A DNA stretch of 64,000 nt, taken from Myxococcaceae bacterium. Its GTDB lineage: Bacteria; Myxococcota; Myxococcia; Myxococcales; Myxococcaceae. The stretch lies in the NCBI GenBank assembly GCA_016793095.1, contig JAEUJQ010000032.1, positions 186,001-250,000 of the forward strand, given 5' to 3'. The notes below the pieces were generated by a model, which was not told the origin of the DNA, made no database searches, and worked only from the letters and a program-made list of their open reading frames with translations. Position numbers and translations under genes: made by a program. Below, in pieces: positions 1 to 64,000 of this stretch (position 1 is the first letter of the stretch; each line of letters opens with the position of its first letter).

Positions 1-188
1 AGGGAGCTCCGGCCCAGCGCGGCGGTCCGCTCGTCATCCTCTGCTCCGAGGACCTCGACGCCAGCCTCGACCTGGTGAAGCGCGCTGGCGGCCGCATCGT
101 CACCGAGCCGTTCGCGTTCCCGGGCGGGCGGCGCTTCCACTTCACCGACCCGAGCGGCAACGAGCTCGCCGTCTGGGCCGAGCGCTGA
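1..188 (+). CDS. VOC (glyoxalase-like) family protein, C-terminal fragment
   Basis: The reading frame enters from the left edge and ends with TGA at 186-188. The last residues read FHFTDPSGNELAVWAER, the usual ending of vicinal-oxygen-chelate proteins, in which the glutamate of GNELAVW is normally a metal ligand. Only about 61 residues are visible, so the substrate cannot be told; family members include glyoxalase I-like enzymes, dioxygenases and resistance proteins. The stop codon lies inside the first unit of a 65-bp tandem duplication, so the 3' end of this gene has been copied downstream. Confidence 0.8.
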   Translation, partial: GAPAQRGGPLVILCSEDLDASLDLVKRAGGRIVTEPFAFPGGRRFHFTDPSGNELAVWAER

Positions 189-330
189 GTCCCGGCGCGC
201 TCGCCTGGCCCGACGGGCATGAGGCCGCCCGCGAGCCGCTTCGCCAGCGCTGAGTCCCGGCGCGCTCGCCTGGCCCGACGGGCATGAGGCCGCCCGCGAG
301 CCGCTTCGCCAGCGCTGAGTCCCGGCGCGC
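181..330. repeat. 65-bp tandem duplication at the end of the VOC gene
   Basis: A unit beginning AGCGCTGAGTCCCGGCGCGC starts at 181 and again at 246. Its first 20 bases occur a third time at 311-330, giving two full copies and one partial copy at an exact 65-bp period. The copies look identical over the whole unit. The duplication contains the last codons and the stop of the VOC gene, so the stop context appears three times. Identity this high suggests a recent slippage or unequal-crossover event. Confidence 0.95.
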
Positions 331-337
331 CGGCCAG

Positions 338-928
338 CTACACCTTGTTCTCGGTGCCCTTCACCATGCGCTGCAGGTTCCCGCGGTGCGTCCACACCAT
401 CGACGCGAGCAGCACGACGGCCAACGCAGGGTACTCCACCGGCTTGCCGAGGAAGAAGCTGGTCACGATGGCGCACAGCCCACCCGCGAGGCTGCCGATG
501 GAGCTCACCTTCGTCACCACCACGAGGGCGCCCCACACCACCGCGCCCACGAGCGCCGCCTGCGGGATGAGCACGATGAGCACGCCCAGCGCGGTGGCCA
601 CGCCCTTGCCGCCCTGCCCCTTCAGCCACACCGGGAAGACGTGGCCGAGGAACGCCGCGTAGGCGACTGCGACGTGGAGCAATGGCGTCTGCGCAGAGAG
701 CTGCACCGCGACCAGCACCGGCACGCTGCCCTTCACGGCGTCCAGCACCAGCACCAGCGCGCCCACCTTCTTGCCGGCCACCCGCGCGACGTTCGTGGCG
801 CCGATGTTCCCGCTGCCGTGGGCCCGCACGTCCTTCGAGGTGAAGAGCCGCGTCACCACCACGCCGAACGGAATCGACCCACACAGGTACCCGAAGGCGA
901 TGAGACCGGCGACCGCCGCGGGGCTCAT
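338..928 (-). CDS. plsY: Acyl-phosphate:glycerol-3-phosphate acyltransferase PlsY
   Basis: PlsY is the integral membrane enzyme that acylates position 1 of glycerol-3-phosphate from acyl-phosphate, the first step of phospholipid synthesis in most bacteria. At 196 residues it has the family's normal length. The signatures are visible in order: GSIPFG near residue 17, GSGNIGATNVAR near 38-49 (phosphate binding), and GGKGVATALGV near 105-115. Hydrophobic segments alternate through the protein, as expected of a multi-pass membrane protein. The start is ATG at 926-928. The next gene upstream on the same strand is a DUF2752 membrane protein 22 bp away, so the two may be co-transcribed. Confidence 0.95.
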   Translation of the reverse strand: MSPAAVAGLIAFGYLCGSIPFGVVVTRLFTSKDVRAHGSGNIGATNVARVAGKKVGALVLVLDAVKGSVPVLVAVQLSAQTPLLHVAVAYAAFLGHVFPVWLKGQGGKGVATALGVLIVLIPQAALVGAVVWGALVVVTKVSSIGSLAGGLCAIVTSFFLGKPVEYPALAVVLLASMVWTHRGNLQRMVKGTENKV

Positions 929-950
929 GACGCTCCGCTCTGGTGGACGC

Positions 951-1379
951 TCAGCGCCAGTGGAGCACCCGGTAGCTGAAGATGACGAACGCGTAGTTCG
1001 CCACGAAGAGGCCGATGGCCAACCAGCGCGCCCGCTTCCACTCGCGATCGTCCAGGCGGAGCTCGGGCAACGGCACGGCGAAGAGCAGATGCACCGCCGA
1101 CGCGACGACGGCGAAGGCGAACACCAGCGCGGCCACGGTGCCCAGTGGGTTCGCGCGAAACGCGCCCAGCACGTTGAAGTGAGCGACCCGGTCCGCCACC
1201 CGCGTCAGTCCGCAGCCCGGGCACGGAACGCCGGTGGTGTCGCGGAACGTGCAGCCCCAGAAGGGGATGATGCGCGCAACGGGCACGTAGCGGGCGACCA
1301 GCAGGCCGACCAGCCCGACGATGCCGAGCGCGTCGATGGTGCCGAGGGTGCGGTTGCGTGATGGGAGGACGAGCTGCAC
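951..1379 (-). CDS. DUF2752 family membrane protein
   Basis: A 142-residue protein with about three hydrophobic segments (near residues 14-36, 80-105 and 120-138). The hallmark CPGCGLTR motif of DUF2752 is at about residues 52-59, preceded by GCTFRDTTGVP. The two cysteines could bind metal or form a disulfide, but the family has no established function. The frame opens with GTG at 1377-1379. It sits 22 bp before plsY on the same strand and probably shares its transcript. Confidence 0.85.
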   Translation of the reverse strand: MQLVLPSRNRTLGTIDALGIVGLVGLLVARYVPVARIIPFWGCTFRDTTGVPCPGCGLTRVADRVAHFNVLGAFRANPLGTVAALVFAFAVVASAVHLLFAVPLPELRLDDREWKRARWLAIGLFVANYAFVIFSYRVLHWR

Positions 1380-1457
1380 GACGCGCGCACGCTACACGAG
1401 CGCTGAGGCGATTTCAGAACTCCCACGCGACCCGGCTCTGCCCGTCGAGGCAGGCCT

Positions 1458-1907
1458 TCAGAGCAGGTCGGCGAGCGAGGCCGTGAAGCCGTTCGAGCCG
1501 CGGCCCGATGAGGCTGGCTTCTCGGGCATCAGGGCCGTGACGACCGGCCGCGCGCCGCCGCTGAGGTCGAGGGGCAGACGCCGGCCACGCTCGAACCCAT
1601 CAGTGAGGTGCGCCTGCGAGGCCGACGTGCCGCGCAACGAGGCGGTCTCCATCGGCGTCAACGGCGACAGGCCCAACGCCGACCAGCCGGCTTTCGAGAC
1701 CGCGCGCTCGCTCTTCGCCGGCTTCATGGCGAGGTTCGGCGTGCGCTCGTAGCGCTCGAAGGAGTCGCGGTACCGACCGAGGTCCACCACCGGCGGCACC
1801 ACCCGCTTGTCGAGCGCAGTGCGAAGCCCGACCTCGCCCGACTGCTTCGCACCCTCGAGCCCGGTGAAGCTCAGCAGCTCGCGCGCCAGAGAGCGGAGGA
1901 CGTTCAT
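1458..1907 (-). CDS. Hypothetical protein
   Basis: An open frame of 149 residues with no recognised domain. The N-terminus (MNVLRSLARELLSFTGLEG) could form an amphipathic helix; the rest is polar with serine- and proline-rich stretches and no signal peptide or membrane segment. The start is ATG at 1905-1907 with no clear ribosome-binding site. It lies between two same-strand genes with short gaps, which favours a real gene, but in DNA this GC-rich a chance frame of this size is also possible. Confidence 0.5.
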   Translation of the reverse strand: MNVLRSLARELLSFTGLEGAKQSGEVGLRTALDKRVVPPVVDLGRYRDSFERYERTPNLAMKPAKSERAVSKAGWSALGLSPLTPMETASLRGTSASQAHLTDGFERGRRLPLDLSGGARPVVTALMPEKPASSGRGSNGFTASLADLL

Positions 1908-1960
1908 GCAGCATTGTCGGCCAGTGTGGGTGTGCGGTTGCGCCCCGCGGGATCAACCGG

Positions 1961-3484
1961 TTACCCGCCGAGGATGCGGCGGGCGTCCACGGTGGACTGG
2001 AAAGGCTCTTTCCCCTCGGTCCAGGGAAGCGAGCTGAGCGCGCGCCGCTGGGCGCTGGGGTTGGGCCGGGTATCGCTGGGCAGGTCGATGATGGCCTTCT
2101 TGAGTGCGCGGTACGTCGCGTCGCCAGTGCGGTCGCCGTCCGACAGACGCTTCTTGAGCTCACCCAGCAGCACGTCGTCATTCATCAGCAGCGGGTACTG
2201 GCTCGCGTTGCCGGTGACGGCCTGCTGCACCACCGCGACCGAGTCGTTGCACACGCCGGTGATGCCATAGCCGTCGGCGTACAGGTCGAGCCGACGCGCG
2301 GCGTCCTCCACCACGTCGGTGAACGCGCCGGCCAGCTTCACGGCCTTCATCGCGTCCTTGCCGCTGAGCGTCGGGCTCGACGCGCGGCCCAGCCACTCGG
2401 GCTCGGCGTGCACGTCGGCGGGGAAGAAGCCGGTGCCGCTGGTGCCCTGGTAGTAGCGCGTCGTCGCGTCGAGCTTCGGGCCCTGGGCGTTCGGCCCCGC
2501 CTTGATGAACACCATCATCTCGGAGTGCGCGGCCGGCACCACCGCCTCCTTCCCCGAGCCGTCCTTGATGCCGGTCTTCACCATGAGCGGCGCGGGCACG
2601 TCGACGAGCTGAGGCGGGTTGGTGCCGGGCACCGCGGTCTTGAGCGCCGCGAAGTTCGCGACGCGCGAGTCGAAGCGCACCGACACGTCGTACCCGGCCT
2701 TGTCGAGGGCGCCGAGGAAGTCCTCCATGCGCGAGTACGCCTTGCCGTTGAAGGTCACCTCGAACTTCTGGTCGGCCGCGGCCGTCGGGTTGCGGGCGAG
2801 GCGCTGGAAGACCTCGGACATGACGCGGTTCTGCTTCACCTGCGCGTCCGACGCGGTGCTGGCGACGTCACCGGTGAAGAGGCCCGGCGCGAGCTCCTTC
2901 AGCTCGGACTTCGGCCGCGGCAGGTCGAGCGAGTCGATGGTGGACAGGTCGAACTTCTGCGGCAGCAGGTCCTTCCGCGGCTCGGGGTTCTTCACCTTGC
3001 CGGCGCGGTAGGCCTGGTTGAGCGCGCCGATGCCCGACTGCATCTGCGCCGGCGTCACCTCGAGGGCGTTCGTGAGCGCGGCGGGGTTGGCCTTCACTGC
3101 CGCGATGACGGTGGGCGGCAGCGCGATGCCCGTCTGCTGCTGCAGCTTCTCGAGCAGCTTCGTGGCGGCCGCGCCGCCCTGCGGTGAGCTCGCCAGCGCC
3201 TGCAGCACCTGGGGCAACCCGACGGTGGTCGGGTAGCGCCCGGGGATCAGCTGGTACGGGCTGGCGCCCTGGTTGCGCAGCAGCTCGCCGACCCGGCCCG
3301 TCACCGCACCCGCGACGTTCGCGAAGCCGTCGCTCGCCGGCCGGGGCGCAGGACCCGTGGCAGGGCCCCACGCCTGGGGACGGGTGGGCTGCGTCGTCGC
3401 CGGCGCCGGAGTCGGTGTGGCCGGCGTGGTGTTCGTCGTCGGCGCGGTCGGAGCGGTGGGGTTGTTGCGAATCGGCGCGGGCAT
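1961..3484 (-). CDS. Large hypothetical protein with Pro/Thr/Ala-rich N-terminus
   Basis: A 507-residue protein. The ATG at 3482-3484 has GGAG six bases upstream. Residues 1-60 are a low-complexity proline/threonine/alanine tract with no signal peptide. Residues 60-170 look helical and the C-terminal half looks globular. Around residues 330-340 there is AAHSEMMVFIK, and further on TGVCNDSVAVVQQA near residue 418. A conserved-looking His and Cys in such surroundings could belong to a cysteine hydrolase, but no known family is recognised. Together with the 149-residue protein just downstream it may form a two-gene unit. A secreted effector or surface protein is possible; this is only inference. 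Confidence 0.7.
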   Translation of the reverse strand: MPAPIRNNPTAPTAPTTNTTPATPTPAPATTQPTRPQAWGPATGPAPRPASDGFANVAGAVTGRVGELLRNQGASPYQLIPGRYPTTVGLPQVLQALASSPQGGAAATKLLEKLQQQTGIALPPTVIAAVKANPAALTNALEVTPAQMQSGIGALNQAYRAGKVKNPEPRKDLLPQKFDLSTIDSLDLPRPKSELKELAPGLFTGDVASTASDAQVKQNRVMSEVFQRLARNPTAAADQKFEVTFNGKAYSRMEDFLGALDKAGYDVSVRFDSRVANFAALKTAVPGTNPPQLVDVPAPLMVKTGIKDGSGKEAVVPAAHSEMMVFIKAGPNAQGPKLDATTRYYQGTSGTGFFPADVHAEPEWLGRASSPTLSGKDAMKAVKLAGAFTDVVEDAARRLDLYADGYGITGVCNDSVAVVQQAVTGNASQYPLLMNDDVLLGELKKRLSDGDRTGDATYRALKKAIIDLPSDTRPNPSAQRRALSSLPWTEGKEPFQSTVDARRILGG

Positions 3485-3506
3485 CAGGGACTCCAGTCAG
3501 ACGAGG

Positions 3507-4241
3507 TCAGAACGCCACCTCGTAGGGGAAACGGACATGGAACTTCAAGACGGCGAACCACGAAAGCCAGATGGTGCGGTCGATGGGCACGACGTCGAAG
3601 AACGCCCCGAGGCGCTGCGGGATGTAGGCCTGCGCCCCGCCACCGATGGAGACGAGGAAGCTTCGCGTGACGTTGAGCAGCAGCGTCGTCTGCAGCTCGA
3701 TCCCCGGGCGCAAGAAGAACGTCCTGGGGATGCCGGCGAGCTCGACGCCGTTGATGTTCGAGTAGAGGTACATCGCCGTCAGCAGCAGGTTGCCCTCGAG
3801 GGTGAAGCGGCCGCGGCTCTGGTTCCAGCTACGCTCCGACTTCTGGCCCGTCGAGACGAGGGTGAGGCCGAGCGGCTTCCAGGTCGCGCCGAACAGGCCC
3901 ACGCCGTTGAGCGCGTCGATGGACGGCGAGATGAACAGCGTCGAGGGGATGAAGATGGACGGGCCGATCTTCAGCTCGGTGATCTTGTCGGCCTGCCCGC
4001 GGTAGTTCGCCGGAATGCGGTCGCGGTTCTCGTTGATCCAGTCCTTGTCGATGATCGCGTACAGGTTGAACGCGAGCGCGAAGTGCGGCACCGCGCCCCG
4101 GTTGTCGAGGAGCGGGCCGAAGAACCAGACCGCCTCCGGCCCGATGCCGAAGTCGGCGGGCACGGTCACCTTGCCGGCGAAGGCGGACGACGAGAGGGCC
4201 AGCACCAGGCCCAGGGCCAGACGACGAAGCACGTTCAGCAT
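3507..4241 (-). CDS. Secreted, probably outer-membrane beta-barrel protein
   Basis: The ATG at 4239-4241 is preceded by GAGG and opens a clear signal peptide (MLNVLRRLALGLVLALSSSAFA, cleavage after about residue 22). The 244-residue protein has alternating aromatic and polar residues, and its C-terminal stretch ends in F (VRFPYEVAF), typical of outer-membrane barrels. The open frame extends upstream of this ATG, but the added part is arginine-rich and has no features. Function is unknown. A second protein of similar style (28459-29505) is present in the window. It ends 22 bp before the start of the 507-residue protein on the same strand. Confidence 0.75.
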   Translation of the reverse strand: MLNVLRRLALGLVLALSSSAFAGKVTVPADFGIGPEAVWFFGPLLDNRGAVPHFALAFNLYAIIDKDWINENRDRIPANYRGQADKITELKIGPSIFIPSTLFISPSIDALNGVGLFGATWKPLGLTLVSTGQKSERSWNQSRGRFTLEGNLLLTAMYLYSNINGVELAGIPRTFFLRPGIELQTTLLLNVTRSFLVSIGGGAQAYIPQRLGAFFDVVPIDRTIWLSWFAVLKFHVRFPYEVAF

Positions 4242-4792
4242 CACACCCTCGCAGGCAGCACTGCGCAACGACGCAGCGTGACGCACTGCGAGCAACCGGG
4301 ATTCACCGGGACGGACGAGTCCAGTTCGAGGACGCAGTGGACACCTTGTCGGGCACGATGCTGTCTGGGGCCCGGGCCGCCTCGACAGCGCGTTGGGGTG
4401 AAGGCCGGGCGAGGGCGTCACGCCGGACTTCTCGTGATCCACCGGCCGACACCTCGACCTGCCGCGCTTCGACGACGACCACGGCTCGGCGCTCGAGCGC
4501 GGCCATGCGCCCAGGGACGCATGGCGACGAGGCAGTGCGGCAACGAGCGAGCACCACGAGCTGCGCCCGGCCGCGCGACTGGCCGCCGAGTCCTGCTCTC
4601 CGGTCGGTAGCCTCACCGGCTCTCCCGGCAGGGGGCCTCCTCCGCGTGGGAGAACGGGACGACTCGTCATCGCCTCGCGTGGCACAAGACAGCGGTTGTC
4701 GTCGCCATGCCGCTTCACCGGGCGTTCGGGCTGTCGGCGGCCTCGCAGGTGACGCTCCGCTCGCGCGCAGGCGCCCGTCGCGCCAGTCATCC
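4242..4792. other. 551-bp stretch without a recognised gene
   Basis: Several frames are open here only because of the high GC content; none has a plausible start, ribosome-binding site or recognisable product. It would contain the promoter of the outer-membrane protein gene at 4241 (reading left) and the 3' end of the histidine kinase transcript. No repeat, convincing hairpin terminator or RNA gene was seen. Confidence 0.5.
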
Positions 4793-6118
4793 TCACGAGG
4801 GCGCGGGAGCGACCGGCTTCAGCGCCACGTCGAAACCGAAGACCGCGCCTCCACCGTCGCGAGGCCGCGCCCACACCGTGCCTCCGTGCGCCTGCGCGAT
4901 GCGCTTCACCAGCGCGAGGCCCAGCCCGAGCCCTTCCGAGGTGCCGTTCTCGTCCGTCCTGCGCTGGAACTTCTGGAAGAGCGCCGCCTCGCCGCCTTCG
5001 GGCAGGCCGGGCCCCCGGTCGAGCACGTCGAAGGACACCCGCTGCGGGCCGACCACCACCCGCAGGCCCTCGACGCCGCGGCCGTGCTTCTTCGCGTTGT
5101 CGAGCAGGTTCGCGAGCGCCCGCTGCAGCAACGTCGCGTCGCCCTCGATGCGGTCTCCATCACCCTCCAACTGGGCGAGCGTGGCCGGCAGCGCCGCGCG
5201 TTCGAGCGCGCGGGTGACCAGGTCGCGCACGGAGAGTTCCCGCCGCGTCAGCACGCCGAAGTCGAGGCGCGAGCTCGCGAGCAACTGGCCGACCAGCGCG
5301 TCCATGTCTTCGACCTCGCGATCGAGGTCGTCATAGGTCTTCGGCGTGGCGCCGGTGTCGCGGGCGATCTCCGAGACGATGCGCATGCGCGCGAGGGGAG
5401 TGCGCAGCTCGTGCGACACGGCGGCGAGCAGCTCGCGTTGGTCAGCCACCTGCTTCTCGATGCGGCCGGCCATGTCGTTGACCGCGTCGGCGACGACTCC
5501 CAGCTCGTCGGGCTCATGGCAGGACAGCTCCGCGCGTGCGCTCAGGTCTCCCGCCCCCAGGCGCTGGACCACCCGCGTCAGCTCGTCGAGCGGTCTGGCG
5601 AGGCGACGCGCGACCTTCTCTGACGCGAGCCACAGCACGGCGATGGCGATGGCCAGACCCAGGCCGAAGCGCCATGCCTGCGGAGCGTGCGCCCGCATGC
5701 AGGTGCGCACCGTGCCGAGGCGGGTTGCTCCGCGCAGCACGGGGATGTCGTAGGCCCGGTGAGCGCACTGCTCGCCGATGAGCGTGAGGCGCACGCCCTC
5801 GGCGTCGAGCAGCTCTACGTGCATCTCGAGCTGATCGGACGCCTGACGCGCGAAGGCCTCACGGGCGGCGGGCTCGTCCCAGTCGCGCGCGAACTGCGAG
5901 CCGGCCCAGGCGAGGCCGCGGTCCATGCTGCGCTGCCACACGGGCTCCTGCACCTTCGCGAGCACCATGAAGACGAAGGCGGTAACGAGCACCGTCGCGA
6001 CGACGCCACCGGCGAACCAGGCGAAGATGCGACGGCTCAGGCGGGCGCGCACGAAGCGGCCAATCGGTCCCATGCGCGGCTTGCGAAGCTCGTGTCGGGC
6101 CGTCCACGGAGCGGTCAC
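4793..6118 (-). CDS. Two-component sensor histidine kinase
   Basis: A 441-residue membrane kinase. Transmembrane helices lie near residues 33-57 and 148-168, with a periplasmic loop of about 90 residues holding two cysteines. A HAMP linker follows (about 170-222), then a HisKA domain with phospho-acceptor His236 in VSHELRTPL. The ATP-binding domain has the N box (LLDNAKKHG), G1 (DRGPGLPEGG) and G2 (GLGLGLALVKRIAQ). The start is GTG at 6116-6118, supported by GGAGG at 6125-6129. Its partner regulator is encoded upstream on the same strand, but 460 bp of tandem repeats separate them, an unusual arrangement for a regulator-kinase pair. CpxA-like envelope sensing is inferred from the linked Spy/CpxP-like protein. 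Confidence 0.93.
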   Translation of the reverse strand: MTAPWTARHELRKPRMGPIGRFVRARLSRRIFAWFAGGVVATVLVTAFVFMVLAKVQEPVWQRSMDRGLAWAGSQFARDWDEPAAREAFARQASDQLEMHVELLDAEGVRLTLIGEQCAHRAYDIPVLRGATRLGTVRTCMRAHAPQAWRFGLGLAIAIAVLWLASEKVARRLARPLDELTRVVQRLGAGDLSARAELSCHEPDELGVVADAVNDMAGRIEKQVADQRELLAAVSHELRTPLARMRIVSEIARDTGATPKTYDDLDREVEDMDALVGQLLASSRLDFGVLTRRELSVRDLVTRALERAALPATLAQLEGDGDRIEGDATLLQRALANLLDNAKKHGRGVEGLRVVVGPQRVSFDVLDRGPGLPEGGEAALFQKFQRRTDENGTSEGLGLGLALVKRIAQAHGGTVWARPRDGGGAVFGFDVALKPVAPAPS

Positions 6119-6134
6119 CGGTCGCCTCCTCTGC

Positions 6135-6518
6135 CGACCCGGTGCGATGGTCTCGCCGCCGCGAGGACAACGCCGACCACCGCGGGCGTGGCTGAAGTTG
6201 TTCTCAGCGCGACGTGCGCGGCACCACGACCGACGCGGTGCGATGGTCCCGCCGCCGCGAGGACAACGCCGACCACCGCGGGCGTGGCTGAAGTCGTTCT
6301 CGGCGCGAGGTGCGCAGACCCAGTGCCGACGCGGTGCGATGGTCCCGCCGCCCCGAGAACAACGCCGACCACCGCGGGCGTGGCTGAAGTTGTTCTCGCC
6401 GCGAGGTGCGCAGACCCAGTACCGGCGCGGTGCGATGGTCCCGCCGCCGCGAGGACAACGCCGACCACCGCGGGCGTGGCTGAGGTCGTTCTCGCGCCGA
6501 CGCAGGGGACGCCTAGCG
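6135..6518. repeat. Four 96-bp tandem repeats, each with a 43-nt imperfect palindrome
   Basis: Units start at 6135, 6231, 6327 and 6423 with an exact 96-bp period. Each holds a 43-nt imperfect palindrome at 6163-6205, 6259-6301, 6355-6397 and 6451-6493, starting GAGRACAACGCCGACCAC and ending GAAGTTGTTCTC or a close variant. The two arms can pair over about 14 positions, with mismatches, around a GC-rich loop. Copies differ by a few substitutions, so the array is older than the 65-bp duplication at 181. It fills the space between the response regulator and kinase genes and stops six bases before the kinase's GGAGG. A frame runs through it on the minus strand, but it is the product of the repeat. 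Confidence 0.95.
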
Positions 6519-6578
6519 GCCGCCCGGCGCCCGGAGCCAGGGCTGAACCACGACCTCCACTGGCTCCGCGGTGTCGCA

Positions 6579-7253
6579 TCAGTCCTTCGTCAGCACGTAG
6601 CCGACGCCTCGCACCGTCTTGATCAACCTCGGCGGGTCATCGCCGAGCTTCTGCCGCAGGTGGCTGATGTGCACGTCGACCGTCCGCTCGCCCACCACCA
6701 CGTCGCTCCGCCCAGCCTCCGAGAGCAGCGCCTCGCGTGGCACCACCCGGCCCGCGCGCCGCATCAGCGCGACCAGGATGTCGAACTCGATGCCCGTGAG
6801 ATCCGCCGGCTTGCCCGCCACGCTCACCGTGCGGGCGGGCACGTCAACGGAGACCGTGCTCACCTGCAGCTGCTCGTTCACCACCTCGGGCCGCGACCGC
6901 CGGAGCACCGCCCGCAACCTCGCCAGCAGCTCGCGCGGAGAGAACGGCTTGGCCACGTAGTCATCGGCGCCGAGCTCGAGGCCCACGACGCGGTCCGTCT
7001 CGTCGCCACGCGCGGTCAGCATGATGACGGGCAGCGTGGACTTCGCTCGAATGCGCTTGCAGACCTCGAGGCCGTCCATGCCCGGCATCATCACGTCGAG
7101 CAGCACGGCGTCCCACGCGCCCTGCTCGAGCATCGCGAGCCCCTTCGGCCCGTCGGGAGCGTGCGCCAACGTCACGCCGTTCTGAGCCAGGTAGTCCCGG
7201 AGCAGGTCAGGCAGCCGGGCGTCGTCATCGATGAGCAGGACTCGGGAGGCCAT
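6579..7253 (-). CDS. OmpR/PhoB-family response regulator
   Basis: A 224-residue regulator of normal length. The receiver domain has the acidic triad at residues 9-11 (IDDD), phospho-acceptor Asp53 in VLLDVMMPG, Thr80 in IMLTARG and Lys102 in VAKPFSP. The C-terminal winged helix spans about residues 130-224, with the typical ending HISHLRQKLGDDPPRLIKTVRGVGYVL. ATG at 7251-7253 is chosen because it begins the receiver exactly; the upstream extension is not conserved-looking. Phosphorylated by the kinase at 4793-6118, it probably binds direct repeats. A candidate site lies at 8300-8337. Confidence 0.95.
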   Translation of the reverse strand: MASRVLLIDDDARLPDLLRDYLAQNGVTLAHAPDGPKGLAMLEQGAWDAVLLDVMMPGMDGLEVCKRIRAKSTLPVIMLTARGDETDRVVGLELGADDYVAKPFSPRELLARLRAVLRRSRPEVVNEQLQVSTVSVDVPARTVSVAGKPADLTGIEFDILVALMRRAGRVVPREALLSEAGRSDVVVGERTVDVHISHLRQKLGDDPPRLIKTVRGVGYVLTKD

Positions 7254-7326
7254 GGTGGTTCTGGGAGCAAGGCGAGGCGCACCGAGCATGCAGCACCCGG
7301 TGCGCCCCCGCTTCATTTTCGACGGC

Positions 7327-7707
7327 TCACTGCGGCTGGGCGGGCGCTGGAACGGCCACCGGAGCGGGCTGAGGCGCCGCCGGGACGGCGACGGCGGGCA
7401 CCACCACGGTTTGCGGTTGGGCCGCCTGTGCGCCCGGCATGATGACGAAGACGGTCGGCGCCGGGGCTGGCGGAGCCGCGGCGGGCTGCACCACCACGGT
7501 CTGCGGTTGCGGCGCCGGGGCCTGCTGCTTCACCTCGGTGCGCTCTTCGCTCCGGTTGCCCCACCGGTCCTGCCAGCGGCTCTCGTGCCAGCCGCCGGCC
7601 GAGTGACAGCCGCCGTGCGTGCGCCAGTACGCGACGCGCGCGACCGCCGAGCCGTAGCCGCCCACCACTCCCATCGCCAGTACTGCCATCAGTGCGTAAC
7701 GGAACAT
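7327..7707 (-). CDS. Small secreted/anchored proline-alanine-rich protein
   Basis: 126 residues: an N-terminal hydrophobic segment (MFRYALMAVLAMGVVGGYGSAVA) that could be a signal anchor or signal peptide, then a short polar part with HGGCHSAGGWHESRW, then a tail rich in proline, alanine and valine containing two QTVVV blocks. The histidines and single cysteine could bind metal, but this is speculation. It lies between the Spy-like gene and the response regulator, all on the same strand, so it is probably part of the same envelope-stress unit. Confidence 0.65.
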   Translation of the reverse strand: MFRYALMAVLAMGVVGGYGSAVARVAYWRTHGGCHSAGGWHESRWQDRWGNRSEERTEVKQQAPAPQPQTVVVQPAAAPPAPAPTVFVIMPGAQAAQPQTVVVPAVAVPAAPQPAPVAVPAPAQPQ

Positions 7708-7738
7708 GTGTTGGTCCTCTCCTGAGGGGTGAAGGTGA

Positions 7739-8236
7739 TCAGACGCTGACGGTCGACGGGCCGCCGACGGAGCCGCGGTCGTGGGAGAAGCGGCCGGCGC
7801 AGTGACCGCCGTGCATGCGGCCGGGCCCGAACTCGATCAGATCGGCCAGGATCGCGCGCTGCCGCGGGTCGAGCGCCTCGTGAATGGCCTGCATCTTCTC
7901 CTTGAGGGTCTTCTTCACCTCGTCGACGGACGCCTGCTGCTGCTCGAAGGCATCGTTGACCGCCTCGTTGTCGAACGACTCGCCGCGCATCGCCTTCGCG
8001 TAGTCGCTTCGCGCGCGGAACATCTGCTCGCGCGCCTGCCACATCACGCGCTGCGCATCGTGCACGGCCTCGGCGACGACCTTCTCCTGGCCGGGCGTGG
8101 TGTCGAGCCGCTGAAACAGGCGGCGGAGCATCCACCGTGACCAACCCCCGCCCCTGCCGTGACGCCCGTGCCGCCCCCAGCGGGCAACCTTGATGAGTCC
8201 AATGAGGCTCAACGTTCCGATGATGAAGCCGAACAT
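7739..8236 (-). CDS. Spy/CpxP-like periplasmic stress protein
   Basis: 165 residues from ATG at 8234-8236, with AAAGG upstream. An N-terminal hydrophobic segment (FIIGTLSLIGLIKV) probably anchors or exports the protein. It is followed by a His/Arg/Gly-rich patch and a long helical region. LDTTPGQEKVVAEAV near residue 44 and LDPRQRAILADLIE near 125 resemble the two LTxxQ-type motifs of Spy/CpxP/CnrX proteins. The C-terminus is histidine-rich (GRMHGGHCAGRFSHD), suggesting metal binding. As first gene before a response regulator and kinase it fits the CpxP-CpxR-CpxA type of feedback module. The longer frame up to 8605 is rejected because it lacks a ribosome-binding site and would run through the intergenic region. 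Confidence 0.8.
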   Translation of the reverse strand: MFGFIIGTLSLIGLIKVARWGRHGRHGRGGGWSRWMLRRLFQRLDTTPGQEKVVAEAVHDAQRVMWQAREQMFRARSDYAKAMRGESFDNEAVNDAFEQQQASVDEVKKTLKEKMQAIHEALDPRQRAILADLIEFGPGRMHGGHCAGRFSHDRGSVGGPSTVSV

Positions 8237-8299
8237 GTTCGTCCCTTTCCTCGCCGAGCCTGAGTGGCTCGTTGCGTGAGAGGACAGTAGGAATCGACT

Positions 8300-8337
8300 G
8301 TGAAGCCTCAGCCGTGGACGGGGTGAAGAAACGTGAA
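8300..8337. promoter_or_regulatory. Candidate response-regulator operator (GTGAA direct repeats)
   Basis: GTGAA occurs at 8300-8304, 8323-8327 and 8333-8337. The last two are separated by five bases, giving GTGAA-N5-GTGAA, the geometry of CpxR and other OmpR-family direct-repeat boxes (one helical turn). The site sits in the 166-bp divergent region between the Spy-like gene (minus) and the secreted protein gene at 8403 (plus), so it could control both. Binding by the regulator at 6579-7253 is inferred. Confidence 0.45.
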
Positions 8338-8402
8338 GCAGGTCCGTCGATGTGGTCGTCTTCGTGCAACGCGGTCCGGTGCAGTCGATCCAGGTGGTTG
8401 TG

Positions 8403-9161
8403 ATGCGTTCGCTCCTCTTCCTCGTGGTGGTGGTGGCCCAGGTGGCGAGGGCCGAAGACTTCCCGCCCCCACCGCTGGTGCAGGCCGACGTCGTGGATCC
8501 CCGCCAGGGCGAGGAGATTCCGATGCCCACCATCACCAACGCGCCCCTGGCGCCGGGCACGCAGACCCCCGCGCCGCAGCCGCTGCCCGGGCGCGTGTCC
8601 GGCACGCTGGCGCCCCAGGCTCCGTCACAGCCGGCGCAGCCGAGCTACTCGATCCCCGACCAGCCTCAGACGGCGCAACAGCCCCAGACACCCGGCGCGG
8701 TGCAGCGCGCAGAGCCGCCGTCCGTCAACCCGCGAATCCTCCGCATCGGCATGTCTGCCCTCATCGGCGCCGGGGTGGGAACCGTGACCGCGATCGCCGG
8801 TGGCTTCATCGGGGGGGAGTACCTGCGACCGGGCATCACGCCGATCGGCAACATCTGGACAGGAGGGGCCATCGGCTTCGCGGTCGGCGCGCCCGTCGGC
8901 GTGCTCCTCTCGGGCCTGCTCTTTCGGGGCGACGCACCCTGGTACGCGCCGATCCTCGGCGACCTTCTCGGCGCGGCGGTCGGCGCGGCGGCGGTGGCGT
9001 TCGGCGGTCCTGACGCGCTGTCCGCGACGTTCGCGCTGCCGCTGCTGGGCTCCATCATCGGCTACGAGGTGGGGTCGAGTGACGACGCGACGGTGGCGCC
9101 GTCGGTGACGATGCTCCGGGGCGGGTCGGGCGCCGTGGTCGGCGTGTCGGGCCGGTTCTGA
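8403..9161 (+). CDS. Secreted/envelope protein with glycine-zipper membrane segments
   Basis: 252 residues from ATG at 8403 with AGGTGG six bases upstream. It has a signal peptide (MRSLLFLVVVVAQVARA), then a proline-rich stretch to about residue 115. The second half alternates alanine/glycine-rich hydrophobic segments (for example SALIGAGVGTVTAIAGGFIGG and AIGFAVGAPVGVLLSGLLF), resembling glycine-zipper proteins of the cell envelope. It is divergent from the Spy-like gene and shares its control region, so it may be another target of the nearby two-component system. No specific family is recognised. Confidence 0.75.
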   Translation: MRSLLFLVVVVAQVARAEDFPPPPLVQADVVDPRQGEEIPMPTITNAPLAPGTQTPAPQPLPGRVSGTLAPQAPSQPAQPSYSIPDQPQTAQQPQTPGAVQRAEPPSVNPRILRIGMSALIGAGVGTVTAIAGGFIGGEYLRPGITPIGNIWTGGAIGFAVGAPVGVLLSGLLFRGDAPWYAPILGDLLGAAVGAAAVAFGGPDALSATFALPLLGSIIGYEVGSSDDATVAPSVTMLRGGSGAVVGVSGRF

Positions 9162-9184
9162 GGACAAGGCGACTCGAGGACCCG

Positions 9185-9577
9185 GTGCCGGCACGAACTG
9201 CTCCACGGCGTTTCAAGGCGAGCCCGCGGGGCGTGCTGCCGGGCGTGCTCTGGGCGGTGGTGACGCTGGCGACGCTGCCTGCCGCAGTTCTCGTCCTTCC
9301 CCTGATCGTCACCATTCCCGCCGGGCTGATGGCGTGGTGGGGATTCAGCTTGAGAAGCACAGCCCCCTCGGCAGGCCGAAGGTTGTGGATGAGTCTGTTC
9401 GTCGTGCTGGGGCTCCTGGCCGGGCTCGGGTTCGTGATCGGCGGCGCCGAGGGAGGGGGCGATGCGTATGAAGCCCTCAGCACCCTCCTCCGCGGACTGG
9501 GAGGTGGTCTGGTGATGGCGAGCCTCACCACGATCTGGGCGCTGGTGGGCACCCGGGATGACTCCCACGGGAGCTGA
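9185..9577 (+). CDS. Small integral membrane protein, unknown function
   Basis: 130 residues starting at GTG 9185, with GAGG about six bases upstream. Hydrophobic helices near residues 17-38, 40-55, 68-88 and 104-122 suggest four membrane passes. The N-terminus is arginine/lysine-rich (positive-inside). It begins 23 bp after the preceding gene on the same strand and may be co-transcribed with it. No family is recognised. Confidence 0.65.
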   Translation: MPARTAPRRFKASPRGVLPGVLWAVVTLATLPAAVLVLPLIVTIPAGLMAWWGFSLRSTAPSAGRRLWMSLFVVLGLLAGLGFVIGGAEGGGDAYEALSTLLRGLGGGLVMASLTTIWALVGTRDDSHGS

Positions 9578-9858
9578 GGGCGAGCTGGAGCTGCGCTCGC
9601 TGGTGAGAGGCCAACCGTCTGCTCGACGGCCCTGAGGCGAACTCGAGGGGGCCGACGATCACCACGATGGACCCCGACAGCTCGAGGAAGCTCGCGGTCA
9701 CCGTGCTCGTCCCGGTGGCCCTGGGCATGAAGCCGGTGAGCGAGGAGGTCGCGGTCGTGGGGCTCAGCGCGTCGCCGTGCTGGCGAGGCCCCGACACGTG
9801 AAGCGCCTGAGAGCTCGACGACCGGGCGCAACGCTCCGGCCCCTGTTAACCCGTCGCC

Positions 9859-11322
9859 ATGGCCGTCCCCGAGGTCCGACTCCGCGCGCTGAACGACCGC
9901 CCGCTCCAGCCGCGGCGACGCTGGGTGCTGTACTGGATGACGTCGTTCCGCCGCACGCGGTTCAACTTCGCGCTCGACCGGGCCATCGAGCACGCGAAGG
10001 CGCTCGGAAAGCCCCTGCTCGTCCTCGAGGCCCTGCGCGTGGGCTACCCCGACTCGAACGATCGGCTGCACACCTTCATCCTCGAGGGCATGGCCGAGAA
10101 CGCGCGGCGCTTCGCGAAGGCGCCGGTCCTCCACGTCCCGTATGTCGAAGAGACGGCGGGCGACGGCGCGGGGTTGCTCGAGGCGCTCGCGGCCGAGGCC
10201 TGCGTCGTCGTGGGAGATGACTGGCCCTGCTACTTCGTCCCGCGCATGCAAGCGGCCGCCGCCTCGCGCCTCGACGTCCGCCTGGAGCTGGTGGACTCGA
10301 ACGGCTTGTGGCCGATGCGCGCGACCGACCGCGTCTTCACCACCGCGCACAGCTTCCGCGCGCACCTGCAGAAGGCCCTGCCGCCGCACCTCACGCTGCC
10401 CGCCGACGCGCCGCTCGCGCGCCTCGACCTGCCCACCACCACGCTGCCCGCCGCCATCGCCCGCCGCTGGGGCCGCGCCCCGAAGGACCTGCTCGAGGCG
10501 CGCCCGGCCGCGATCGCCGCCCTGCCCATCGACCACTCGGTGCCGCCCGGCGTGATGCGCGGAGGCTCCCACGTCGCCGAGGCCCGCCTCTCGCTCTTCG
10601 TCTCGAAGAGGCTGGCCGACTACCCGGTGGCGCGGAACGAGCCCGAGCAGGACGGCACCAGCGCCCTCTCGCCGTACCTGCACTTCGGGCACGTCTCGGC
10701 GCACCACGTCTTCGCCGAGGTCGCGCGGTACGAGCGGTGGACGCCCGACCTGCTCGGCCGCTCCATCGGCGGCTCGAAGTCGGGGTGGTGGAAGATGTCG
10801 CCCGCCGCCGAGGCCTTCCTCGACGAGCTCGTCACCTGGCGTGAGCTGGCCTACAACCTGTGCGCGCTGAGGCCCGACGACTACGGCTCGCTCGCCACGC
10901 TGCCGGCGTTCGCGAAGGCGACGCTGAAGAAGCACGAGAAGGACCCACGGCCGCACCTCTACTCGGACGAACAGCTCGAGCGCGCCGAGACCCACGACCC
11001 GCTGTGGAACGCGACGCAGCGGCAGCTCGTGCGCGACGGCTGGTTCCACAACTACCTGCGCATGCTGTGGGGCAAAAAGATCCTCGAGTGGTCGCCGTCG
11101 GCGAAGCACGCGCTCGAGCGCATGGAGCGGTTGATGAACCGATACTCCCTCGACGGCCGCGACCCCTGCTCGTACGCGGGCTACCTCTGGGTGCTGGGGC
11201 GCTGCGACCGCGCGTGGGGCCCCGAGCGGCCCATCTTCGGCTCCGTGCGGTACATGAGCTCGGAGAACACGGCCCGGAAGATCTCCGTAAAGGGCTTCCT
11301 CGCGAAGTACGCGGCCCGGTGA
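9859..11322 (+). CDS. Class II deoxyribodipyrimidine photolyase
   Basis: A 487-residue flavoprotein that repairs cyclobutane pyrimidine dimers using blue light, with FAD and usually an antenna pigment. The N-terminal alpha/beta domain opens with RWVLYWMTSFRRTRFNFALDRAI, as in class II enzymes, and contains VVVGDDWPCYFVPRM. The FAD-binding half shows SPYLHFGHVSAHHVF, a WRELAYNLC segment, WNATQRQLVRDGWFHNYLRMLWGKKILEWSPS and the family ending DRAWGPERPIFGSVRYMSSENTARK (shown as two parts of one stretch). Length and motif order match class II (CPD) photolyases rather than the class I enzymes common in bacteria. It stands alone, convergent with the gene at 11330-12127. Confidence 0.93.
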   Translation: MAVPEVRLRALNDRPLQPRRRWVLYWMTSFRRTRFNFALDRAIEHAKALGKPLLVLEALRVGYPDSNDRLHTFILEGMAENARRFAKAPVLHVPYVEETAGDGAGLLEALAAEACVVVGDDWPCYFVPRMQAAAASRLDVRLELVDSNGLWPMRATDRVFTTAHSFRAHLQKALPPHLTLPADAPLARLDLPTTTLPAAIARRWGRAPKDLLEARPAAIAALPIDHSVPPGVMRGGSHVAEARLSLFVSKRLADYPVARNEPEQDGTSALSPYLHFGHVSAHHVFAEVARYERWTPDLLGRSIGGSKSGWWKMSPAAEAFLDELVTWRELAYNLCALRPDDYGSLATLPAFAKATLKKHEKDPRPHLYSDEQLERAETHDPLWNATQRQLVRDGWFHNYLRMLWGKKILEWSPSAKHALERMERLMNRYSLDGRDPCSYAGYLWVLGRCDRAWGPERPIFGSVRYMSSENTARKISVKGFLAKYAAR

Positions 11323-11329
11323 GCGGAGC

Positions 11330-12127
11330 TCATTCGAGGTACGCCATCGGATGGAATTCGAGGCGCTTCGCCTGCAGGCCGCCATGGTCGCGGAGCCACG
11401 CGTACTGTGCCGGCGGGTCGAGCGTCGCGGTGTCACAGCCGGCGGCCCTCGCGAGCGGGCCGAGCTCGACCGGTGAGAGCGTCGGGTAGCCCGGGTCCAG
11501 CACGACGACGTCGTGGCGCAGCTCGGGAATGCGCGCGCGCAGCGCCGCGAGCGTCTCGGCCGCGAGGAAGCGGACCTCACCGATGCGAATGGGCAGCGAC
11601 AGGATGGTGGGCGTGCGGTCGTCGAGCAGCGCCTCGACGGCAGCCATCGCAGGCAGCGAGGCTCGTGGCGCTCCCATCAACGCCCTCAAGGCGGCCACCC
11701 GCCTCCGCACGTCGGCCCCGCGCAGGCGCTCGAGGAGCGCGTCCTCGGCGCCGGCCACTCCGCTCATCGACGCGTGCGCTGTCAGCCGGGGGTGCTCGAT
11801 GACACGAACGCCCTCCGGCGCGCCCTCGTCCTCGAGCTCGAAGTGGTACAGGAGGTCGCTCTGCTCGAGCGCCGCTCCCACCTGTTCGAACAGCTGATGG
11901 GCGTCGGGCGGGCTGGCCTCCACGGAGCCGCTCACCAGGAAGTCGATGCCCTTCGGGCTGCGGCTGTTGAGGTACGCCTCGAGCACGGCGGCGGGGTGAA
12001 CGAGCAGGAACTCGTCACCATCGCCCTGGTCCTTCACGCTGAAGCCGAGCGGGGCCAGCGCCGTGCGGAGCTGCGGGCCGCTGGCGTACCAGATGGACCC
12101 GGACACGTTGAGGGTGGCGCTCGCCAT
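11330..12127 (-). CDS. Hypothetical protein, possibly HEAT-like helical C-terminus
   Basis: 265 residues from ATG at 12125-12127. The N-terminal half (ISWYASG-like start, LLVHPAAVLEAYLNSRSP, FLVSGSVEASPPDAHQLFEQV) looks like a globular alpha/beta domain. The C-terminal half is leucine/alanine-rich with regular helices (RGADVRRRVAALRALMGAP; ETLAALRARIPELR), suggesting a short HEAT-like repeat. No signal peptide or membrane segment. It follows the pseudokinase gene with only 14 bp between them, so the two are probably co-transcribed. Function unknown. Confidence 0.7.
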   Translation of the reverse strand: MASATLNVSGSIWYASGPQLRTALAPLGFSVKDQGDGDEFLLVHPAAVLEAYLNSRSPKGIDFLVSGSVEASPPDAHQLFEQVGAALEQSDLLYHFELEDEGAPEGVRVIEHPRLTAHASMSGVAGAEDALLERLRGADVRRRVAALRALMGAPRASLPAMAAVEALLDDRTPTILSLPIRIGEVRFLAAETLAALRARIPELRHDVVVLDPGYPTLSPVELGPLARAAGCDTATLDPPAQYAWLRDHGGLQAKRLEFHPMAYLE

Positions 12128-12141
12128 CTGGCGGACCCGAG

Positions 12142-13356
12142 TCAGGCCAGGCGTCCCATGACCGCCACCGGCGACAGATCGTCCTCGAAGCGCTCCACGG
12201 ACGGGTCGATCGCGACGCAGGCGCCCGACCATGACGCCTGCCGCGCCTGCTCGAGGTCGTCGAAGTACGTCACCGTCGACGCACAGCCCTCGCAGTAGCG
12301 CACCGATGGCTCCCTCGTGGGCCTGAGCTGCTCCCACTTCATCGGGCACCGGAAGCCGAACACGATGGGACACCCCTCGAGCGCGGCGCGGCCGACCGAC
12401 GCCATGAACTCGCGACCCACGCGCGGCCGCAGCGCTGCGAGCGCGGCGAGCAACGTCGAACGCTGCGCTTCGGGAGCGTGCTGCACCTCGGCCTCGAGCC
12501 GCAGCCACCGGGCGTGGTCCACGAGCCCCCGCTCCTCGAGGAGATCGGCGTAGACGAGGCGCGCCGGCTCGTCGCCGTTCGCGATGGCCTCGAGCACCCG
12601 CCCCTCTTCGGCGTCGCGAATCGGCGGAGGCGGCGCCGAGCCAGGCACCAGCTCGAAGGCCAGCGTCACCAACGCCGTGCGCCCCGCGCCGTCCGGTCCC
12701 GCGAAGGGCGCGAGCGCCTCCCCGAGGGCCGCGAGGGTCGGGAACCGGTCGGCGGGATTGGCCGCGAGCCCCCGGTGAATCGCCTCGACGAAGGACGAAG
12801 GCAGTCCGGGCCTGAGCGAGTCGAGCGACGCGCGCAGGCCCTCGACGATCGCCTGGAGCGCGCGGGCGTCACTCCCGGCCCGCTCGATGGGAGGCCGCCC
12901 GCAGGCCACCGTGAAGAGCAGGACACAGACCGCGTAGACGTCGCTCGGCTCTCCGGGGGCCTGCCCGCGGACGAGCTCGGGCGACATGAACAGAAGCGAG
13001 CCCTGCCGCCCGGCGCGCTCCGGCCGACCCAGGATCCGGACCAGCCCTGCCCTCGTCAGCAGCACGTCGTCCGCGGTCGTGCCACGCAGGTGCACCTCTG
13101 GTTCGGGCCGGAGCTGCTCGACGAGCGCCACACCCAGCGCGGCGACCGCCTCGACCGGCACTGCGCCGCCGCGGTCTCGGAGCGCCTTCACCACCTCGCC
13201 GAGGCGCACCACGTCTTCGGGCCCGCGACGCAGCCGGCCTTCGGGTGAAGGTGTCTTCGACCCGTCATCCCGGGGTTCCACCGACGGCACGACCTCGAGC
13301 GGCACGGCGCCAGGCGGCGTCACGAACAACCAGCGCTTGAGCCAGGAGAGCAGCAT
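12142..13356 (-). CDS. Degenerate Ser/Thr kinase-like protein with TIGR02996-type domain
   Basis: 404 residues from ATG at 13354-13356. Residues about 50-235 follow the C-lobe of a Hanks-type kinase, including SLLFMSPELVRGQAPGEPSDVYAVCVLLFTVACGRPP and FVEAIHRGLAANPADRFPT. The catalytic loop reads HLRGTTADDVLL instead of HRDxKPxNxxL, and the DFG position reads ILG, so catalysis seems lost. No glycine-rich loop is visible in the short N-lobe. From about residue 245 comes RVLEAIANGDEPARLVYADL, the myxobacterial/planctomycete repeat-companion domain TIGR02996. A cysteine cluster follows (RCPMKWEQLRPT...VRYCEGCAS). It is probably a signalling scaffold. The operon partner is the gene at 11330-12127. 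Confidence 0.8.
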   Translation of the reverse strand: MLLSWLKRWLFVTPPGAVPLEVVPSVEPRDDGSKTPSPEGRLRRGPEDVVRLGEVVKALRDRGGAVPVEAVAALGVALVEQLRPEPEVHLRGTTADDVLLTRAGLVRILGRPERAGRQGSLLFMSPELVRGQAPGEPSDVYAVCVLLFTVACGRPPIERAGSDARALQAIVEGLRASLDSLRPGLPSSFVEAIHRGLAANPADRFPTLAALGEALAPFAGPDGAGRTALVTLAFELVPGSAPPPPIRDAEEGRVLEAIANGDEPARLVYADLLEERGLVDHARWLRLEAEVQHAPEAQRSTLLAALAALRPRVGREFMASVGRAALEGCPIVFGFRCPMKWEQLRPTREPSVRYCEGCASTVTYFDDLEQARQASWSGACVAIDPSVERFEDDLSPVAVMGRLA

Positions 13357-13373
13357 GCGGGTTGGAGCCTGCC

Positions 13374-14393
13374 TCAGCTCCCCGACGGGCGTCCAACCGG
13401 CGGAGCTTCGACGCGCGGGAGCGTCTGCAGGAAGCGGGTGAGCGCGGCGGCGAGCTCGTCCCGGGCGGGGGCCTCGAGCGGCAGGTGACTTCCGTTCGAC
13501 AGCCGGATGAAGGACTTCGGCCCCGCGAAGCGCGCGAAGGTGGGCAGACTCAGCTCTACCGGCGTCCAGGCGTCGGCGCCCGGGTGCACCAGGAGCAGGG
13601 GCGTCGTCATGGTCTCGGGCTCGATCCGTGGCGGCGTTCGGCCCATCGAACGCCAGAACCCGAAGGGCATCGACCGCGCGACGAACGGATCTTCGCGGTA
13701 GCGCTCGAGGACGGTGGCGTCGGCTGTCATCAGGTGAAGCGGTGCGACCCAGCTCAAGGGCAACCACAGTCCATCCACCGCACCACCGCGGCCAAGCGCA
13801 TCCCCGAGCGTGGACAGGGCCGGCGTGGTGGCGATCCTCGCGCGCACCGAGGGGTCGCGCAGCTCGAGCAGCGTCGTCACCATCACGCCGGCGACGTCCT
13901 CGTTTCCGGCGGCGGCGTGCCAGGCCAGGGTGCCTCCGATGGAGCCGCCAAAGAGCACGACGCGACGGCCAGTGCGCTGCCGCTCATGGCGAACCACTGC
14001 GCGCACCACGTCCACCCACAGGCTCCAGGTCAGCGGGACATCGGACGGGACGAGCGTCAACCCATAGCCGGGCAGGTCGGGCGCCACCGTCTCGTAGCCA
14101 GCGCGGGCCAGCATGAGGCCGAACGGCGCGAGCAGGCGGCCGTGCCCACCGCCGCCGTGCACGAGGACGACGAGCGTGTCTCGTGGCTGCGGCGGCACGA
14201 GGCGATCGAGGTGCACGTCGAGGCGACCGACGACCAGGCGCTCCTCGACGATGGGCAACGACGGGTCGTCTCGCAGCGACGGGGGGAGCACGGCCTGCCA
14301 GCGGGTCAGGTGCTCGCTGTCGGCGTAGCGGCCTGGACGAACGGCGGCGCACGCGCACGCGAAGAAGAGCAGCACCGGAAGGACGCCTCTCAT
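13374..14393 (-). CDS. Alpha/beta hydrolase, probable lipoprotein
   Basis: 339 residues. The N-terminus (MRGVLPVLLFFACACAAV) looks like a lipoprotein signal with cysteine near residue 13-15. The hydrolase core has LVVLVHGGGGHGRLLAPFG (oxyanion hole) near residues 75-93, nucleophile Ser in FGGSIGGTLAWH near residue 150, acid Asp in VHPGADAWTP near 278 and His in NGSHLPLEAP near 308. This gives a full Ser-Asp-His triad. Such proteins are esterases or lipases; the substrate is not evident. It is divergent from a TetR regulator with a 46-bp gap, so it is the likely target of that repressor. It ends 17 bp before the pseudokinase gene. Confidence 0.85.
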   Translation of the reverse strand: MRGVLPVLLFFACACAAVRPGRYADSEHLTRWQAVLPPSLRDDPSLPIVEERLVVGRLDVHLDRLVPPQPRDTLVVLVHGGGGHGRLLAPFGLMLARAGYETVAPDLPGYGLTLVPSDVPLTWSLWVDVVRAVVRHERQRTGRRVVLFGGSIGGTLAWHAAAGNEDVAGVMVTTLLELRDPSVRARIATTPALSTLGDALGRGGAVDGLWLPLSWVAPLHLMTADATVLERYREDPFVARSMPFGFWRSMGRTPPRIEPETMTTPLLLVHPGADAWTPVELSLPTFARFAGPKSFIRLSNGSHLPLEAPARDELAAALTRFLQTLPRVEAPPVGRPSGS

Positions 14394-14439
14394 GCAGTAG
14401 AAGTACGGCGGCCCCGCTCCCTTGACGACTCACGTTCCG

Positions 14440-15075
14440 ATGCCACGCCGACGACCGCTCAACCCCCGGAGAACACCGAAGCAGTCGCGCTCCCGCGTCA
14501 CGGTGGACGCCATCATCGAGGCGACCGCTCAGCTTCTGCGAGACCGCGGACCCGATGGCGCGACCACCGCCCGCATCGCCCAGCGCGCGGGCACGAGCGT
14601 CGGTTCGCTCTACCAGTACTTCCCGACACGCGAGGCGCTCATCGCGGCCGTGGCCACGAGACACCTCGACGCCGTGACGGCCACGCTCGCCGGCGCGCTC
14701 GGGCCCGACGCCGCGACGGCGCCGCTGCATGACGTCGTCACCGCGCTCGTCACGGCGGCCATCGCCGCGCACGCAGCAGATCCACCCCTGCACGCGGCGC
14801 TCGTCACCGAGCTCGCCCGCGCCGGCGCCACCGACTTCGCGAAGGAAACCCACGCTCGCCTCGAGACGCTCGTCGCCGCCCTGCTGGCCTCGCGCGCCGA
14901 CCTCCAGCTCGAGAACCCTGCGCTCGCGGCCTTCCTCCTCGTGCGCCTGGTGGACGGGCTCACGCACGCTGCCGTGCTCGATGCTCCAGCGTGGCTGGCC
15001 CGACCTGCCTTCACCGCCGAGGTGGTGCGGCTCGTCGAGCGGTGGCTGGGTGCCCAGCGCCGGCCGGTCGGCTGA
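14440..15075 (+). CDS. TetR-family transcriptional regulator
   Basis: 211 residues from ATG at 14440; a TTG at 14422 in the same frame would add six residues. The helix-turn-helix is clear near residues 25-65: ATAQLLRDRGPDGATTARIAQRAGTSVGSLYQYFPTREALI (given here as family pattern, read in two parts). The rest is an alanine-rich helical ligand domain with no recognisable ligand signature. Divergent orientation from the alpha/beta hydrolase at 14393 suggests that it regulates that gene and itself. No clear operator palindrome was seen in the 46-bp gap. Confidence 0.92.
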   Translation: MPRRRPLNPRRTPKQSRSRVTVDAIIEATAQLLRDRGPDGATTARIAQRAGTSVGSLYQYFPTREALIAAVATRHLDAVTATLAGALGPDAATAPLHDVVTALVTAAIAAHAADPPLHAALVTELARAGATDFAKETHARLETLVAALLASRADLQLENPALAAFLLVRLVDGLTHAAVLDAPAWLARPAFTAEVVRLVERWLGAQRRPVG

Positions 15076-15177
15076 CGACAAAACCTACTGCGCCATCGTC
15101 GTTCCGCGCCGCGCTTGACCGTGGGCGCCCCGCCCTGCGACGAGCGCTCGTCGCACCCGCCCTCTGGAGCCACCCGA

Positions 15178-18100
15178 ATGAACCGCGCCCTTCGCGTCGC
15201 GCCGCTCTGTCTGCTCGCAGCCTGTGCCGCCCCTGAAGGCTCGGGGCTGCTGCTCACGCCCGACGGCACCGGCGCCGAGATCGTCTTCGACATCGAGGAG
15301 CGCCCGTTCCCGAACATTCCGCTGCCGAACGACTTCGCGACCCGCTTCGACGCGACGAGCCCGACCAAGAAGCGGCTCAACGCCAGCAAGGCCGCGTCGA
15401 CCGCGTGGGAGCGCGCGATTCGCGACGAGCTCGCGAAGCTGGACGGCTGGGGCACCTACGCGCCGATGTCGCTGTCCTTCACGAAGCAGCTCGACCTGCT
15501 CGAGCTGCGCCGCCGGCACGTGGGCGACGACTACGACCAGTCCAACGACGCGGTGTACGTCATCGACATCACGCCCGACTCGCCGGAGTTCTGCCAGGCG
15601 GTCCCGCTCGACGTCGGCAACGACAACTTCCCCGCCGTCATCGAGGACCGCGACTACTTCCCCAGCGACCCCCGCGGCGACACCGGCAACCTGCTCTTCG
15701 AGGAGGTCGAGGAGGACGGCAACGGCAACGGGAAGCTCGACCCCGGCGAAGACACGGACATGGACGGCACGCTCGACCACCCGAACACGCTGGTGCCGGG
15801 CGACGAGAAGGTGATGCTGCACTACGAGCGCGAGACGAGGTCGCTGCTCTTCCGCCCGCTGATGCCGATGCGCGAGCGCACGACGTACGCCGTCGTCGTC
15901 ACCCGGCGGCTCATCGACGAGGACGGCCGGGCCGTGCGCTCTCCGTTCCGCTACGTCAACCACGCCTCGCAGACGAACGCGCTCGCGCCGCTGCCCTCGT
16001 GCCTCCCGCGCCACGGCCTCGGCCTCGACGACGTGGCCTTCACCTGGAGCTTCACCACTCAGAGCATCTCGTCGTTCTTCAAGGCGATTCGCGACGGGCT
16101 GTACGGCCAGGGCCCGCTGTCACGCCTCGCCACCGCGTACCCGCCACAGCTCACCGACCTCGACGCCGTGCGCGAGGACCCGAGCCGCACGCTCAACGTC
16201 CGCATCGTGCCGGGCGAACAGCTGGTGGGAGCGCTCGCGAACCTGCTGCCGGGCCTGCTCGGCGCCGACGCAGACTCGCCACAGATCAAGTCGCTCATCG
16301 ACGGCTTCAAGGCCATCGACTTCTTCGCGACCGGCTCGTTCACCTCGCCGCAGTTCTTCCCACGCAGGGACAGCGCCGACGCCCTGCTGCCGCTCCATCA
16401 GCAGACGTGGAAGCTCAACCCCGAGACCGGCGCCATCGACCTGCCCGAGAACAAGGCGCGCTCCGAGAAGGTGACGTTCTGGCTCGCGGTGCCCAGGAAC
16501 CGGCAGGGCCCCGCGCCGCTCGCCATCGCCGGGCACGGCTACGGGTCGAACAAGCTCGAGGGGCTCTTCTACTCGGGCCTCTTCGCGCGGCAGGGCATCG
16601 CGTCCATCGCCATCGACTGCTCGAGCCATGGCCTGGGCTTCGGAGACCTCGAGCTGCAGGCGGCCGAGGGCCTCTTCGCCTCGAAGGGCCTCACCGGCCT
16701 CTTCAAGGGCCTGCGCCGCGACCGCGCCTTCGACCAGACCGGCGACGGCATCGCCGACTCCGGCGCGGACTTCTGGACCGCCTACGCCGTGCACACGCGC
16801 GACAACGTGCGCCAGTCCACGGTGGACTACCTGCGCCTCGTGCACGTGCTGCAGTCGTTCGACGGCACCACGCGCTGGGACTGGGACGTCAACCGCGACG
16901 GCGTGAAGGACCTGGCCGGTGACTTCGACGGCGACGGCGTCATCGACGTGGGCGCGGCGTCGAAGCTGTCGATGGGCGGCGGCTCGCTGGGCGGCATCAT
17001 GAGCGCGCTCGTCGGCGGCGCGGAGCCGAAGGTGAAGGTGGTGGTGCCCATCTCGGCCGGCGCTGGCTTCGCCGAGATCGGCAAACGCGCGGCTCCGGGC
17101 GGCGTGAAAGAGGCCGTCTCGCTGCGCATGATGGGCCCGCTGCTGCTCACCGTGAAGAACGCTCAAGGGGCGCTCGAGCTGTGGCAGTACCTGCCCGAAG
17201 GCAACAAGCGGGGCCGCGTGAAGGTGGGGACGGTCTCCACGCCGCTCGCGGAGGGCGACACCGCTGTCCTCACCAACCTCAGCACCGGCGACCTGCGCTG
17301 CGCGCGCGTGCAGAAGGGCGGCATTCTCCGCGCGGCCGTCACCAGCGACGAGGGGAACCGGCTGCGGCTCGAGGTGTTCGAGGGCGCCTTGCCCCCGAAG
17401 AAGCCCGAGGGCTGTGTGAGGCCCGGCGACCGCGACCCGTACTGGGCGACGTCCGAGTTCGGCCTCGACACGAAGTGGATGGGGAAGTCCATCAGCAGCG
17501 GCGCGCCCCTCATCGCCCTCGGCGATGGCTTCGGCCTCAAGCGCGGCACGCCCGAGCTGCGCCGCTTCATCGGCTTCGCTCAGGTGCTGCTCGACGCGGC
17601 TGACCCGGTGAACTTCGCGCCGAACTACCAGCGCCGGATCCTCGAGTACGGCACCGGCGAGCGCGTGCGCACCCGCGCCCTCATCATGAACACCGTGGGC
17701 GACCCCGTCGTGCCCGTCGCCGCCGGCACCGCGTTGGCCCGCGCCGCTGGCTACCTCGACCTCACCTCGCGCGACCCCCGCTACAACAAGACCGTGAATC
17801 AGGTGCTGGTGGACTCGCACATCATCGAGGGCGTCACCCGCACCAGCCCGTTCCGCAACTCGAAGGGCCAGCCGGTGCTGATGGACATCGAGAACTTCGC
17901 GAGCACCGTGCCGGTGGACGACAAGTTCGACGTGCCGCGCCTGGTGCCCCCGCTCCGGCACGTCTTCAAGAGCCCCGTGGTGGGAGGCACCGTCGGCGTG
18001 CTGTACCCGATGCCGAACCCCACCGGCCGCCACGGCTTCGATCTGCCCGACCCGAAGAAGCCGTGGGACGACGGCACGTACCTGGTGAACCTGCTGGCGC

Positions 18101-18201
18101 GCTACCTCGCGAGCGAGGGCACTGCCGTGTCCTTCGACGGGTGCCAGCACACCTCGTCGTGCGCGTGGATCGCCCAGCCCACCTCGGCGCCGGGGCCCTG
18201 A
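15178..18201 (+). CDS. Large lipoprotein with alpha/beta-hydrolase fold and Ca-binding-like loops
   Basis: 1007 residues from ATG at 15178, GGAG upstream. The lipobox is LCLLAACA with the acylated Cys at residue 15-16. Residues 1-420 have a beta-rich Ig-like character (a pattern of paired strands such as TTYAVVVTRRLID). From about residue 430 there is a hydrolase-like core: APLAIAGHGYGSNKLEG, nucleophile in MGGGSLGGIMSAL near residue 600, acid-loop NTVGDPVVPVAAG near 840. Two aspartate-rich loops (DGNGNGKLDPGEDTDMDG near 180; DVNRDGVKD and DFDGDGVIDVG near 570) resemble EF-hand/dockerin calcium sites. It is presumably an outer-membrane or surface lipase/esterase-like protein. The dtd gene begins at the very next base, so the two are co-transcribed. 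Confidence 0.8.
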   Translation: MNRALRVAPLCLLAACAAPEGSGLLLTPDGTGAEIVFDIEERPFPNIPLPNDFATRFDATSPTKKRLNASKAASTAWERAIRDELAKLDGWGTYAPMSLSFTKQLDLLELRRRHVGDDYDQSNDAVYVIDITPDSPEFCQAVPLDVGNDNFPAVIEDRDYFPSDPRGDTGNLLFEEVEEDGNGNGKLDPGEDTDMDGTLDHPNTLVPGDEKVMLHYERETRSLLFRPLMPMRERTTYAVVVTRRLIDEDGRAVRSPFRYVNHASQTNALAPLPSCLPRHGLGLDDVAFTWSFTTQSISSFFKAIRDGLYGQGPLSRLATAYPPQLTDLDAVREDPSRTLNVRIVPGEQLVGALANLLPGLLGADADSPQIKSLIDGFKAIDFFATGSFTSPQFFPRRDSADALLPLHQQTWKLNPETGAIDLPENKARSEKVTFWLAVPRNRQGPAPLAIAGHGYGSNKLEGLFYSGLFARQGIASIAIDCSSHGLGFGDLELQAAEGLFASKGLTGLFKGLRRDRAFDQTGDGIADSGADFWTAYAVHTRDNVRQSTVDYLRLVHVLQSFDGTTRWDWDVNRDGVKDLAGDFDGDGVIDVGAASKLSMGGGSLGGIMSALVGGAEPKVKVVVPISAGAGFAEIGKRAAPGGVKEAVSLRMMGPLLLTVKNAQGALELWQYLPEGNKRGRVKVGTVSTPLAEGDTAVLTNLSTGDLRCARVQKGGILRAAVTSDEGNRLRLEVFEGALPPKKPEGCVRPGDRDPYWATSEFGLDTKWMGKSISSGAPLIALGDGFGLKRGTPELRRFIGFAQVLLDAADPVNFAPNYQRRILEYGTGERVRTRALIMNTVGDPVVPVAAGTALARAAGYLDLTSRDPRYNKTVNQVLVDSHIIEGVTRTSPFRNSKGQPVLMDIENFASTVPVDDKFDVPRLVPPLRHVFKSPVVGGTVGVLYPMPNPTGRHGFDLPDPKKPWDDGTYLVNLLARYLASEGTAVSFDGCQHTSSCAWIAQPTSAPGP

Positions 18202-18645
18202 GTGCGGGCGGTGCTGCAGCGGGTGAAGGAGGCGTCGGTGACGGTCGAGGGCACCGTCGTCGGCGCCATCGGCCCTGGCCTGCTCGTGCTGCTCGGCGTC
18301 GGGAAGGGCGACACCGAGGCCGACGTGGACTTCATGGTGGACAAGGTGCCGGGCCTGCGCATCTTCGAGGACGACGCGGGCAAGATGAACCGGTCGCTGC
18401 TCGACGGCTCGAAGGCGCTGCTCGCGGTGAGCCAGTTCACGCTCTTCGCCGACACGAAGAAGGGCCGGCGCCCGAGCTTCATCGACGCCATGCCGCCTGA
18501 CGAAGCGAAGCGCCTGTACGCGCTGTTCTGCGAGCGGTGCCGCGCTGGCGGCCTCACGGTGGCGGAAGGTGTCTTCGCCGCCGACATGAAGGTGGCGCTC
18601 GTGAACGACGGGCCAGTCACCATCCTGCTCGACAGCCGCGGCTAA
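18202..18645 (+). CDS. dtd: D-aminoacyl-tRNA deacylase
   Basis: 147 residues, the family's normal size. Dtd hydrolyses D-aminoacyl-tRNA (and Gly-tRNA(Ala)), protecting translation from D-amino acids. The typical start [14 protein letters not shown] is present, together with the two active-site motifs: [17 protein letters not shown] near residues 78-94 and [10 protein letters not shown] near 134-143. The GTG start (18202) follows the preceding TGA with no gap, which implies translational coupling to the lipoprotein gene. Confidence 0.96.
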
Positions 18646-18681
18646 GACAGACTCCCGTCGCCAGTCAGGCATCCGAGTCGC

Positions 18682-18724
18682 GAGAACAACGTTGACCACG
18701 CTGACGGTGGTTGAACTTGTTCTC
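18682..18724. repeat. Dispersed 43-nt imperfect palindrome, copy A
   Basis: It begins GAGAACAACGTTGACCAC and ends GGTTGAACTTGTTCTC. The eight outer bases pair perfectly and the inner arms (about eight more pairs, some G-T) close on a loop of about seven bases. It has the same total length, end sequence and symmetry as the four cores in the 6135-6518 array, about 12 kb away. It therefore belongs to one repeat family. Confidence 0.9.
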
Positions 18725-18847
18725 GGTGCGAGCCTCCTGGTCGCGCAAGGCGTGGGGTCGGAGTCGGGCGCTGCGGGCGATGTCGCCGGTCAGGCATCCG
18801 AGTCTCGTCGGGGCGGGTGGCGCGGACTGGACGAGGTCTGCGCACCC

Positions 18848-18890
18848 GAGAACAACGTTGACCCCACCGACGGTGGTTGAACTTGTTCTC
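18848..18890. repeat. Dispersed 43-nt imperfect palindrome, copy B
   Basis: It is identical to copy A at both ends (GAGAACAACGTTGACC and GGTTGAACTTGTTCTC), with a changed centre that itself forms CCACC-GAC-GGTGG. It lies 166 bp from copy A. The changed centre still pairs, which suggests selection or gene conversion for the hairpin rather than the exact sequence. Confidence 0.9.
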
Positions 18891-19167
18891 GTGGGCGCTC
18901 CGGGAGGCGTCCTGTTGTGCGGGGGGCCAGGTGGCGCGGATTGGAGGAGGTCGGCGTCGAGGACGGCGGGCCGTCGGACCGAGCCGCCGCGTGGACGAGT
19001 CCGGCTGGTGTTGGCCGACCCACACCGCTGCCAGCCGCCAGCTCTCGACCGATGAGCGACCCGCGCTCCGCTCCCGCACCTCCGCTCCCCGGGCCACTGC
19101 CCTCTTCCGGTTCGCGACGTCCTATGGGCGCGGCGACTCCACCGGGGAGTGTCGCCTCGGCTGCCCG

Positions 19168-19506
19168 TCAACGCGCGCTGTTGAGCGCCTCGGCCAGTTG
19201 ACGGTCGAGCGCCTCGCGCTGGCGCCGCTCGTCCGCGGCGAGCCGCTCCGCCATCTCCTCGATGGACTCGACGCGCGGCTGCGTGGGCACGCGGGCTGGA
19301 GTGGAGGCGCCGAACAGCGCCCGCACCAGCGCGACGACGGCAGCGATGACGAGCACCACCGCGCCAACCTTCAGCGCGAGGACGCTGGCCTTGAGCAGCA
19401 CGCCGAGGGCAACGGCCAGCAGCACCAACGCCGGCGGACCGAGGAAGACCACGCCCAGGACCGTCAGCACCACCACCAACCAGGTCGGCATTCTCTTCGA
19501 GGCCAT
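19168..19506 (-). CDS. Small membrane protein with coiled-coil-like tail
   Basis: 112 residues from ATG at 19504-19506, with a good ribosome-binding site (AAGGAG, six bases away), which rejects the longer frame. Two or three adjacent hydrophobic helices occupy residues 8-67. They are followed by a charged helix (ESIEEMAERLAADERRQREALDRQ) that may form a coiled coil on the cytoplasmic side. No family is recognised. The layout resembles small envelope-stress membrane proteins, but this is only an analogy. Its neighbours on either side are on the other strand. Confidence 0.7.
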   Translation of the reverse strand: MASKRMPTWLVVVLTVLGVVFLGPPALVLLAVALGVLLKASVLALKVGAVVLVIAAVVALVRALFGASTPARVPTQPRVESIEEMAERLAADERRQREALDRQLAEALNSAR

Positions 19507-19784
19507 TCTCCGCTCCTTGTCGCTCACTGGACACCATCGAGACGTCGGGCTCAGCGGCCGATTGCCAGGCGACACAGCTCACCTGGCTCACCGCTGGCTT
19601 CCGCAGGCCGCTGTCGCCGGCGAGGGTGCTCCAGGCGGCATTGCTCCGCGGACGGCGTGCCAGCGTCACGAGCGCGACGCAGTCCAGGGGCTCATCAGAC
19701 GTGACGTCCAGCCGAAGCCACCGCAGACCCCGGTCCAACACGTCGGTGTCGCGCCCGCCTCCCGAGTGCGGTTTGGTGCAGCCC

Positions 19785-21149
19785 ATGCGTTCGCTCACGC
19801 TCTGCCTGGTCGCGCTGTCCGGCTGCGCCACGATGCCGCTCTACCCGTCACGCCCGGGGCCCTCGACCGGCGCCCCACCCGCCGACCCGATGCCGGCGAA
19901 GGTCGTCGTGCACCTCACCGCCACCGCCGAAGGCCTCAAGCGAGCCCTCGACACGAAGGTGCCCCCGGGCGGAGAGCTCACCTTCGACCTGCGCGGCCCG
20001 CGCCCGGTGAAGTGGGCTCGCACGCCCTTCACGCTCCGCTTCGCCGATGGACGCGTCGAGCTGAAGAGCGAGCTCACCATCGACGTCGAGCTGCCGATGC
20101 TGGGGCGGCTGAGCGTACCGGTCGCGGTCGCCGTCAACGGAGAGCCCATCATCACCAGCGACTGGAAGGCTCGGCTGCAGGGCGCGAAGGCCACGCTCGA
20201 GTCGAAGGACCTGCGGCTCCGCACCGCGCAGGGCCTCGGCGGAGTGCTCGAGAAGGCGCAGGGCCTCGTCGATGCGTACATCGAGGACTTCTCGTGGGAC
20301 CTCTCGCCGCAGGTGCGCGAGGCCTGGCAGAAGGTCTCCGCGCCCATCACGTTCCCGGTGGGTGACGCCACCGCCTGCGCCACGTTGCAGGTCACCGGCA
20401 TCGAGGCCGGCCCCACCGTCATCGCCGGAGGCTTTGAGAAGGACGTCGCCTTCGTGGTGGCGCCGTCGGTCAGCCTGCCATGCCCCAGCGCGCCGCCGGC
20501 CAGTGAGCCGCCGCGCCTCGCCAACGTCGCCACCCTGCCCTCCGGCCCGTTCAGCGTCGTGGTGCCCATCGCCGCGCGCTACGACGAGCTCGCGAAGGCG
20601 ATGTCGGCGGCGTTCACGGACGGCAAGCTCTTCTTCTCGAAGTCGTACCCCGAGCTGTACCTCAGCGACCCCGAGGTGTTCGCGTCGCAGCAGGACCAGC
20701 TCGTCGTGAAGCTTCACCTCGCCGGCCCGGTGAAGGCCGCCGGGTTCTCGGCCACGCTGGACGGCGACCTCTACTTCGCGGGCCGGCCCGCCGTGGTGGA
20801 CAACGAGCTGCGCATTCCCGACCTCGAGCCAACGGTGCAGACGAAGAGCTTCCTGCTCGGCCTCAAGGCGACCCTCGATGCGGACGGCATTCGCGATCAG
20901 GCCCGCGCCGCCCTCAAGCTCGATCTCACCGAGCGGTTCGCCTCGGTGCGCCAGAAGCTCTCGAGCGACGTGCCCTTCGACGCCGGCCTGGGCTGCCTCA
21001 AGGCGCAGGTGGCGAAGATCGAGGTGAACGCCGTGTACCCCCACGCCTCGTACCTGCGCGTGTACGTCACCACGACGGCGCAGGCGTCGGTCTACCTGCC
21101 CTGCCCGGGCGCCCAGCCTCCCGCTGTCGCGCACCGGGAGGCGCCGTGA
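19785..21149 (+). CDS. DUF4403-family lipoprotein
   Basis: 454 residues from ATG at 19785. The lipobox is LCLVALSGC with acylated Cys near residue 14. Two similar halves follow the DUF4403 plan: VVHLTATAEGLKRALDTKVP near 38-57 and VVVPIAARYDELAKAMSAAF near 260-280. There is a tandem set of tubular lipid-binding-like beta sheets. Family members are outer-membrane-anchored periplasmic proteins of uncertain role, proposed to carry lipids. The stop overlaps the start of the next gene by four bases (GTGA), so the two are translationally coupled. Confidence 0.85.
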   Translation: MRSLTLCLVALSGCATMPLYPSRPGPSTGAPPADPMPAKVVVHLTATAEGLKRALDTKVPPGGELTFDLRGPRPVKWARTPFTLRFADGRVELKSELTIDVELPMLGRLSVPVAVAVNGEPIITSDWKARLQGAKATLESKDLRLRTAQGLGGVLEKAQGLVDAYIEDFSWDLSPQVREAWQKVSAPITFPVGDATACATLQVTGIEAGPTVIAGGFEKDVAFVVAPSVSLPCPSAPPASEPPRLANVATLPSGPFSVVVPIAARYDELAKAMSAAFTDGKLFFSKSYPELYLSDPEVFASQQDQLVVKLHLAGPVKAAGFSATLDGDLYFAGRPAVVDNELRIPDLEPTVQTKSFLLGLKATLDADGIRDQARAALKLDLTERFASVRQKLSSDVPFDAGLGCLKAQVAKIEVNAVYPHASYLRVYVTTTAQASVYLPCPGAQPPAVAHREAP

Positions 21150-21772
21150 CGACGGCCCTCGCCTGTCAGCGCTGCAACGGGCCGCTGTCGGAGCCGCAGG
21201 CCGACTCGCCCTTCGTCGCCTGCTCGTACTGCGGTACGACGCACTCGGTCGCGCCCAGGACGCTCGGCCTCACGCGCGAGGGCCCGTCTCAGGCGCAGCT
21301 CAAGAAGCAGGCCGTCGAAGCAGCCTGGGTCGAGGCCACCGCTCACAGCAAGGACCCGGTCGTCGCGCTCCGAGCGGTGGTCGCGGCCTCCGCCGGCCCT
21401 TTGAAGGACGAGCACGAGGCCGAGCGCGCAGCCCGCCTCGCGGAGTCCATGCTGCGTGACTTCGACGCCGAGCACCAGACGAGCGCGCTCACCAACCGCG
21501 CCGCCGTCGAGCGGGTGGCCGACGGCGCGGTGAAGGCCGTCGTCGAGCTGCGCAGCGTTCAGGCCACCGAGGTGAACCTGCCGTTCCTCGGCGCCTCGGC
21601 TGATGGCCCGAAGCACCTGCTCCAGCGCGTCACCCGCCAGCAGCTCGACGGCCTCGCGGCAACGGCACAGGTCGAAGTGCGCGTGGCGTCTCCACCCGCC
21701 TCGCCTTCCAGCAACGGGCCGCGTGACGAGGCGCCCGCCAGGCCGAAGCGGAAGTGGTGGCCGTTCGGCTGA
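21146..21772 (+). CDS. Zinc-ribbon protein of unknown function
   Basis: 208 residues starting at GTG 21146, inside the last codons of the DUF4403 gene. Residues 7-28 form a four-cysteine zinc ribbon (CQRCNGPL...FVACSYCGTTH). A long alanine-rich helical region follows, then a basic tail ending KRKWWPFG. No signal peptide, so it is cytoplasmic or membrane-associated through the tail. It is convergent with the gene at 21776-22357, with four bases between the two stops. No function can be given. Confidence 0.75.
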   Translation: MTTALACQRCNGPLSEPQADSPFVACSYCGTTHSVAPRTLGLTREGPSQAQLKKQAVEAAWVEATAHSKDPVVALRAVVAASAGPLKDEHEAERAARLAESMLRDFDAEHQTSALTNRAAVERVADGAVKAVVELRSVQATEVNLPFLGASADGPKHLLQRVTRQQLDGLAATAQVEVRVASPPASPSSNGPRDEAPARPKRKWWPFG

Positions 21773-21775
21773 TCC

Positions 21776-22357
21776 TCAGCCTGGCGCGCGCCCAGCGGCC
21801 AGCGCTCCCTCGATGGCTGCGCGGCGAAGGTCGGCCTGCGTTCGGGTGCTGTGCGTGTCGAGTGGCAGCTCGCGCCCGTCTCTGGTGACGATGCACACGC
21901 GGTGCTCGTAGACCTCCGCGGACCGCTCGAGCAGCTCGGCGCGTTCCGTCCTGACGACCGTCTTCACCTCGACGCCGGCCACCTCCGACGGCGCGAGCCG
22001 CAGCTCCTTCTCGGCCAGCAGGGGCAGGCGCCAGCGGGCGACGAGACCGCTCGCCGACACCTCCACCGTCACCTGGACGCTCGCCTGGGCCGAGCTGACC
22101 GCGGCGACCGCTCCGCCCACGGCCGCGATGCCGAGCGGCACCAGCTTCATGGGGCCCGGCAGGACGCGCGAAAGGCGCAGGCCGAACGCGGCGGCGGCGC
22201 CTCCGAACACCGCTCCGGCGCCACCAGAGACGCGGTAGCCCAGGGTGGGTCCCCGCAGCACGAGGGTGCCGGGCCCGGGCTCCACCATCTCGAGCGGCAC
22301 ACAAGGAGGCGTGTCGAGCCAGCGCATACGACCCAGTGTACCGCCTTCCATTCTCAT
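21776..22357 (-). CDS. Membrane protein, unknown function (PH-like)
   Basis: 193 residues from ATG at 22355-22357, with GAGG eight bases upstream; later ATGs lack a site. Two hydrophobic glycine/alanine-rich segments lie near residues 45-62 and 69-86. The C-terminal part (VEVSASGLVARWRLPLLAEKELRLAPSEVAG and later strands) has the strand pattern of bacterial PH-like domains, but that is only a suggestion. It is divergent from the FHA/sigma-54 activator with just 39 bp between the starts. Confidence 0.65.
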   Translation of the reverse strand: MRMEGGTLGRMRWLDTPPCVPLEMVEPGPGTLVLRGPTLGYRVSGGAGAVFGGAAAAFGLRLSRVLPGPMKLVPLGIAAVGGAVAAVSSAQASVQVTVEVSASGLVARWRLPLLAEKELRLAPSEVAGVEVKTVVRTERAELLERSAEVYEHRVCIVTRDGRELPLDTHSTRTQADLRRAAIEGALAAGRAPG

Positions 22358-22396
22358 GACGCCGCCTCAAAAGTCCGCCTACACTCGCCGCCGTTC

Positions 22397-23758
<1,362 letters not shown>

Positions 23759-23767
23759 GGGGTCGCC

Positions 23768-26700
23768 TCAGCGCGTCTTGCCGAGCCGCCGGTTCCTCAG
23801 CTGCAGGTAGCGCTCACTGGCGGCGAAGCGCACCAGCTCGGTCACCTCGACCGGCAGCGCCCGCTTCGCGCGCAGCGAGGCGATGACCGGCGCGATGCCC
23901 CCGCAGACGATGAGGCCCGCGCGGTTGACGCTGTGCCGCGCGCCCTCCATCAAGGCCGCGAGGTCCACCGACTTCGCCACCTTCGGCCACAGCACCTTGA
24001 GCCGCTCGAGGGAGCGGGCCGGCAGCACCTCTCTCAACAGGCGCGCCTCGGTGCTCGCCTGGCCCTTCAGCATCTGGCCCACCGCGTCCAGGCCCGCGCG
24101 CAGCTGGTCACGCTTGAGGGTGCGCAGCGCGAGCAGCTCGGCGCTCACGGTGAACAGCGCGCGCCCCGCGTAGAAGCGCAGCTCGGCGTCGGGCTGTGGC
24201 TTCTTCACCGCGAGCCGACTCACCACCAGGCGGGCAGGCGACGTCTGGACCGCAGAGAAGGGCGGGCCGCCTTCGTCGCTCACGAAGACGTCGGGCGCCC
24301 GCATGCCCAGCAGGCGCACCGCGGCGAGCAGCGCGTCGGCGGCCGGCTTCGCGCCCTTGCCGCTCTCGAGGGAGAACTCCTCGGTGGTCGTGGCGTCCTT
24401 CCCCTTCGCGGGAAACAGGCGGCACAACGCAGGGCCCGCGAGCGTGACGAGCTCAGCGGCCTCGGTGCGCACCAGCGGGTGCCGCAGGCCGGCGCGGTCG
24501 GTGGCCGAGAGCAGGAGCCTGGGCGTGCGGGGCGCGGCGTTCGGATCGCCCTCGAGCGCGCGGGCGAGCTCGAGCATGAGCGAGGACCGGGCGGCGTCGC
24601 TCGCCGTGTCGAAGTGCTCGGCCAGCATGCGGTAGCCGTCGGGGTCGAGCGGGCTCGCGCGCACCCGCTCGAAGAGGGCCTGCCGCTCCTCCGAGAGCTG
24701 CTTCGCAGGAGACGGCCCGAAGCTGGGCGGGACCGGCTGCTCCGGGTCACCGAGGGACACCGGCTCGGCCACGGCGGGGAGCTCCTGCGTGGGGCGCCCC
24801 AGAGACTCGGCCTCTTCGGCGTGCGCGGCCTCGGCGTCGGCCTGCCCTTCCTTCGTGGAGGGCGCGTCAGCCCGGCTCGCGGGCGGCGTCGGCGCGGGCA
24901 CCGGCGTGGCGTCCTGCTCCACCACGACGGCGACCTCGTCGCTGCGCACCTCCATCACCTCGTCGATGTCGTCGTCGCTGGCGAACTCGTCGGCGGGCGC
25001 CTCGCGGGTCTCGATGCGGTTGGAGAACTCCTCGACGATGGGGTCGAGCACGCGCTTGAGGCGTGGGGGCAGCTTCGGGGGCAGAGGCGGGCGCGAGTCC
25101 TCGGCTTCCCGCGCCGCGCCGAGGGCCCTCGCGAAGGTCTCGCTCTCGACCTCGTCGCTCAGCGTCTGCGCAGCGACCGCGACGACCGGGGCCAGCCTGG
25201 GCGACGACGTGCGGGGCGACGGCACGGTCAGGGGACCGCCAGGCAGGCGCGCGGCGGCGTGGGCGGCCGGGGCCTGCTCGGCGCGAACGCGCTCGATGCG
25301 CTCCTCGTACTTCTCGGCCTTCTCCTCGTCGTCGAGCCGCTCACGCGCGTGGCGGGCATGCCGGCGCCAGAGTGAGACCCGCTGCGGGCCCTCCGGCGCC
25401 GAGGTGGCCGCGTGCTCGAAGGCCCAGCTCGCCTCGTCGTCGAGGCGCCTCGCGAGCAGGCGGTCGATGAGCGACAGCCACGCCTGGAGGTGGCCCGGCT
25501 CGGCCTTCACCGCCTCGCGCAGCGCCGCCAACGCGTCGTCGAAGCGGCCGGCGCGCTCGAGCACCGAGACCAGGTCCAACCACGCGAGGCGCGCGCGTTC
25601 GCCCCGCGGGTCCTTCGCCAGCAGCGCGCGCAGCACCTGCTCGAGCTTCCCGTCGTCGCGCTGCCCTCTCGCCAGCACCCAGACGCGCCCGAGGGCCTCG
25701 TCGTCGTGCGGAACGCTCTGCACCACGGCGCTCCAGGCGCTGATGGCGAGGCGGGCGTCCTTGACGGTGTCGGCCAGGCGGGCGAGACGCCGGAAGTAGC
25801 CGGGCCGCTCGGGCAGGCTCCGCGGAGTCGCCGCCAGGGCCTTCTCGAAGAGGCGCACGGGCGCGGCGTCACCGCGCGCCACGGAGAGCTCGGCCAGCCC
25901 CGCCGCCGCCTCGAGGGAGCCGGGGAAGGTGGAGAGCGCCGCCTCGTAGTCGGCCCTGGCCTGGGCGGCGTCTCCCCGCGCGCGCGCCTCCTGGGCCCGC
26001 AGCACGAGCAGGCGGGCCTTCTCCGACGGCGACTGGGCGCGCCCCACGCCGGCGTCGAGGGCCTTCTTCACGCCGGCCTGGTCCTGGCGCTCATCGAGGA
26101 TGCGGACCTGCTCGGAGACCGCGTCGCTGTCGCCGGTGAGCTGCGCCACCTCGGCCCAGACCTTCGCGGCGCCGTCGGCGTCTTCGAGCTCGCTCTCGAG
26201 CAGCTCGGCCAGCTTCTCGAGCCACGGCGCGCGCTCCTTCGGCTCGCCGCGGGCGTCGGCGGTCTCGCGGTAGAACTTCGCGAGCTCCTTCCACGCGCCA
26301 CGCGCGACGTAGCGGGCCTCGAGGCGGGTCAACGCCTTGTTGGAGGCGAGGGGCGACGAGGCGGCAGCCACCAGCAGCGCCTCGCCCACCGGCCCTGTGG
26401 GCGCGGGCTCGGCCTCCACCGCCTCGAGGTCAGACAAGGTGGTCGCAGCGGGAATGACGGTGGAGGCCGTGGGCTCCTCTTCAGACGAGGTGCCCTCATG
26501 CACGTCGGCGGCCTTCGGGGTCGGCAACGCGAGGCCCAGCTCCCGGACGAAGGCCCGGGCGCGCGCTTCCTTCCCCACGACCCTCGCCTGCTCGAGCACG
26601 ACCCGGGTGGCCTCGTCGATGGAGCGCGCAGGGGAGTCCGCGTTCACCAGCGCCCGCAGCCACAGCATGCGCAACAGGAAGACGCTGTGGGGGTCCTGCC

Positions 26701-27343
26701 CCTGCTCGGCGTACTGCGCGGCCTGGCCGTAGCGCAGCGCAGCCCGTGGGTGCTCCTGAAGCCGCTCACCCCACAGCCGCGCCCGCTTCAGCGCCACCCG
26801 CGACGCGGCGCGGAAGTAGCGGCGCTTGAGGAGCAGCCGCGTCTCCTTGTCGAGCGAGGCGTCGAGCTCGTCCCACCGCTCGAAGCGCTCGAGCAGCGCG
26901 TTCAGGATGAGGCGCGAGCGCCGGTCTTCCGGCGCTTCTGCGAGCAGCACGGTGAGCGTCTCGACCGCCTCGGGCAACTGCCCGCTGCGCCGCTGCAGCC
27001 TCGCGAGCGCGCGCATCACGCCGACCCGCTCCCGGCCTTCGGCCTCGTCGATGCCCTGGGTCACCACCGTCTGAATCGGGCCCGTCTTGCCCGTCGTGAG
27101 GCCCAGGGCGCAGAGCGCGTGGGCCATGCGCGACGACATCGGCTGCTCGCGCGAGAGGCGGATCAGCTCGGTCACGGCCTTCTCGCGCTGGCCGCCCTTC
27201 AACAACCGGCGGGCGATGGCGCGGTGGCCCACGTCCGGCGCCGCGGCCTGCTGGCCCGTCAGCGCGTCGAGGCGCACGGTCTCGAGCCGCTTGTCGTCGG
27301 GGGACGACCCGTCGTGTGGTGGGGGTGACGCGCCTGCAGGCAT
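23768..27343 (-). CDS. Very large TPR-repeat protein
   Basis: 1191 residues from ATG at 27341-27343. Residues 40-700 are a near-continuous series of helical tetratricopeptide-like repeats (e.g. RALARLQRRSGQLPEAVETL; LAALREAVKAEPGHLQAWLS). A low-complexity acidic/proline linker occupies about 740-900. The C-terminal 280 residues form a separate domain (PDVFVSDEGGPPFSAV, FYAGRALFTVSAELLALRTL, LIVCGGIAPVIASLRA) with no known family. No signal peptide, so it is probably a cytoplasmic scaffold. The stop lies 10 bp from the end of the FHA activator (convergent), and the start is divergent from the glycosyltransferase. Confidence 0.85.
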   Translation of the reverse strand: MPAGASPPPHDGSSPDDKRLETVRLDALTGQQAAAPDVGHRAIARRLLKGGQREKAVTELIRLSREQPMSSRMAHALCALGLTTGKTGPIQTVVTQGIDEAEGRERVGVMRALARLQRRSGQLPEAVETLTVLLAEAPEDRRSRLILNALLERFERWDELDASLDKETRLLLKRRYFRAASRVALKRARLWGERLQEHPRAALRYGQAAQYAEQGQDPHSVFLLRMLWLRALVNADSPARSIDEATRVVLEQARVVGKEARARAFVRELGLALPTPKAADVHEGTSSEEEPTASTVIPAATTLSDLEAVEAEPAPTGPVGEALLVAAASSPLASNKALTRLEARYVARGAWKELAKFYRETADARGEPKERAPWLEKLAELLESELEDADGAAKVWAEVAQLTGDSDAVSEQVRILDERQDQAGVKKALDAGVGRAQSPSEKARLLVLRAQEARARGDAAQARADYEAALSTFPGSLEAAAGLAELSVARGDAAPVRLFEKALAATPRSLPERPGYFRRLARLADTVKDARLAISAWSAVVQSVPHDDEALGRVWVLARGQRDDGKLEQVLRALLAKDPRGERARLAWLDLVSVLERAGRFDDALAALREAVKAEPGHLQAWLSLIDRLLARRLDDEASWAFEHAATSAPEGPQRVSLWRRHARHARERLDDEEKAEKYEERIERVRAEQAPAAHAAARLPGGPLTVPSPRTSSPRLAPVVAVAAQTLSDEVESETFARALGAAREAEDSRPPLPPKLPPRLKRVLDPIVEEFSNRIETREAPADEFASDDDIDEVMEVRSDEVAVVVEQDATPVPAPTPPASRADAPSTKEGQADAEAAHAEEAESLGRPTQELPAVAEPVSLGDPEQPVPPSFGPSPAKQLSEERQALFERVRASPLDPDGYRMLAEHFDTASDAARSSLMLELARALEGDPNAAPRTPRLLLSATDRAGLRHPLVRTEAAELVTLAGPALCRLFPAKGKDATTTEEFSLESGKGAKPAADALLAAVRLLGMRAPDVFVSDEGGPPFSAVQTSPARLVVSRLAVKKPQPDAELRFYAGRALFTVSAELLALRTLKRDQLRAGLDAVGQMLKGQASTEARLLREVLPARSLERLKVLWPKVAKSVDLAALMEGARHSVNRAGLIVCGGIAPVIASLRAKRALPVEVTELVRFAASERYLQLRNRRLGKTR

Positions 27344-27401
27344 GGGGACGGCGGGACTGTAGCCAATGGGGTGCGGGGGGAAACGGTGTAAGAGCGGGTG
27401 C

Positions 27402-28406
27402 ATGTCGGTGCGGGTCAGCGTGGTGTTGCCAGCGCGGAACGCCGCCTCGACCATCGACGTCGCCATCGAGAGCGTGCTGCGCCAGACGTTCACCAGCTTC
27501 GAGCTGCTCGCCATCGACGACGGCAGCGCCGACGAGACCCGCAGCCACCTCGAGCGGTGGGCGGCGCGGGACGAGCGGGTCAAGGTGCTGTCGACGGGCG
27601 GCCTCGGGCTGGTGGGCGCGCTCAACCTGGGCCTCTCGGCGGCGCGCGGCGAGCTGCTCGCCCGCATGGACGCCGACGACGAGAGCCTGCCGGGCCGGCT
27701 CGAGAAGAGCGTGGCCCGCCTCGACGCCGAGCCGTCACTCGCTGGCGTCGGCACCGGCGTGGAGATCGTTCGACACGACCAGCCTCCGTCACCCGCGCTC
27801 GTCGACTACGGCCGTTGGCTCAGCTCCCTCACAACGCCGGCACGCCTGTTCGCCGATCGCCTCGTCGAGTCGCCGCTGTGCCACCCCTCGGTGGTGCTGC
27901 GTCGCGCGGTGCTCGAACGCCTGGGCGGCTGGCGCGACGGCGACTTCCCCGAAGACTGGGAGCTGTGGCTGCGCCTGCTCGAGGCCGGCGAGGCGCTGGT
28001 GTGTCTGCCCGAGGTGTTGCACCGGTGGACGGATCACGACCGCCGGCTCACGCGCACCGACGCCCGCTACCAGCGCGAGAAGCACACGCGGCTGAGGGCC
28101 CAGACGCTCCACGCGCGGTTCGAGGGCCGCCCCCTCACCATCTGGGGCGCGGGGGAGCGGGGCGTCGCGCTGTGCCGGGCGCTGCAGGCCCTGGGCAGTC
28201 GGGTGCAGCGCTTCGTCGAGGTGAACCCGCGCAAGGTGGGGCAGCGCATTCACGGCGCCCGGGTGGTGTTCCCCGACGACCTCGGCGCCCCCAGCGAGGA
28301 GCACGTCATCGCCTCCGTCGGCGCCCGCGGCGCCCGGGCCGAGATCCGCGCCTGGCTCGACTCGCGGGGGTGGGTCGAGGGGCAGCACTTCACCTGCGCG
28401 GCGTGA
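27402..28406 (+). CDS. GT2-family glycosyltransferase with C-terminal Rossmann-like domain
   Basis: 334 residues from ATG at 27402. The GT-A core is typical of family 2: VSVVLPARNAASTIDVAIES, AIDDGSADET and the metal-binding ARMDADDESLPGR near residue 88. FPEDWELWLRLLEAG is the usual acceptor-side ED motif. After about residue 240 comes LTIWGAGERGVALCRALQA, a glycine-rich nucleotide-binding-like fold that is not part of a plain GT2 enzyme. The likely role is transfer of a sugar to a polysaccharide or glycan. It stands alone and is divergent from the TPR gene by 58 bp. Confidence 0.88.
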   Translation: MSVRVSVVLPARNAASTIDVAIESVLRQTFTSFELLAIDDGSADETRSHLERWAARDERVKVLSTGGLGLVGALNLGLSAARGELLARMDADDESLPGRLEKSVARLDAEPSLAGVGTGVEIVRHDQPPSPALVDYGRWLSSLTTPARLFADRLVESPLCHPSVVLRRAVLERLGGWRDGDFPEDWELWLRLLEAGEALVCLPEVLHRWTDHDRRLTRTDARYQREKHTRLRAQTLHARFEGRPLTIWGAGERGVALCRALQALGSRVQRFVEVNPRKVGQRIHGARVVFPDDLGAPSEEHVIASVGARGARAEIRAWLDSRGWVEGQHFTCAA

Positions 28407-28458
28407 TGCGTCATGGAAAGTCGTTGCCGCGCGACAACCTCGTCCTAAGTCCTGCGCC

Positions 28459-29505
28459 ATGCTCTCTCGCGTCCTCCTCGCGGTCGCCGTCTTCTTCGGG
28501 GCCACGGCCTCAGCCCAGACCTTGCAGTACCAGGGCCCTCCGCTCCACCGCGTCGTCCACCGGAACACCTTCGCGCTGCGCGTGAACCCGCTGGGGCTGC
28601 TCTACGAGGGCCGCTTCACGTACCGCCTGCGCCTCTACGAGAGCGACTCGATGGCCCTGCGTGACAACTTCATCGGCATCGGCCTGACGCCCATCGCGAG
28701 CCCCGCCTTCATCCGCGCCGGCGCGTACGTCGAGGTGCAGCCGCTGACGGTGCTGGGCTTCTGGGCCTCGTACACGTTCGTGCAGTACTTCGGCACCTTC
28801 AACCTGTTCCAGTCGTTCCAGTCGGCGCGCAGCAACTTCTCGGACGCGGAGATCACGCGACTGGGCGCGGGCACCGCGGCGGCTCCCGGCGCGAGGACCC
28901 AGTACCTGGGCAACGGCACCGAGCTCACCATCGGCGCAGACTTCCAGGTGAAGGTGCTCGACTTCGTGCTGCGCAGCCGGGCGCGCCTCGTCCGCCCCGA
29001 CATGAACCTGCGCAGCGGCGACACGGTCTTCTACGACCAGTTCTACGACGTGCTGGCGCCCAACCGCGGCTGGTACTTCATCAACGACGTCGACCTGCTC
29101 TACCAGACCCCCAACAAGCGCTTCGTCGGCGGGGCCCGCTACACCCAGTCGTTCGTGTTCTACGACCAGCGCCACTTCGCGAGCGGCGAGGTGCAGGAGA
29201 ACCTGAACAACATGCACCGCATCGGGCCGTTCGCCGGGTACACGTTCAAGATCGAAGACGGCGCGGCGTTCAACAACCCCACTGTGTTCGTCCTCATCCA
29301 GTGGTGGCTGCAGAACCGCAACCGCACCGGCACCGCCAACAACCCCGACGGCGTCACCCAGGCTCTGCCGCTCATCGGTGTGGGCTTCCAGATGACCGGC
29401 GACTTCCTGCCGGTGCCGAAGCCCGCCCCGCGCGTCGAGACGCCTTCGCCTGCCCTCGACGAGGCCGTCAGCCAGGTGGAGCGCGACGGCGAGCGGCCGT
29501 ACTGA
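28459..29505 (+). CDS. Probable outer-membrane beta-barrel protein
   Basis: 348 residues. The signal peptide is MLSRVLLAVAVFFGATASAQ, cleaved after about residue 19. The mature part is rich in aromatic residues in amphipathic strands (GRFTYRLRLYES, GFWASYTFVQYFGTF, YFINDVDLLYQ, FVGGARYTQSFVFYDQ), which indicates a barrel. A proline-rich C-terminal tail of about 40 residues follows the last strand. No specific family is recognised. It follows the glycosyltransferase by 52 bp on the same strand. A hairpin at 29506-29536 follows the stop. Confidence 0.75.
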   Translation: MLSRVLLAVAVFFGATASAQTLQYQGPPLHRVVHRNTFALRVNPLGLLYEGRFTYRLRLYESDSMALRDNFIGIGLTPIASPAFIRAGAYVEVQPLTVLGFWASYTFVQYFGTFNLFQSFQSARSNFSDAEITRLGAGTAAAPGARTQYLGNGTELTIGADFQVKVLDFVLRSRARLVRPDMNLRSGDTVFYDQFYDVLAPNRGWYFINDVDLLYQTPNKRFVGGARYTQSFVFYDQRHFASGEVQENLNNMHRIGPFAGYTFKIEDGAAFNNPTVFVLIQWWLQNRNRTGTANNPDGVTQALPLIGVGFQMTGDFLPVPKPAPRVETPSPALDEAVSQVERDGERPY

Positions 29506-29536
29506 CGCCCGGCGGGTGAACGAGTCACACCGGGCG
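29506..29536 (+). terminator. Possible hairpin terminator
   Basis: CGCCCGG at 29506-29512 is the exact reverse complement of CCGGGCG at 29530-29536, with a 17-base loop, directly after the stop of the outer-membrane protein gene. It is followed by CTCTTC rather than a true T run, so termination efficiency is uncertain. Confidence 0.35.
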
Positions 29537-29838
29537 CTCTTCAGGGTCGTGACCTCCAACGCGAACCTGGAATCGACGCGCTGACCCGGCGGAGGGTGAC
29601 GCCCTCCTGCATGGCCGGGCGCACCTGCGGCCTCGAGCGCCCACGACGCGCTGACGCCGTCAACGTCGGGAGACCGGTTGTCCCCTCGCAGCGTGGCGCT
29701 CATGGAGTGCGTTCTCGCCTGGGCGTGTGGGCGGTGAGGCACACCTCGAGCTGAAGGGATCGTCGAGCCGTGCTGTTCGCAGTTCGCGCCGTCGATGGCA
29801 CGGAGCGCTCGCGGACGCGCTGCAGCCAACCCGAGACG
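29537..29838. other. 302-bp convergent intergenic stretch, nothing recognised
   Basis: It lies between two genes whose stops face each other. No frame with a credible start, no repeat shared with the palindrome family and no RNA gene were seen. Confidence 0.5.
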
Positions 29839-30672
29839 TCAGGAGCCCGGGAAGTCGGCGGGCATGGGCGCCTCCCACGCCTTCCCGTCGACCTCGAGGC
29901 GTCGCGCGTGGAGCAGACACCTGGCCCCCGGAGCGCCGCCGTAGAGCGTGTCGCCGACGATGGGGAAGCCGAGCGACGCGAGGTGCGCGCGCAGCTGGTG
30001 GGTGCGTCCGGTCTCGGGCACCAGCCGCACCTGACACGTCGGCCCGTCCGTCAAGCGCTCGAAGCGCGTCACCGCCGTCAGCCCGTTGCCGGAGTCGAGG
30101 GCGCGCCACCGACCCGAGCGAGACGGATCTTTCTGCAGCGGCGTGTCGATGACGCCCTGCGCGGGGAAGCCCGGGCCGACGACGGCGACGTACTCCTTCT
30201 TCGCGCGCCCCTCACGGAAGGCCGCGGCCAGCGCGCTCGTGGCCGCCTTCGACTTGCCGAACACGGTGACGCCGGAGGTCTCGCGGTCGAGCCGGTGCAC
30301 GAGCCCTGCGGGACGCCCCAGGTGTCTGGAGGCGAGGTCGAGCAGGCTCTCTTCACCGTCGGGGGTGGGCTGCGCCGGGAGCCCGGGCGGCTTGTTCACC
30401 ACCAGCACCTCACGGTCCTCGAAGAGCACCTCCAGCGTGAAGGACGAGGGAGCCCTCGTCGCTGCCGTGGACGAGCCCGCGGCCTCGAGCACCACGCTGA
30501 CCCGGCTGCCGGCACGCAGCCTCGCCCGGGGGTCCTTCACGCGCCGGCCGTCGACGTAGACAGCGCCCGCCAGCACGCGGCGGTCCACCTCGGCGGGGGT
30601 CTCCTTCAGCTCGGCGACGAGCGTCTGCGACAGCGTCGCGCCGGCCTCGACCTCGAAGGTGCGACGCTTCAC
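29839..30672 (-). CDS. RluA-family rRNA/tRNA pseudouridine synthase
   Basis: 277 residues. The catalytic motif is GLVHRLDRETSGVTVFGKSK near residue 126, with the essential Asp in HRLDRETSG. NKPPGLPAQP (near 94) and VRLVPETGRTHQLRAHLASLGFPIVGDTLYGG (the family's C-terminal signature) are also present. The first 65 residues (LAGAVYVDGRRVKDPRARLRAGSRV) form an S4-like RNA-binding domain. It converts specific uridines to pseudouridine; RluC or RluD targets cannot be separated by eye. The start is GTG at 30670-30672. Confidence 0.93.
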   Translation of the reverse strand: MKRRTFEVEAGATLSQTLVAELKETPAEVDRRVLAGAVYVDGRRVKDPRARLRAGSRVSVVLEAAGSSTAATRAPSSFTLEVLFEDREVLVVNKPPGLPAQPTPDGEESLLDLASRHLGRPAGLVHRLDRETSGVTVFGKSKAATSALAAAFREGRAKKEYVAVVGPGFPAQGVIDTPLQKDPSRSGRWRALDSGNGLTAVTRFERLTDGPTCQVRLVPETGRTHQLRAHLASLGFPIVGDTLYGGAPGARCLLHARRLEVDGKAWEAPMPADFPGS

Positions 30673-30804
30673 GGAGTCCCCGGTTCGACTTCGCGGTGTT
30701 CAGCCTGCGCGCACGGCGCGCGACGACGAGGTACGACATTCGCCCCGTCGTCTCCACCGTCCTGACGCGCGTGTGGCCCGATGTCGGGTTGACGCCGCGC
30801 GCCC

Positions 30805-32328
30805 ATGGGGAACACTGAGGGGGCCGTGGAGCTCAGCGTCAACGCCATTCTCGCGACCATCGACGACTTCATGAAGGAGTCCGGGAGCCGCACGCACCGC
30901 GCGCTCGCCGGGCTCGATCCCGCTCCGCTCGCCACGGAGCTCGTGGCGCCGCTCGAGGACGTCACCCGCGCCGAGACCATCGCCTTCGTGCGCGAGCTGT
31001 CTACGAGCGCGCGCATCGACGCCACCCGGAGAGGCCGCGTCGAGCGCCTGCTGGCGACCCTGCTGGGGCTCGCGACCCGCGCCCGCCTCGCGCCTCACGA
31101 CGACGCCATCGCGTCTTTGCTCCGGCAGAAGACGTTCATGTCGGCGAGCCGTACGTGGACGCTCGACGAGGCGCTCTCCGACGGCTGGAGCCTGCCTTCC
31201 ACCGAAGCGCGCGCCCTGCTGGCGACCGAGCTGAGCTCGGTGTTGTGGAACGAGCAGGGGCCCTTCGCCCGCCGCTTCGACGCGCTCGCCGAGGCCGCGC
31301 CGACCCTGGGACACGCCTCGTCGCGTGCGCTCGTCGAGGCGATGCACCGGCGGTCCTTCGACGGCCTGGCGCCGCGCGCGCTCGAGCTGCTCAAGCAGAC
31401 GGACGACCCGGCGCGCGACCTCACCGCGTTCGCGCTCAAGCGCGTGGACCCTCAGCTCAAGCCGTCGCTCGCGAGGTCGGTGGACGTCACGCGCGCGCTC
31501 ACCGCCCCCTGGTTCTTCGAGGTGCTGCGCAAGGAAGAGCTCAGCCACGCGGTGACCCGCACGCTGAGTGACCTCGGGTTCGACCCGAACGCGCTCGGCC
31601 GCGTGCTCGTCGACGCCGACTCTCCAGGCCGTGTCCCCGGCGCGCACCTCATCTGCCTCGAGGTACCCGACCAGCTGCGTCTGGTGCTGACCGCTGCGCC
31701 AGGGCTCGAGGCGTACGCTGGCTGGCTCGGCGCCTGGGGCGAAGCGGCGTTCCTCGCGGCCGCCTCACGCACGTTGCCTTTCATCGACCGCGTCATCGGT
31801 GACGGCGCCGTGGCGATGGCGGTCCGCAGGCTCTTCGAGTCGCTCGTGCTCGACGAAGGCTGGCTCAAGCGCGTCGTGCGCGCGACGAGCGCGCAGGCCC
31901 GAGAGGTGGCCCGGCTGTTCGCGTGGCGGCAGGTGATGGCGCTGCGGCGCGAGGCGGCGCTGCTGGCGGTGACGGGTGAAGCGCTCGAGCGGGGCGCGGT
32001 GCGGAGCCTGGCGGACAGCTACGTGAGCGCCATGGAGCGCGCGCTGCAGGTGCAGCCCGAGCGGGGCCGCTTCCTCGTCGACGTCACCCCCACCGCGCCG
32101 ATGCTTCCTTCCCTCGAGGCGTGGGCGCTGGAGGCGAGCCTGGTGCACACGCTGCGCGAGCGCTTCAACGAGGACTGGTGGAGGAACCCCGCGGCCGGCC
32201 GCTTCCTGACGGGCCTCGCTGCGCGGGGAGCTGCGGAAGGGGCGGCTGACGTGGCGGCTTCACTGGGCCGCCCCACGCTGGAGCCTGCCGACGCGGCACG
32301 GCGGCGGATCGTGGTGATGGGCGCCTGA
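30805..32328 (+). CDS. Hypothetical helical protein, about 500 residues
   Basis: 507 residues from ATG at 30805; a GTG at 30826 with a nearby GAGG could be the real start and would remove seven residues. The protein is almost all helix, rich in Ala, Leu and Arg, without signal peptide or membrane segments. The end contains LRERFNEDWWRNPAAGRFLTGLAA, a distinctive acidic/tryptophan stretch that might mark a conserved family. No function is recognised. It is convergent with the small sigma-like gene at 32353. Confidence 0.7.
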   Translation: MGNTEGAVELSVNAILATIDDFMKESGSRTHRALAGLDPAPLATELVAPLEDVTRAETIAFVRELSTSARIDATRRGRVERLLATLLGLATRARLAPHDDAIASLLRQKTFMSASRTWTLDEALSDGWSLPSTEARALLATELSSVLWNEQGPFARRFDALAEAAPTLGHASSRALVEAMHRRSFDGLAPRALELLKQTDDPARDLTAFALKRVDPQLKPSLARSVDVTRALTAPWFFEVLRKEELSHAVTRTLSDLGFDPNALGRVLVDADSPGRVPGAHLICLEVPDQLRLVLTAAPGLEAYAGWLGAWGEAAFLAAASRTLPFIDRVIGDGAVAMAVRRLFESLVLDEGWLKRVVRATSAQAREVARLFAWRQVMALRREAALLAVTGEALERGAVRSLADSYVSAMERALQVQPERGRFLVDVTPTAPMLPSLEAWALEASLVHTLRERFNEDWWRNPAAGRFLTGLAARGAAEGAADVAASLGRPTLEPADAARRRIVVMGA

Positions 32329-32352
32329 GTCGCCCACCACCTGACCTCCGCT

Positions 32353-32676
32353 TCACTTCTTCTTCGACTTGAGCGCGCTGATGACCTTCGACTTCGTCGC
32401 GCTGCGGGCCTTCGCGACCGGCGCCGGCTTGTTCCCCGCCGCCATCGCCTTCTGCCGCTTCAGCGCCGACAACAGCCGCATCTCGAGGAGCAGCAGCTCG
32501 TCAGCGAGCTCTTCGTTGTCGCCAGCGGCCCGCGGCAGGGGCTCGTCCAGCTCCACCGCGGCGCCATAGCGCATGCGCAGCGCCTTCTCCTCTGCTGGCG
32601 TGGTGGTGGTCTTCGTCAGCGCCCTCGCCACCGTCTCCGTCGTCACCACCGCCGTGCTACCGCCCTTCCGCTCCAT
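32353..32676 (-). CDS. Small basic protein with sigma-region-4.1-like segment
   Basis: 107 residues from ATG at 32674-32676, with AAAGGG eight bases upstream. ARALTKTTTTPAEEKALRMRYG, read in parts, closely resembles the 'LTPREEKVLRMRFGI' segment that opens sigma-70 region 4. It is not followed by the region 4.2 helix-turn-helix. Instead there is an acidic helix (NEELADELLLLEMRLLSAL) and a lysine/alanine tail ending SKVISALKSKKK. It could be a regulator that mimics or contacts sigma region 4, or a DNA-binding protein. The gene is preceded by an unusually A/T-rich promoter region for this window. Confidence 0.7.
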   Translation of the reverse strand: MERKGGSTAVVTTETVARALTKTTTTPAEEKALRMRYGAAVELDEPLPRAAGDNEELADELLLLEMRLLSALKRQKAMAAGNKPAPVAKARSATKSKVISALKSKKK

Positions 32677-32743
32677 GGTTGATGCCCTTTCGGTACCTGA
32701 ACAGCCGGCCATGTACGATGCGGCAAATCCGCAACCTGTGGGC

Positions 32744-32771
32744 AGTGTAGCGATCGACTCCTCACCCGCAA
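32744..32771 (-). promoter_or_regulatory. Candidate sigma-70-type promoter for the small sigma-like gene
   Basis: On the minus strand TTGCGG (32771-32766) and TACACT (32749-32744) are separated by 16 bases, giving a weak -35/-10 pair about 60 bases upstream of the start codon. An A/T run (CCAAAAATT) lies just upstream. The rest of the 317-bp gap 32677-32993 holds no gene. Confidence 0.35.
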
Positions 32772-32993
32772 ATTTTTGGCCTCATCTGCCACAACGCTGA
32801 TGTCGCCTGTTGCAGCACACGCCAGTGAGCGGGATTTCCTGAGCTTTTTCATGTCGGCCAGGGTGCGACTTCACCCCACTCCGAACGCGCTGGAGGAGGA
32901 CGGGCGTCAGGGCCCTTCACTCAGCGGCCGCGGCGGATTTCTTGACGGGCCTGACCCACCACTGAACAAGCCCCCGGCGAGGGGCCCATCGAC

Positions 32994-33995
32994 TCACTCG
33001 TCCTCGGGCTCCGCGGGCGCAGCGGGCGCGAGGGTTCCGCCGTCGCCACGCTCGATTCCGAAGCGCTTCAGCGCTGCGGCGATGCCTTCGGGCTTGTCCT
33101 CGTCCGGGAGGAAGTCGGTCGGCGCCTTGAGCTCGGGCGCGCGTCCGATGTTGGTGAGCGAGGACTCGAGCGCCAGCCGCAGCTCGGCCGTGCCCGCGTC
33201 GCTGGCGACCCCGATGCGGCCGGTGAGGTTCGTCTTCACCACCACCGACTTCTCGGCGTCGACGAAGACTTCGCCCGAGAGCGTCTTCGGCTCGCGCAGC
33301 TCGAAGAAGGCGCGCCGGCGAAGCGTGGTGTCGTCGGCCCCGCCGCGGGGCGCAGCGAGCGCGGGCAGCGGCTTCACCTCCTGGAGGAGGGGCGGCCCGA
33401 GCGTCACGTCGTACCGCCAGCACAGTCGTCCCTCGACCGTCTGGGTCCCCTTCGCCGCGAGCGCGAGGCGACCACGGAAGAGCTGGTCGAAGTCGCGGAC
33501 CGCGCCGTAGGCTTCTTCGCGCATGCGCTCGGCGATGCCGCGGTCACGCCGCCGCTCGCGGTAGGGGCCAGCGCCGTCCTTGCCGTAGGTGGTGCGGGCG
33601 TAGACCCGTCCGCCGAGGCGGAGCACCTCGAGCCCCTGGTCATTCGTGTTGGACTGCCGCGCGAGGAAGTCGCCTGAGACGCCGCCTGGCCCGGCGAGCA
33701 GCTCGCGCGTCTCTTTGAGGCGCAGCGTCTTCTGTCCGACGGTCCACTCCCAGGTGACGGTGGCCGCGTAGGTGTGCGCGCCGATGCGCTCGGTGGCTTC
33801 CGCCGCGCCCATGCCCAGCACCCGCCGCGCGACGGCAGGGTTCGAGGCGACGTCTTCCGGGGGCAGCTTCTCCTGCGCAGCGGCGACGGCCTGGGGTGGA
33901 TCCTCGCTCGAGAAGATGCGCTTCTTGGCGGCCTTGTCCACCGGGTCGGGACAGGCGCTGAGCGCGAGCAGGCTGGCGAAGACGAAGCGCTTCAT
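32994..33995 (-). CDS. Putative lipoprotein, unknown function
   Basis: 333 residues. The signal peptide has a lipobox (FASLLALSACPD) with acylated Cys near residue 15. The mature protein is mixed alpha/beta (HTYAATVTWEWTVGQKTLRLKETREL; VEGRLCWRYDVTLGPPLL) and resembles many myxobacterial outer-membrane lipoproteins with one large beta domain. An acidic tail (LAPAAPAEPEDE) ends it. It is divergent from the VWA lipoprotein gene with 126 bp between the starts. No family is recognised. Confidence 0.75.
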   Translation of the reverse strand: MKRFVFASLLALSACPDPVDKAAKKRIFSSEDPPQAVAAAQEKLPPEDVASNPAVARRVLGMGAAEATERIGAHTYAATVTWEWTVGQKTLRLKETRELLAGPGGVSGDFLARQSNTNDQGLEVLRLGGRVYARTTYGKDGAGPYRERRRDRGIAERMREEAYGAVRDFDQLFRGRLALAAKGTQTVEGRLCWRYDVTLGPPLLQEVKPLPALAAPRGGADDTTLRRRAFFELREPKTLSGEVFVDAEKSVVVKTNLTGRIGVASDAGTAELRLALESSLTNIGRAPELKAPTDFLPDEDKPEGIAAALKRFGIERGDGGTLAPAAPAEPEDE

Positions 33996-34121
33996 CGAAG
34001 GCGGGGCACCCTATTCGCTCCGCCCCCCTGAAGTCACCCGGAGTCGATGGCCGAGCGACGGCTCGCGCCTTCCCCGAGAACGTGCTTCATCAGCCGCAAT
34101 TCCGCTGCTCCTGAGGCGCTG

Positions 34122-35462
34122 ATGAAGGCCACGCTGCTCACCTCCCTGTTCACGCTGCTGCTCTCGTGCGGACGCACCACCCTGCCCTGTGAGGCCTCTA
34201 CCTGTAGCGGCTGCTGTGATGGGTACGGGAACTGTCAGCCGGGCGATGTCGATCTCGAGTGCGGCGCGGGCGCGAGGGCGTGCGTCATCTGCGCGAAGGG
34301 CGCCTCGTGCCGGCAGGGCCTGTGTCTGGGTGGAACGGCCGCGGGCGCGGGCGGAGGTGCGACTGCCGGCGGCGCGACGGGTGGTGGCTCTGCAGGCGGG
34401 GCTCCGTCTGGCGGCGGTGGCGCGGGCCCGATGTCCATCGGAGCGAAGACGTACGTGCCTGACGCGCTGCTGGTGGTGGACCGCTCGGGGTCGATGGCCC
34501 AGCCCGTCAACCCGAACGACCCGGCGTGCCGCAACTGCATGGTGAACTGCCCGCCTGGCTGTCTCACGCGCGGTCTCTCGATGCGGAACGCGCTCGAGCG
34601 GCTGTTGTCCACGACTCCCACGCCCGCGCGCTTCGGCCTGGTGCTGTACCCGACGAACGCCACCTGCGGACCGCCGACGGTCGCCAGCCCGCCCGTGCCG
34701 ATGAGCGACGAGCACAGCGTGCTGGCGATGATGGCGTCGGCGACCATCACCCAGTTGAGGTCGGCGTCGTTCGCCGGAGGCACGCCGACGGGCCCCGCCC
34801 TCCGCTTCGCCGCCACCCTCCCGGAGCTGAGCATCGACGCGCGGCGCGAGCACTTCATGGTGCTGGCCACCGACGGCCTGCCCAACTGCAACCCGATGAA
34901 CCCGGCCACCTGCGCGAACCCGCAGGCCTGCCGGTGCACCATTCAGTCGTGCGTGGGGCAGAACTGCACCATCGGCTGCCTCGATCGACAGAACACCCTC
35001 GACGCGCTCACCGAGGCCTCCGCTCGCGACGTACGGACGCTGGTCATTGCCTTCTCGTCCGACGTCACCGGCAACACCGCGGCGGTGGCGCTGTTCGACG
35101 AGCTCGCCAGCGCGGGCGGTGCGCCGCTGTCGTGCAGCAGCCGGTCTGGGGACGAGTGCGGCGCCAACAACCCCTGCCTGGGTGATGGCACCTGCACGCG
35201 GAAGTTCTCGTCGGTGGTCGAGGCCGGCGCAGCGCGGGTGGCCGAGGTGCTGCGCCGGAGCGCGCTCTGTCGCTGGGTGCTGGATCAACCCGTAGCCCGC
35301 AGCCCGAAGCTGCGGGTGCAGGTGAACGGGCTGTCGGTCGCGCCGGGCCCGATGGGCTTCGAGGCCGACGCGGACGACGTGGTGCGCTTCAGCGGGGCGA
35401 GCTGCGCCCAGCTCGTGCAGGCCGGCGTGGCCGTGCCGGTGGCGTTCTCGCTCGAGCCGTGA
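34122..35462 (+). CDS. VWA-domain, cysteine-rich lipoprotein (CglB-like)
   Basis: 446 residues from ATG at 34122. The lipobox is LFTLLLSCG (acylated Cys about residue 16). A cysteine cluster follows (CEASTCSGCCDGYGNCQ) and then a glycine-rich linker near 75-105. The von Willebrand A domain spans about 113-390: DALLVVDRSGSMAQ gives the metal site DxSxS, GGTPTGPAL supplies the threonine and LATDGLPN the aspartate. Many extra cysteines (CMVNCPPGC, CTIQSCVGQNC) suggest disulfides. This plan (lipoprotein, cysteine-rich, VWA) is that of CglB, the focal-adhesion adhesin of myxobacterial gliding. Whether this is the CglB orthologue or a paralogue cannot be told from here. Confidence 0.8.
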   Translation: MKATLLTSLFTLLLSCGRTTLPCEASTCSGCCDGYGNCQPGDVDLECGAGARACVICAKGASCRQGLCLGGTAAGAGGGATAGGATGGGSAGGAPSGGGGAGPMSIGAKTYVPDALLVVDRSGSMAQPVNPNDPACRNCMVNCPPGCLTRGLSMRNALERLLSTTPTPARFGLVLYPTNATCGPPTVASPPVPMSDEHSVLAMMASATITQLRSASFAGGTPTGPALRFAATLPELSIDARREHFMVLATDGLPNCNPMNPATCANPQACRCTIQSCVGQNCTIGCLDRQNTLDALTEASARDVRTLVIAFSSDVTGNTAAVALFDELASAGGAPLSCSSRSGDECGANNPCLGDGTCTRKFSSVVEAGAARVAEVLRRSALCRWVLDQPVARSPKLRVQVNGLSVAPGPMGFEADADDVVRFSGASCAQLVQAGVAVPVAFSLEP

Positions 35463-35493
35463 CGACGCACGCGGCTCCCGCTACAAGCCGCCC

Positions 35494-36153
35494 ATGCAGA
35501 GCCTCCGAGACAAGCTGCTCAAGGCCGGCCTCGTCACCGAAGACGCGGCGAAGAAGGCCGAGACCGAGAAGCACGCGCCACCGCCGAAGCGCCGCGAGCC
35601 GCGTGACGGACCTCAGCGGCCCCGGCCCGAACCGGCGCTGCCGAAGTTCGCCCCGCTCCCGGGTAGCAAAGAAGCTCACCGGCAGCTGGCGAAGAAGCAG
35701 CTCGAGGCCGACCGCGAGCTGCGGGAGCGCGTGCTCGCCGCGCAGGTCGAGCGGCAGGCAGGCGCCACGCCCTTCTACTTCGTCACGCGCAAGAACAAGC
35801 TGCGCCGCCTCGAGCTGACCGAGGAGCAGGCGAAGGCCCTCGAGGGAGGCGCGCTCGCGGTCGTCGAGCGCCCCGACCCGGATCAGATCGAGCACGCGCT
35901 GGTGCCCGCGGCGGTCGCGCGCGAGCTGCTGACGCAGTTCCCGAAGGCCGTGCGCTTCCTCAACACGCCCGGCGCCGCGGTGGGCTTCCTGTCAGAACAG
36001 GAGATCGTCACCCGCTCGCACGAGGCGCAGCCTGGCGAGACCCACGAGTCGCACGACGAGCCAGCCTCGGAGGGTGACGCCCCGACCGCCGCGCCCGCCG
36101 AGGCCCCGCCCGACGCGACGTGGATCACCGTGAAGCGCCAGCCGAAGCCGTGA
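35494..36153 (+). CDS. DUF2058-family protein
   Basis: 219 residues starting MQSLRDKLLKAGLVTEDAAKKAETEKH, the very typical opening of DUF2058 (YaiL-like) proteins. FAPLPGSKEAHRQLAKKQLEADRELRERV is the central charged helix, and FYFVTRKNKLRRLELTEEQ the globular core. The C-terminal acidic/proline extension (about residues 165-210) is longer than in Escherichia coli. The family has been annotated as nucleoprotein or polynucleotide-associated enzyme regulator, but its role is not established. It begins 31 bp after the CglB-like gene on the same strand. Confidence 0.85.
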   Translation: MQSLRDKLLKAGLVTEDAAKKAETEKHAPPPKRREPRDGPQRPRPEPALPKFAPLPGSKEAHRQLAKKQLEADRELRERVLAAQVERQAGATPFYFVTRKNKLRRLELTEEQAKALEGGALAVVERPDPDQIEHALVPAAVARELLTQFPKAVRFLNTPGAAVGFLSEQEIVTRSHEAQPGETHESHDEPASEGDAPTAAPAEAPPDATWITVKRQPKP

Positions 36154-36165
36154 CGCTTCCCGGGG

Positions 36166-36867
36166 TCAGGGCAGATCGGCGCCCAGCAGCTCCTCGAACA
36201 CCACGTGGGCCGCCTCTTCGAAGAGCCGGTTCGCGGCGATGACGCCGCCGCAGTGGTTGGGCTCGCGCGCGAAGGTGAGCGCACGACACCGGGCCAGGGT
36301 GAGCTCCCAGAAGCGCTCGCTGCCCCGTGGGCGCAGGAAGTCGCGGATGAGCTCTCGCGGCCAGGGCACCATCGTGAACGGGTCGGCGTCGCTCGGCGTG
36401 GCGAAACAGTCGAGGTCGAAGTCGAGCAGCGTCGCCGGAGCGTTCGCCAGCGCGTCGAGAGCCGCCGGGTCCTCGAGGAGCCGCTCGAGCGTCGGCGCGG
36501 TGAAGAGCCGGTGTTCTCGCCCGGCCCGTGAGACCCACCTCGGGACCCGCTCGGCGCCTTCGGGCCAGGCCCGCGCGACGGCGATCACGTCGGACACGAG
36601 GCCCGCCTCCAGGGCCGCGAGGACGTGGTCGACGTTGCGCTCGTCGAGCGACGTGCGCGCGTAGTGGTCGAGCGCCGCAGGGTCATTCCCGGGAGGAGCG
36701 TGCCTGGGCGCGGCGAGGTCGAAGTGGCGATCGAAGGTGACGAGCAGCGCGGGAGCGCCCGGGTGAAGCGCCCAGCACGGCAGCGCCAGCCGGTGCGGGT
36801 CGAACAGGTAGCCTCGTGATGGACCCCGGCCCGCCAGCGCCAGCTCGATGATGCCCGCGAACGCCAT
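36166..36867 (-). CDS. UPF0489-like protein
   Basis: 233 residues from ATG at 36865-36867. The sequence LLDFDLDCFATPSDADPF near 145, together with LVTFDRHFDLAAPR near 45, resembles the arginase-like fold of UPF0489 (C5orf22-type) proteins, where a paired Asp-x-Asp would bind metal. NHCGGVIAANRLFEEAAHVVF lies near the end. No signal peptide is present. The frame is open further upstream but that part has no family features. It is convergent with the DUF2058 gene (12 bp between stops). Family assignment is by motif only. Confidence 0.6.
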   Translation of the reverse strand: MAFAGIIELALAGRGPSRGYLFDPHRLALPCWALHPGAPALLVTFDRHFDLAAPRHAPPGNDPAALDHYARTSLDERNVDHVLAALEAGLVSDVIAVARAWPEGAERVPRWVSRAGREHRLFTAPTLERLLEDPAALDALANAPATLLDFDLDCFATPSDADPFTMVPWPRELIRDFLRPRGSERFWELTLARCRALTFAREPNHCGGVIAANRLFEEAAHVVFEELLGADLP

Positions 36868-37252
36868 GGAGCTCCCATACACGAGGGCGCGAGCCCTTGC
36901 GCGGCGGTCGCGGCAGTCCGCCGCAAGCAGCGACGGTCCTGCGCACGACAGGAACTTCGAGGGCACGAAGGTCACCGCCTGGGCCGGCGCGGCGCGAGCC
37001 CGAGCGGCCGCACAGCACGACGAGGGTGCGGAAGCCGGGGCCGGCTGGCCGGCGTTCGAGTTCGAGCGGGACGACGCGTGTGCGGCGCTGCGACTCACGT
37101 CGTGTCGTTCGACCGCGACGACGGGCAGCACCACGCGCGCGTCGCGTCGCCGCGAGGTGTCAGGGCGAGTCGAGAGCCTGGCGGCGCTCGAGCTCGTCGT
37201 GGCGACCTCGGGATTCCTGCCGCGCGCACCACGGGCGCGCTACACCACGGGC
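36868..37252. other. 385-bp divergent intergenic stretch
   Basis: It separates the UPF0489-like gene (minus) from the SDR gene (plus). Open frames here are shadows. No operator, promoter match, repeat or RNA gene stands out. Confidence 0.5.
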
Positions 37253-38032
37253 ATGGATCTGGGACTTCACGGCAGGGTCGCCCTCGTCACCGGCAGCACG
37301 CGCGGCATCGGGCACCACACCGCGCTCACGCTCGCGAAGGAGGGCTGCGACGTCGCCATCTGCGGGCGCACGAAGGAGCCCCTCGACCAGGCTGCGGAGC
37401 GCCTCGCCGCGACCGGGCGCCGCGTCACGGCGTCGCAGGTCGATCTGCTCGAGCCCGGCGGCGTGGAGCGCTTCGTCTCGACCGCCGTCGAGTCGCTCGG
37501 CCGGCTGGACGTCGTCGTGGCGAACGTGGGCGGGACGTTCGGCGGCAACTTCCTCGAGACGTCGCCCGCTGACTGGCTGAAGACCTTCGAGGTCAACCTG
37601 GTGCACGCGGTGCGGGTCATTCAGGCCGCCGCGCCGCACCTGGCTCGCAGCGACGCCGCGAGCGTCGTCATCATCGCCAGCATCTCGGGCTCACGGCCGG
37701 GCCCTCGCGCGCAGTACGGCGTCGCGAAGGCAGGCGAGATTCAGCTCGCGTCGTCGCTGGCCCGCGAGCTCGCCCCCCAGCGGATCCGCGTCAACGCCGT
37801 GAGCCCCGGCAGCATCTTGTGGGAGGGCGGCTCCTGGCACCGTCGCGCCACCACCATGCCGGACGTCATCAACCAGTTCGTCGCCCGCGAGTTCCCCTGG
37901 GGCCGCATGGGCACGCTCGACGAGATCGCCAACGTCATCACGTTCCTCTCGTCACCACGCGCGAGCTGGGTGAACGGCGCGAACGTGGTGGTGGACGGCG
38001 CTCAAGGGCAGCCGTCGATCAAGCTGCCGTGA
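37253..38032 (+). CDS. Short-chain dehydrogenase/reductase (SDR)
   Basis: 259 residues from ATG at 37253. The cofactor motif is VTGSTRGIGHHTAL near residues 12-25 (TGxxxGxG). VVANVGGTFGG corresponds to the NAG region, and the catalytic Ser is in IASISGSRPG near 145. The Tyr-Lys pair is QYGVAKAG near 156-160. The usual end of classical SDRs follows (FLSSPRASWVNGANVVVDGAQG). It is related to 3-oxoacyl-ACP reductase-like enzymes; the substrate is not evident. It stands alone between genes of other kinds. Confidence 0.93.
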   Translation: MDLGLHGRVALVTGSTRGIGHHTALTLAKEGCDVAICGRTKEPLDQAAERLAATGRRVTASQVDLLEPGGVERFVSTAVESLGRLDVVVANVGGTFGGNFLETSPADWLKTFEVNLVHAVRVIQAAAPHLARSDAASVVIIASISGSRPGPRAQYGVAKAGEIQLASSLARELAPQRIRVNAVSPGSILWEGGSWHRRATTMPDVINQFVAREFPWGRMGTLDEIANVITFLSSPRASWVNGANVVVDGAQGQPSIKLP

Positions 38033-38049
38033 GCTTCACCCGCAGCGCG

Positions 38050-40731
38050 TCACTGACACAGCTGGGGCAGGTCCCGCACCGGGCTGAAGATGGTGTCGAC
38101 GCGCTGGATCTCGCAGGCGGTGAACCCGGACGTCCCGGTGATGAGATCGACGAGCACCGCGCCCGCCGCCCCGCCGCCGCCACCGCCACCCGCCTCGTAG
38201 AGGCCGCTGTTCTCGGAGTCGAGGTAGCTGGTGCCGGGCAGGCCAGCTGACGGGTTGCCGTACATCGCGCCCCCGCTGCCGCCGTTGCCGCCGTTGAACG
38301 AGCCTCCAGCGCCGCCCGGCGCGCTGGTGAACCCGGGAATGACGTTGCCGTCAGCCCCGTCACGGCCTCCACCGAAGAGGAAGCCGAGGTCGATGATGCC
38401 CGCGCCCTCGCCACCGCCGCCACCGTTCGAGAGGACGTACGAGCGCGTCGCGACGACGTACGGCGACTGAATGACGATGGTGCCGCCGCTGCCACCACCG
38501 CCGCCGCCGCCGGGGCCCTGCGTCATCGTGACCGAGCCGCCAGCGCCTGCGCCGCCAGCGCCATTGACGAGGATCTTCGAGTCGTCCATCAGGATGCCGA
38601 AGCGCGCGACGAGCTGAACGGCTCCACCGCCAGCGCCGCCGACCCCTCCCTGCGTGCCGCCGCCGTTGCCACCCGGACAGCCGCCGACGAGCGCGAAGCG
38701 CATGCGGGTCCTCGAGACTCCCGCCGTGCCGCCCGTCGTGAAGGTGCTGCCGCCGCCGCCCGGTGCGCCGGGCGAGTGGAAGCTGCCTGCGCCGCCAGCG
38801 CCAGCCGCGGTGTTGTTGTTGGTGCCGCCGTTCCCACCTGCCGAGGTGCCGCAGTTCAGGTTGCCTGCGGCACCGGGGATCGTGCCGCGCCCCGAGGCGT
38901 CGATGACTGCATTGCTCAGGATGATGGCGGTGTGGGCGAGCAGGATGACGGGCCGGTTGCCGGTAAGCCGCAGACTGCTGGTCGAGTTCATGTAGAACGA
39001 GTCGAAGACGAGCACCACGGCAGGCCCCGTCGGCGTCATCACCTCGGCCGTGAGTGGACGGGGCGTGGGCCAGGCCCCGCCAAAGGCGAGCGTCGTGCTG
39101 TTGAAGCTCGCCGCACCGTTGAGCTCCAGGATGCCGTTGGGCGGCCGCGGGAGCGTCGCGGGGTCGACGTTCGCAGGAGACCAGCCAAAGGCCATGCCGG
39201 GCGCGGGGCCGCACATGCCACCCGGCCGACAGACGTCTCCCGCGTTGGGGCAGGTCCCCGCGAAGTTCACCGAGTAGAGGCAGGTCTGATTCCACTGGCA
39301 CGAGCCGGTCGGCTGCCAGCACGGGCCCGAGGGAGGCGTGTTGCAGGTGAGCGTCGTCCCCGCGCGGCACTGCCCGGCCTGGCACGTCTCGTTGTACGTG
39401 CAGGTGTTGCGGTCGTTGCACGGCTGCGCGCCGCAGGACGGGTCTTCGCAATCGGTGAGGCCGTTGAGGTTGTCGTCGAGGCCGTTCCCGCAGTTGATCT
39501 CGGTGCACTGCCACGGGAGACACGGGCCACCGACCGCGCCGCCGTCTGGCAGCCGAGACAACCCGCCATCGGCGCCGGGCACGCCGATGATGCCGCCATC
39601 GGGGCCGATGATGACGGCCGGGCCTCCGTCAGGGTACGTCGGCACGCCGCCATCAGCCGACGCGGGCAGGCAGAGGCCAGCCGAGCACCGATAGCCACCA
39701 GGGCATGTCACCGTCGCGCACGCCGTCTCGACACAGGCGCCCGTCGAACCGCAGGCCTGTCCAGCGGGGCAGGGCCCACCGTTCGGCCCGCAGCTGGCCG
39801 GCACGCACGCGCCCTGCGCACACGCCAACCCCATGGGGCACACCACGCCGATGCAGCGAGCTTCGATACAGGCGTTGTTCACGCAGACCTGCGTGGGGCC
39901 GCAGCGCCCCTGACACGCCAGCGTGCCCGACCCGGCGCCGGAGCCGCCCGTGCCCGCGCCCGAGCCGCCCGTGCCTGCGCCGGAGCCGCCCGTGCCCGCG
40001 CCCGAGCCGCCCGTGCCTGCGCCCGAGCCGCCCGTGCCAGCGCCCGAACCACCACCCGTGCCCGCGCCGGAGCCGCCCGTGCCTGCACCGGAGCCACCCG
40101 TCCCCGCGCCGGAGCCACCCGTCCCCGCGCCGGAGCCACCCGTCCCCGCACCGGAAGAGCCCGCGCCTGCGCCCGAACCCGCCGAGCCGCCGCCAGTCGC
40201 CTGAGGCACCATGGAGGGACCGGGGCCCGTGCCGGGGCCGCCACCCGCGCCGCCTCGGTCGTAGCACTTGCCGTCTGCTGCGCACCGCTGGTCCCCAGCG
40301 CACGTCACGCCGAGGCACTTCTTCGGAATGCACTCCTGCGCGACGCAGACCTCGGCCTGGGTGCAGGTGTCGATCTCGCAGCTGCGCGTGTAGCAGCCTC
40401 CTCGAACGCAGGTGCCTCCGCCCGAACAGCTCTTCCCGACGCACTGCTCGTCGGTGCACGTCCCTCCTGCGCAGACCTGCCCCTCACCGCAGGTGCGGTT
40501 CGCGCACGCTCTCGCGTAGCAGCTCCCGCTCACGCAGGCCTGACCCTCGCCACAAGCCGTGTCGGGGCACGTCGGCTTCGGCACGCAGATCTTCGCGGGC
40601 CCGCAGATGTCCGTGCCGGAGCACTCACTGTCGAAGGTGCAGGGGGTGCCGGCCGGTGGACCGCCCCCACAGGTGCACGCAGCGAGGGACAGCGCGAAGG
40701 CACAGAGGACGATCGGAGCGGAGACTCGCAT
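38050..40731 (-). CDS. Giant cysteine- and glycine-rich surface lipoprotein
   Basis: 893 residues. The signal ends in the lipobox LSLAAC (Cys at about residue 18). Residues 18-170 are a series of disulfide-type repeats, C-x6-C or similar (DTACGEGQACVSGSCYARAC, CTQAEVCVAQECIPKKC). Residues about 180-267 are a 7-residue repeat GSGAGTG. Then follows another cysteine-rich block and, from about 525, a beta-helix-like region (SLRLTGNRPVILLAHTAIILS). A very glycine-rich tract extends almost to the end. The layout resembles large myxobacterial outer-membrane adhesins: disulfide modules, a flexible linker and a glycine-rich tip. Confidence 0.85.
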   Translation of the reverse strand: MRVSAPIVLCAFALSLAACTCGGGPPAGTPCTFDSECSGTDICGPAKICVPKPTCPDTACGEGQACVSGSCYARACANRTCGEGQVCAGGTCTDEQCVGKSCSGGGTCVRGGCYTRSCEIDTCTQAEVCVAQECIPKKCLGVTCAGDQRCAADGKCYDRGGAGGGPGTGPGPSMVPQATGGGSAGSGAGAGSSGAGTGGSGAGTGGSGAGTGGSGAGTGGSGAGTGGGSGAGTGGSGAGTGGSGAGTGGSGAGTGGSGAGTGGSGAGSGTLACQGRCGPTQVCVNNACIEARCIGVVCPMGLACAQGACVPASCGPNGGPCPAGQACGSTGACVETACATVTCPGGYRCSAGLCLPASADGGVPTYPDGGPAVIIGPDGGIIGVPGADGGLSRLPDGGAVGGPCLPWQCTEINCGNGLDDNLNGLTDCEDPSCGAQPCNDRNTCTYNETCQAGQCRAGTTLTCNTPPSGPCWQPTGSCQWNQTCLYSVNFAGTCPNAGDVCRPGGMCGPAPGMAFGWSPANVDPATLPRPPNGILELNGAASFNSTTLAFGGAWPTPRPLTAEVMTPTGPAVVLVFDSFYMNSTSSLRLTGNRPVILLAHTAIILSNAVIDASGRGTIPGAAGNLNCGTSAGGNGGTNNNTAAGAGGAGSFHSPGAPGGGGSTFTTGGTAGVSRTRMRFALVGGCPGGNGGGTQGGVGGAGGGAVQLVARFGILMDDSKILVNGAGGAGAGGSVTMTQGPGGGGGGGSGGTIVIQSPYVVATRSYVLSNGGGGGEGAGIIDLGFLFGGGRDGADGNVIPGFTSAPGGAGGSFNGGNGGSGGAMYGNPSAGLPGTSYLDSENSGLYEAGGGGGGGAAGAVLVDLITGTSGFTACEIQRVDTIFSPVRDLPQLCQ
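39930..40190. repeat. 21-bp coding repeats (GSGAGTG linker)
   Basis: About twelve tandem 21-bp units encode GSGAGTG on the minus strand in the surface lipoprotein. The units differ mostly at third codon positions, so the peptide repeat is more conserved than the DNA. The copy number may vary between strains. Confidence 0.9.
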
Positions 40732-40820
40732 CACAAACGCCGACTCTAGCCGCGACTGGAAACGATCAGGCAGTCTCCGGCCGGACGACCGATGGCATGT
40801 CGTCTGCTGTACGACACGAC

Positions 40821-41381
40821 TCAGTGCAGCAGCCATGGCCGGCGCAACAGCGCGACCACCTCACGGAGCGTCCACCTCGCGCGGCTCCCCATTGCCAGCT
40901 CACGCGCGACTGGCGAGGCCACCACCGCGACGCCCACGCGCCGGAAGTGAGAGACGGCCCGGTAGGCATGGAAGTCGTCGGTGACGAGCCAGGCGTCGGA
41001 CCAGGCGTGAGCACGGAGCAGCTCCGCCGAGCGCCGCGCGTTCTCGAAGGTGGAGCCGCTGGCCGGCTCGAGGACGCAGGCGGCCTCGGGGACTCCAGCC
41101 CCGATGGCGAGTCGCGCAGCCGCTGCCGCTTCGGACACCGGGGCCCCGCCGCCCGAGAAGAGCAGCCGCTCGCCGAGCCCCGCGCGGTAGAGGCCCACCG
41201 CGTGGGTCACGCGGGCGACGAGCGCCTCCGAGGGCGTGCCGTCGGGGAGCACCCGCGCGCCGAGCACGATGATGGCCTGCCGACGAACGGGCACGGCGCG
41301 GCGCCGGCCAAAGCGGTGGACGCGCACCGACAGGGCGGTCACCGACAGCGCGAGCGCCGACGCGAGGAGGACGGCGGTCAC
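40821..41381 (-). CDS. YdcF/DUF218-family membrane-anchored protein
   Basis: 186 residues from GTG at 41379-41381, overlapping the preceding stop by four bases. A single N-terminal hydrophobic helix (AVLLASALALSVTALSV) is followed by the DUF218 core AIIVLGARVLPDGTPSEALVARVTHAV. GERLLFSGGGAPVSEA, SGSTFENARRSAELL and DAWLVTDDFHAYRAVSHF are the family's conserved blocks. DUF218 proteins such as SanA/YdcF are linked to envelope integrity and vancomycin resistance; biochemical role is unproven. It is translationally coupled to the transglutaminase-like gene. Confidence 0.88.
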   Translation of the reverse strand: MTAVLLASALALSVTALSVRVHRFGRRRAVPVRRQAIIVLGARVLPDGTPSEALVARVTHAVGLYRAGLGERLLFSGGGAPVSEAAAAARLAIGAGVPEAACVLEPASGSTFENARRSAELLRAHAWSDAWLVTDDFHAYRAVSHFRRVGVAVVASPVARELAMGSRARWTLREVVALLRRPWLLH

Positions 41382-42202
41382 TTCCCGCTCCGCACGACGC
41401 GCCGGCTGCCCGACGCGAGCTCGAGGTAGAGCGAGCCCGCTGCGTCCGGGAACGCGAGGTAGACCCGCGCCTCGCGCCCGCCCTCCTCGACGGTCGGGTC
41501 CACGTGGGCCCCATCGACCCGCCGGACCCACGCGTGAGGCCATGCTCGCCCGTCCTCGAGCACCAGCCCGAGCTGCACCACGTCGCCCGGCGTAGCGTGG
41601 GCCGCGAGCCAGGCTCGGGCCGCTGGCAGACACGCCGAAGCGGCCCGCTCCTCGAGGGGCACGCCGCGCACCGGCACCACCTTCACGCCAGCGTCAGGTG
41701 CGACGCGCACGATGGGCCCCCGCCCTTCGACGGGGAAGCCCTCGGCGAACGGGTCCGCGCCTGGTCGTGGCTCGCGCCCGTCACGCTCGAAGCGGCTCGC
41801 CACGCGCCCCTCCGAGTCGAGCACGTCCACGCGCTCGAGCGCGCCCGCGCCGTCCCACCGCACCGCGAGCTTCACGCCGTCGAGGGTGCCGCGCCCGCCC
41901 TCGAACAGGCACAGCCGCTCGCGCGTCCCGGTGCGCTCCTCACGAACGTCGAGGCACCCCGACGGTCGTCGCCTCGACAGCGCCCACAGCTCGGAGACGA
42001 GCCCGTTCGCGTCGCGGCCCTCGTCATCGACGCTCCAGGACGTCTCGAAGGCGCGCTCACCGTCGCGGAAGACGTGGCGCGCGCGGTACGACACTCGTCC
42101 GTCGCTCACGGCGAGCTCGACGACGCCCACCGGCACGCCCTGCACGACGTGCACGAGCCGCAGTGGCGTGGCCGTCACGACGAGGGCGAAGAGCCAGGGC
42201 AC
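41378..42202 (-). CDS. Secreted transglutaminase-like protein
   Basis: 274 residues with a signal peptide-like start (MPWLFALVVTATPLRL). The first two thirds are beta-rich without known family. Near residue 197 is SACLPAARAWLAAHATPGDV, then AWPHAWVRRVDGAHVDPT near 228-245. Cys, His and Asp lie in the order and context of the transglutaminase-like fold (C...HAW...DPT), but spacing is short and the usual GVPAR segment is missing, so it is a divergent or degenerate member. It shares a four-base overlap with the YdcF gene and is divergent from the chemoreceptor fusion. Processing of envelope proteins or peptidoglycan is possible. Confidence 0.65.
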   Translation of the reverse strand: MPWLFALVVTATPLRLVHVVQGVPVGVVELAVSDGRVSYRARHVFRDGERAFETSWSVDDEGRDANGLVSELWALSRRRPSGCLDVREERTGTRERLCLFEGGRGTLDGVKLAVRWDGAGALERVDVLDSEGRVASRFERDGREPRPGADPFAEGFPVEGRGPIVRVAPDAGVKVVPVRGVPLEERAASACLPAARAWLAAHATPGDVVQLGLVLEDGRAWPHAWVRRVDGAHVDPTVEEGGREARVYLAFPDAAGSLYLELASGSRRVVRSGK

Positions 42203-42310
42203 AGCGCACGAGTCTCGTCCGCGAGCGGCGCGTCGTCGAGTGCGCGACGACGTGGCCTGCCGAGCCGGAAAAACCTGCGGAGCATGGCGGGTGCGCTACG
42301 GTTCGGCCCA

Positions 42311-45300
42311 ATGGAGAGCCGCCGCACCCTCGCCGTCGCTGGCATCCTGGGAGGGCTGTCGACCGGGACGCTGGTCGGCCTGGTGCTGCTCGCGCTGACG
42401 GGCCAGCCCTCGACGGTGACGGCGTGGACGCTGCTCCTGCTGTCGTCGATCGCGAGCGTGACGGTGACGCTCTGGGTCGCGCTGTGGCAGGCGGTCTTGC
42501 GCCGGGCCGAGGCGCGGCGCGCCGAGGTGCTTCGCCTGGTAGCGGGCGATCTCACCTCGCTGCCCTCGACGAGCGAGGCGAGCGACCCCGAGCTGCAGCA
42601 GCTCGCCCTCTCTTTGCGGCGCGCCATCTGGCAGGTCCAGCGCGTCACCGCGAGCCTCCACCGCACCAGCCGTGACGTCGAGGGGCGGGCCCGTTCACTG
42701 CTCGAAGCGGCCCGCCGCCAGGGAGGCGCGGTCGATCGCAGCGAGAAGGCCGTCGAGTCGATGGGCGAATCGCTCGAGGGCGCCGGCAAGCGCATCGCGC
42801 AGCTCGAGACGTTTGCCCGCGAGACGACGGGCTCGCTGTCCGAGATGACCGAGAGCATCGAGCAGGTGGCGGCCACGCTGGGCAGCCTGAACGAGGTGGC
42901 GCTCAAGCTGGCCGAGCGCGCCGACGCCTCGAGCCACCGGGCCGCCACGGTGTCCACCGAGGGCGAGGCGCTGGTGCGGCTGTCCACCCAGACGCGCGAG
43001 GCGGTCGCCGCGGCCGAAGGCGCCATCAACGCCGTGCGGCGCCGCTCGGACGAGACGGGGGAGCTGGCGCGCGAGGTGACGACGATGGCCGAGCGGGGCG
43101 TCTCGCTCGTCAACGACAACCTGCGCGGCTTGCAGCGCATCGACGACACCGTGCGCCACGCCACCCGCCTGGTGGACGCGCTGGGCGCCTCGAGCACCGA
43201 GATCGGCCGCGTCGTCGACGTCATCCAGGAGATCGCCGATCAGACGAACCTGCTCGCGCTCAACGCGTCCATCATCGCGTCACAGGCCGGCGAGAGCGGC
43301 AAGGCCTTCACCGTGGTGGCCAGCGAGATCCGCAACCTGTCCGAGAAGACGGCGCGCTCGACGCGGGAGATCGCCCAGAAGGTGAAGGCGGTCCGCGACG
43401 GCACCCAGCGCGCGGTCGATCTGGTGAGCCGGGCGCGGGACGAGGCGGCCGCTGGCGTGACGCTCGGCGAGAAGGCAGCCCAGGCGCTCACCGACATCCG
43501 CGGCATCTCGACGCGATCGCTCGCCGCCGTCGAGGCCACGCGCGCTGAGACGCAGCGGCTCGAGCAGGAAGGGCAGCTCGTCGCGGAGTCGAGCCGGCAG
43601 ACGGCCGAGCGCGTCTCGCAGGTGGTGCGGCTGGCGCAGGAGCAGGCGCTGTGGGGCCGCGAGCTCGCCCGGCAGATGCACGAGATGGCGCGCACCGCGA
43701 AGGACGCCACCACGCGCGCGCAGCGGCAGGTGGAGGTGGGCCGCGAGCTGTCGGACTCGGTGCTGCGCCTCACCGCGGCCATCGACGAGATCCGCGCGGC
43801 GCACCTCGTCCTGACCCAGGGCGACTCCGCCATCGGTGAGGAGGTCGCCGAGGTCCGCGAAGACGCGCGCACCGTGGTGCGCATCGGCGACGCGCTCTCG
43901 CGGACCGTCGAGCAGTTGACCCACGAGGCGGAGACGCTCGATGGCGAGGTCTTCCGCTTCAAGCTGCCCCAGGCGCGCACCGGCGGCACCTTGTCCGTCG
44001 GGCTGCACCAGCCACTCGAGTGGGACCGTACCCGGGGCCTCGACCCGCTCTTCGTCATCCAGCTCCAGCTCGCCGAGGTGTCCGCGTCTCTCTACTCGAC
44101 GCTGGTGCGCCTCGAAGACGGCATGGTGGTGCCCGACCTCGCCGAGAGCTGGGAGTCGGACCCGACGGGGCGGCGCTATCGCTTCTCGTTGCGGCGGGGA
44201 GTGGTGTTCACCGACGGCGTGCAGCTCACCGCGACGCACGTGAAGGAGCACCTCGAGCGGCTGCTCGACCCCGCCAGCCGGGCGCCAGACGCGGCCCTCT
44301 TCAAGGACCTCGTGGGCGCGAAGGCGTTCCTCGCCAACGAAGCGAAGGGCGTCAGCGGCATCGAGGTGCTCGACCCGCACACCCTCGACATGAGGCTGGA
44401 GGAGCCGCGAGCCTTCTTCCTGCGCCTCCTGGCCCTGCCGTCGACGGGCATCACGCGCGTGGTGCAGGGCCGCGTCGTGGGCACCGGCCCCTTCCGCATC
44501 GACGACGCGTCGAGCTCGACCTCACTCGTGCTCGAGCGGAACCCTTCCTTCCACAAGCCCGGCCTGCCGCTGCTGGGGCGGGTGGAGTTCAAACAGCTCA
44601 CCGACCGACGAGCCGCCGTGGCCGCCTTCGCCGCGGGCGAGGTGCAGCTCGTGAGCAACCTGCACGCGAAGGACTTGACGGCCGCGGGCCTCGAGCCAAC
44701 CGACGCCTCGATGGTGAACACCCCCAACAGCTGGTTCCTCGGCTTCCACGCGCGGACCGCGCCCTACGACGACGTGCGGGTGCGCCGCGCCATCAGGGCC
44801 GGCCTCGACGTGCGCGCGGTCGTCGATGGCTTCCACCCGGGCGCCCGCGTCGCGCGCAGCCTCACGCCGCCCAACCTGCTGGAGGTGGACCGCATTCACG
44901 AGCCGCGCACTGATGTCACCCTCGCGCGCCGGCTGCTGTCGGAGGCAGGCCACGCGCGCCTGCGCATCACCCTGCCCTTCCCGCCCGACCGCGACACCCG
45001 GGACGAAGACCGCGTGCTCTTCGGTCCGCTCCTCGAGGCGGGGCTGGTCGAGCTCGACCACCAGCCGGTGCATGACGGCTTCTGGGACAAGGTGCGCGAG
45101 GGGCGCCTCGCCATCTTCCGCGGCAACTGGATCGCCGACGTCGCCGACCCCGACAACTTCCTGCACCTGCTGCTCAACTCGAAGGCGCAGAGCTACTACG
45201 GCCTCGGCTACCTCAACCCCGAGCTCGATCGGCTCACCGACGAGGCGCGTGTCACCATCGACCCCGGTCCGCGCGAGCAGCTCTACAAGAAGGCCGAGAC

Positions 45301-45439
45301 GCTCGTGCGCGAAGACTGCGTGCTGGTGCCGCTGTACCACGAGCGCTTCCACGCGGTGGCCACGCCCTCGGTGCAGGGGCTGCGGCTGCAGCAGACGCCA
45401 CCCCAGGTCCGCTACGAGGAGCTGTGGATCGCCTCCTGA
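42311..45439 (+). CDS. Methyl-accepting chemotaxis domain fused to a family-5 solute-binding protein
   Basis: 1042 residues from ATG at 42311. Two transmembrane helices lie near residues 7-30 and 37-60, joined by only about seven residues, so there is no periplasmic sensor. Residues 62-545 are a long coiled-coil receptor stalk with the CheA/CheW-binding hairpin tip IADQTNLLALNASIIASQAG near 307-326. From about residue 557 to the end follows a complete oligopeptide/nickel-type binding protein: GGTLSVGLHQPLEWD, LAESWESDPTGRRYRFSLRRG and SYYGLGYLNPELD near the end. If the helices insert normally the binding domain is cytoplasmic, unlike usual SBP_bac_5 proteins. It is probably a ligand sensor fed from inside the cell. 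Confidence 0.9.
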   Translation: MESRRTLAVAGILGGLSTGTLVGLVLLALTGQPSTVTAWTLLLLSSIASVTVTLWVALWQAVLRRAEARRAEVLRLVAGDLTSLPSTSEASDPELQQLALSLRRAIWQVQRVTASLHRTSRDVEGRARSLLEAARRQGGAVDRSEKAVESMGESLEGAGKRIAQLETFARETTGSLSEMTESIEQVAATLGSLNEVALKLAERADASSHRAATVSTEGEALVRLSTQTREAVAAAEGAINAVRRRSDETGELAREVTTMAERGVSLVNDNLRGLQRIDDTVRHATRLVDALGASSTEIGRVVDVIQEIADQTNLLALNASIIASQAGESGKAFTVVASEIRNLSEKTARSTREIAQKVKAVRDGTQRAVDLVSRARDEAAAGVTLGEKAAQALTDIRGISTRSLAAVEATRAETQRLEQEGQLVAESSRQTAERVSQVVRLAQEQALWGRELARQMHEMARTAKDATTRAQRQVEVGRELSDSVLRLTAAIDEIRAAHLVLTQGDSAIGEEVAEVREDARTVVRIGDALSRTVEQLTHEAETLDGEVFRFKLPQARTGGTLSVGLHQPLEWDRTRGLDPLFVIQLQLAEVSASLYSTLVRLEDGMVVPDLAESWESDPTGRRYRFSLRRGVVFTDGVQLTATHVKEHLERLLDPASRAPDAALFKDLVGAKAFLANEAKGVSGIEVLDPHTLDMRLEEPRAFFLRLLALPSTGITRVVQGRVVGTGPFRIDDASSSTSLVLERNPSFHKPGLPLLGRVEFKQLTDRRAAVAAFAAGEVQLVSNLHAKDLTAAGLEPTDASMVNTPNSWFLGFHARTAPYDDVRVRRAIRAGLDVRAVVDGFHPGARVARSLTPPNLLEVDRIHEPRTDVTLARRLLSEAGHARLRITLPFPPDRDTRDEDRVLFGPLLEAGLVELDHQPVHDGFWDKVREGRLAIFRGNWIADVADPDNFLHLLLNSKAQSYYGLGYLNPELDRLTDEARVTIDPGPREQLYKKAETLVREDCVLVPLYHERFHAVATPSVQGLRLQQTPPQVRYEELWIAS

Positions 45440-45477
45440 AGAGGCTGTAGGGCACGGTGACGATGCCCGGGCTCCGG

Positions 45478-45822
45478 TCAGGGCCTGGGGTCACGCCAGC
45501 GCCGCTTCCGCTTCTCGAGCAACCGCGCGACGACCTCGGCGCTCCGGGCGTCGGTGCGCACCGAGCGGTCATGCCGCACGCCCTTGCCATGGTTGCAGCG
45601 TGGGCAGGCGAGGCCGAGGTTGGCGAGCGCGTCGGAGCCCCCGGCCGTGCGCGGCACGATGTGCTCGAGCGTCACCGTCGATGACTGCGGCCCCGCCTTG
45701 AAGACGACGAGCGGTGCGTTGCAGTGAAGGCACTTGCCACGCCACGCGGCGCGGCCATCGAGCTCCACCGGCTCGAAGGTGGAGTCCGTCTCGGCGACCG
45801 CCACGAGGAGCGGCTTCGTCAC
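45478..45822 (-). CDS. HNH endonuclease-family protein
   Basis: 114 residues from GTG at 45820-45822. The core is CLHCNAPL, then TLEHIVPRTAGGSDALANL and ACPRCNHGKG. These are the two CxxC pairs of the structural zinc site and the catalytic histidine in EHIVPR, with Asn in ANLGLAC. The C-terminus is very basic. This is a small, stand-alone HNH protein; it may be a housekeeping or defence nuclease. It starts one base after the stop of the beta-propeller gene, on the same strand, and is probably co-transcribed. Confidence 0.9.
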   Translation of the reverse strand: MTKPLLVAVAETDSTFEPVELDGRAAWRGKCLHCNAPLVVFKAGPQSSTVTLEHIVPRTAGGSDALANLGLACPRCNHGKGVRHDRSVRTDARSAEVVARLLEKRKRRWRDPRP

Positions 45823-45823
45823 C

Positions 45824-46774
45824 TCACTTCACGTCCCACGCGGCCACGGCGTTGCTCATGAAGTGCGGCACCAGCACGCGGTTGCGCTTGCTGTCAAAGC
45901 CGAGGTCCGCCGGCGACTCGAGCCCGGTGAAGGCCTCGGTGAAGGCGCCGCCCGGCTTGCCCGAGAAGACGCACTTCCCCTCCCAGGACGAGATGAAGAG
46001 CGTGTCACCCGACATCACCACGCCGTCGAGGCCGCCCTTCGGCAGCTTCGCCGGCTCGCCCTTCTTCTTCCCGGCGAGGTCGAGGGTGTGCAGCTCGTTC
46101 GCGCCGAAGGACACGACGTAGAGGGTGTCGCCGGCGACGAAGACGCCGTTGGGCTTGTTGAGCTCCTTCGCCTTCAACAGCGTCTTCAGCTTCGGCTTCT
46201 TGCCAGGCTCGATGACGTACACGCCATCGGTGCCCGACGGGTCGAACGCGCCGTCCTTGCCGGGCTTGAAGCCCGAGTCGGTGACGTAGACCTTGCCGTC
46301 GGCGGTCGCGAAGAGGTCATTCACGAAGGTGGCGCCGGCGACCTTCACCTCACCCTTCGCTGCGCCCGTCTTGCGGTCGAAGAGGCGCACCGTGTCGAGG
46401 TCGGCGACGTAGAGCGTGCCCTGCGCGAGGGCGAGGCCCTTCGGCGCGTTGAGGGTGACGCCCTTCTGGCCACCCTCGACGAGCTTCGCGGTGACGACCT
46501 TCCCGTCGGGCGCAAGCTCGGTGACGTAGCCGTTGTTGTCCTTCGCGAAGGGCGACCCGTTGATGTTGCTGACGAGCCACGTGTCGCTCTCGGCGTCGTA
46601 GAGCACCGACTCGGGCGTCGCCAGGCCGTCCTTCACCGTGACAGCGGCGGTGGGCGCTGGCGGAGGCGCTGCCACGCCGGCGTCCTTCGGGGCGGCGGGC
46701 GGAGGCGATTTCGGCTGCTGCGCGAGGCTGGTGAGGGCGGCGAGGAGAATGCAAGCGAACAGGGCTCGGCTCAT
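45824..46774 (-). CDS. Secreted SMP-30/gluconolactonase-like beta-propeller protein
   Basis: 316 residues from ATG at 46772-46774, with GGGAG four bases upstream. The signal peptide is MSRALFACILLAALTSLAQQ; a proline/alanine stretch follows. Repeated blade-like strands are visible (LNAPKGLALAQGTLYVADLD, FVNDLFATADGKVYVTDSG, LNKPNGVFVAGDTLYVVSFG, SPADLGFDSKRNRVLVPHF), each with an Asp/Asn-rich turn, as in SMP-30/NHL propellers. The catalytic role cannot be judged. The HNH gene follows after one base. Confidence 0.82.
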   Translation of the reverse strand: MSRALFACILLAALTSLAQQPKSPPPAAPKDAGVAAPPPAPTAAVTVKDGLATPESVLYDAESDTWLVSNINGSPFAKDNNGYVTELAPDGKVVTAKLVEGGQKGVTLNAPKGLALAQGTLYVADLDTVRLFDRKTGAAKGEVKVAGATFVNDLFATADGKVYVTDSGFKPGKDGAFDPSGTDGVYVIEPGKKPKLKTLLKAKELNKPNGVFVAGDTLYVVSFGANELHTLDLAGKKKGEPAKLPKGGLDGVVMSGDTLFISSWEGKCVFSGKPGGAFTEAFTGLESPADLGFDSKRNRVLVPHFMSNAVAAWDVK

Positions 46775-46864
46775 GGGGCTCCCGGGTTGGACGGCCTGCT
46801 TCTTGTCCCGGCGTCGGCGCCCGTTCAACGCGAAAGGCGACCTGCCGCGTGCGACACTCGCCAC

Positions 46865-47497
46865 GTGCCCCGGGCGTTCCTCGAGACGAGCCACTGTGTG
46901 TTCGCCACCGCGCCGGGGCTCGGGCGCGAGCAGGCGCTGCTCGCCGCCGCACGCCTGCACGTGAGGCCGGCCCTGCTCACCGCGCCGCTGCCGTGCTGTC
47001 TCCTGGTGACGAACGAGGTAACCGAGGCCCGGGCGTTGCTCGACGACGCGAAGGCGGTGGGTGTGGACGCGTGGGTGGTGGCGGGCGCCGACGTGCGCGC
47101 GACCGACCAGGCGACCCGCGTCACGCTGGGCGAGGGCGTCGTCGACTTCACCACGGCCACGCGCGTGCGACGGGTCACCTTCGCGCGGCTGGCGGCGTAC
47201 GTCGACCTGCGGTGGAAGCTGCCGAGCGCCGAGGCGCGGGTGGTGGTGCTGGTGCCGGACGACGCGCGGCCGCTGCTGGTGAAGCCCGAGGCGCTCGAGG
47301 TCGATGGGCCCTCGCGGCAGGGCGCGCTGCTCAAGCTCCTCACGGACCTGCAGCAGGCCGCGCTGGCCCGGGCGCGCGAGGCGACGCTCGTCCACGTCGG
47401 GCAACCCCAGCAGGTCAACGTGCCGCCCGAGGTGCCGGCCGGGGTGGTGGCGCTCGCGCTGGCCGAGGGGCTTCGGCGCCGGCCCTCGCGTCGCTGA
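46865..47497 (+). CDS. Hypothetical protein
   Basis: 210 residues starting at GTG 46865; no ribosome-binding site. Mixed alpha/beta, with LRLSCCLLVTNEV-like hydrophobic stretch near residue 45 and three evenly spaced LVPDDARPLLV-type strands. No signal peptide and no recognised family. It is divergent from the beta-propeller gene by 90 bp. The 262 bp that follow (47498-47759) hold nothing recognisable. Confidence 0.55.
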   Translation: MPRAFLETSHCVFATAPGLGREQALLAAARLHVRPALLTAPLPCCLLVTNEVTEARALLDDAKAVGVDAWVVAGADVRATDQATRVTLGEGVVDFTTATRVRRVTFARLAAYVDLRWKLPSAEARVVVLVPDDARPLLVKPEALEVDGPSRQGALLKLLTDLQQAALARAREATLVHVGQPQQVNVPPEVPAGVVALALAEGLRRRPSRR

Positions 47498-47759
47498 AGA
47501 CGAGCTCGTCGTCACATGGCGGCGCTCGTGGCCGGTCGGGCGCGTCACGAGGCGTCGCCCCGCGCCACCGGACCTTCGCGGCAACACGTGCGGGCCGCTG
47601 CGCGCGACGGCGCTCACCGAGCTGCAGGACGAGGCGTGCCGAGAAAGACGGTGAGGAAGGAGGGCTCTCCTTCGCGGGGGTCGTCCGAGGGCGCTGGCCT
47701 GCCCAGGGGTGCGACTCGCCGACGCGGTCTCCCTGCGCGCCTTCGACGCCGGGCGGACG

Positions 47760-49937
47760 TCAACGCGCCGGCCGGCGTTGCCCGCCGAGGCCCTCGGCGC
47801 TCGTCCACCCTGACGTCTCGAGCGGCAGGGCGCCGAGGCTCCAGGCTTCGAGGAAGACGCCACCGTCGGGCCGGGTCGCGAGCGTCAGCAACTGGCCCGG
47901 CGTGAAGACGCTCGCGGCGAGCCTGCCGGTGCCGTCGGGGAACTCGCACTCGAGGGCGCGGCCGCCGTCCACCGAGACGACGAGGCCGTTCACCAGCCCT
48001 CCGTCCTCGCCGGTGCCTTCGACGACCGCCGCGAGCGGGTTGTCGGTGGTGCCGGGGAGCCGCAGCGCGGAGGCCTCGACGACGCGACCGCGCGTGCGCT
48101 CGGGCAACAGCTTCTCTTCCCACAACACGGCGCCGGTGTTCCGCGCGAAGGCCCGCACCCACCCCACCTGGTCCTCCGGCAGACACGACATCGCCAGGAC
48201 CGTGCACCCACGGAAGAAGAGGAAGATGGTGAACGGCGTCACCAGCACGTCGCGCGGGGCGAGCCCGGCGTCGGCGGGCCCCTCGAGGCGGCGCGGCGCG
48301 AGGAAGCCCCGGGAGGTCCACTGCAGGAGCTGGTCACCCGCGACCACCGAGTCGTCGGCCAGCGCGAGGAGCTCCTGCGCCCCACCGTCGAGCGCGGCCA
48401 CCTCGAGCCCGCTGCCGCCATCAGCGAAGGGGCCGAAGCGCCGGAGCGAGGCCGCGCTGAGCGTGTACACCGAGTCGTCGAGGCCAGCCGCGACGTGCGT
48501 CACCTCGCCCGGCACGAAGGCGAGCTCGCTGGCGGCCATCGTGGACGTCACCACCAGGTGAGTCCCGCCGTCCGCCGCCATCGCCACCACCACCCCGCCG
48601 TCGCCGAGCATCGCCACCTGCGCCGCCGAGACGCTGCCCGTCTCCCACCCACCGAGGAAGGCGCCCATGATGCGGGAGCGGAAGACGAGCCCTCCATCGA
48701 CGCGCAGCACCAGGCCCGCGGGGCCCACGTGGGCGAGCCGCTCCTCGCCGGGCACGCGCAGGATGAAGCGGTCGAAGCCCGTCGAGGTGTACGAGGCGAT
48801 GGCGCACCAGGTCGCGGGCCCTGCGTCACCCGGACCTGCGTCACCCGGACCTGCGTCGCCAGGCCCGCCGTCGGGTTCGCCCGCGTCGCCGCCATCTGCC
48901 CGGCCGCCGTCAGCGCCGCCGTCCAGTGTCCCACCGTCTCCGCCGACGCCCGCGTCCATCAGGGGGGCTGGGAGGCCACAGACGGTGAAGTAGAGGGAGC
49001 CCGCGAACGAGAGCAGCGCAGGCGACGACGTGACCGGCGTTCCCTCGATGCGCGCGCTCCAGGTGGGCAGCCACGCGCCGGCGTCAGGGCGGGTGCAGGC
49101 CTGGTTCCGGCAGCGGGAGACGCCGTAGCAGGCGATGGCGGGCGCGCACTCGGTGCCCTCCGGCGTCGGAATGTCCATGCAGGCGCCGGCGACGCAGGCC
49201 TTCACCGAGGTGCAGTTCGACGGGCCACACGGCGTGCCATCGGGCGCCGTCGCTTCTCCGCAGCCGGTGCGCGGGTCGCAGGTGGGCACCTTGCACGGCG
49301 CGGTGGGCTGCGGGCAGCTGATGCGGGTGTGCACGCAGCCCGCGTCCATCGAGCAGGCGTCGCTCGTGCAAGCGTCGTTGTCCTGGCAGCGGCGGGCGAT
49401 GCCGAGGCACTGGCCCGTGCGGCACCGGCCCTGCTCGAGGCACTGGCTGTCGGGCTCGCAGGGGCTCTCGTCGGGCGAGGGCGTCTCGACGCAGCGGTCG
49501 AGCTCGAGCGAGTACTTCGACGTGCGGCAGACCGCGGTGGGAATGCAGGGGGGCTCGCGAACGCCGACGCCGCGCAGGCTGACGCGCACCTCCTGACGGC
49601 CCGAGGTCAGCACCAGCTCTCCAGTGGACTCACCGTTGCCCGCGCGGAAGGCCACCTCGAGGTCGAGCTGACTCCCTCCCGGAATGTCGATGAGGGGCTC
49701 GACGGAGAACGGCGGCAGCGTGCTCGCGCCGACCGACACCGACGCGCGCGTCTCGGCGATGAGCGTGACCTGCTTCGTCACCACCGTGCCCTCGAGCACC
49801 CGGCCGAAGTCGACGGACTGGGACTCTGGCGGCACGCGGAAGCGGGTCTCGACCGGGTTGACGTCGGTGCCGCACCGGCAGGCCTGGAGCGCGAGCGTGC
49901 CCAGCACGACCCACCACCTGAGCTGACGTCGACGCAT
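47760..49937 (-). CDS. Large cysteine-rich lipoprotein with Asp/Gly/Pro linker
   Basis: 725 residues from ATG at 49935-49937. Lipobox LGTLALQAC. Residues 30-125 look like an Ig/ASPM-type domain (VPPESQSVDFGRVLEGTVVTKQVTLIAE). A disulfide-rich region with repeated C-x-C pairs follows (CQDNDACTSDACSMDAGC). Near residues 320-370 is a linker of repeated GDAGP. The C-terminal half looks like a propeller (LLALADDSVVAGDQLLQW; GLVVSVDGGRALECEF). Typical of the large myxobacterial surface lipoproteins. Its start is 101 bp from the DedA gene end on the same strand. Confidence 0.8.
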   Translation of the reverse strand: MRRRQLRWWVVLGTLALQACRCGTDVNPVETRFRVPPESQSVDFGRVLEGTVVTKQVTLIAETRASVSVGASTLPPFSVEPLIDIPGGSQLDLEVAFRAGNGESTGELVLTSGRQEVRVSLRGVGVREPPCIPTAVCRTSKYSLELDRCVETPSPDESPCEPDSQCLEQGRCRTGQCLGIARRCQDNDACTSDACSMDAGCVHTRISCPQPTAPCKVPTCDPRTGCGEATAPDGTPCGPSNCTSVKACVAGACMDIPTPEGTECAPAIACYGVSRCRNQACTRPDAGAWLPTWSARIEGTPVTSSPALLSFAGSLYFTVCGLPAPLMDAGVGGDGGTLDGGADGGRADGGDAGEPDGGPGDAGPGDAGPGDAGPATWCAIASYTSTGFDRFILRVPGEERLAHVGPAGLVLRVDGGLVFRSRIMGAFLGGWETGSVSAAQVAMLGDGGVVVAMAADGGTHLVVTSTMAASELAFVPGEVTHVAAGLDDSVYTLSAASLRRFGPFADGGSGLEVAALDGGAQELLALADDSVVAGDQLLQWTSRGFLAPRRLEGPADAGLAPRDVLVTPFTIFLFFRGCTVLAMSCLPEDQVGWVRAFARNTGAVLWEEKLLPERTRGRVVEASALRLPGTTDNPLAAVVEGTGEDGGLVNGLVVSVDGGRALECEFPDGTGRLAASVFTPGQLLTLATRPDGGVFLEAWSLGALPLETSGWTSAEGLGGQRRPAR
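48820..48880. repeat. Short coding repeats (GDAGP)
   Basis: Three near-identical 15-bp units (CCTGCGTCACCCGGA type) on the plus strand encode GDAGP repeats on the minus strand, as the flexible linker of the cysteine-rich lipoprotein. A copy-number change would keep the frame. Confidence 0.85.
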
Positions 49938-50038
49938 CACCACCCCAGAGACCCGCGACCGGCCGTGCGCGTGCAGTCTGGCACGGGTGGCGCGCTGGAC
50001 GAGCGCGCAAATGAGGGCCGTCGCGCGTGCGCGGCCGT

Positions 50039-50650
50039 TCACCGTCGCCTCCGTCGGAGCAGCCAGCGCACCAGCAGCACCACGAGGAGCAGCCCCGTGA
50101 GGCCCAGCGCCACCAGCCGGTAACGCACGAGCCACTCCTGCAGGCGGTCGGCGTTCGCGCCAATGCCGGCGCCGACCGCGATGAGCAGGCCGTTCCACCC
50201 GAGGGCCGAGAGCGACCCGAAGGCGACGACCCGCGGGAGCGGGGTGCCGCTCGCGCCCGCCGCGACGAACACCATCGCGCGGAAGCTGGGCATGAAGCGG
50301 TTGAGCACCAGCACCCAGTCGCCCCGCTCGCGCATGAGCGCCTGCGCGCGCCGGACCTGCTGGTGCGTGATGCCGAAGAAGAGCGGCCCTTCTCGCGCCG
50401 CGTCCAGCTTGTGGCCGATGGCCCGGCCGACCGCCCACATCGCCGTCATCCCGCCGACGCTGAAGAGCATCAGCGAGACCAGCACGAGCCAGACGGGGTG
50501 CTCGCCGCGCTCCGAGTACGCCCCACCGAGCAACGTCACCGTGTCGCCGGGGAACGGTGGAAAGACGTACTCGAGCAGCGCCGCGAGCCCGAGCAGCAGC
50601 ACGCCCCAGGCGCCGAGTCCCCGCACGAGCGCGTCGAAGGCCTCGAGCAT
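50039..50650 (-). CDS. DedA-family membrane protein
   Basis: 203 residues. The conserved DedA/SNARE-associated pattern includes LLEYVFPPFPGDTVTLLGGAY near residues 26-46 and the re-entrant motif VLNRFMPSFRAMVFVAAGASG near 115-135. FGSLSALGWNGLLIAVGAGIG and a final transmembrane helix with an arginine-rich tail follow. DedA proteins flip undecaprenyl-phosphate and other lipids across the inner membrane. Acidic and arginine residues of the active-site region are present. It starts two bases after the stop of the TPR gene, in the hemW-TPR-DedA operon. Confidence 0.92.
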   Translation of the reverse strand: MLEAFDALVRGLGAWGVLLLGLAALLEYVFPPFPGDTVTLLGGAYSERGEHPVWLVLVSLMLFSVGGMTAMWAVGRAIGHKLDAAREGPLFFGITHQQVRRAQALMRERGDWVLVLNRFMPSFRAMVFVAAGASGTPLPRVVAFGSLSALGWNGLLIAVGAGIGANADRLQEWLVRYRLVALGLTGLLLVVLLVRWLLRRRRR

Positions 50651-50652
50651 GG

Positions 50653-51507
50653 CTACTCGTCAGGCTCCCTGAGCGGGTCCACGGACGGCGCGTCGTCGGC
50701 CCGCCGGGTCTCGACCCAGGCGCGCACCCGCGGCAGCCCCACCATGACGATGAGGGCGAGCGCGACCACGCCGGCGAGCGCCCAGGCCACCGGCCTCGAG
50801 GGGCGGGCGCGCCAGGCCCACCACCGCTCCTTCCGGCGCTGAAAGCCGGGGGCCACGACGTACTCGCCCCACGCCTCGTCCCGCATCAGGGCCGCCGCGC
50901 CGTCGTCTCCGAGCCCATCCAGCGCCCGCGAGAGCAGCACCCGCCCCTCGACGGTGCCCTTGCGGGCCTGCACCAGCCGCTCCAGCGCCGCCCTGGCCCC
51001 GGCGAAGTCGCCCCGCGCCAGCCGGAAGCGCCCACGCATGAGGTCGACCTCGTTCACCCGGAAGCCGGGGGCGTCTTCGTCCACCGTGGTGAGCAGCTTC
51101 TCGCCTTGCTCCGGGTAGCCCGCGCCGAGGCACGCCACGCCCATGGTGAAGAGGGTCTGCGCGTCGTGGTCGCCCTTCTCGACGTTGGGCTTGAGGACCT
51201 CGAGGGCCCGCGAGTACCTGGCGCGCTCGACGAGCAGGCCGGCGAGCTCGAGGCGCGCGCGGCCATCGTGCGGGTTGGTCGCGAGCACCCGCTCGAGGTG
51301 CGCTTCGCGGCGCCACCGCATCACCCAGCGAAGAGGGTCCGGCAGGATGCCGACGGTGAACCGATCGACGACCCACCAGACGACGAGCAGGACGACCGCC
51401 GAGCCGAGGGGCGAGCCCGTCAGCGCAGAGAGGACGATCCACAAGAGCCAGGTGCTCGAGCCCACGGCGGCCTGTATGGCACGGCAGGTTCCGGCGAGCA
51501 CCGTCAC
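50653..51507 (-). CDS. Membrane-anchored TPR protein
   Basis: 284 residues starting at GTG 51505-51507, overlapping the hemW stop by three bases. Hydrophobic segments lie near residues 18-48 and about 245-262. Between them are about five TPR-like repeats (RARLELAGLLVERARYSRAL; TLFTMGVACLGAGYPEQGEK; GRFRLARGDFAGARAALERL). It may assemble an envelope complex. Tight packing with hemW and DedA points to one transcript. No named family fits. Confidence 0.82.
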   Translation of the reverse strand: MTVLAGTCRAIQAAVGSSTWLLWIVLSALTGSPLGSAVVLLVVWWVVDRFTVGILPDPLRWVMRWRREAHLERVLATNPHDGRARLELAGLLVERARYSRALEVLKPNVEKGDHDAQTLFTMGVACLGAGYPEQGEKLLTTVDEDAPGFRVNEVDLMRGRFRLARGDFAGARAALERLVQARKGTVEGRVLLSRALDGLGDDGAAALMRDEAWGEYVVAPGFQRRKERWWAWRARPSRPVAWALAGVVALALIVMVGLPRVRAWVETRRADDAPSVDPLREPDE

Positions 51508-52691
51508 ATCAGCCGGGCCGCGATGGCGCTGTGCACGTCGAAGCCCTCATCGGTGAGCTGCACACGCCCGTCGGCGAGGCGCGCGAGCCCCTCGCGCACC
51601 AGCCGCGCGACGAGGGCCTGCCTCGGCGCCCACGGCTGCCCGAACGCCACGCAGGCCTGCTCGAGCGCGAGGCCGCTGGTGAGCCGGAGGCCCATGGCGA
51701 CGCGCTCCTCGAAGCGCTCGACTGACGAGAGCTGCTCACGGCTGCGCTCCGGGAGCCGCCCGGCCTCGACGTCTTCCAGGTAGCGGTCGGCGCTGCGCTG
51801 GTTGGTGTAGCGCGCAGGCCCGAGCGAGCCGGTGGCGCCGACGCCCAGCGCGAGCCAGTCGCCGCCAGTCCAGTAGGCTGCGTTGTGCCGCGAGTGCAGA
51901 CCGGCCTTCGCGTAGTTCGACACCTCGTAGCGCTCGAGGCCGCCGGCGCGGAGCACGTCTCGGACCTCCCGCTGCATCTCCACCACCACCTCGTCGGGCG
52001 GCAGGGCCACCTCCCCACGCGAGAGCTGCCGGGCGAGCGGCACCTCCTCGGCGAGCGACTCCGCGTCCAGCGTGAGCGCGTAGGCCGACAGGTGTTCGGT
52101 GCCGAGCGCCACGGCCTCCTCCGCGTCGCGCCGTGCCTCCGCCACCGTCTGGCCGTGCACGCCGTAGATGAGATCGACCGAGACGTTGTCGAAGCCCGCG
52201 GCGCGCGCCGTGGCCACCGCCCTGCGCGCCGCGGCCCCGTCATGCGCGCGCCCCAGCCTGGCCAGCGTCGCCGGCTGAAACGACTGCACGCCGATGGACA
52301 GCCGGGTGACGCCCGCCTCGCGGTAGCCGCTGAAGCGCGCCTCGTCAGAAGCGCCGGGGTTCGCCTCGAGGGTGATCTCGCAGCCCGCCGGCACGACGAA
52401 GCGCTCACGCAGCGCGCGGAGGACCTCAGCCACGTGCGTGGGGCTCCACAGCGAAGGGGTGCCTCCGCCGATGTAGACGGCGTGCACCTCACGGCCGGGG
52501 GCCGTGTCCTGGCGCAGCACCAGCTCGTCGATGATGGCGCGCGCGTAGCGGGCCTCGGGCACCTGCTTCGCGGCCGTCGAGGCGAAGTCGCAGTACGGGC
52601 ACTTCGAGAGGCAGTACGGGAAGTGGACGTACACGGCGAAGCGGGCCGCCGAGAGGCCGGTCAACGGGTCGACGGGTGCGGCGGGAGCCAT
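51504..52691 (-). CDS. hemW: HemW-type radical-SAM heme chaperone
   Basis: 395 residues from ATG at 52689-52691 (a GTG at 52694 would add one residue). VYVHFPYCLSKCPYCDF holds the [4Fe-4S] cysteines 27, 31 and 34 in the CxxxCxxC order. GGGTPSLW, TLEANPGASDEARFSGYREAG and GVQSFQPATLARLGRAHDG are the HemN/HemW blocks. A C-terminal wHTH-like domain (SVERFEERVAMGLRLTSGLAL) completes the family. HemW delivers heme to respiratory proteins and lacks the HemN-specific residues needed for coproporphyrinogen decarboxylation; older annotations call it oxygen-independent coproporphyrinogen oxidase. It is the first gene of the TPR-DedA operon. Confidence 0.92.
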   Translation of the reverse strand: MAPAAPVDPLTGLSAARFAVYVHFPYCLSKCPYCDFASTAAKQVPEARYARAIIDELVLRQDTAPGREVHAVYIGGGTPSLWSPTHVAEVLRALRERFVVPAGCEITLEANPGASDEARFSGYREAGVTRLSIGVQSFQPATLARLGRAHDGAAARRAVATARAAGFDNVSVDLIYGVHGQTVAEARRDAEEAVALGTEHLSAYALTLDAESLAEEVPLARQLSRGEVALPPDEVVVEMQREVRDVLRAGGLERYEVSNYAKAGLHSRHNAAYWTGGDWLALGVGATGSLGPARYTNQRSADRYLEDVEAGRLPERSREQLSSVERFEERVAMGLRLTSGLALEQACVAFGQPWAPRQALVARLVREGLARLADGRVQLTDEGFDVHSAIAARLM

Positions 52692-52773
52692 CACCCTGCC
52701 GTGTCGCTCGACCGGGGAGGTGTGCGCAAGTCCGGCTCCCCTTCTCGCCGGGAGGTGCTAGGCAGCTCCCATC

Positions 52774-53109
52774 ATGACCGAGCAGTCCCGTCCTCGCCTC
52801 AAGTGGGCCCGCAGCCAGCGCTTCCGCCTCACCACCCGTGGCGAAGAGGCGCACGCCTCGTGGAAGACGAAGCTCGCCTCGGTGCAGAACCAGGGGAAGA
52901 CGGCCTTCGACGCGGCTCAGACCGACTGGGCGAAGGCGTTCGCCATCAGCCCCGACGACGCCACCTACGTCTCCGAGCTCGCGCCCTCGTCCCTGCGCGT
53001 CGAGGACATCGAGAAGGCCTTCACCGACCTGGGCATCTCGAGGCAGAGCGTGAAGGACTCGCTGTTGCGCCTGTACGAGGCCGGCCTCGTCGAGCCGGCG
53101 CCGCAGTAG
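52774..53109 (+). CDS. Small hypothetical protein, possibly winged-helix
   Basis: 111 residues from ATG at 52774. The C-terminal 40 residues (VEDIEKAFTDLGISRQSVKD, then SLLRLYEAGLVEP) look like a helix-turn-helix or ubiquitin-associated-type helical motif. The basic N-terminus (RPRLKWARSQRFRLTTRGEE) could bind nucleic acid. No family is recognised. It is convergent with the coiled-coil gene; the two stops are one base apart. Confidence 0.65.
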   Translation: MTEQSRPRLKWARSQRFRLTTRGEEAHASWKTKLASVQNQGKTAFDAAQTDWAKAFAISPDDATYVSELAPSSLRVEDIEKAFTDLGISRQSVKDSLLRLYEAGLVEPAPQ

Positions 53110-53110
53110 C

Positions 53111-55666
53111 TCACTTCTTCAGCTGCGCTTCGAGCCGCGCCACCTTCGCCTTGAGCGACGCAGCGAGCTCGATGGCGTTCTCGGCGGCCATCAGCTTCTT
53201 CTTCATCGCGGCGTTGTCGGCCTTGAGCTTGTCCACCTCGGCGCTCGACGCCCCGGCCACCGCCGGGGCGGGAGCAGCCTTCTTCGCCGCCACCGACGCC
53301 TCGGCGGCCTTCTGGATGGCCGCGTCGAGCTTCACCTTCATGTCCGCGAGCTCCTGCTCGAGCTCACCGACGCGCCCCTCGGTGGAGTTGAGCTCGGCCT
53401 TGAGGGTGATCTCCTGCGCCTGCATGGCGGCGACCTCCTGCTGGAGCGCCCGCTCGTTCGCGGCTGAAGCATCGAGCTGCGACTTGAGCTCCTTCGCTCT
53501 CGCGTCGGCGCCAGAGGCGGCGGAGCGCTGGGCCTGATCGGCGCGCGCGAGCGCTTCCTTCGCGCGGGCCTCGGCCTGGACGGCGCGGGCCTCGTTCTGA
53601 GCGGCCTTCGTCTCTGCGGCGCGCGCCTTCTCGGAGGCCTCCTTGAGCCTGGCCTCGAGGCCCCCGACCTTGCTCTCCGCGGCGCCGCGGGCGTTCTCGA
53701 GCTCCTGCAGCTGCGACTGCGCGTCGGTCACCTTGCCGAAGACATCTCGCGCCTGCTGCTCGTAGCTCCTGGCCCTGGCCTCGGCGGCGTCGGCGCGGCG
53801 CGTCGCTTCGGCGACCTGCGCGCGGGCGTCGGCCACCTGCTGCTCGAACTCACCGGCGCGCGCTTCGGCGGCGTCGAGGGCCTGCTGAGCCGCCTCGGCT
53901 GAGCCCTGCGCCTCGGCGGCGCGGGTGTCTGCGGCCACGACGCGCGCGTCGAGCTCGCCGACCGACACCTCGAGCTCGGCCACCCGCTGCTCGGCCTCGC
54001 TCGCGGAGTTCGCCTGCTCCCGAGCCTGCGCGAGCTGCGCCTCGAGCTCTGCGAGCCGCTGCTCGGCCTCGCCCTTCGCTTCGGTGAGCGCAGCGAGCTG
54101 GCCGTCCAGGTCGGCGGCGCGGGCCTGGAGCGCGGCGGCGTCTTCCTGGGCGGTCGCGAGCAGGCTCGCCTGGTCTGCGGAGGCTGCGGTGAGGCGCTGC
54201 AGCTCGGCCTGGGCGCTCTGGAGCTGGGACTGCAACGTCCCCGCGGCCGAGCGGGCGACGCCCTGCACCTCGCGCAGGTTGGCCTCGAGCGACTCGATGC
54301 GGGTCCTCGCCTCGGCGCGCTCACGCTCCAGCTCCGCCGCCAGCTCGTCCGCGGCGGCCGTGCGCTCGGTGAGCTGCTGCTGCACGGCCTCGAGCTCGCC
54401 CTTCAGCTCGGCCGCCTGCGCCTCGAGCTCCTGCACGCGGCCGGTGGACTGCTCGAGCGTGCTCTTCGACCACTCCTGTTCGCTCTCGAAGGCCGCGACC
54501 TTCTGGCTGGCCTCGGCAAGCTGCTTCTCGAGGGTCTCGGCGCGCTGGCGCAGGGACTCGACCTCGAGCTGCGCGCCGTCGAGCTCGCCCTTGAAGAGGT
54601 CACGCTCACCGGTCGCGGCGGCGAGGTCGGCCTTCGCGGCGGCGAGGTCGGCGTCGAGGCGCTCCTTCTCGGCAGCGGCGGACTGCGCCTGCGCGCTCGC
54701 GTTCTCGTAGAGCCCCTTGCCCTCGGTGAGTCGGTTGGCGAGGTCGGCGACGCGATCTTGGGAGAGGCCGAGGGCCTCCTTGGCGCCGAGCAGCTCGTCG
54801 GCCAGCAGCTCGCGCGTCTTGCGCTCTTCCTCGACGCGCGCGGTGAGCTGCTGGTTCTGCGCTTCGAGCTCGGCGACGGCGTTGGCGAGGTCGCGCCGCT
54901 CGGCGTCTACCTGCGCCATGCGCGCGACGAGGTCCTCCATCTTCTGCTCGGCCTCGTCGGCGCGAATGGTGTCGCGCTCGAGCAGCTCGCGCACGTGCTG
55001 TAGCTGCTGAGGGTACTCGGAGGCCTTCTGCAGCTCGATGGCGGCGGCTTCGAGCTGGGCGCGGAGCTGGGTGGCGATGGCGCGCAGCTGCTGGGCCTCG
55101 CCGTCCACGGCCGCGTAGAGCGCGCGCCCGCGGCCGAGCGCCTCGTCCTTCCCCTTGATGACGGCGCGGAAGCTCTTGAGCTTCTCCTCCGGGTCGGCGC
55201 CGGGGGGCATGCGCGGCTCGGCGGGCTCCTGGAACGGATCAGGCGTGGCGGGCCGCTGCACCGTGGGCGGCAGCGTGGGCAGGCCGGTCACCTGGTACTG
55301 CACGGCCGGCGGCGGTGGCGGCGCGGCGGGGCGCTGGCCGGTGGTGGGCTTCGACGCGGCCGGCATGCCACGGGCCGGCGAGGTGCGCGCGACCGCGGGC
55401 GGCGAGGTGGTGGGCGCGGGGACGGCGGGTGGCGACGACGACGGCTGGAAGGCGCCGGTCTGCCCGGTGCCCTTGCGGGGCAGCGGCGGTGGCAGGGGCG
55501 GCGGGCCTGCCGGTGAGGCTGCTGGCCGCGGCGCGCTCGCCCCGTTCGACGCCGCGACGAAGGCGCCGCTGGCCGGCTTCTTCCCGGGCGCGGGGCCGAA
55601 CAGGGGCTCGTCTTCGTCGTTGAGCTCTTCGCGCAGCTCGAAGAGCGCGTCTTCGTTCACGGCCAT
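53111..55666 (-). CDS. Long coiled-coil protein
   Basis: 851 residues. An acidic N-terminus (MAVNEDALFELREELNDEDE) is followed by a Pro/Gly/Ala linker to about residue 165. From there to the end it is a nearly unbroken heptad pattern rich in Ala, Glu and Gln (ATQLRAQLEAAAIELQKASE; ARAKEALARADQAQRSAASG). No membrane segment, so it is a cytoplasmic filament or scaffold, in the same style as the coiled-coil proteins of gliding, polarity or Frz pathways. No specific orthologue is recognised. It is divergent from the M16 peptidase with 63 bp between the starts. Confidence 0.85.
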   Translation of the reverse strand: MAVNEDALFELREELNDEDEPLFGPAPGKKPASGAFVAASNGASAPRPAASPAGPPPLPPPLPRKGTGQTGAFQPSSSPPAVPAPTTSPPAVARTSPARGMPAASKPTTGQRPAAPPPPPAVQYQVTGLPTLPPTVQRPATPDPFQEPAEPRMPPGADPEEKLKSFRAVIKGKDEALGRGRALYAAVDGEAQQLRAIATQLRAQLEAAAIELQKASEYPQQLQHVRELLERDTIRADEAEQKMEDLVARMAQVDAERRDLANAVAELEAQNQQLTARVEEERKTRELLADELLGAKEALGLSQDRVADLANRLTEGKGLYENASAQAQSAAAEKERLDADLAAAKADLAAATGERDLFKGELDGAQLEVESLRQRAETLEKQLAEASQKVAAFESEQEWSKSTLEQSTGRVQELEAQAAELKGELEAVQQQLTERTAAADELAAELERERAEARTRIESLEANLREVQGVARSAAGTLQSQLQSAQAELQRLTAASADQASLLATAQEDAAALQARAADLDGQLAALTEAKGEAEQRLAELEAQLAQAREQANSASEAEQRVAELEVSVGELDARVVAADTRAAEAQGSAEAAQQALDAAEARAGEFEQQVADARAQVAEATRRADAAEARARSYEQQARDVFGKVTDAQSQLQELENARGAAESKVGGLEARLKEASEKARAAETKAAQNEARAVQAEARAKEALARADQAQRSAASGADARAKELKSQLDASAANERALQQEVAAMQAQEITLKAELNSTEGRVGELEQELADMKVKLDAAIQKAAEASVAAKKAAPAPAVAGASSAEVDKLKADNAAMKKKLMAAENAIELAASLKAKVARLEAQLKK

Positions 55667-55729
55667 ATGCCTGGCGGGCAGCCTAACCCTCTTCCTTCGG
55701 TGGGGCGAGGATGCGAGCGTGCCCGTCCC

Positions 55730-58318
55730 ATGGCGTCACGCTTCCGCTTGCCGAACGGGCTCACCGTCGTCCACGAGGAGAACCACGCCGCGCCGGTGGC
55801 CGCCTTCCAGCTCTGGGTGAAGGCTGGGAGCGCCGACGAGACCCCCGAGGAGATCGGCCTCGCGCACCTGCACGAGCACATGCTCTTCAAGGGCACCGCG
55901 CGGCGCGGGCCGGGAGAGATCGCCCGCAGCGTCGAGGCGCACGGCGGAGAGGTCAACGCGTGGACGAGCTTCGATCAGACCGTCTACCACGTGGTGATGG
56001 CGAGCCGGTTCGCGCGCGAGGGCCTCGACGTGCTGGCGGACGCGATTCGCCAGTCGGCCTTCGACGCCGACGAGCTGGGGCGGGAGATCGAGGTCGTCTG
56101 CGAGGAGATCAAGCGCAGCCAGGACATGCCCTCGCGGCGCGCCTCGAAGGATCTGTTCGCGACCGCGTTCCGCGTGCACCCGTACGGGAGGCCCGTCATC
56201 GGCTTCGAGGCCAACGTGCGCAGCCACACCCGCGAGCGCGTGCTCGGCTTCTACTCGAAGCACTACACGCCCTCGAACATCGTGCTCTCGGCGGTGGGTG
56301 ACTTCACCGAGGCGCAGCTGCGCGAGTGGGCGAACGAGCTGCTCGGTGGTGACTGGAGCCGGCCTGCGACCGTCGAGCGGCCCCGCCCCACCGAGCCCGC
56401 CTTCGACGGCGTGCGCACGAGCCTCGTCTTCGACGACGTGAAGGAGGGGTGGCTGCACCTCGCCTTCCAGTCGCCGGGGGCCTTCCACCCCGATGCGCCC
56501 GCCCTCGACGTGCTGGCGATGCTGGTCGGGCAGGGTGACGCGTCTCGCCTGGCGCTCGAGGTCAAGCGCAAGCGCGGCCTGGTGAAGGACGTCAGCGCCT
56601 GGTCGTGGACCCCGAAGGAAGACGGGCTGTTCGCCGCGTCCGTCGTGGTGAGCCCTGAGAAGGCGCTCGAGGCCTTCGAGGCGACGGCGCGGGTGCTCGC
56701 CACGATGACCGCCACCGAGGTCGAGCCGGACGAGCTCGACACCGTCAAGGCGCTCATCGAGGCCGAGGTCGTCTACCAGCGCGAGACGGTGCAGGGCGTC
56801 GCGCGCAAGCTGGGCAGCTACGAGGCGACGATGGGCGGCATCGAGCGCGAGGCCCAGTACTACGAGGCCATCTCGCAGGTGACGCCGGCGAAGGTGCGAG
56901 AGGTGGCCCAGCGCTTCTTCACCTTCGAGCGCGCGGTGGTGACGGGGCTGCTGCCGAGCGGCGCCGCCTTCTCGGAGGCAGGCGTGCGTGAGGTGCTGGC
57001 GCGCGTGGCGACGGAGCGGCCCGCCCCGCTCCCCGCCCGCAACCTGGCCGCGTCGAAGCCGATTCGCACGATGGGCTCGAGCCGCCACGAGAAGCCGGGC
57101 ATCACCGTCGAGCGGCTGGCCTCAGGCGCCACCATCGTGGTGCGGGAAGAGCGCGCCGTGCCGCTCGTCAGCCTGCGCGCCGCCTTCCCGGGCGGGCTGC
57201 GCCTCGAAGATGACGCCACCAACGGGCTCACCACCCTGCTCGCCCGGTCGCTCACCCGGGGCACCGCGACGCTCGAGGCCGAGCAGCTCTCGCACCTGAT
57301 CGACTCGCTCGCCGGCTCGCTCTCGGCGATGGGTGGGCGCAGCTCGATGTCGGTGCGCGCCGAGTTCCTCTCGAAACACTTCGGGCGCGCCTTCGAGCTG
57401 TTCGCCGAGGTGGTGAACCGGCCGACGTTCGCCGAGGCCGAGGTGGCGCGGGAGCAGCGCCTGCAGCTCCAGGACATCGCCGCTCGCGAGGACCGGCCGT
57501 CGGCGGTGGCCTTCGAGCTGTTCGCGAAGACGCTCTTCACGACCCACCCGTACCGGCTCGCGCTGTCGGGAGAGAAGGCGTCGGTGGAGGCGCTCACGGC
57601 CGGTCACCTGCGGAGCTTTCACGCGAAGTGGTTCGACCCCTCTCGCCTGACGCTCGTGTGCGTGGGCGACGTGGACACGAGGCACGTGCTGGACGCGGCC
57701 CGCTCGGCGTTCGGCACCTCACGAGCGAGCCACGAGGCTCCGCGCGTTCCAGTCGAGCCGCCCATCACAGCGCCCCGCCAGGCGAAGCGAACGCTCGCCC
57801 GCGCTCAGACCCAGCTCGTCCTCGGCTTCCCGGGCCTGACCGTGACGGATCCCAGGCGCCGCGTGCTCGAGGTGCTGACGACGCTGCTCTCGGGCCAGAG
57901 CGGGCGGCTCTTCATCGAGCTGCGCGACAAGCGCTCCATGGCCTACTCGGTCTCGGCCACGTCGCTCGAGGGCGTCGACCCCGGCTACTTCGCCGTCTAC
58001 ATGGCGACGAGCCCCGAGAAGGTCGAGGCCGCGCTCGCCGGCATGCGCAGCGAGCTGACGAAGCTGAAGCAGGAGCCGCCTCGCGAGGACGAGCTGACGC
58101 GCGCGAAGCGGTACCTCATCGGCACGCAGCAGATCGGCCTGCAGCGCAACGGCGCGCGCGCGGCGGTGATGGCGCTCGACACCTGCTACGGCCTCGGGCC
58201 CGAGAACTACCTGGGCTACGCGAAGGAGATCGAGGCGGTCACCACGACCGACGTGCTCGAGCTGGCGAACGCGCTGCTCGACTTCGATCGCGAGACGTTG
58301 GTGACCGTCGGGCCGTGA
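55730..58318 (+). CDS. M16-family (insulinase/pitrilysin-like) zinc peptidase
   Basis: 862 residues from ATG at 55730, containing two M16 repeats. The first is active: AHLHEHMLFKGT near residues 44-55 has the inverted zinc motif HxxEH, and EVVCEEIKRSQD near 119 carries the third ligand Glu. The second half (from about residue 450) has the same fold (SLRAAFPGGLRLEDDATNGL; TTHPYRLALSG) without HxxEH, as usual for the inactive partner. No signal peptide is visible, but M16 enzymes are often cytoplasmic. The role is probably peptide clearance or envelope processing. Confidence 0.92.
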   Translation: MASRFRLPNGLTVVHEENHAAPVAAFQLWVKAGSADETPEEIGLAHLHEHMLFKGTARRGPGEIARSVEAHGGEVNAWTSFDQTVYHVVMASRFAREGLDVLADAIRQSAFDADELGREIEVVCEEIKRSQDMPSRRASKDLFATAFRVHPYGRPVIGFEANVRSHTRERVLGFYSKHYTPSNIVLSAVGDFTEAQLREWANELLGGDWSRPATVERPRPTEPAFDGVRTSLVFDDVKEGWLHLAFQSPGAFHPDAPALDVLAMLVGQGDASRLALEVKRKRGLVKDVSAWSWTPKEDGLFAASVVVSPEKALEAFEATARVLATMTATEVEPDELDTVKALIEAEVVYQRETVQGVARKLGSYEATMGGIEREAQYYEAISQVTPAKVREVAQRFFTFERAVVTGLLPSGAAFSEAGVREVLARVATERPAPLPARNLAASKPIRTMGSSRHEKPGITVERLASGATIVVREERAVPLVSLRAAFPGGLRLEDDATNGLTTLLARSLTRGTATLEAEQLSHLIDSLAGSLSAMGGRSSMSVRAEFLSKHFGRAFELFAEVVNRPTFAEAEVAREQRLQLQDIAAREDRPSAVAFELFAKTLFTTHPYRLALSGEKASVEALTAGHLRSFHAKWFDPSRLTLVCVGDVDTRHVLDAARSAFGTSRASHEAPRVPVEPPITAPRQAKRTLARAQTQLVLGFPGLTVTDPRRRVLEVLTTLLSGQSGRLFIELRDKRSMAYSVSATSLEGVDPGYFAVYMATSPEKVEAALAGMRSELTKLKQEPPREDELTRAKRYLIGTQQIGLQRNGARAAVMALDTCYGLGPENYLGYAKEIEAVTTTDVLELANALLDFDRETLVTVGP

Positions 58319-58328
58319 GCAGCTCGCC

Positions 58329-59048
58329 TCAGGGCACCGTCGCGGCGCGAGGCGGGTGAACGTCGGCCGGCTTGAAGAGCCGCGAGTACGCGAGCCACGC
58401 CATCGCGACGTACATCAGCGTCTTCGGGATCATCAGCATGCCGATGGGCGGCACGCGCTGAACGAAGAGGATGACCGGCAGGTAGAAGGCGTACGAGCCG
58501 ACGATGAGCCAGCCGAGCTGGGTGAAGGTGGCGTCGCCCGCGCGACGTCCATCGCGGATCATCAAGGCGGCCACGCCGAGCCCGAGGATCGTGAGCGGCA
58601 CGTTGCGCAGCACCGACCACTCCCATGGCGGCACGACGTTGCCCCACTCGTTCTGAGGAGCGAGGAACAGCGCGAAGCGGACCACCGCCATCGCGGCCAA
58701 CGACCAGTACCACCAGGTGCGCGCTGCCCCGAAGCGCACGCGCCACGTGTCGAGGAGCAGGAGGTACACGAGGGTGACGGTGATGGCCGTGGACAAGGCG
58801 CCGATGCCCACCAGCGGCACCGACAGGCCCAGCACGTCGGCCCGTGAGTCGAGCCCTCCGCGGAGCAGCGCCACCACACGGAAGCCCACGTGCCCCGTGT
58901 CTCCCACCGCGAGGAGCAGGAAGCCGTTGCGCAGGCGGTGCTGCAGCCGGTCCTCCGTCAACCTCGCCGACATGGCGATGACGAGCCCGAAGATGACGAC
59001 GAGGTAGGTGAGGTTGAAGACGACTTCCATCCAGTGCGCGGGCGTCAT
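58329..59048 (-). CDS. Multi-pass membrane protein, unknown function
   Basis: 239 residues from ATG at 59046-59048. Hydrophobic helices near residues 8-26, 40-60, 75-98, 110-128, 145-165, 175-198 and 204-222 suggest seven passes. Positions such as RLTEDRLQHRLRNGF and WYWSLAAMAVVRFALFLA are typical of polytopic carriers or sensors. No signature is recognised. It follows the M16 gene, convergent with it, with a 10-bp gap. Confidence 0.7.
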   Translation of the reverse strand: MTPAHWMEVVFNLTYLVVIFGLVIAMSARLTEDRLQHRLRNGFLLLAVGDTGHVGFRVVALLRGGLDSRADVLGLSVPLVGIGALSTAITVTLVYLLLLDTWRVRFGAARTWWYWSLAAMAVVRFALFLAPQNEWGNVVPPWEWSVLRNVPLTILGLGVAALMIRDGRRAGDATFTQLGWLIVGSYAFYLPVILFVQRVPPIGMLMIPKTLMYVAMAWLAYSRLFKPADVHPPRAATVP

Positions 59049-59276
59049 GACGGGCCGCAGTGCATCAACCGTGCGCGAGACAAGGGCCCGTCTCGCCGCT
59101 CCTGCGCTGGGCGCATCGCGAAATCTCTGCAGTCAAGGCGAGGCGCGGGAGCCGACCTGAAGGGGACGCCTCCGTCTCCGCCGCCCAAGAAGCAGCAGGC
59201 CGTCAGGGCTTTCGGGCTGTCTCGAGAGACGCCACGCGCCAGCCGACGTCGCGGCCGACACGCGAGCTCCCGCGGG

Positions 59277-60623
59277 TCAGCCCCGAGGCTGCTCCGGGGG
59301 CACTCGCCGGGGCGGGACGCGAGGCAGCGGCGCGACGGGGCACTCGGAGCAGGGCCCCCGCAGCGGCACGCGCAGCACCTGGCCGACGCGGAGCAGGTGG
59401 CTCGCGAGGCGGTTCCTGCTCTTCAGCTTCGAGACGGTGCTGCCGTACTTCACGGCGATCGCGCTCAACGAGTCGCCGCGCTTCACGCGGTGGAGGGCGA
59501 CGTTCTCTTCCGGCCTCGCGGGCATCAGCGGCGCCAGGCGCCAGGCGAGCTCCTGCGCGCGGGGGTTCCAGTACCTGATGTGGAAGTGATCGCGGTGCCT
59601 GGGGGCGTGGTGGAAGACCGAGCTCGGGCCGGCCTTGAACAACGAGTCGAGCCATGCGCGATCTTCGCCCTGCCTGAGCGCATGGGCGTAGAGGACGTTC
59701 TGCACCCGCCAGTCGAGCAGCACGAAGTGCACGTCGCCGTGCATGAGCATGGCCTTCACGAAGGCCCAGTTCGTCGCGACGTCCATGACCTTCTCGCGCT
59801 CCCTCACGCGGAAGGGCTCCTCGCCCGGGTAGAAGAGGCCGATGTCGACGTCGCGCCCGGCCTGGTGCGTCCGGTGAGGCGGCAGGAACCCACCTTCGGG
59901 GCCGCTCACCTGGCCGACCCGCACTGGCGCGCCCGAGGGGAACCAGGCCCGGAGCTGGTTCGCGGCGCCGATGACGGCGTCGGCCGTCTCCTGCGTCGTC
60001 CAGCACGAGTCGGGCAGGACGACGGTCCACGCGCCTCCGTCGGCGGGCTCCGGGAACGGCATGGCGTTGATGAGCCGGCCTTCGTCGGGGCGGCCGACCG
60101 AGACGCTGCCGAGCAGCGCGGGGCTCTCCCGCCACAGCCGGCTCAGCTCGTCGTCCGACAGGTCGAGCGTGTAGCGAAGGCCAGCGTCGAGCAGGCGTGG
60201 GTCGGGGCTCTCGTCGGTCAGCACGACCTCGTCCGTCGCTCCCTCGTCGGTCGCCGGCCCCTCGAGTGCGCCGTCCATCGGGGCCGACGTCGAGCCGTCC
60301 ACCGGCGCAGAGGACGTGCCGTCCACCGGCGCAGAGGATGTGCCGTTCGCCGGTGCAGAGGATGTGCCGTTCGCCGGTGCAGAGGACGTGCCGTTCGCCG
60401 GTGCAGAGGACCTGCCGTCCACCGGTGTAGAGGACGAGCCGTCCGCCGGTGCAGAGGACGAGCCGTGCATCGGCGCCGATGAGGAGCCGTCGAGCGGCGT
60501 CAGCGCAGCCGGCACGGGCCCCCCGTCGGGGCCTGCCTCGGGCGTGAGCGCCTCCGCCCCCGCGGGCGACGCGAGGAGGAGCAGCGCCAGGGAGCGCACC
60601 AACCGGTCCACGGGGCGCGGCAT
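59277..60623 (-). CDS. MepA-like murein endopeptidase with LysM domain
   Basis: 448 residues from ATG at 60621-60623; an in-frame GTG 48 bases further up gives no signal peptide and is less likely. A signal peptide (LVRSLALLLLASPAGA) is followed by an 8-residue repeat linker (TSSAPANG type) at about residues 48-120. Peptidase M74 motifs follow: RTHQAGRDVDIGLFY and HRDHFHIRYWNP, giving the zinc ligands. The C-terminus is a LysM peptidoglycan-binding domain (HRVKRGDSLSAIAVKYGSTV). It cleaves the D-Ala-mDAP cross-links of peptidoglycan and is penicillin-insensitive. Confidence 0.9.
   Translation of the reverse strand: MPRPVDRLVRSLALLLLASPAGAEALTPEAGPDGGPVPAALTPLDGSSSAPMHGSSSAPADGSSSTPVDGRSSAPANGTSSAPANGTSSAPANGTSSAPVDGTSSAPVDGSTSAPMDGALEGPATDEGATDEVVLTDESPDPRLLDAGLRYTLDLSDDELSRLWRESPALLGSVSVGRPDEGRLINAMPFPEPADGGAWTVVLPDSCWTTQETADAVIGAANQLRAWFPSGAPVRVGQVSGPEGGFLPPHRTHQAGRDVDIGLFYPGEEPFRVREREKVMDVATNWAFVKAMLMHGDVHFVLLDWRVQNVLYAHALRQGEDRAWLDSLFKAGPSSVFHHAPRHRDHFHIRYWNPRAQELAWRLAPLMPARPEENVALHRVKRGDSLSAIAVKYGSTVSKLKSRNRLASHLLRVGQVLRVPLRGPCSECPVAPLPRVPPRRVPPEQPRG
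60268..60480. repeat. 24-bp coding repeats (8-residue linker of MepA-like protein)
   Basis: Nine near-identical 24-bp units encode TSSAPANG, TSSAPVDG and similar on the minus strand. Three central units are identical at the DNA level (GCAGAGGATGTGCCGTTCGC type). It is the flexible linker between the membrane side and the catalytic domain and may expand or contract in frame. Confidence 0.92.
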
Positions 60624-60705
60624 AGCCGCGATGGGTGGCTCAACGCCAGCCGGGTACCGCCTCGCTGGCACTGCCAGGCCGTCCGTTCGTTGCTAGGACG
60701 CGCGC

Positions 60706-62556
60706 ATGCCGCGAATCGTCGAGTGCGTTCCCAACTTCTCCGAGGGTCGTGACGCGGGGAAGCTCAAGCAGCTCACCTCCGCCATCGAGGCCGTGAGCGG
60801 CGTTCAGCTGCTCAACGTCGAGCCCGGCGCCGACACCAACCGCACCGTCGTCACCTTCGTCGGCGAGCCCGAGGCGGTGCTGGAGGCCGCGTTCCAGGCC
60901 ATCGCGAAGGCGGCCTCGCTCATCGACATGACGACGCATCGTGGCGCGCACCCGCGCATGGGCGCCACCGACGTCTGTCCCTTCGTTCCCGTCGAAGGCG
61001 TCACCATGGCCGAGTGCGTGGAGCTGGCGAAGCGCCTGGGCGAGCGGGTGGGCCGCGAGCTGGGCATTCCCGTCTTCCTCTACGAGGAGGCAGCCACCAG
61101 CCCCACGCGCAGGAACCTCGCCGACATCCGGAAGGGAGAGTACGAGGGCCTCGCGAAGAAGCTCGCGGACCCGGCGTGGAGGCCCGACTACGGCCCGGCT
61201 GCCTTCAACGCGAAGTCCGGGGGCACCGTCATCGGCGCGCGCGAGTTCCTCATCGCGTGGAACATCAACTTGAACTCCACCGACAAGAACCACGCGGCGG
61301 AGATCGCCTACGAGCTGCGCGAGCGCGGTCGGGTGGCGCGCACCGGCAACACGAAGCCGTTCTATTACCGCGGCAAGGAGCTCAAGTACGCGGCCGGCGC
61401 GTTCCCGTGCGGCTCCTGCGCCTTCGTGGGCGCGTCGTACGCCGAGGTGAAGGCGCACTGCGCGAAGGAGCACGGCTACGACCTCGACGCGCTGCTGGTC
61501 CAGGCTGGCCTCGACCTCACCGCGCTCGAGAACCAGAAGGTGTACCGGCCCGGCCTCTTCAAGCACTGCAAGGCCATCGGCTGGTACGTCGAGGACTACA
61601 AGCGCGCGCAGATCAGCATCAACATGACGAACTACAAGGTGACGCCGCTGCACGTCGTCTACGACGAGGCGCGCAAGCTGGCCGCCGAGCGTGGGCTGGT
61701 CGTCACCGGCTCCGAGATCGTCGGGCTGGTGCCGTTCCAGGCGCTGCTCGAGGCGGGCCGGCACTACCAGGCGCTGCAGGGGAAGAGCGCCGGCGCGCCC
61801 CTCATCGACGTGCTGCGCTGCGCGGTCAGCTCCCTGGGCCTCAGCGACGTCGCGCCGTTCGACCTCGAGAAGAAGGTCCTGGGTCTGCCGGCGACGAGCG
61901 CCACGGCGCTGGTGACGAAGACGGTGAAGGACTTCACCGACGAGGTGTCGCGCGACACGCCGGCGCCGGGTGGCGGCTCCATCGCAGCCCTCGCCGGCAG
62001 CCTGGGCGCGGCGCTCGCGTCGATGGTGGCGACGCTCACCCACGGCAAGGAAGGCACCGAGGCCCGCGACGCCGAGCTGGCGCGCGTCGCCGCTGCGTCC
62101 CAGCGGGTGAAGGACGGGCTGCTGGCGCTGGTGGACGAAGACACCAACGCCTTCAACGGCTTCATGGAGGCGCGCCGGCTGCCGCAGGGCACCGCCGAGG
62201 AGAAGGCGCTGCGGAAGCAGAAGATGCAGGAGGGTTTGAAGGCGGCCATCGACGTGCCGTGGCGCACCGCCGAGCTGTCCTTCGAGGCGCTGCAGCTCGC
62301 GAAGGACGTGAGCGTCGTGGGGAACCCGAACTCCCTGACTGACGCGGCCGTCGGCGCGCAGATGGCGTTCGCGGGCGTGCGCGGCGCGCTGTGGAACGTC
62401 GTCATCAACCTGAAGGACCTCGCCGATCCGCCCTACGTCGAGGCGATGCAGCGCAAGAGCGCCGAGCTGCACGCGAAGGCCCGCGCCCTGGCCGACGAGT
62501 CCGGCGCGGCGGTGGACGCGAGGCTGCAGGAGATGATCGCGAAGAAGAAGGCGTGA
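60706..62556 (+). CDS. ftcD: Bifunctional glutamate formimidoyltransferase / formimidoyltetrahydrofolate cyclodeaminase
   Basis: 616 residues. The formiminotransferase part starts RIVECVPNFSEGRDAGKLKQ and has VTFVGEPEAVLEAAF, THRGAHPRMGATDVCPF and AWNINLNSTDKN. The cyclodeaminase part (about 400-610) has DTPAPGGGSIAALAGSLGAA. The pair moves a formimino group from the histidine-degradation product to tetrahydrofolate and then forms methenyl-THF, linking histidine catabolism to one-carbon metabolism. Between the two formiminotransferase subdomains (about residues 215-290) there is an insert with C-x2-C-x12-H-x4-H spacing at 235-256, not found in the plain vertebrate enzyme. No hut genes are visible nearby. 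Confidence 0.92.
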   Translation: MPRIVECVPNFSEGRDAGKLKQLTSAIEAVSGVQLLNVEPGADTNRTVVTFVGEPEAVLEAAFQAIAKAASLIDMTTHRGAHPRMGATDVCPFVPVEGVTMAECVELAKRLGERVGRELGIPVFLYEEAATSPTRRNLADIRKGEYEGLAKKLADPAWRPDYGPAAFNAKSGGTVIGAREFLIAWNINLNSTDKNHAAEIAYELRERGRVARTGNTKPFYYRGKELKYAAGAFPCGSCAFVGASYAEVKAHCAKEHGYDLDALLVQAGLDLTALENQKVYRPGLFKHCKAIGWYVEDYKRAQISINMTNYKVTPLHVVYDEARKLAAERGLVVTGSEIVGLVPFQALLEAGRHYQALQGKSAGAPLIDVLRCAVSSLGLSDVAPFDLEKKVLGLPATSATALVTKTVKDFTDEVSRDTPAPGGGSIAALAGSLGAALASMVATLTHGKEGTEARDAELARVAAASQRVKDGLLALVDEDTNAFNGFMEARRLPQGTAEEKALRKQKMQEGLKAAIDVPWRTAELSFEALQLAKDVSVVGNPNSLTDAAVGAQMAFAGVRGALWNVVINLKDLADPPYVEAMQRKSAELHAKARALADESGAAVDARLQEMIAKKKA

Positions 62557-62560
62557 GCGG

Positions 62561-63817
62561 TCAGAACGCGGGGCGCATCCACACGAGGCGGGCGAGGGGC
62601 AGCGTCTTCTCGCCCACCGTCTGCCAGCCGGCCATCACCGCGACCGCCTCGACCCGGGCGCCGTTCAAGAAGTCGCCACCCCACGCTCGCTTCGGCGGGA
62701 TGAAGACGAACACCTCGCGCTCGCCGAGCTGCAGCACGCCGATGTTCTCGGCGAGGCCGCCGCTCACGATGCCTTGCATGAAGACCGCCTGCCCGTTGAG
62801 CGCGTCTGGCGCGTCGAGCCGCGCGAGGTCCGCCGAGCCGGCCTTGAAGGTGAGCCGCGGCGCGTAGGCCGAGACGGCGTCTTCGAAGCTCGCGACCTTC
62901 GGGCCGGGAGCGAAGGCGCCTGGCGCGCCCGTCTCTCGTCGGCGTGAGGCCTCGGCCTCGGCGGCCGCGAGCTGCTCGTCCAGCATGGTGGGCCGCACCT
63001 GCCGACACGCGCGCAGCCGCTCGATGCGGGAGAGCAGCGCGCCTTCGCCGAGCGACTCCGGGGCGCGCGCACCCTCTGCTTCGAGCACGAGACAGGCCGA
63101 GAACGCGGCGACGGTGAGCATCGCGCTCTCGTCGAGCTGCACCGGGCGATCGCCCAGCATCAGCTCGTCGAAGGGGCCCTTGAGGGCGGCCCCCTCGACG
63201 CTCGCCGCGCCCGCGAGGAGGATGACGTTCCCCACCTCGCCGCGCGAGCCCACGAGCCGCACCACGCCGGCCGCCGCGCGCCCGTTGCACTCGGCGTCCT
63301 TCTGGCCGGTCTCCTGCTCCACCTTGCGCTGCTCGATGTCCTCGCCGGTGCGCAGCATCGCGATGCCGCCGACCGCGAGGGCGGGCAGGCCCAGGCCCAG
63401 CGCCAGCAGCGACCAGCCCTGCATCACCGTGCGCGGCGCGGGCCCGAAGCGACCGGCGGTGTCGATGACGGTGGTGTCGGGCGCGGCGCTGAGGAGGAAG
63501 GAGACGCCCAGCAACACGCCGGCGGCCAGCGTGGTGGCGATGCCGGTGGAGAAGGCAGGACCCGCGGCGGGGGCGCTGCGCTCGGTGATGCGCTCCTCGG
63601 CGTACTCGTCGATGGCGAGCTCGCGACAGACGTCGTGCTCGGTGACCTGCACCTCGAGGCGGGGCCAGGCGACCTGCACCTTCCCGCGCAGCCCGCCCTC
63701 CACCACCTGCTGCCGGGTGAAGGAGCGCAGCAGCGGCCCGCGCTCGGTGCGCACGGTGCGCTCGATGGGCGCGCAGGCGGTGAGGCCCGCGAGCAGCAGC
63801 GCGCCGACGCGGCTCAA
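62561..63817 (-). CDS. Membrane lipoprotein, unknown function
   Basis: 418 residues. There is no ATG or GTG at a sensible place. The start is TTG at 63815-63817, with GGAGG six bases upstream, and it overlaps the stop of the preceding gene (TTGA). The signal ends in the lipobox LLAGLTAC. Two hydrophobic segments lie near residues 90-110 and 133-150, unusual for a lipoprotein. The remainder is soluble, with an SH3-like C-terminal stretch (FVFIPPKRAWGGDFLNGARV). It is convergent with ftcD (four bases between stops). Function unknown. Confidence 0.75.
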   Translation of the reverse strand: MSRVGALLLAGLTACAPIERTVRTERGPLLRSFTRQQVVEGGLRGKVQVAWPRLEVQVTEHDVCRELAIDEYAEERITERSAPAAGPAFSTGIATTLAAGVLLGVSFLLSAAPDTTVIDTAGRFGPAPRTVMQGWSLLALGLGLPALAVGGIAMLRTGEDIEQRKVEQETGQKDAECNGRAAAGVVRLVGSRGEVGNVILLAGAASVEGAALKGPFDELMLGDRPVQLDESAMLTVAAFSACLVLEAEGARAPESLGEGALLSRIERLRACRQVRPTMLDEQLAAAEAEASRRRETGAPGAFAPGPKVASFEDAVSAYAPRLTFKAGSADLARLDAPDALNGQAVFMQGIVSGGLAENIGVLQLGEREVFVFIPPKRAWGGDFLNGARVEAVAVMAGWQTVGEKTLPLARLVWMRPAF

Positions 63818-63999
63818 GGGGTGCCTCCGAAGAAGCGGACGAGATCGGGGCAATCGGTGAAGACCTCGGCGACGTCGGCGCACGCCGGCTTCACCTTCTG
63901 CGAGGCGCCCTGACGCAGCAGCGGCACGCGACAATCGAGCACCTGCGCGCGCGTGGGCGTCGTGAACGAGAACGAGTCGGAGCCACACCCCGTGCGCAT
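63814..63999 (-). CDS. Partial gene at the right edge, unknown
   Basis: It enters from the right edge on the minus strand and ends with TGA at 63814-63816. The visible 61 residues have four cysteines (CGSDSFSF, LDCRVPLL, KPACADVAEVFTDCPD) and no recognised family. An ATG lies at 63997-63999, so it may begin here or further right. The stop overlaps the TTG of the next lipoprotein gene, so the two are translationally coupled. Confidence 0.6.
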   Translation of the reverse strand: MRTGCGSDSFSFTTPTRAQVLDCRVPLLRQGASQKVKPACADVAEVFTDCPDLVRFFGGTP

Positions 64000-64000
64000 G

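Follow-up and report, generated by a model that had tools for sequence, protein, structure and literature searches.

The 64,000-nucleotide stretch of Myxococcaceae DNA that we analysed (the window) carries a gene whose product is fairly likely to be an orphan McpK-type chemoreceptor that is anchored in the inner membrane and equipped with a cytoplasmic, peptide-sensing solute-binding protein (SBP). The MCP-SBP architecture has already been tabulated as McpK and is real and conserved. The gene is a single frame of 1042 amino acids that runs from the ATG at 42311 to its stop codon with 0 internal stops, and this start is backed by the aligned N-termini among relatives. A Pfam search of the protein placed MCPsignal (PF00015) at residues 281-399 with 108.5 bits (cut-off 34.6) and SBP_bac_5 (PF00496) at residues 606-960 with 199.3 bits (cut-off 32.4), with no other domain above its cut-off; in NCBIfam, OppA-like and MCP models match, none of them near its equivalog cut-off. 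The frame, the Pfam matches and hydropathy agree with the coordinates and the anatomy of a fused receptor given in the initial annotation of this DNA. The features are collected in Table 1.

Table 1. Features of the receptor gene and of its divergent neighbour, in positions of the window
Feature	Position	Strand	Basis
McpK-type chemoreceptor, whole gene, 1042 aa	42311..45439	+	ORF, translation, family conservation
Transmembrane hairpin, residues 6-63, two helices	42326..42499	+	Hydropathy, AF2 helices, charge pattern
HAMP-like stretch, residues ~66-110	42506..42640	+	BLASTP alignment to paralogue L001
MCP signalling coiled coil, residues 111-552	42641..43966	+	PF00015 at 281-399; AF2 helices to residue 547
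Fusion seam, residues 552/553, VFRFKL/PQARTGGTL	43964..43969	+	L001 alignment and L001 stop
Complete family-5 solute-binding protein domain, residues 553-1042	43967..45436	+	PF00496, AF2, VIA-align
Predicted ligand-site strip R937-G-N-W940-I-A-D943	45119..45139	+	Profile alignment to OppA chains; conservation counts
Divergent neighbour, 274 aa	41378..42202	-	tblastn synteny, alignment; start ~109 bp from receptor start

The hairpin tip of the MCP half, which in MCPs is the conserved site of CheA/CheW contact, lies around IADQTNLLALNASIIASQAGE at residues 308-328; its residues N318, I322 and Q325 are invariant in 28/28 relatives and E328 is found in 25/28. The seam was located by comparison with the closest MCP paralogue in the same genome (L001, contig C6, 694-705 aa), whose coiled coil is equal in length to that of the fusion. 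The BLASTP alignment runs from the second membrane helix to the seam (fusion residues 41-552), and residue 552 pairs with the last residue of the paralogue, with ...LDGEVFRFKL in the fusion opposite ...LRGEIRRFRV and a stop codon in L001. Because L001 stops at the equivalent of residue 552, the MCP half of the fusion is an entire MCP with its natural end, and the mature SBP start, PQARTGGTLSVG, comes immediately after it. As judged from these alignments, a whole MCP is joined at 552/553 to a mature SBP without a signal peptide. The two proteins part company in their sensors: the paralogue has its own extracytoplasmic domain and a HAMP and ends where the SBP would start, whereas the fusion has a bare hairpin and a HAMP-like remnant. 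Such an exact seam makes this a clear case of a receptor exchanging its sensor.

Hydropathy places the membrane helices at residues 6-31 and 34-63, and the full-length AF2 model has helices at 2-30 and 36-77. The loop between them, estimated from hydropathy and this weak model at about 5-8 residues and free of charged residues, fits the spacing of about seven residues that had been described for this receptor. The full-length model is weak (pLDDT 65, pTM 0.41), so it does not tell how the SBP is placed with respect to the coiled coil. The window protein has 2 Lys/Arg residues before helix 1, 0 in the loop and 5 after helix 2, the 28 relatives have a similar pattern, and read by the positive-inside rule the charges give an N-in/C-in arrangement in nearly all of the 28. 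No extra membrane segment was predicted by hydropathy in a consistent way, and neither a signal peptide nor a membrane helix separates the MCP part from the SBP; the latter starts at residue 553 behind the coiled coil with no hydrophobic segment there and is devoid of a lipobox. Since the charges are N-in/C-in, no extra membrane segment is consistently seen and the hairpin tip must meet CheA/CheW, the SBP is predicted to lie in the cytoplasm; these features support a cytoplasmic position for both ends of the protein, as had been proposed for the C-terminal domain. A weak hydrophobic stretch that hydropathy detects within the signalling helix of Myxococcus homologues may correspond to the extra (third) TMHMM helix listed for McpK of M. 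xanthus. No HAMP was matched by Pfam in the window protein; residues ~66-110 align by BLASTP with the HAMP of L001, in which Pfam does recognise the domain, and may represent a degenerate, HAMP-like remnant. The initial annotation is too sweeping in letting normal receptors as a whole contact a free periplasmic binding protein: this holds for only some chemoreceptors, most possess their own ligand-binding domain, and the L001 paralogue has an ordinary extracytoplasmic domain.

Modelled by AF2 with a 94-row alignment, residues 553-1042 reached a pLDDT of 96.3 and a pTM of 0.92, and by Foldseek and VIA-align 2 this model matches family-5 SBPs over its full length. The VIA-align Z values were 37.7 for GbpA, 37.0 for DppE, 36.9 for DppA, 36.6 for MppA and 35-36 for OppA, with a span of 34-38 for the OppA/DppA/MppA/GbpA set, and the top solved structure match has a Z of 37.7 over 461 residues. 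Taken with the PF00496 score, these values bear out the presence of a complete family-5 binding protein at the C-terminus. The window domain shares both the fold and the ligand-site anchor residues of the OppA/DppA/MppA/GbpA set and differs from it in having no signal peptide or lipobox, no adjacent ABC transporter genes and an MCP fused to it. In the profile alignment, R413-A-G-W416-C-A-D419 of OppA aligns to R937-G-N-W940-I-A-D943, and among 28 relatives R937 and W940 are each kept in 28/28 and D943 in 27/28. R937 is retained in 16/17 fusions versus 19/77 other SBPs, and W940 and D943 are common across all SBPs compared, fusions or not; the D/R/W residues, kept in many ordinary SBPs too, may be partly structural. 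In OppA, Asp419, the equivalent of D943, is the residue to which the peptide's alpha-amino group binds. Because the OppA-equivalent R/W/D residues are conserved, the comparison favours a peptide- or amino-acid-like ligand for the SBP domain. Several fusion-specific conserved columns are found in the last 20 residues (1025-1039).

McpK of M. xanthus (MXAN_6456, ABF92748) is an orphan receptor of 1048 aa in Table 1 of Moine et al. 2014 (PMC3945109), where it is given an MCP domain at 246-463, a C-terminal domain of the bacterial extracellular solute-binding type, 3 membrane helices by TMHMM and no HAMP by Pfam. The same source assigns it to class 44H together with DifA, and the Dif system is suggested there on class grounds. 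In the portions of that paper available to us, the mutants stated to lack defects are those of McpG, I, J, L and Mcp4; McpK is not among them, nor is it among the named S-motility mutants. Because McpK appears in neither list, an mcpK mutant likely has a developmental defect, which those portions leave unstated. The same portions contained no discussion of the topology, seam, fold, ligand site or distribution of McpK; our literature search returned nothing specific on other MCP-SBP fusions, and the tag MXAN_6456 was unmentioned beyond this paper in the literature searched. The window protein shares with McpK its orphan status, a short membrane anchor, a C-terminal SBP, a length of about 1048 aa and the lack of a HAMP recognised by Pfam, and differs in having 2 membrane helices rather than the 3 of the published table. 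Family members in the genus that we took as Myxococcus (g20) are 1047-1048 aa long against 1048 for the published McpK and have the same architecture. McpK therefore very probably has its orthologue, in the genus of the window's genome, in the window protein.

A search of genomes for the same architecture, a check put forward in the initial annotation, identified a fusion homologue in 88/96 genomes of the window's family (E <= 1e-80) and in 4/99 genomes of the phylum outside the family, all four Myxococcota: G155 and G152 from the same order, and G163 and G164 from the same class. Identity over both domains was 45% for G155, 39% for G152 and 35% for G163. In most of the 88 family genomes one unbroken frame spans both domains, and several others are cut at contig ends. 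Four large genomes of genus g3 (G002, G003, G005 and G006) have two copies of the fusion gene each. A sample of about 1,240 genomes from four further phyla, with 2-3 candidates scored per genome, yielded no orthologue at E <= 1e-85; because so few candidates were scored, weak or unrelated MCP-SBP fusions could escape this sample. A scan of genome contigs with the SBP alignment, using generic patterns, returned ordinary SBPs, with the MCP tip motif in none of 80 loci among the matches listed, and so it is no measure of the distribution of the fusion outside the phylum. Related pairs gave NG86 dN/dS values of 0.02-0.18 over the MCP part and 0.10-0.24 over the SBP part, which indicates purifying selection on both domains. 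Identity to the window protein averaged 63% over the MCP part, 62% over the SBP part and 39% over the hairpin, which is the least conserved. In the tree the fusions' SBP domains group together in a single clade (support 100) that is separate from free SBPs and from the SBPs of Chloroflexi regulators, and this is consistent with one origin.

The receptor gene is an orphan. The Pfam-scanned neighbours in the 36.8-50 kb region of the window are SDR, DUF218, HNH, SGL-like and Dicty_CTDC repeat proteins or have no match, and no che or ABC transporter (permease/ATPase) genes were found by Pfam in this region. A cognate CheA/CheW cluster, which the initial annotation had suggested looking for, is not nearby; the same genome has seven MCPs, and at least 4 CheA/CheW loci, or CheA-type systems, lie elsewhere in it. 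The divergent 274-aa neighbour was retained near the receptor, within the same family, in 12/13 of the relatives compared (tblastn). It is probably exported, has no family match in Pfam or NCBIfam, and shows conserved CL..A, PHAWVR and DP motifs in its alignment; in appearance it is transglutaminase-like. A 928-aa cysteine-rich protein at 38053-40836 (-), in which SGAGTGG-type repeats form a long tract and Pfam finds no match, is probably lipoprotein-like.

The explanation that adjacent genes were merged by an assembly or sequencing error can be practically discounted. We looked for frame interruption by genome comparison and found one near the seam in G058 (genus g20; L178, G058:C4:214401-218200), which could be a mutation or an assembly error; most relatives are unbroken across both domains, the single frame being read through in most of the 88 family genomes and in more distant relatives, and the members of one Myxococcus-like genus exactly match the published McpK length of 1048 aa. 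An inverted topology, which the initial annotation had raised as an alternative and in which the SBP and the MCP part would both be periplasmic, or an exported one, with the SBP taken out by some other route, would suit family-5 SBPs, which normally act outside, as well as the odd helix number (3) predicted for McpK of M. xanthus in the table of PMC3945109. We considered and rejected it as very improbable, because there are two helices with positive charges at both ends and none between, the region around the seam has neither a signal peptide nor a membrane helix, and the conserved hairpin tip requires cytoplasmic CheA/CheW.

A different question is whether a cytoplasmic SBP would still sense a small molecule, or would be a module for docking or spacing that serves, for instance, a protein partner, adaptation enzymes or placement of the array near the membrane. 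The CheR/CheB tethers of Tar/Tsr sit at the C-terminal position and the SBP occupies their place, no ligand is known for the domain, and the fusion-specific conserved columns at 1025-1039 could serve contacts. We nonetheless hold a docking role to be unlikely, if less so than the topological alternative, because the AF2 model retains the entire SBP fold, the R-x-x-W-x-x-D strip is nearly invariant in 28 relatives and the domain is under clear purifying selection.

The reading that we prefer, that of a receptor with a cytoplasmic peptide sensor, starts from the computed fusion, seam, fold, conservation, selection and N-in/C-in features; we infer that the SBP is cytoplasmic in the living cell, that it binds a ligand and of which class, that it passes on a signal and that CheA/CheW are the partners. 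What is left of the periplasmic sensor of the receptor would be a bare membrane hairpin, and the mature portion of a binding protein of the Opp/Dpp type is attached where the MCP coiled coil naturally ends at its C-terminus. Because the C-terminal helix of an MCP returns towards the membrane, the SBP should hang in the cytoplasm near the HAMP-like stretch and the adaptation region. There the flytrap would bind a peptide or amino-acid-like ligand and close, and closure would alter the packing of the coiled coil and thereby change the activity of CheA bound at the hairpin tip. We give about even chances to the broader proposal of an inward-sensing chemoreceptor class, present in nearly all of one myxobacterial family, in which an OppA-like cytoplasmic flytrap on a bare membrane anchor reads the intracellular peptide or amino-acid pool and signals to a chemosensory kinase, possibly linking nutrition to motility or development. 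Motility and fruiting of myxobacteria depend on nutrient state. If the SBP is a working sensor, an internal solute is measured with a part that normally serves nutrient import outside, the sensor is placed after and not before the signalling domain, and one of many orphan myxobacterial receptors gains a defined, testable input.

A precedent for a cytoplasmic SBP_bac_5 sensor is provided by SgrR of E. coli and DsvR of V. cholerae, in which, as in the window protein, a C-terminal SBP_bac_5, presumably the ligand sensor, stands on a cytoplasmic regulator (PMC13060122). These regulators are soluble and have an N-terminal HTH output, whereas the window protein is membrane-anchored with an MCP output; an SgrR-type N-terminal HTH is absent from it by Pfam, which matches MCPsignal and SBP_bac_5 only. 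Chloroflexi regulators with BTAD and/or a Ser/Thr protein kinase, AAA_16, TPR and a C-terminal SBP_bac_5 (L094:2323-6255, L111:2502-6464, L114:2565-6452, L097:1908-6491 and L119:868-4767) likewise carry the SBP at the C-terminus of a cytoplasmic-type regulator, but they differ from the window fusion in their separate SBP clade and their output domains. In the same genome as the window, a ligand-gated ion channel is joined to a C-terminal SBP_bac_5 at L011:1129-3534 (-) (G000:C13) and at L012:370-2730 (+) (G000:C74), the SBP_bac_5 scoring 114 and 109 bits; the channel part matches NCBIfam LGIC_1/LIC below cut-off and Pfam Neur_chan_memb weakly. Since the C-terminus of the channel should be periplasmic, these two are a second kind of SBP5 sensor fusion, in this case with the SBP probably outside. 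Two further combinations were seen, SBP_bac_5 joined to CARDB and Peptidase_MA_2 in a member of the Dehalococcoidales (L086:3570-7526) and SBP_bac_5 joined to PPC and cupredoxin-like domains in a member of the Planctomycetaceae (L083:2520-5819).
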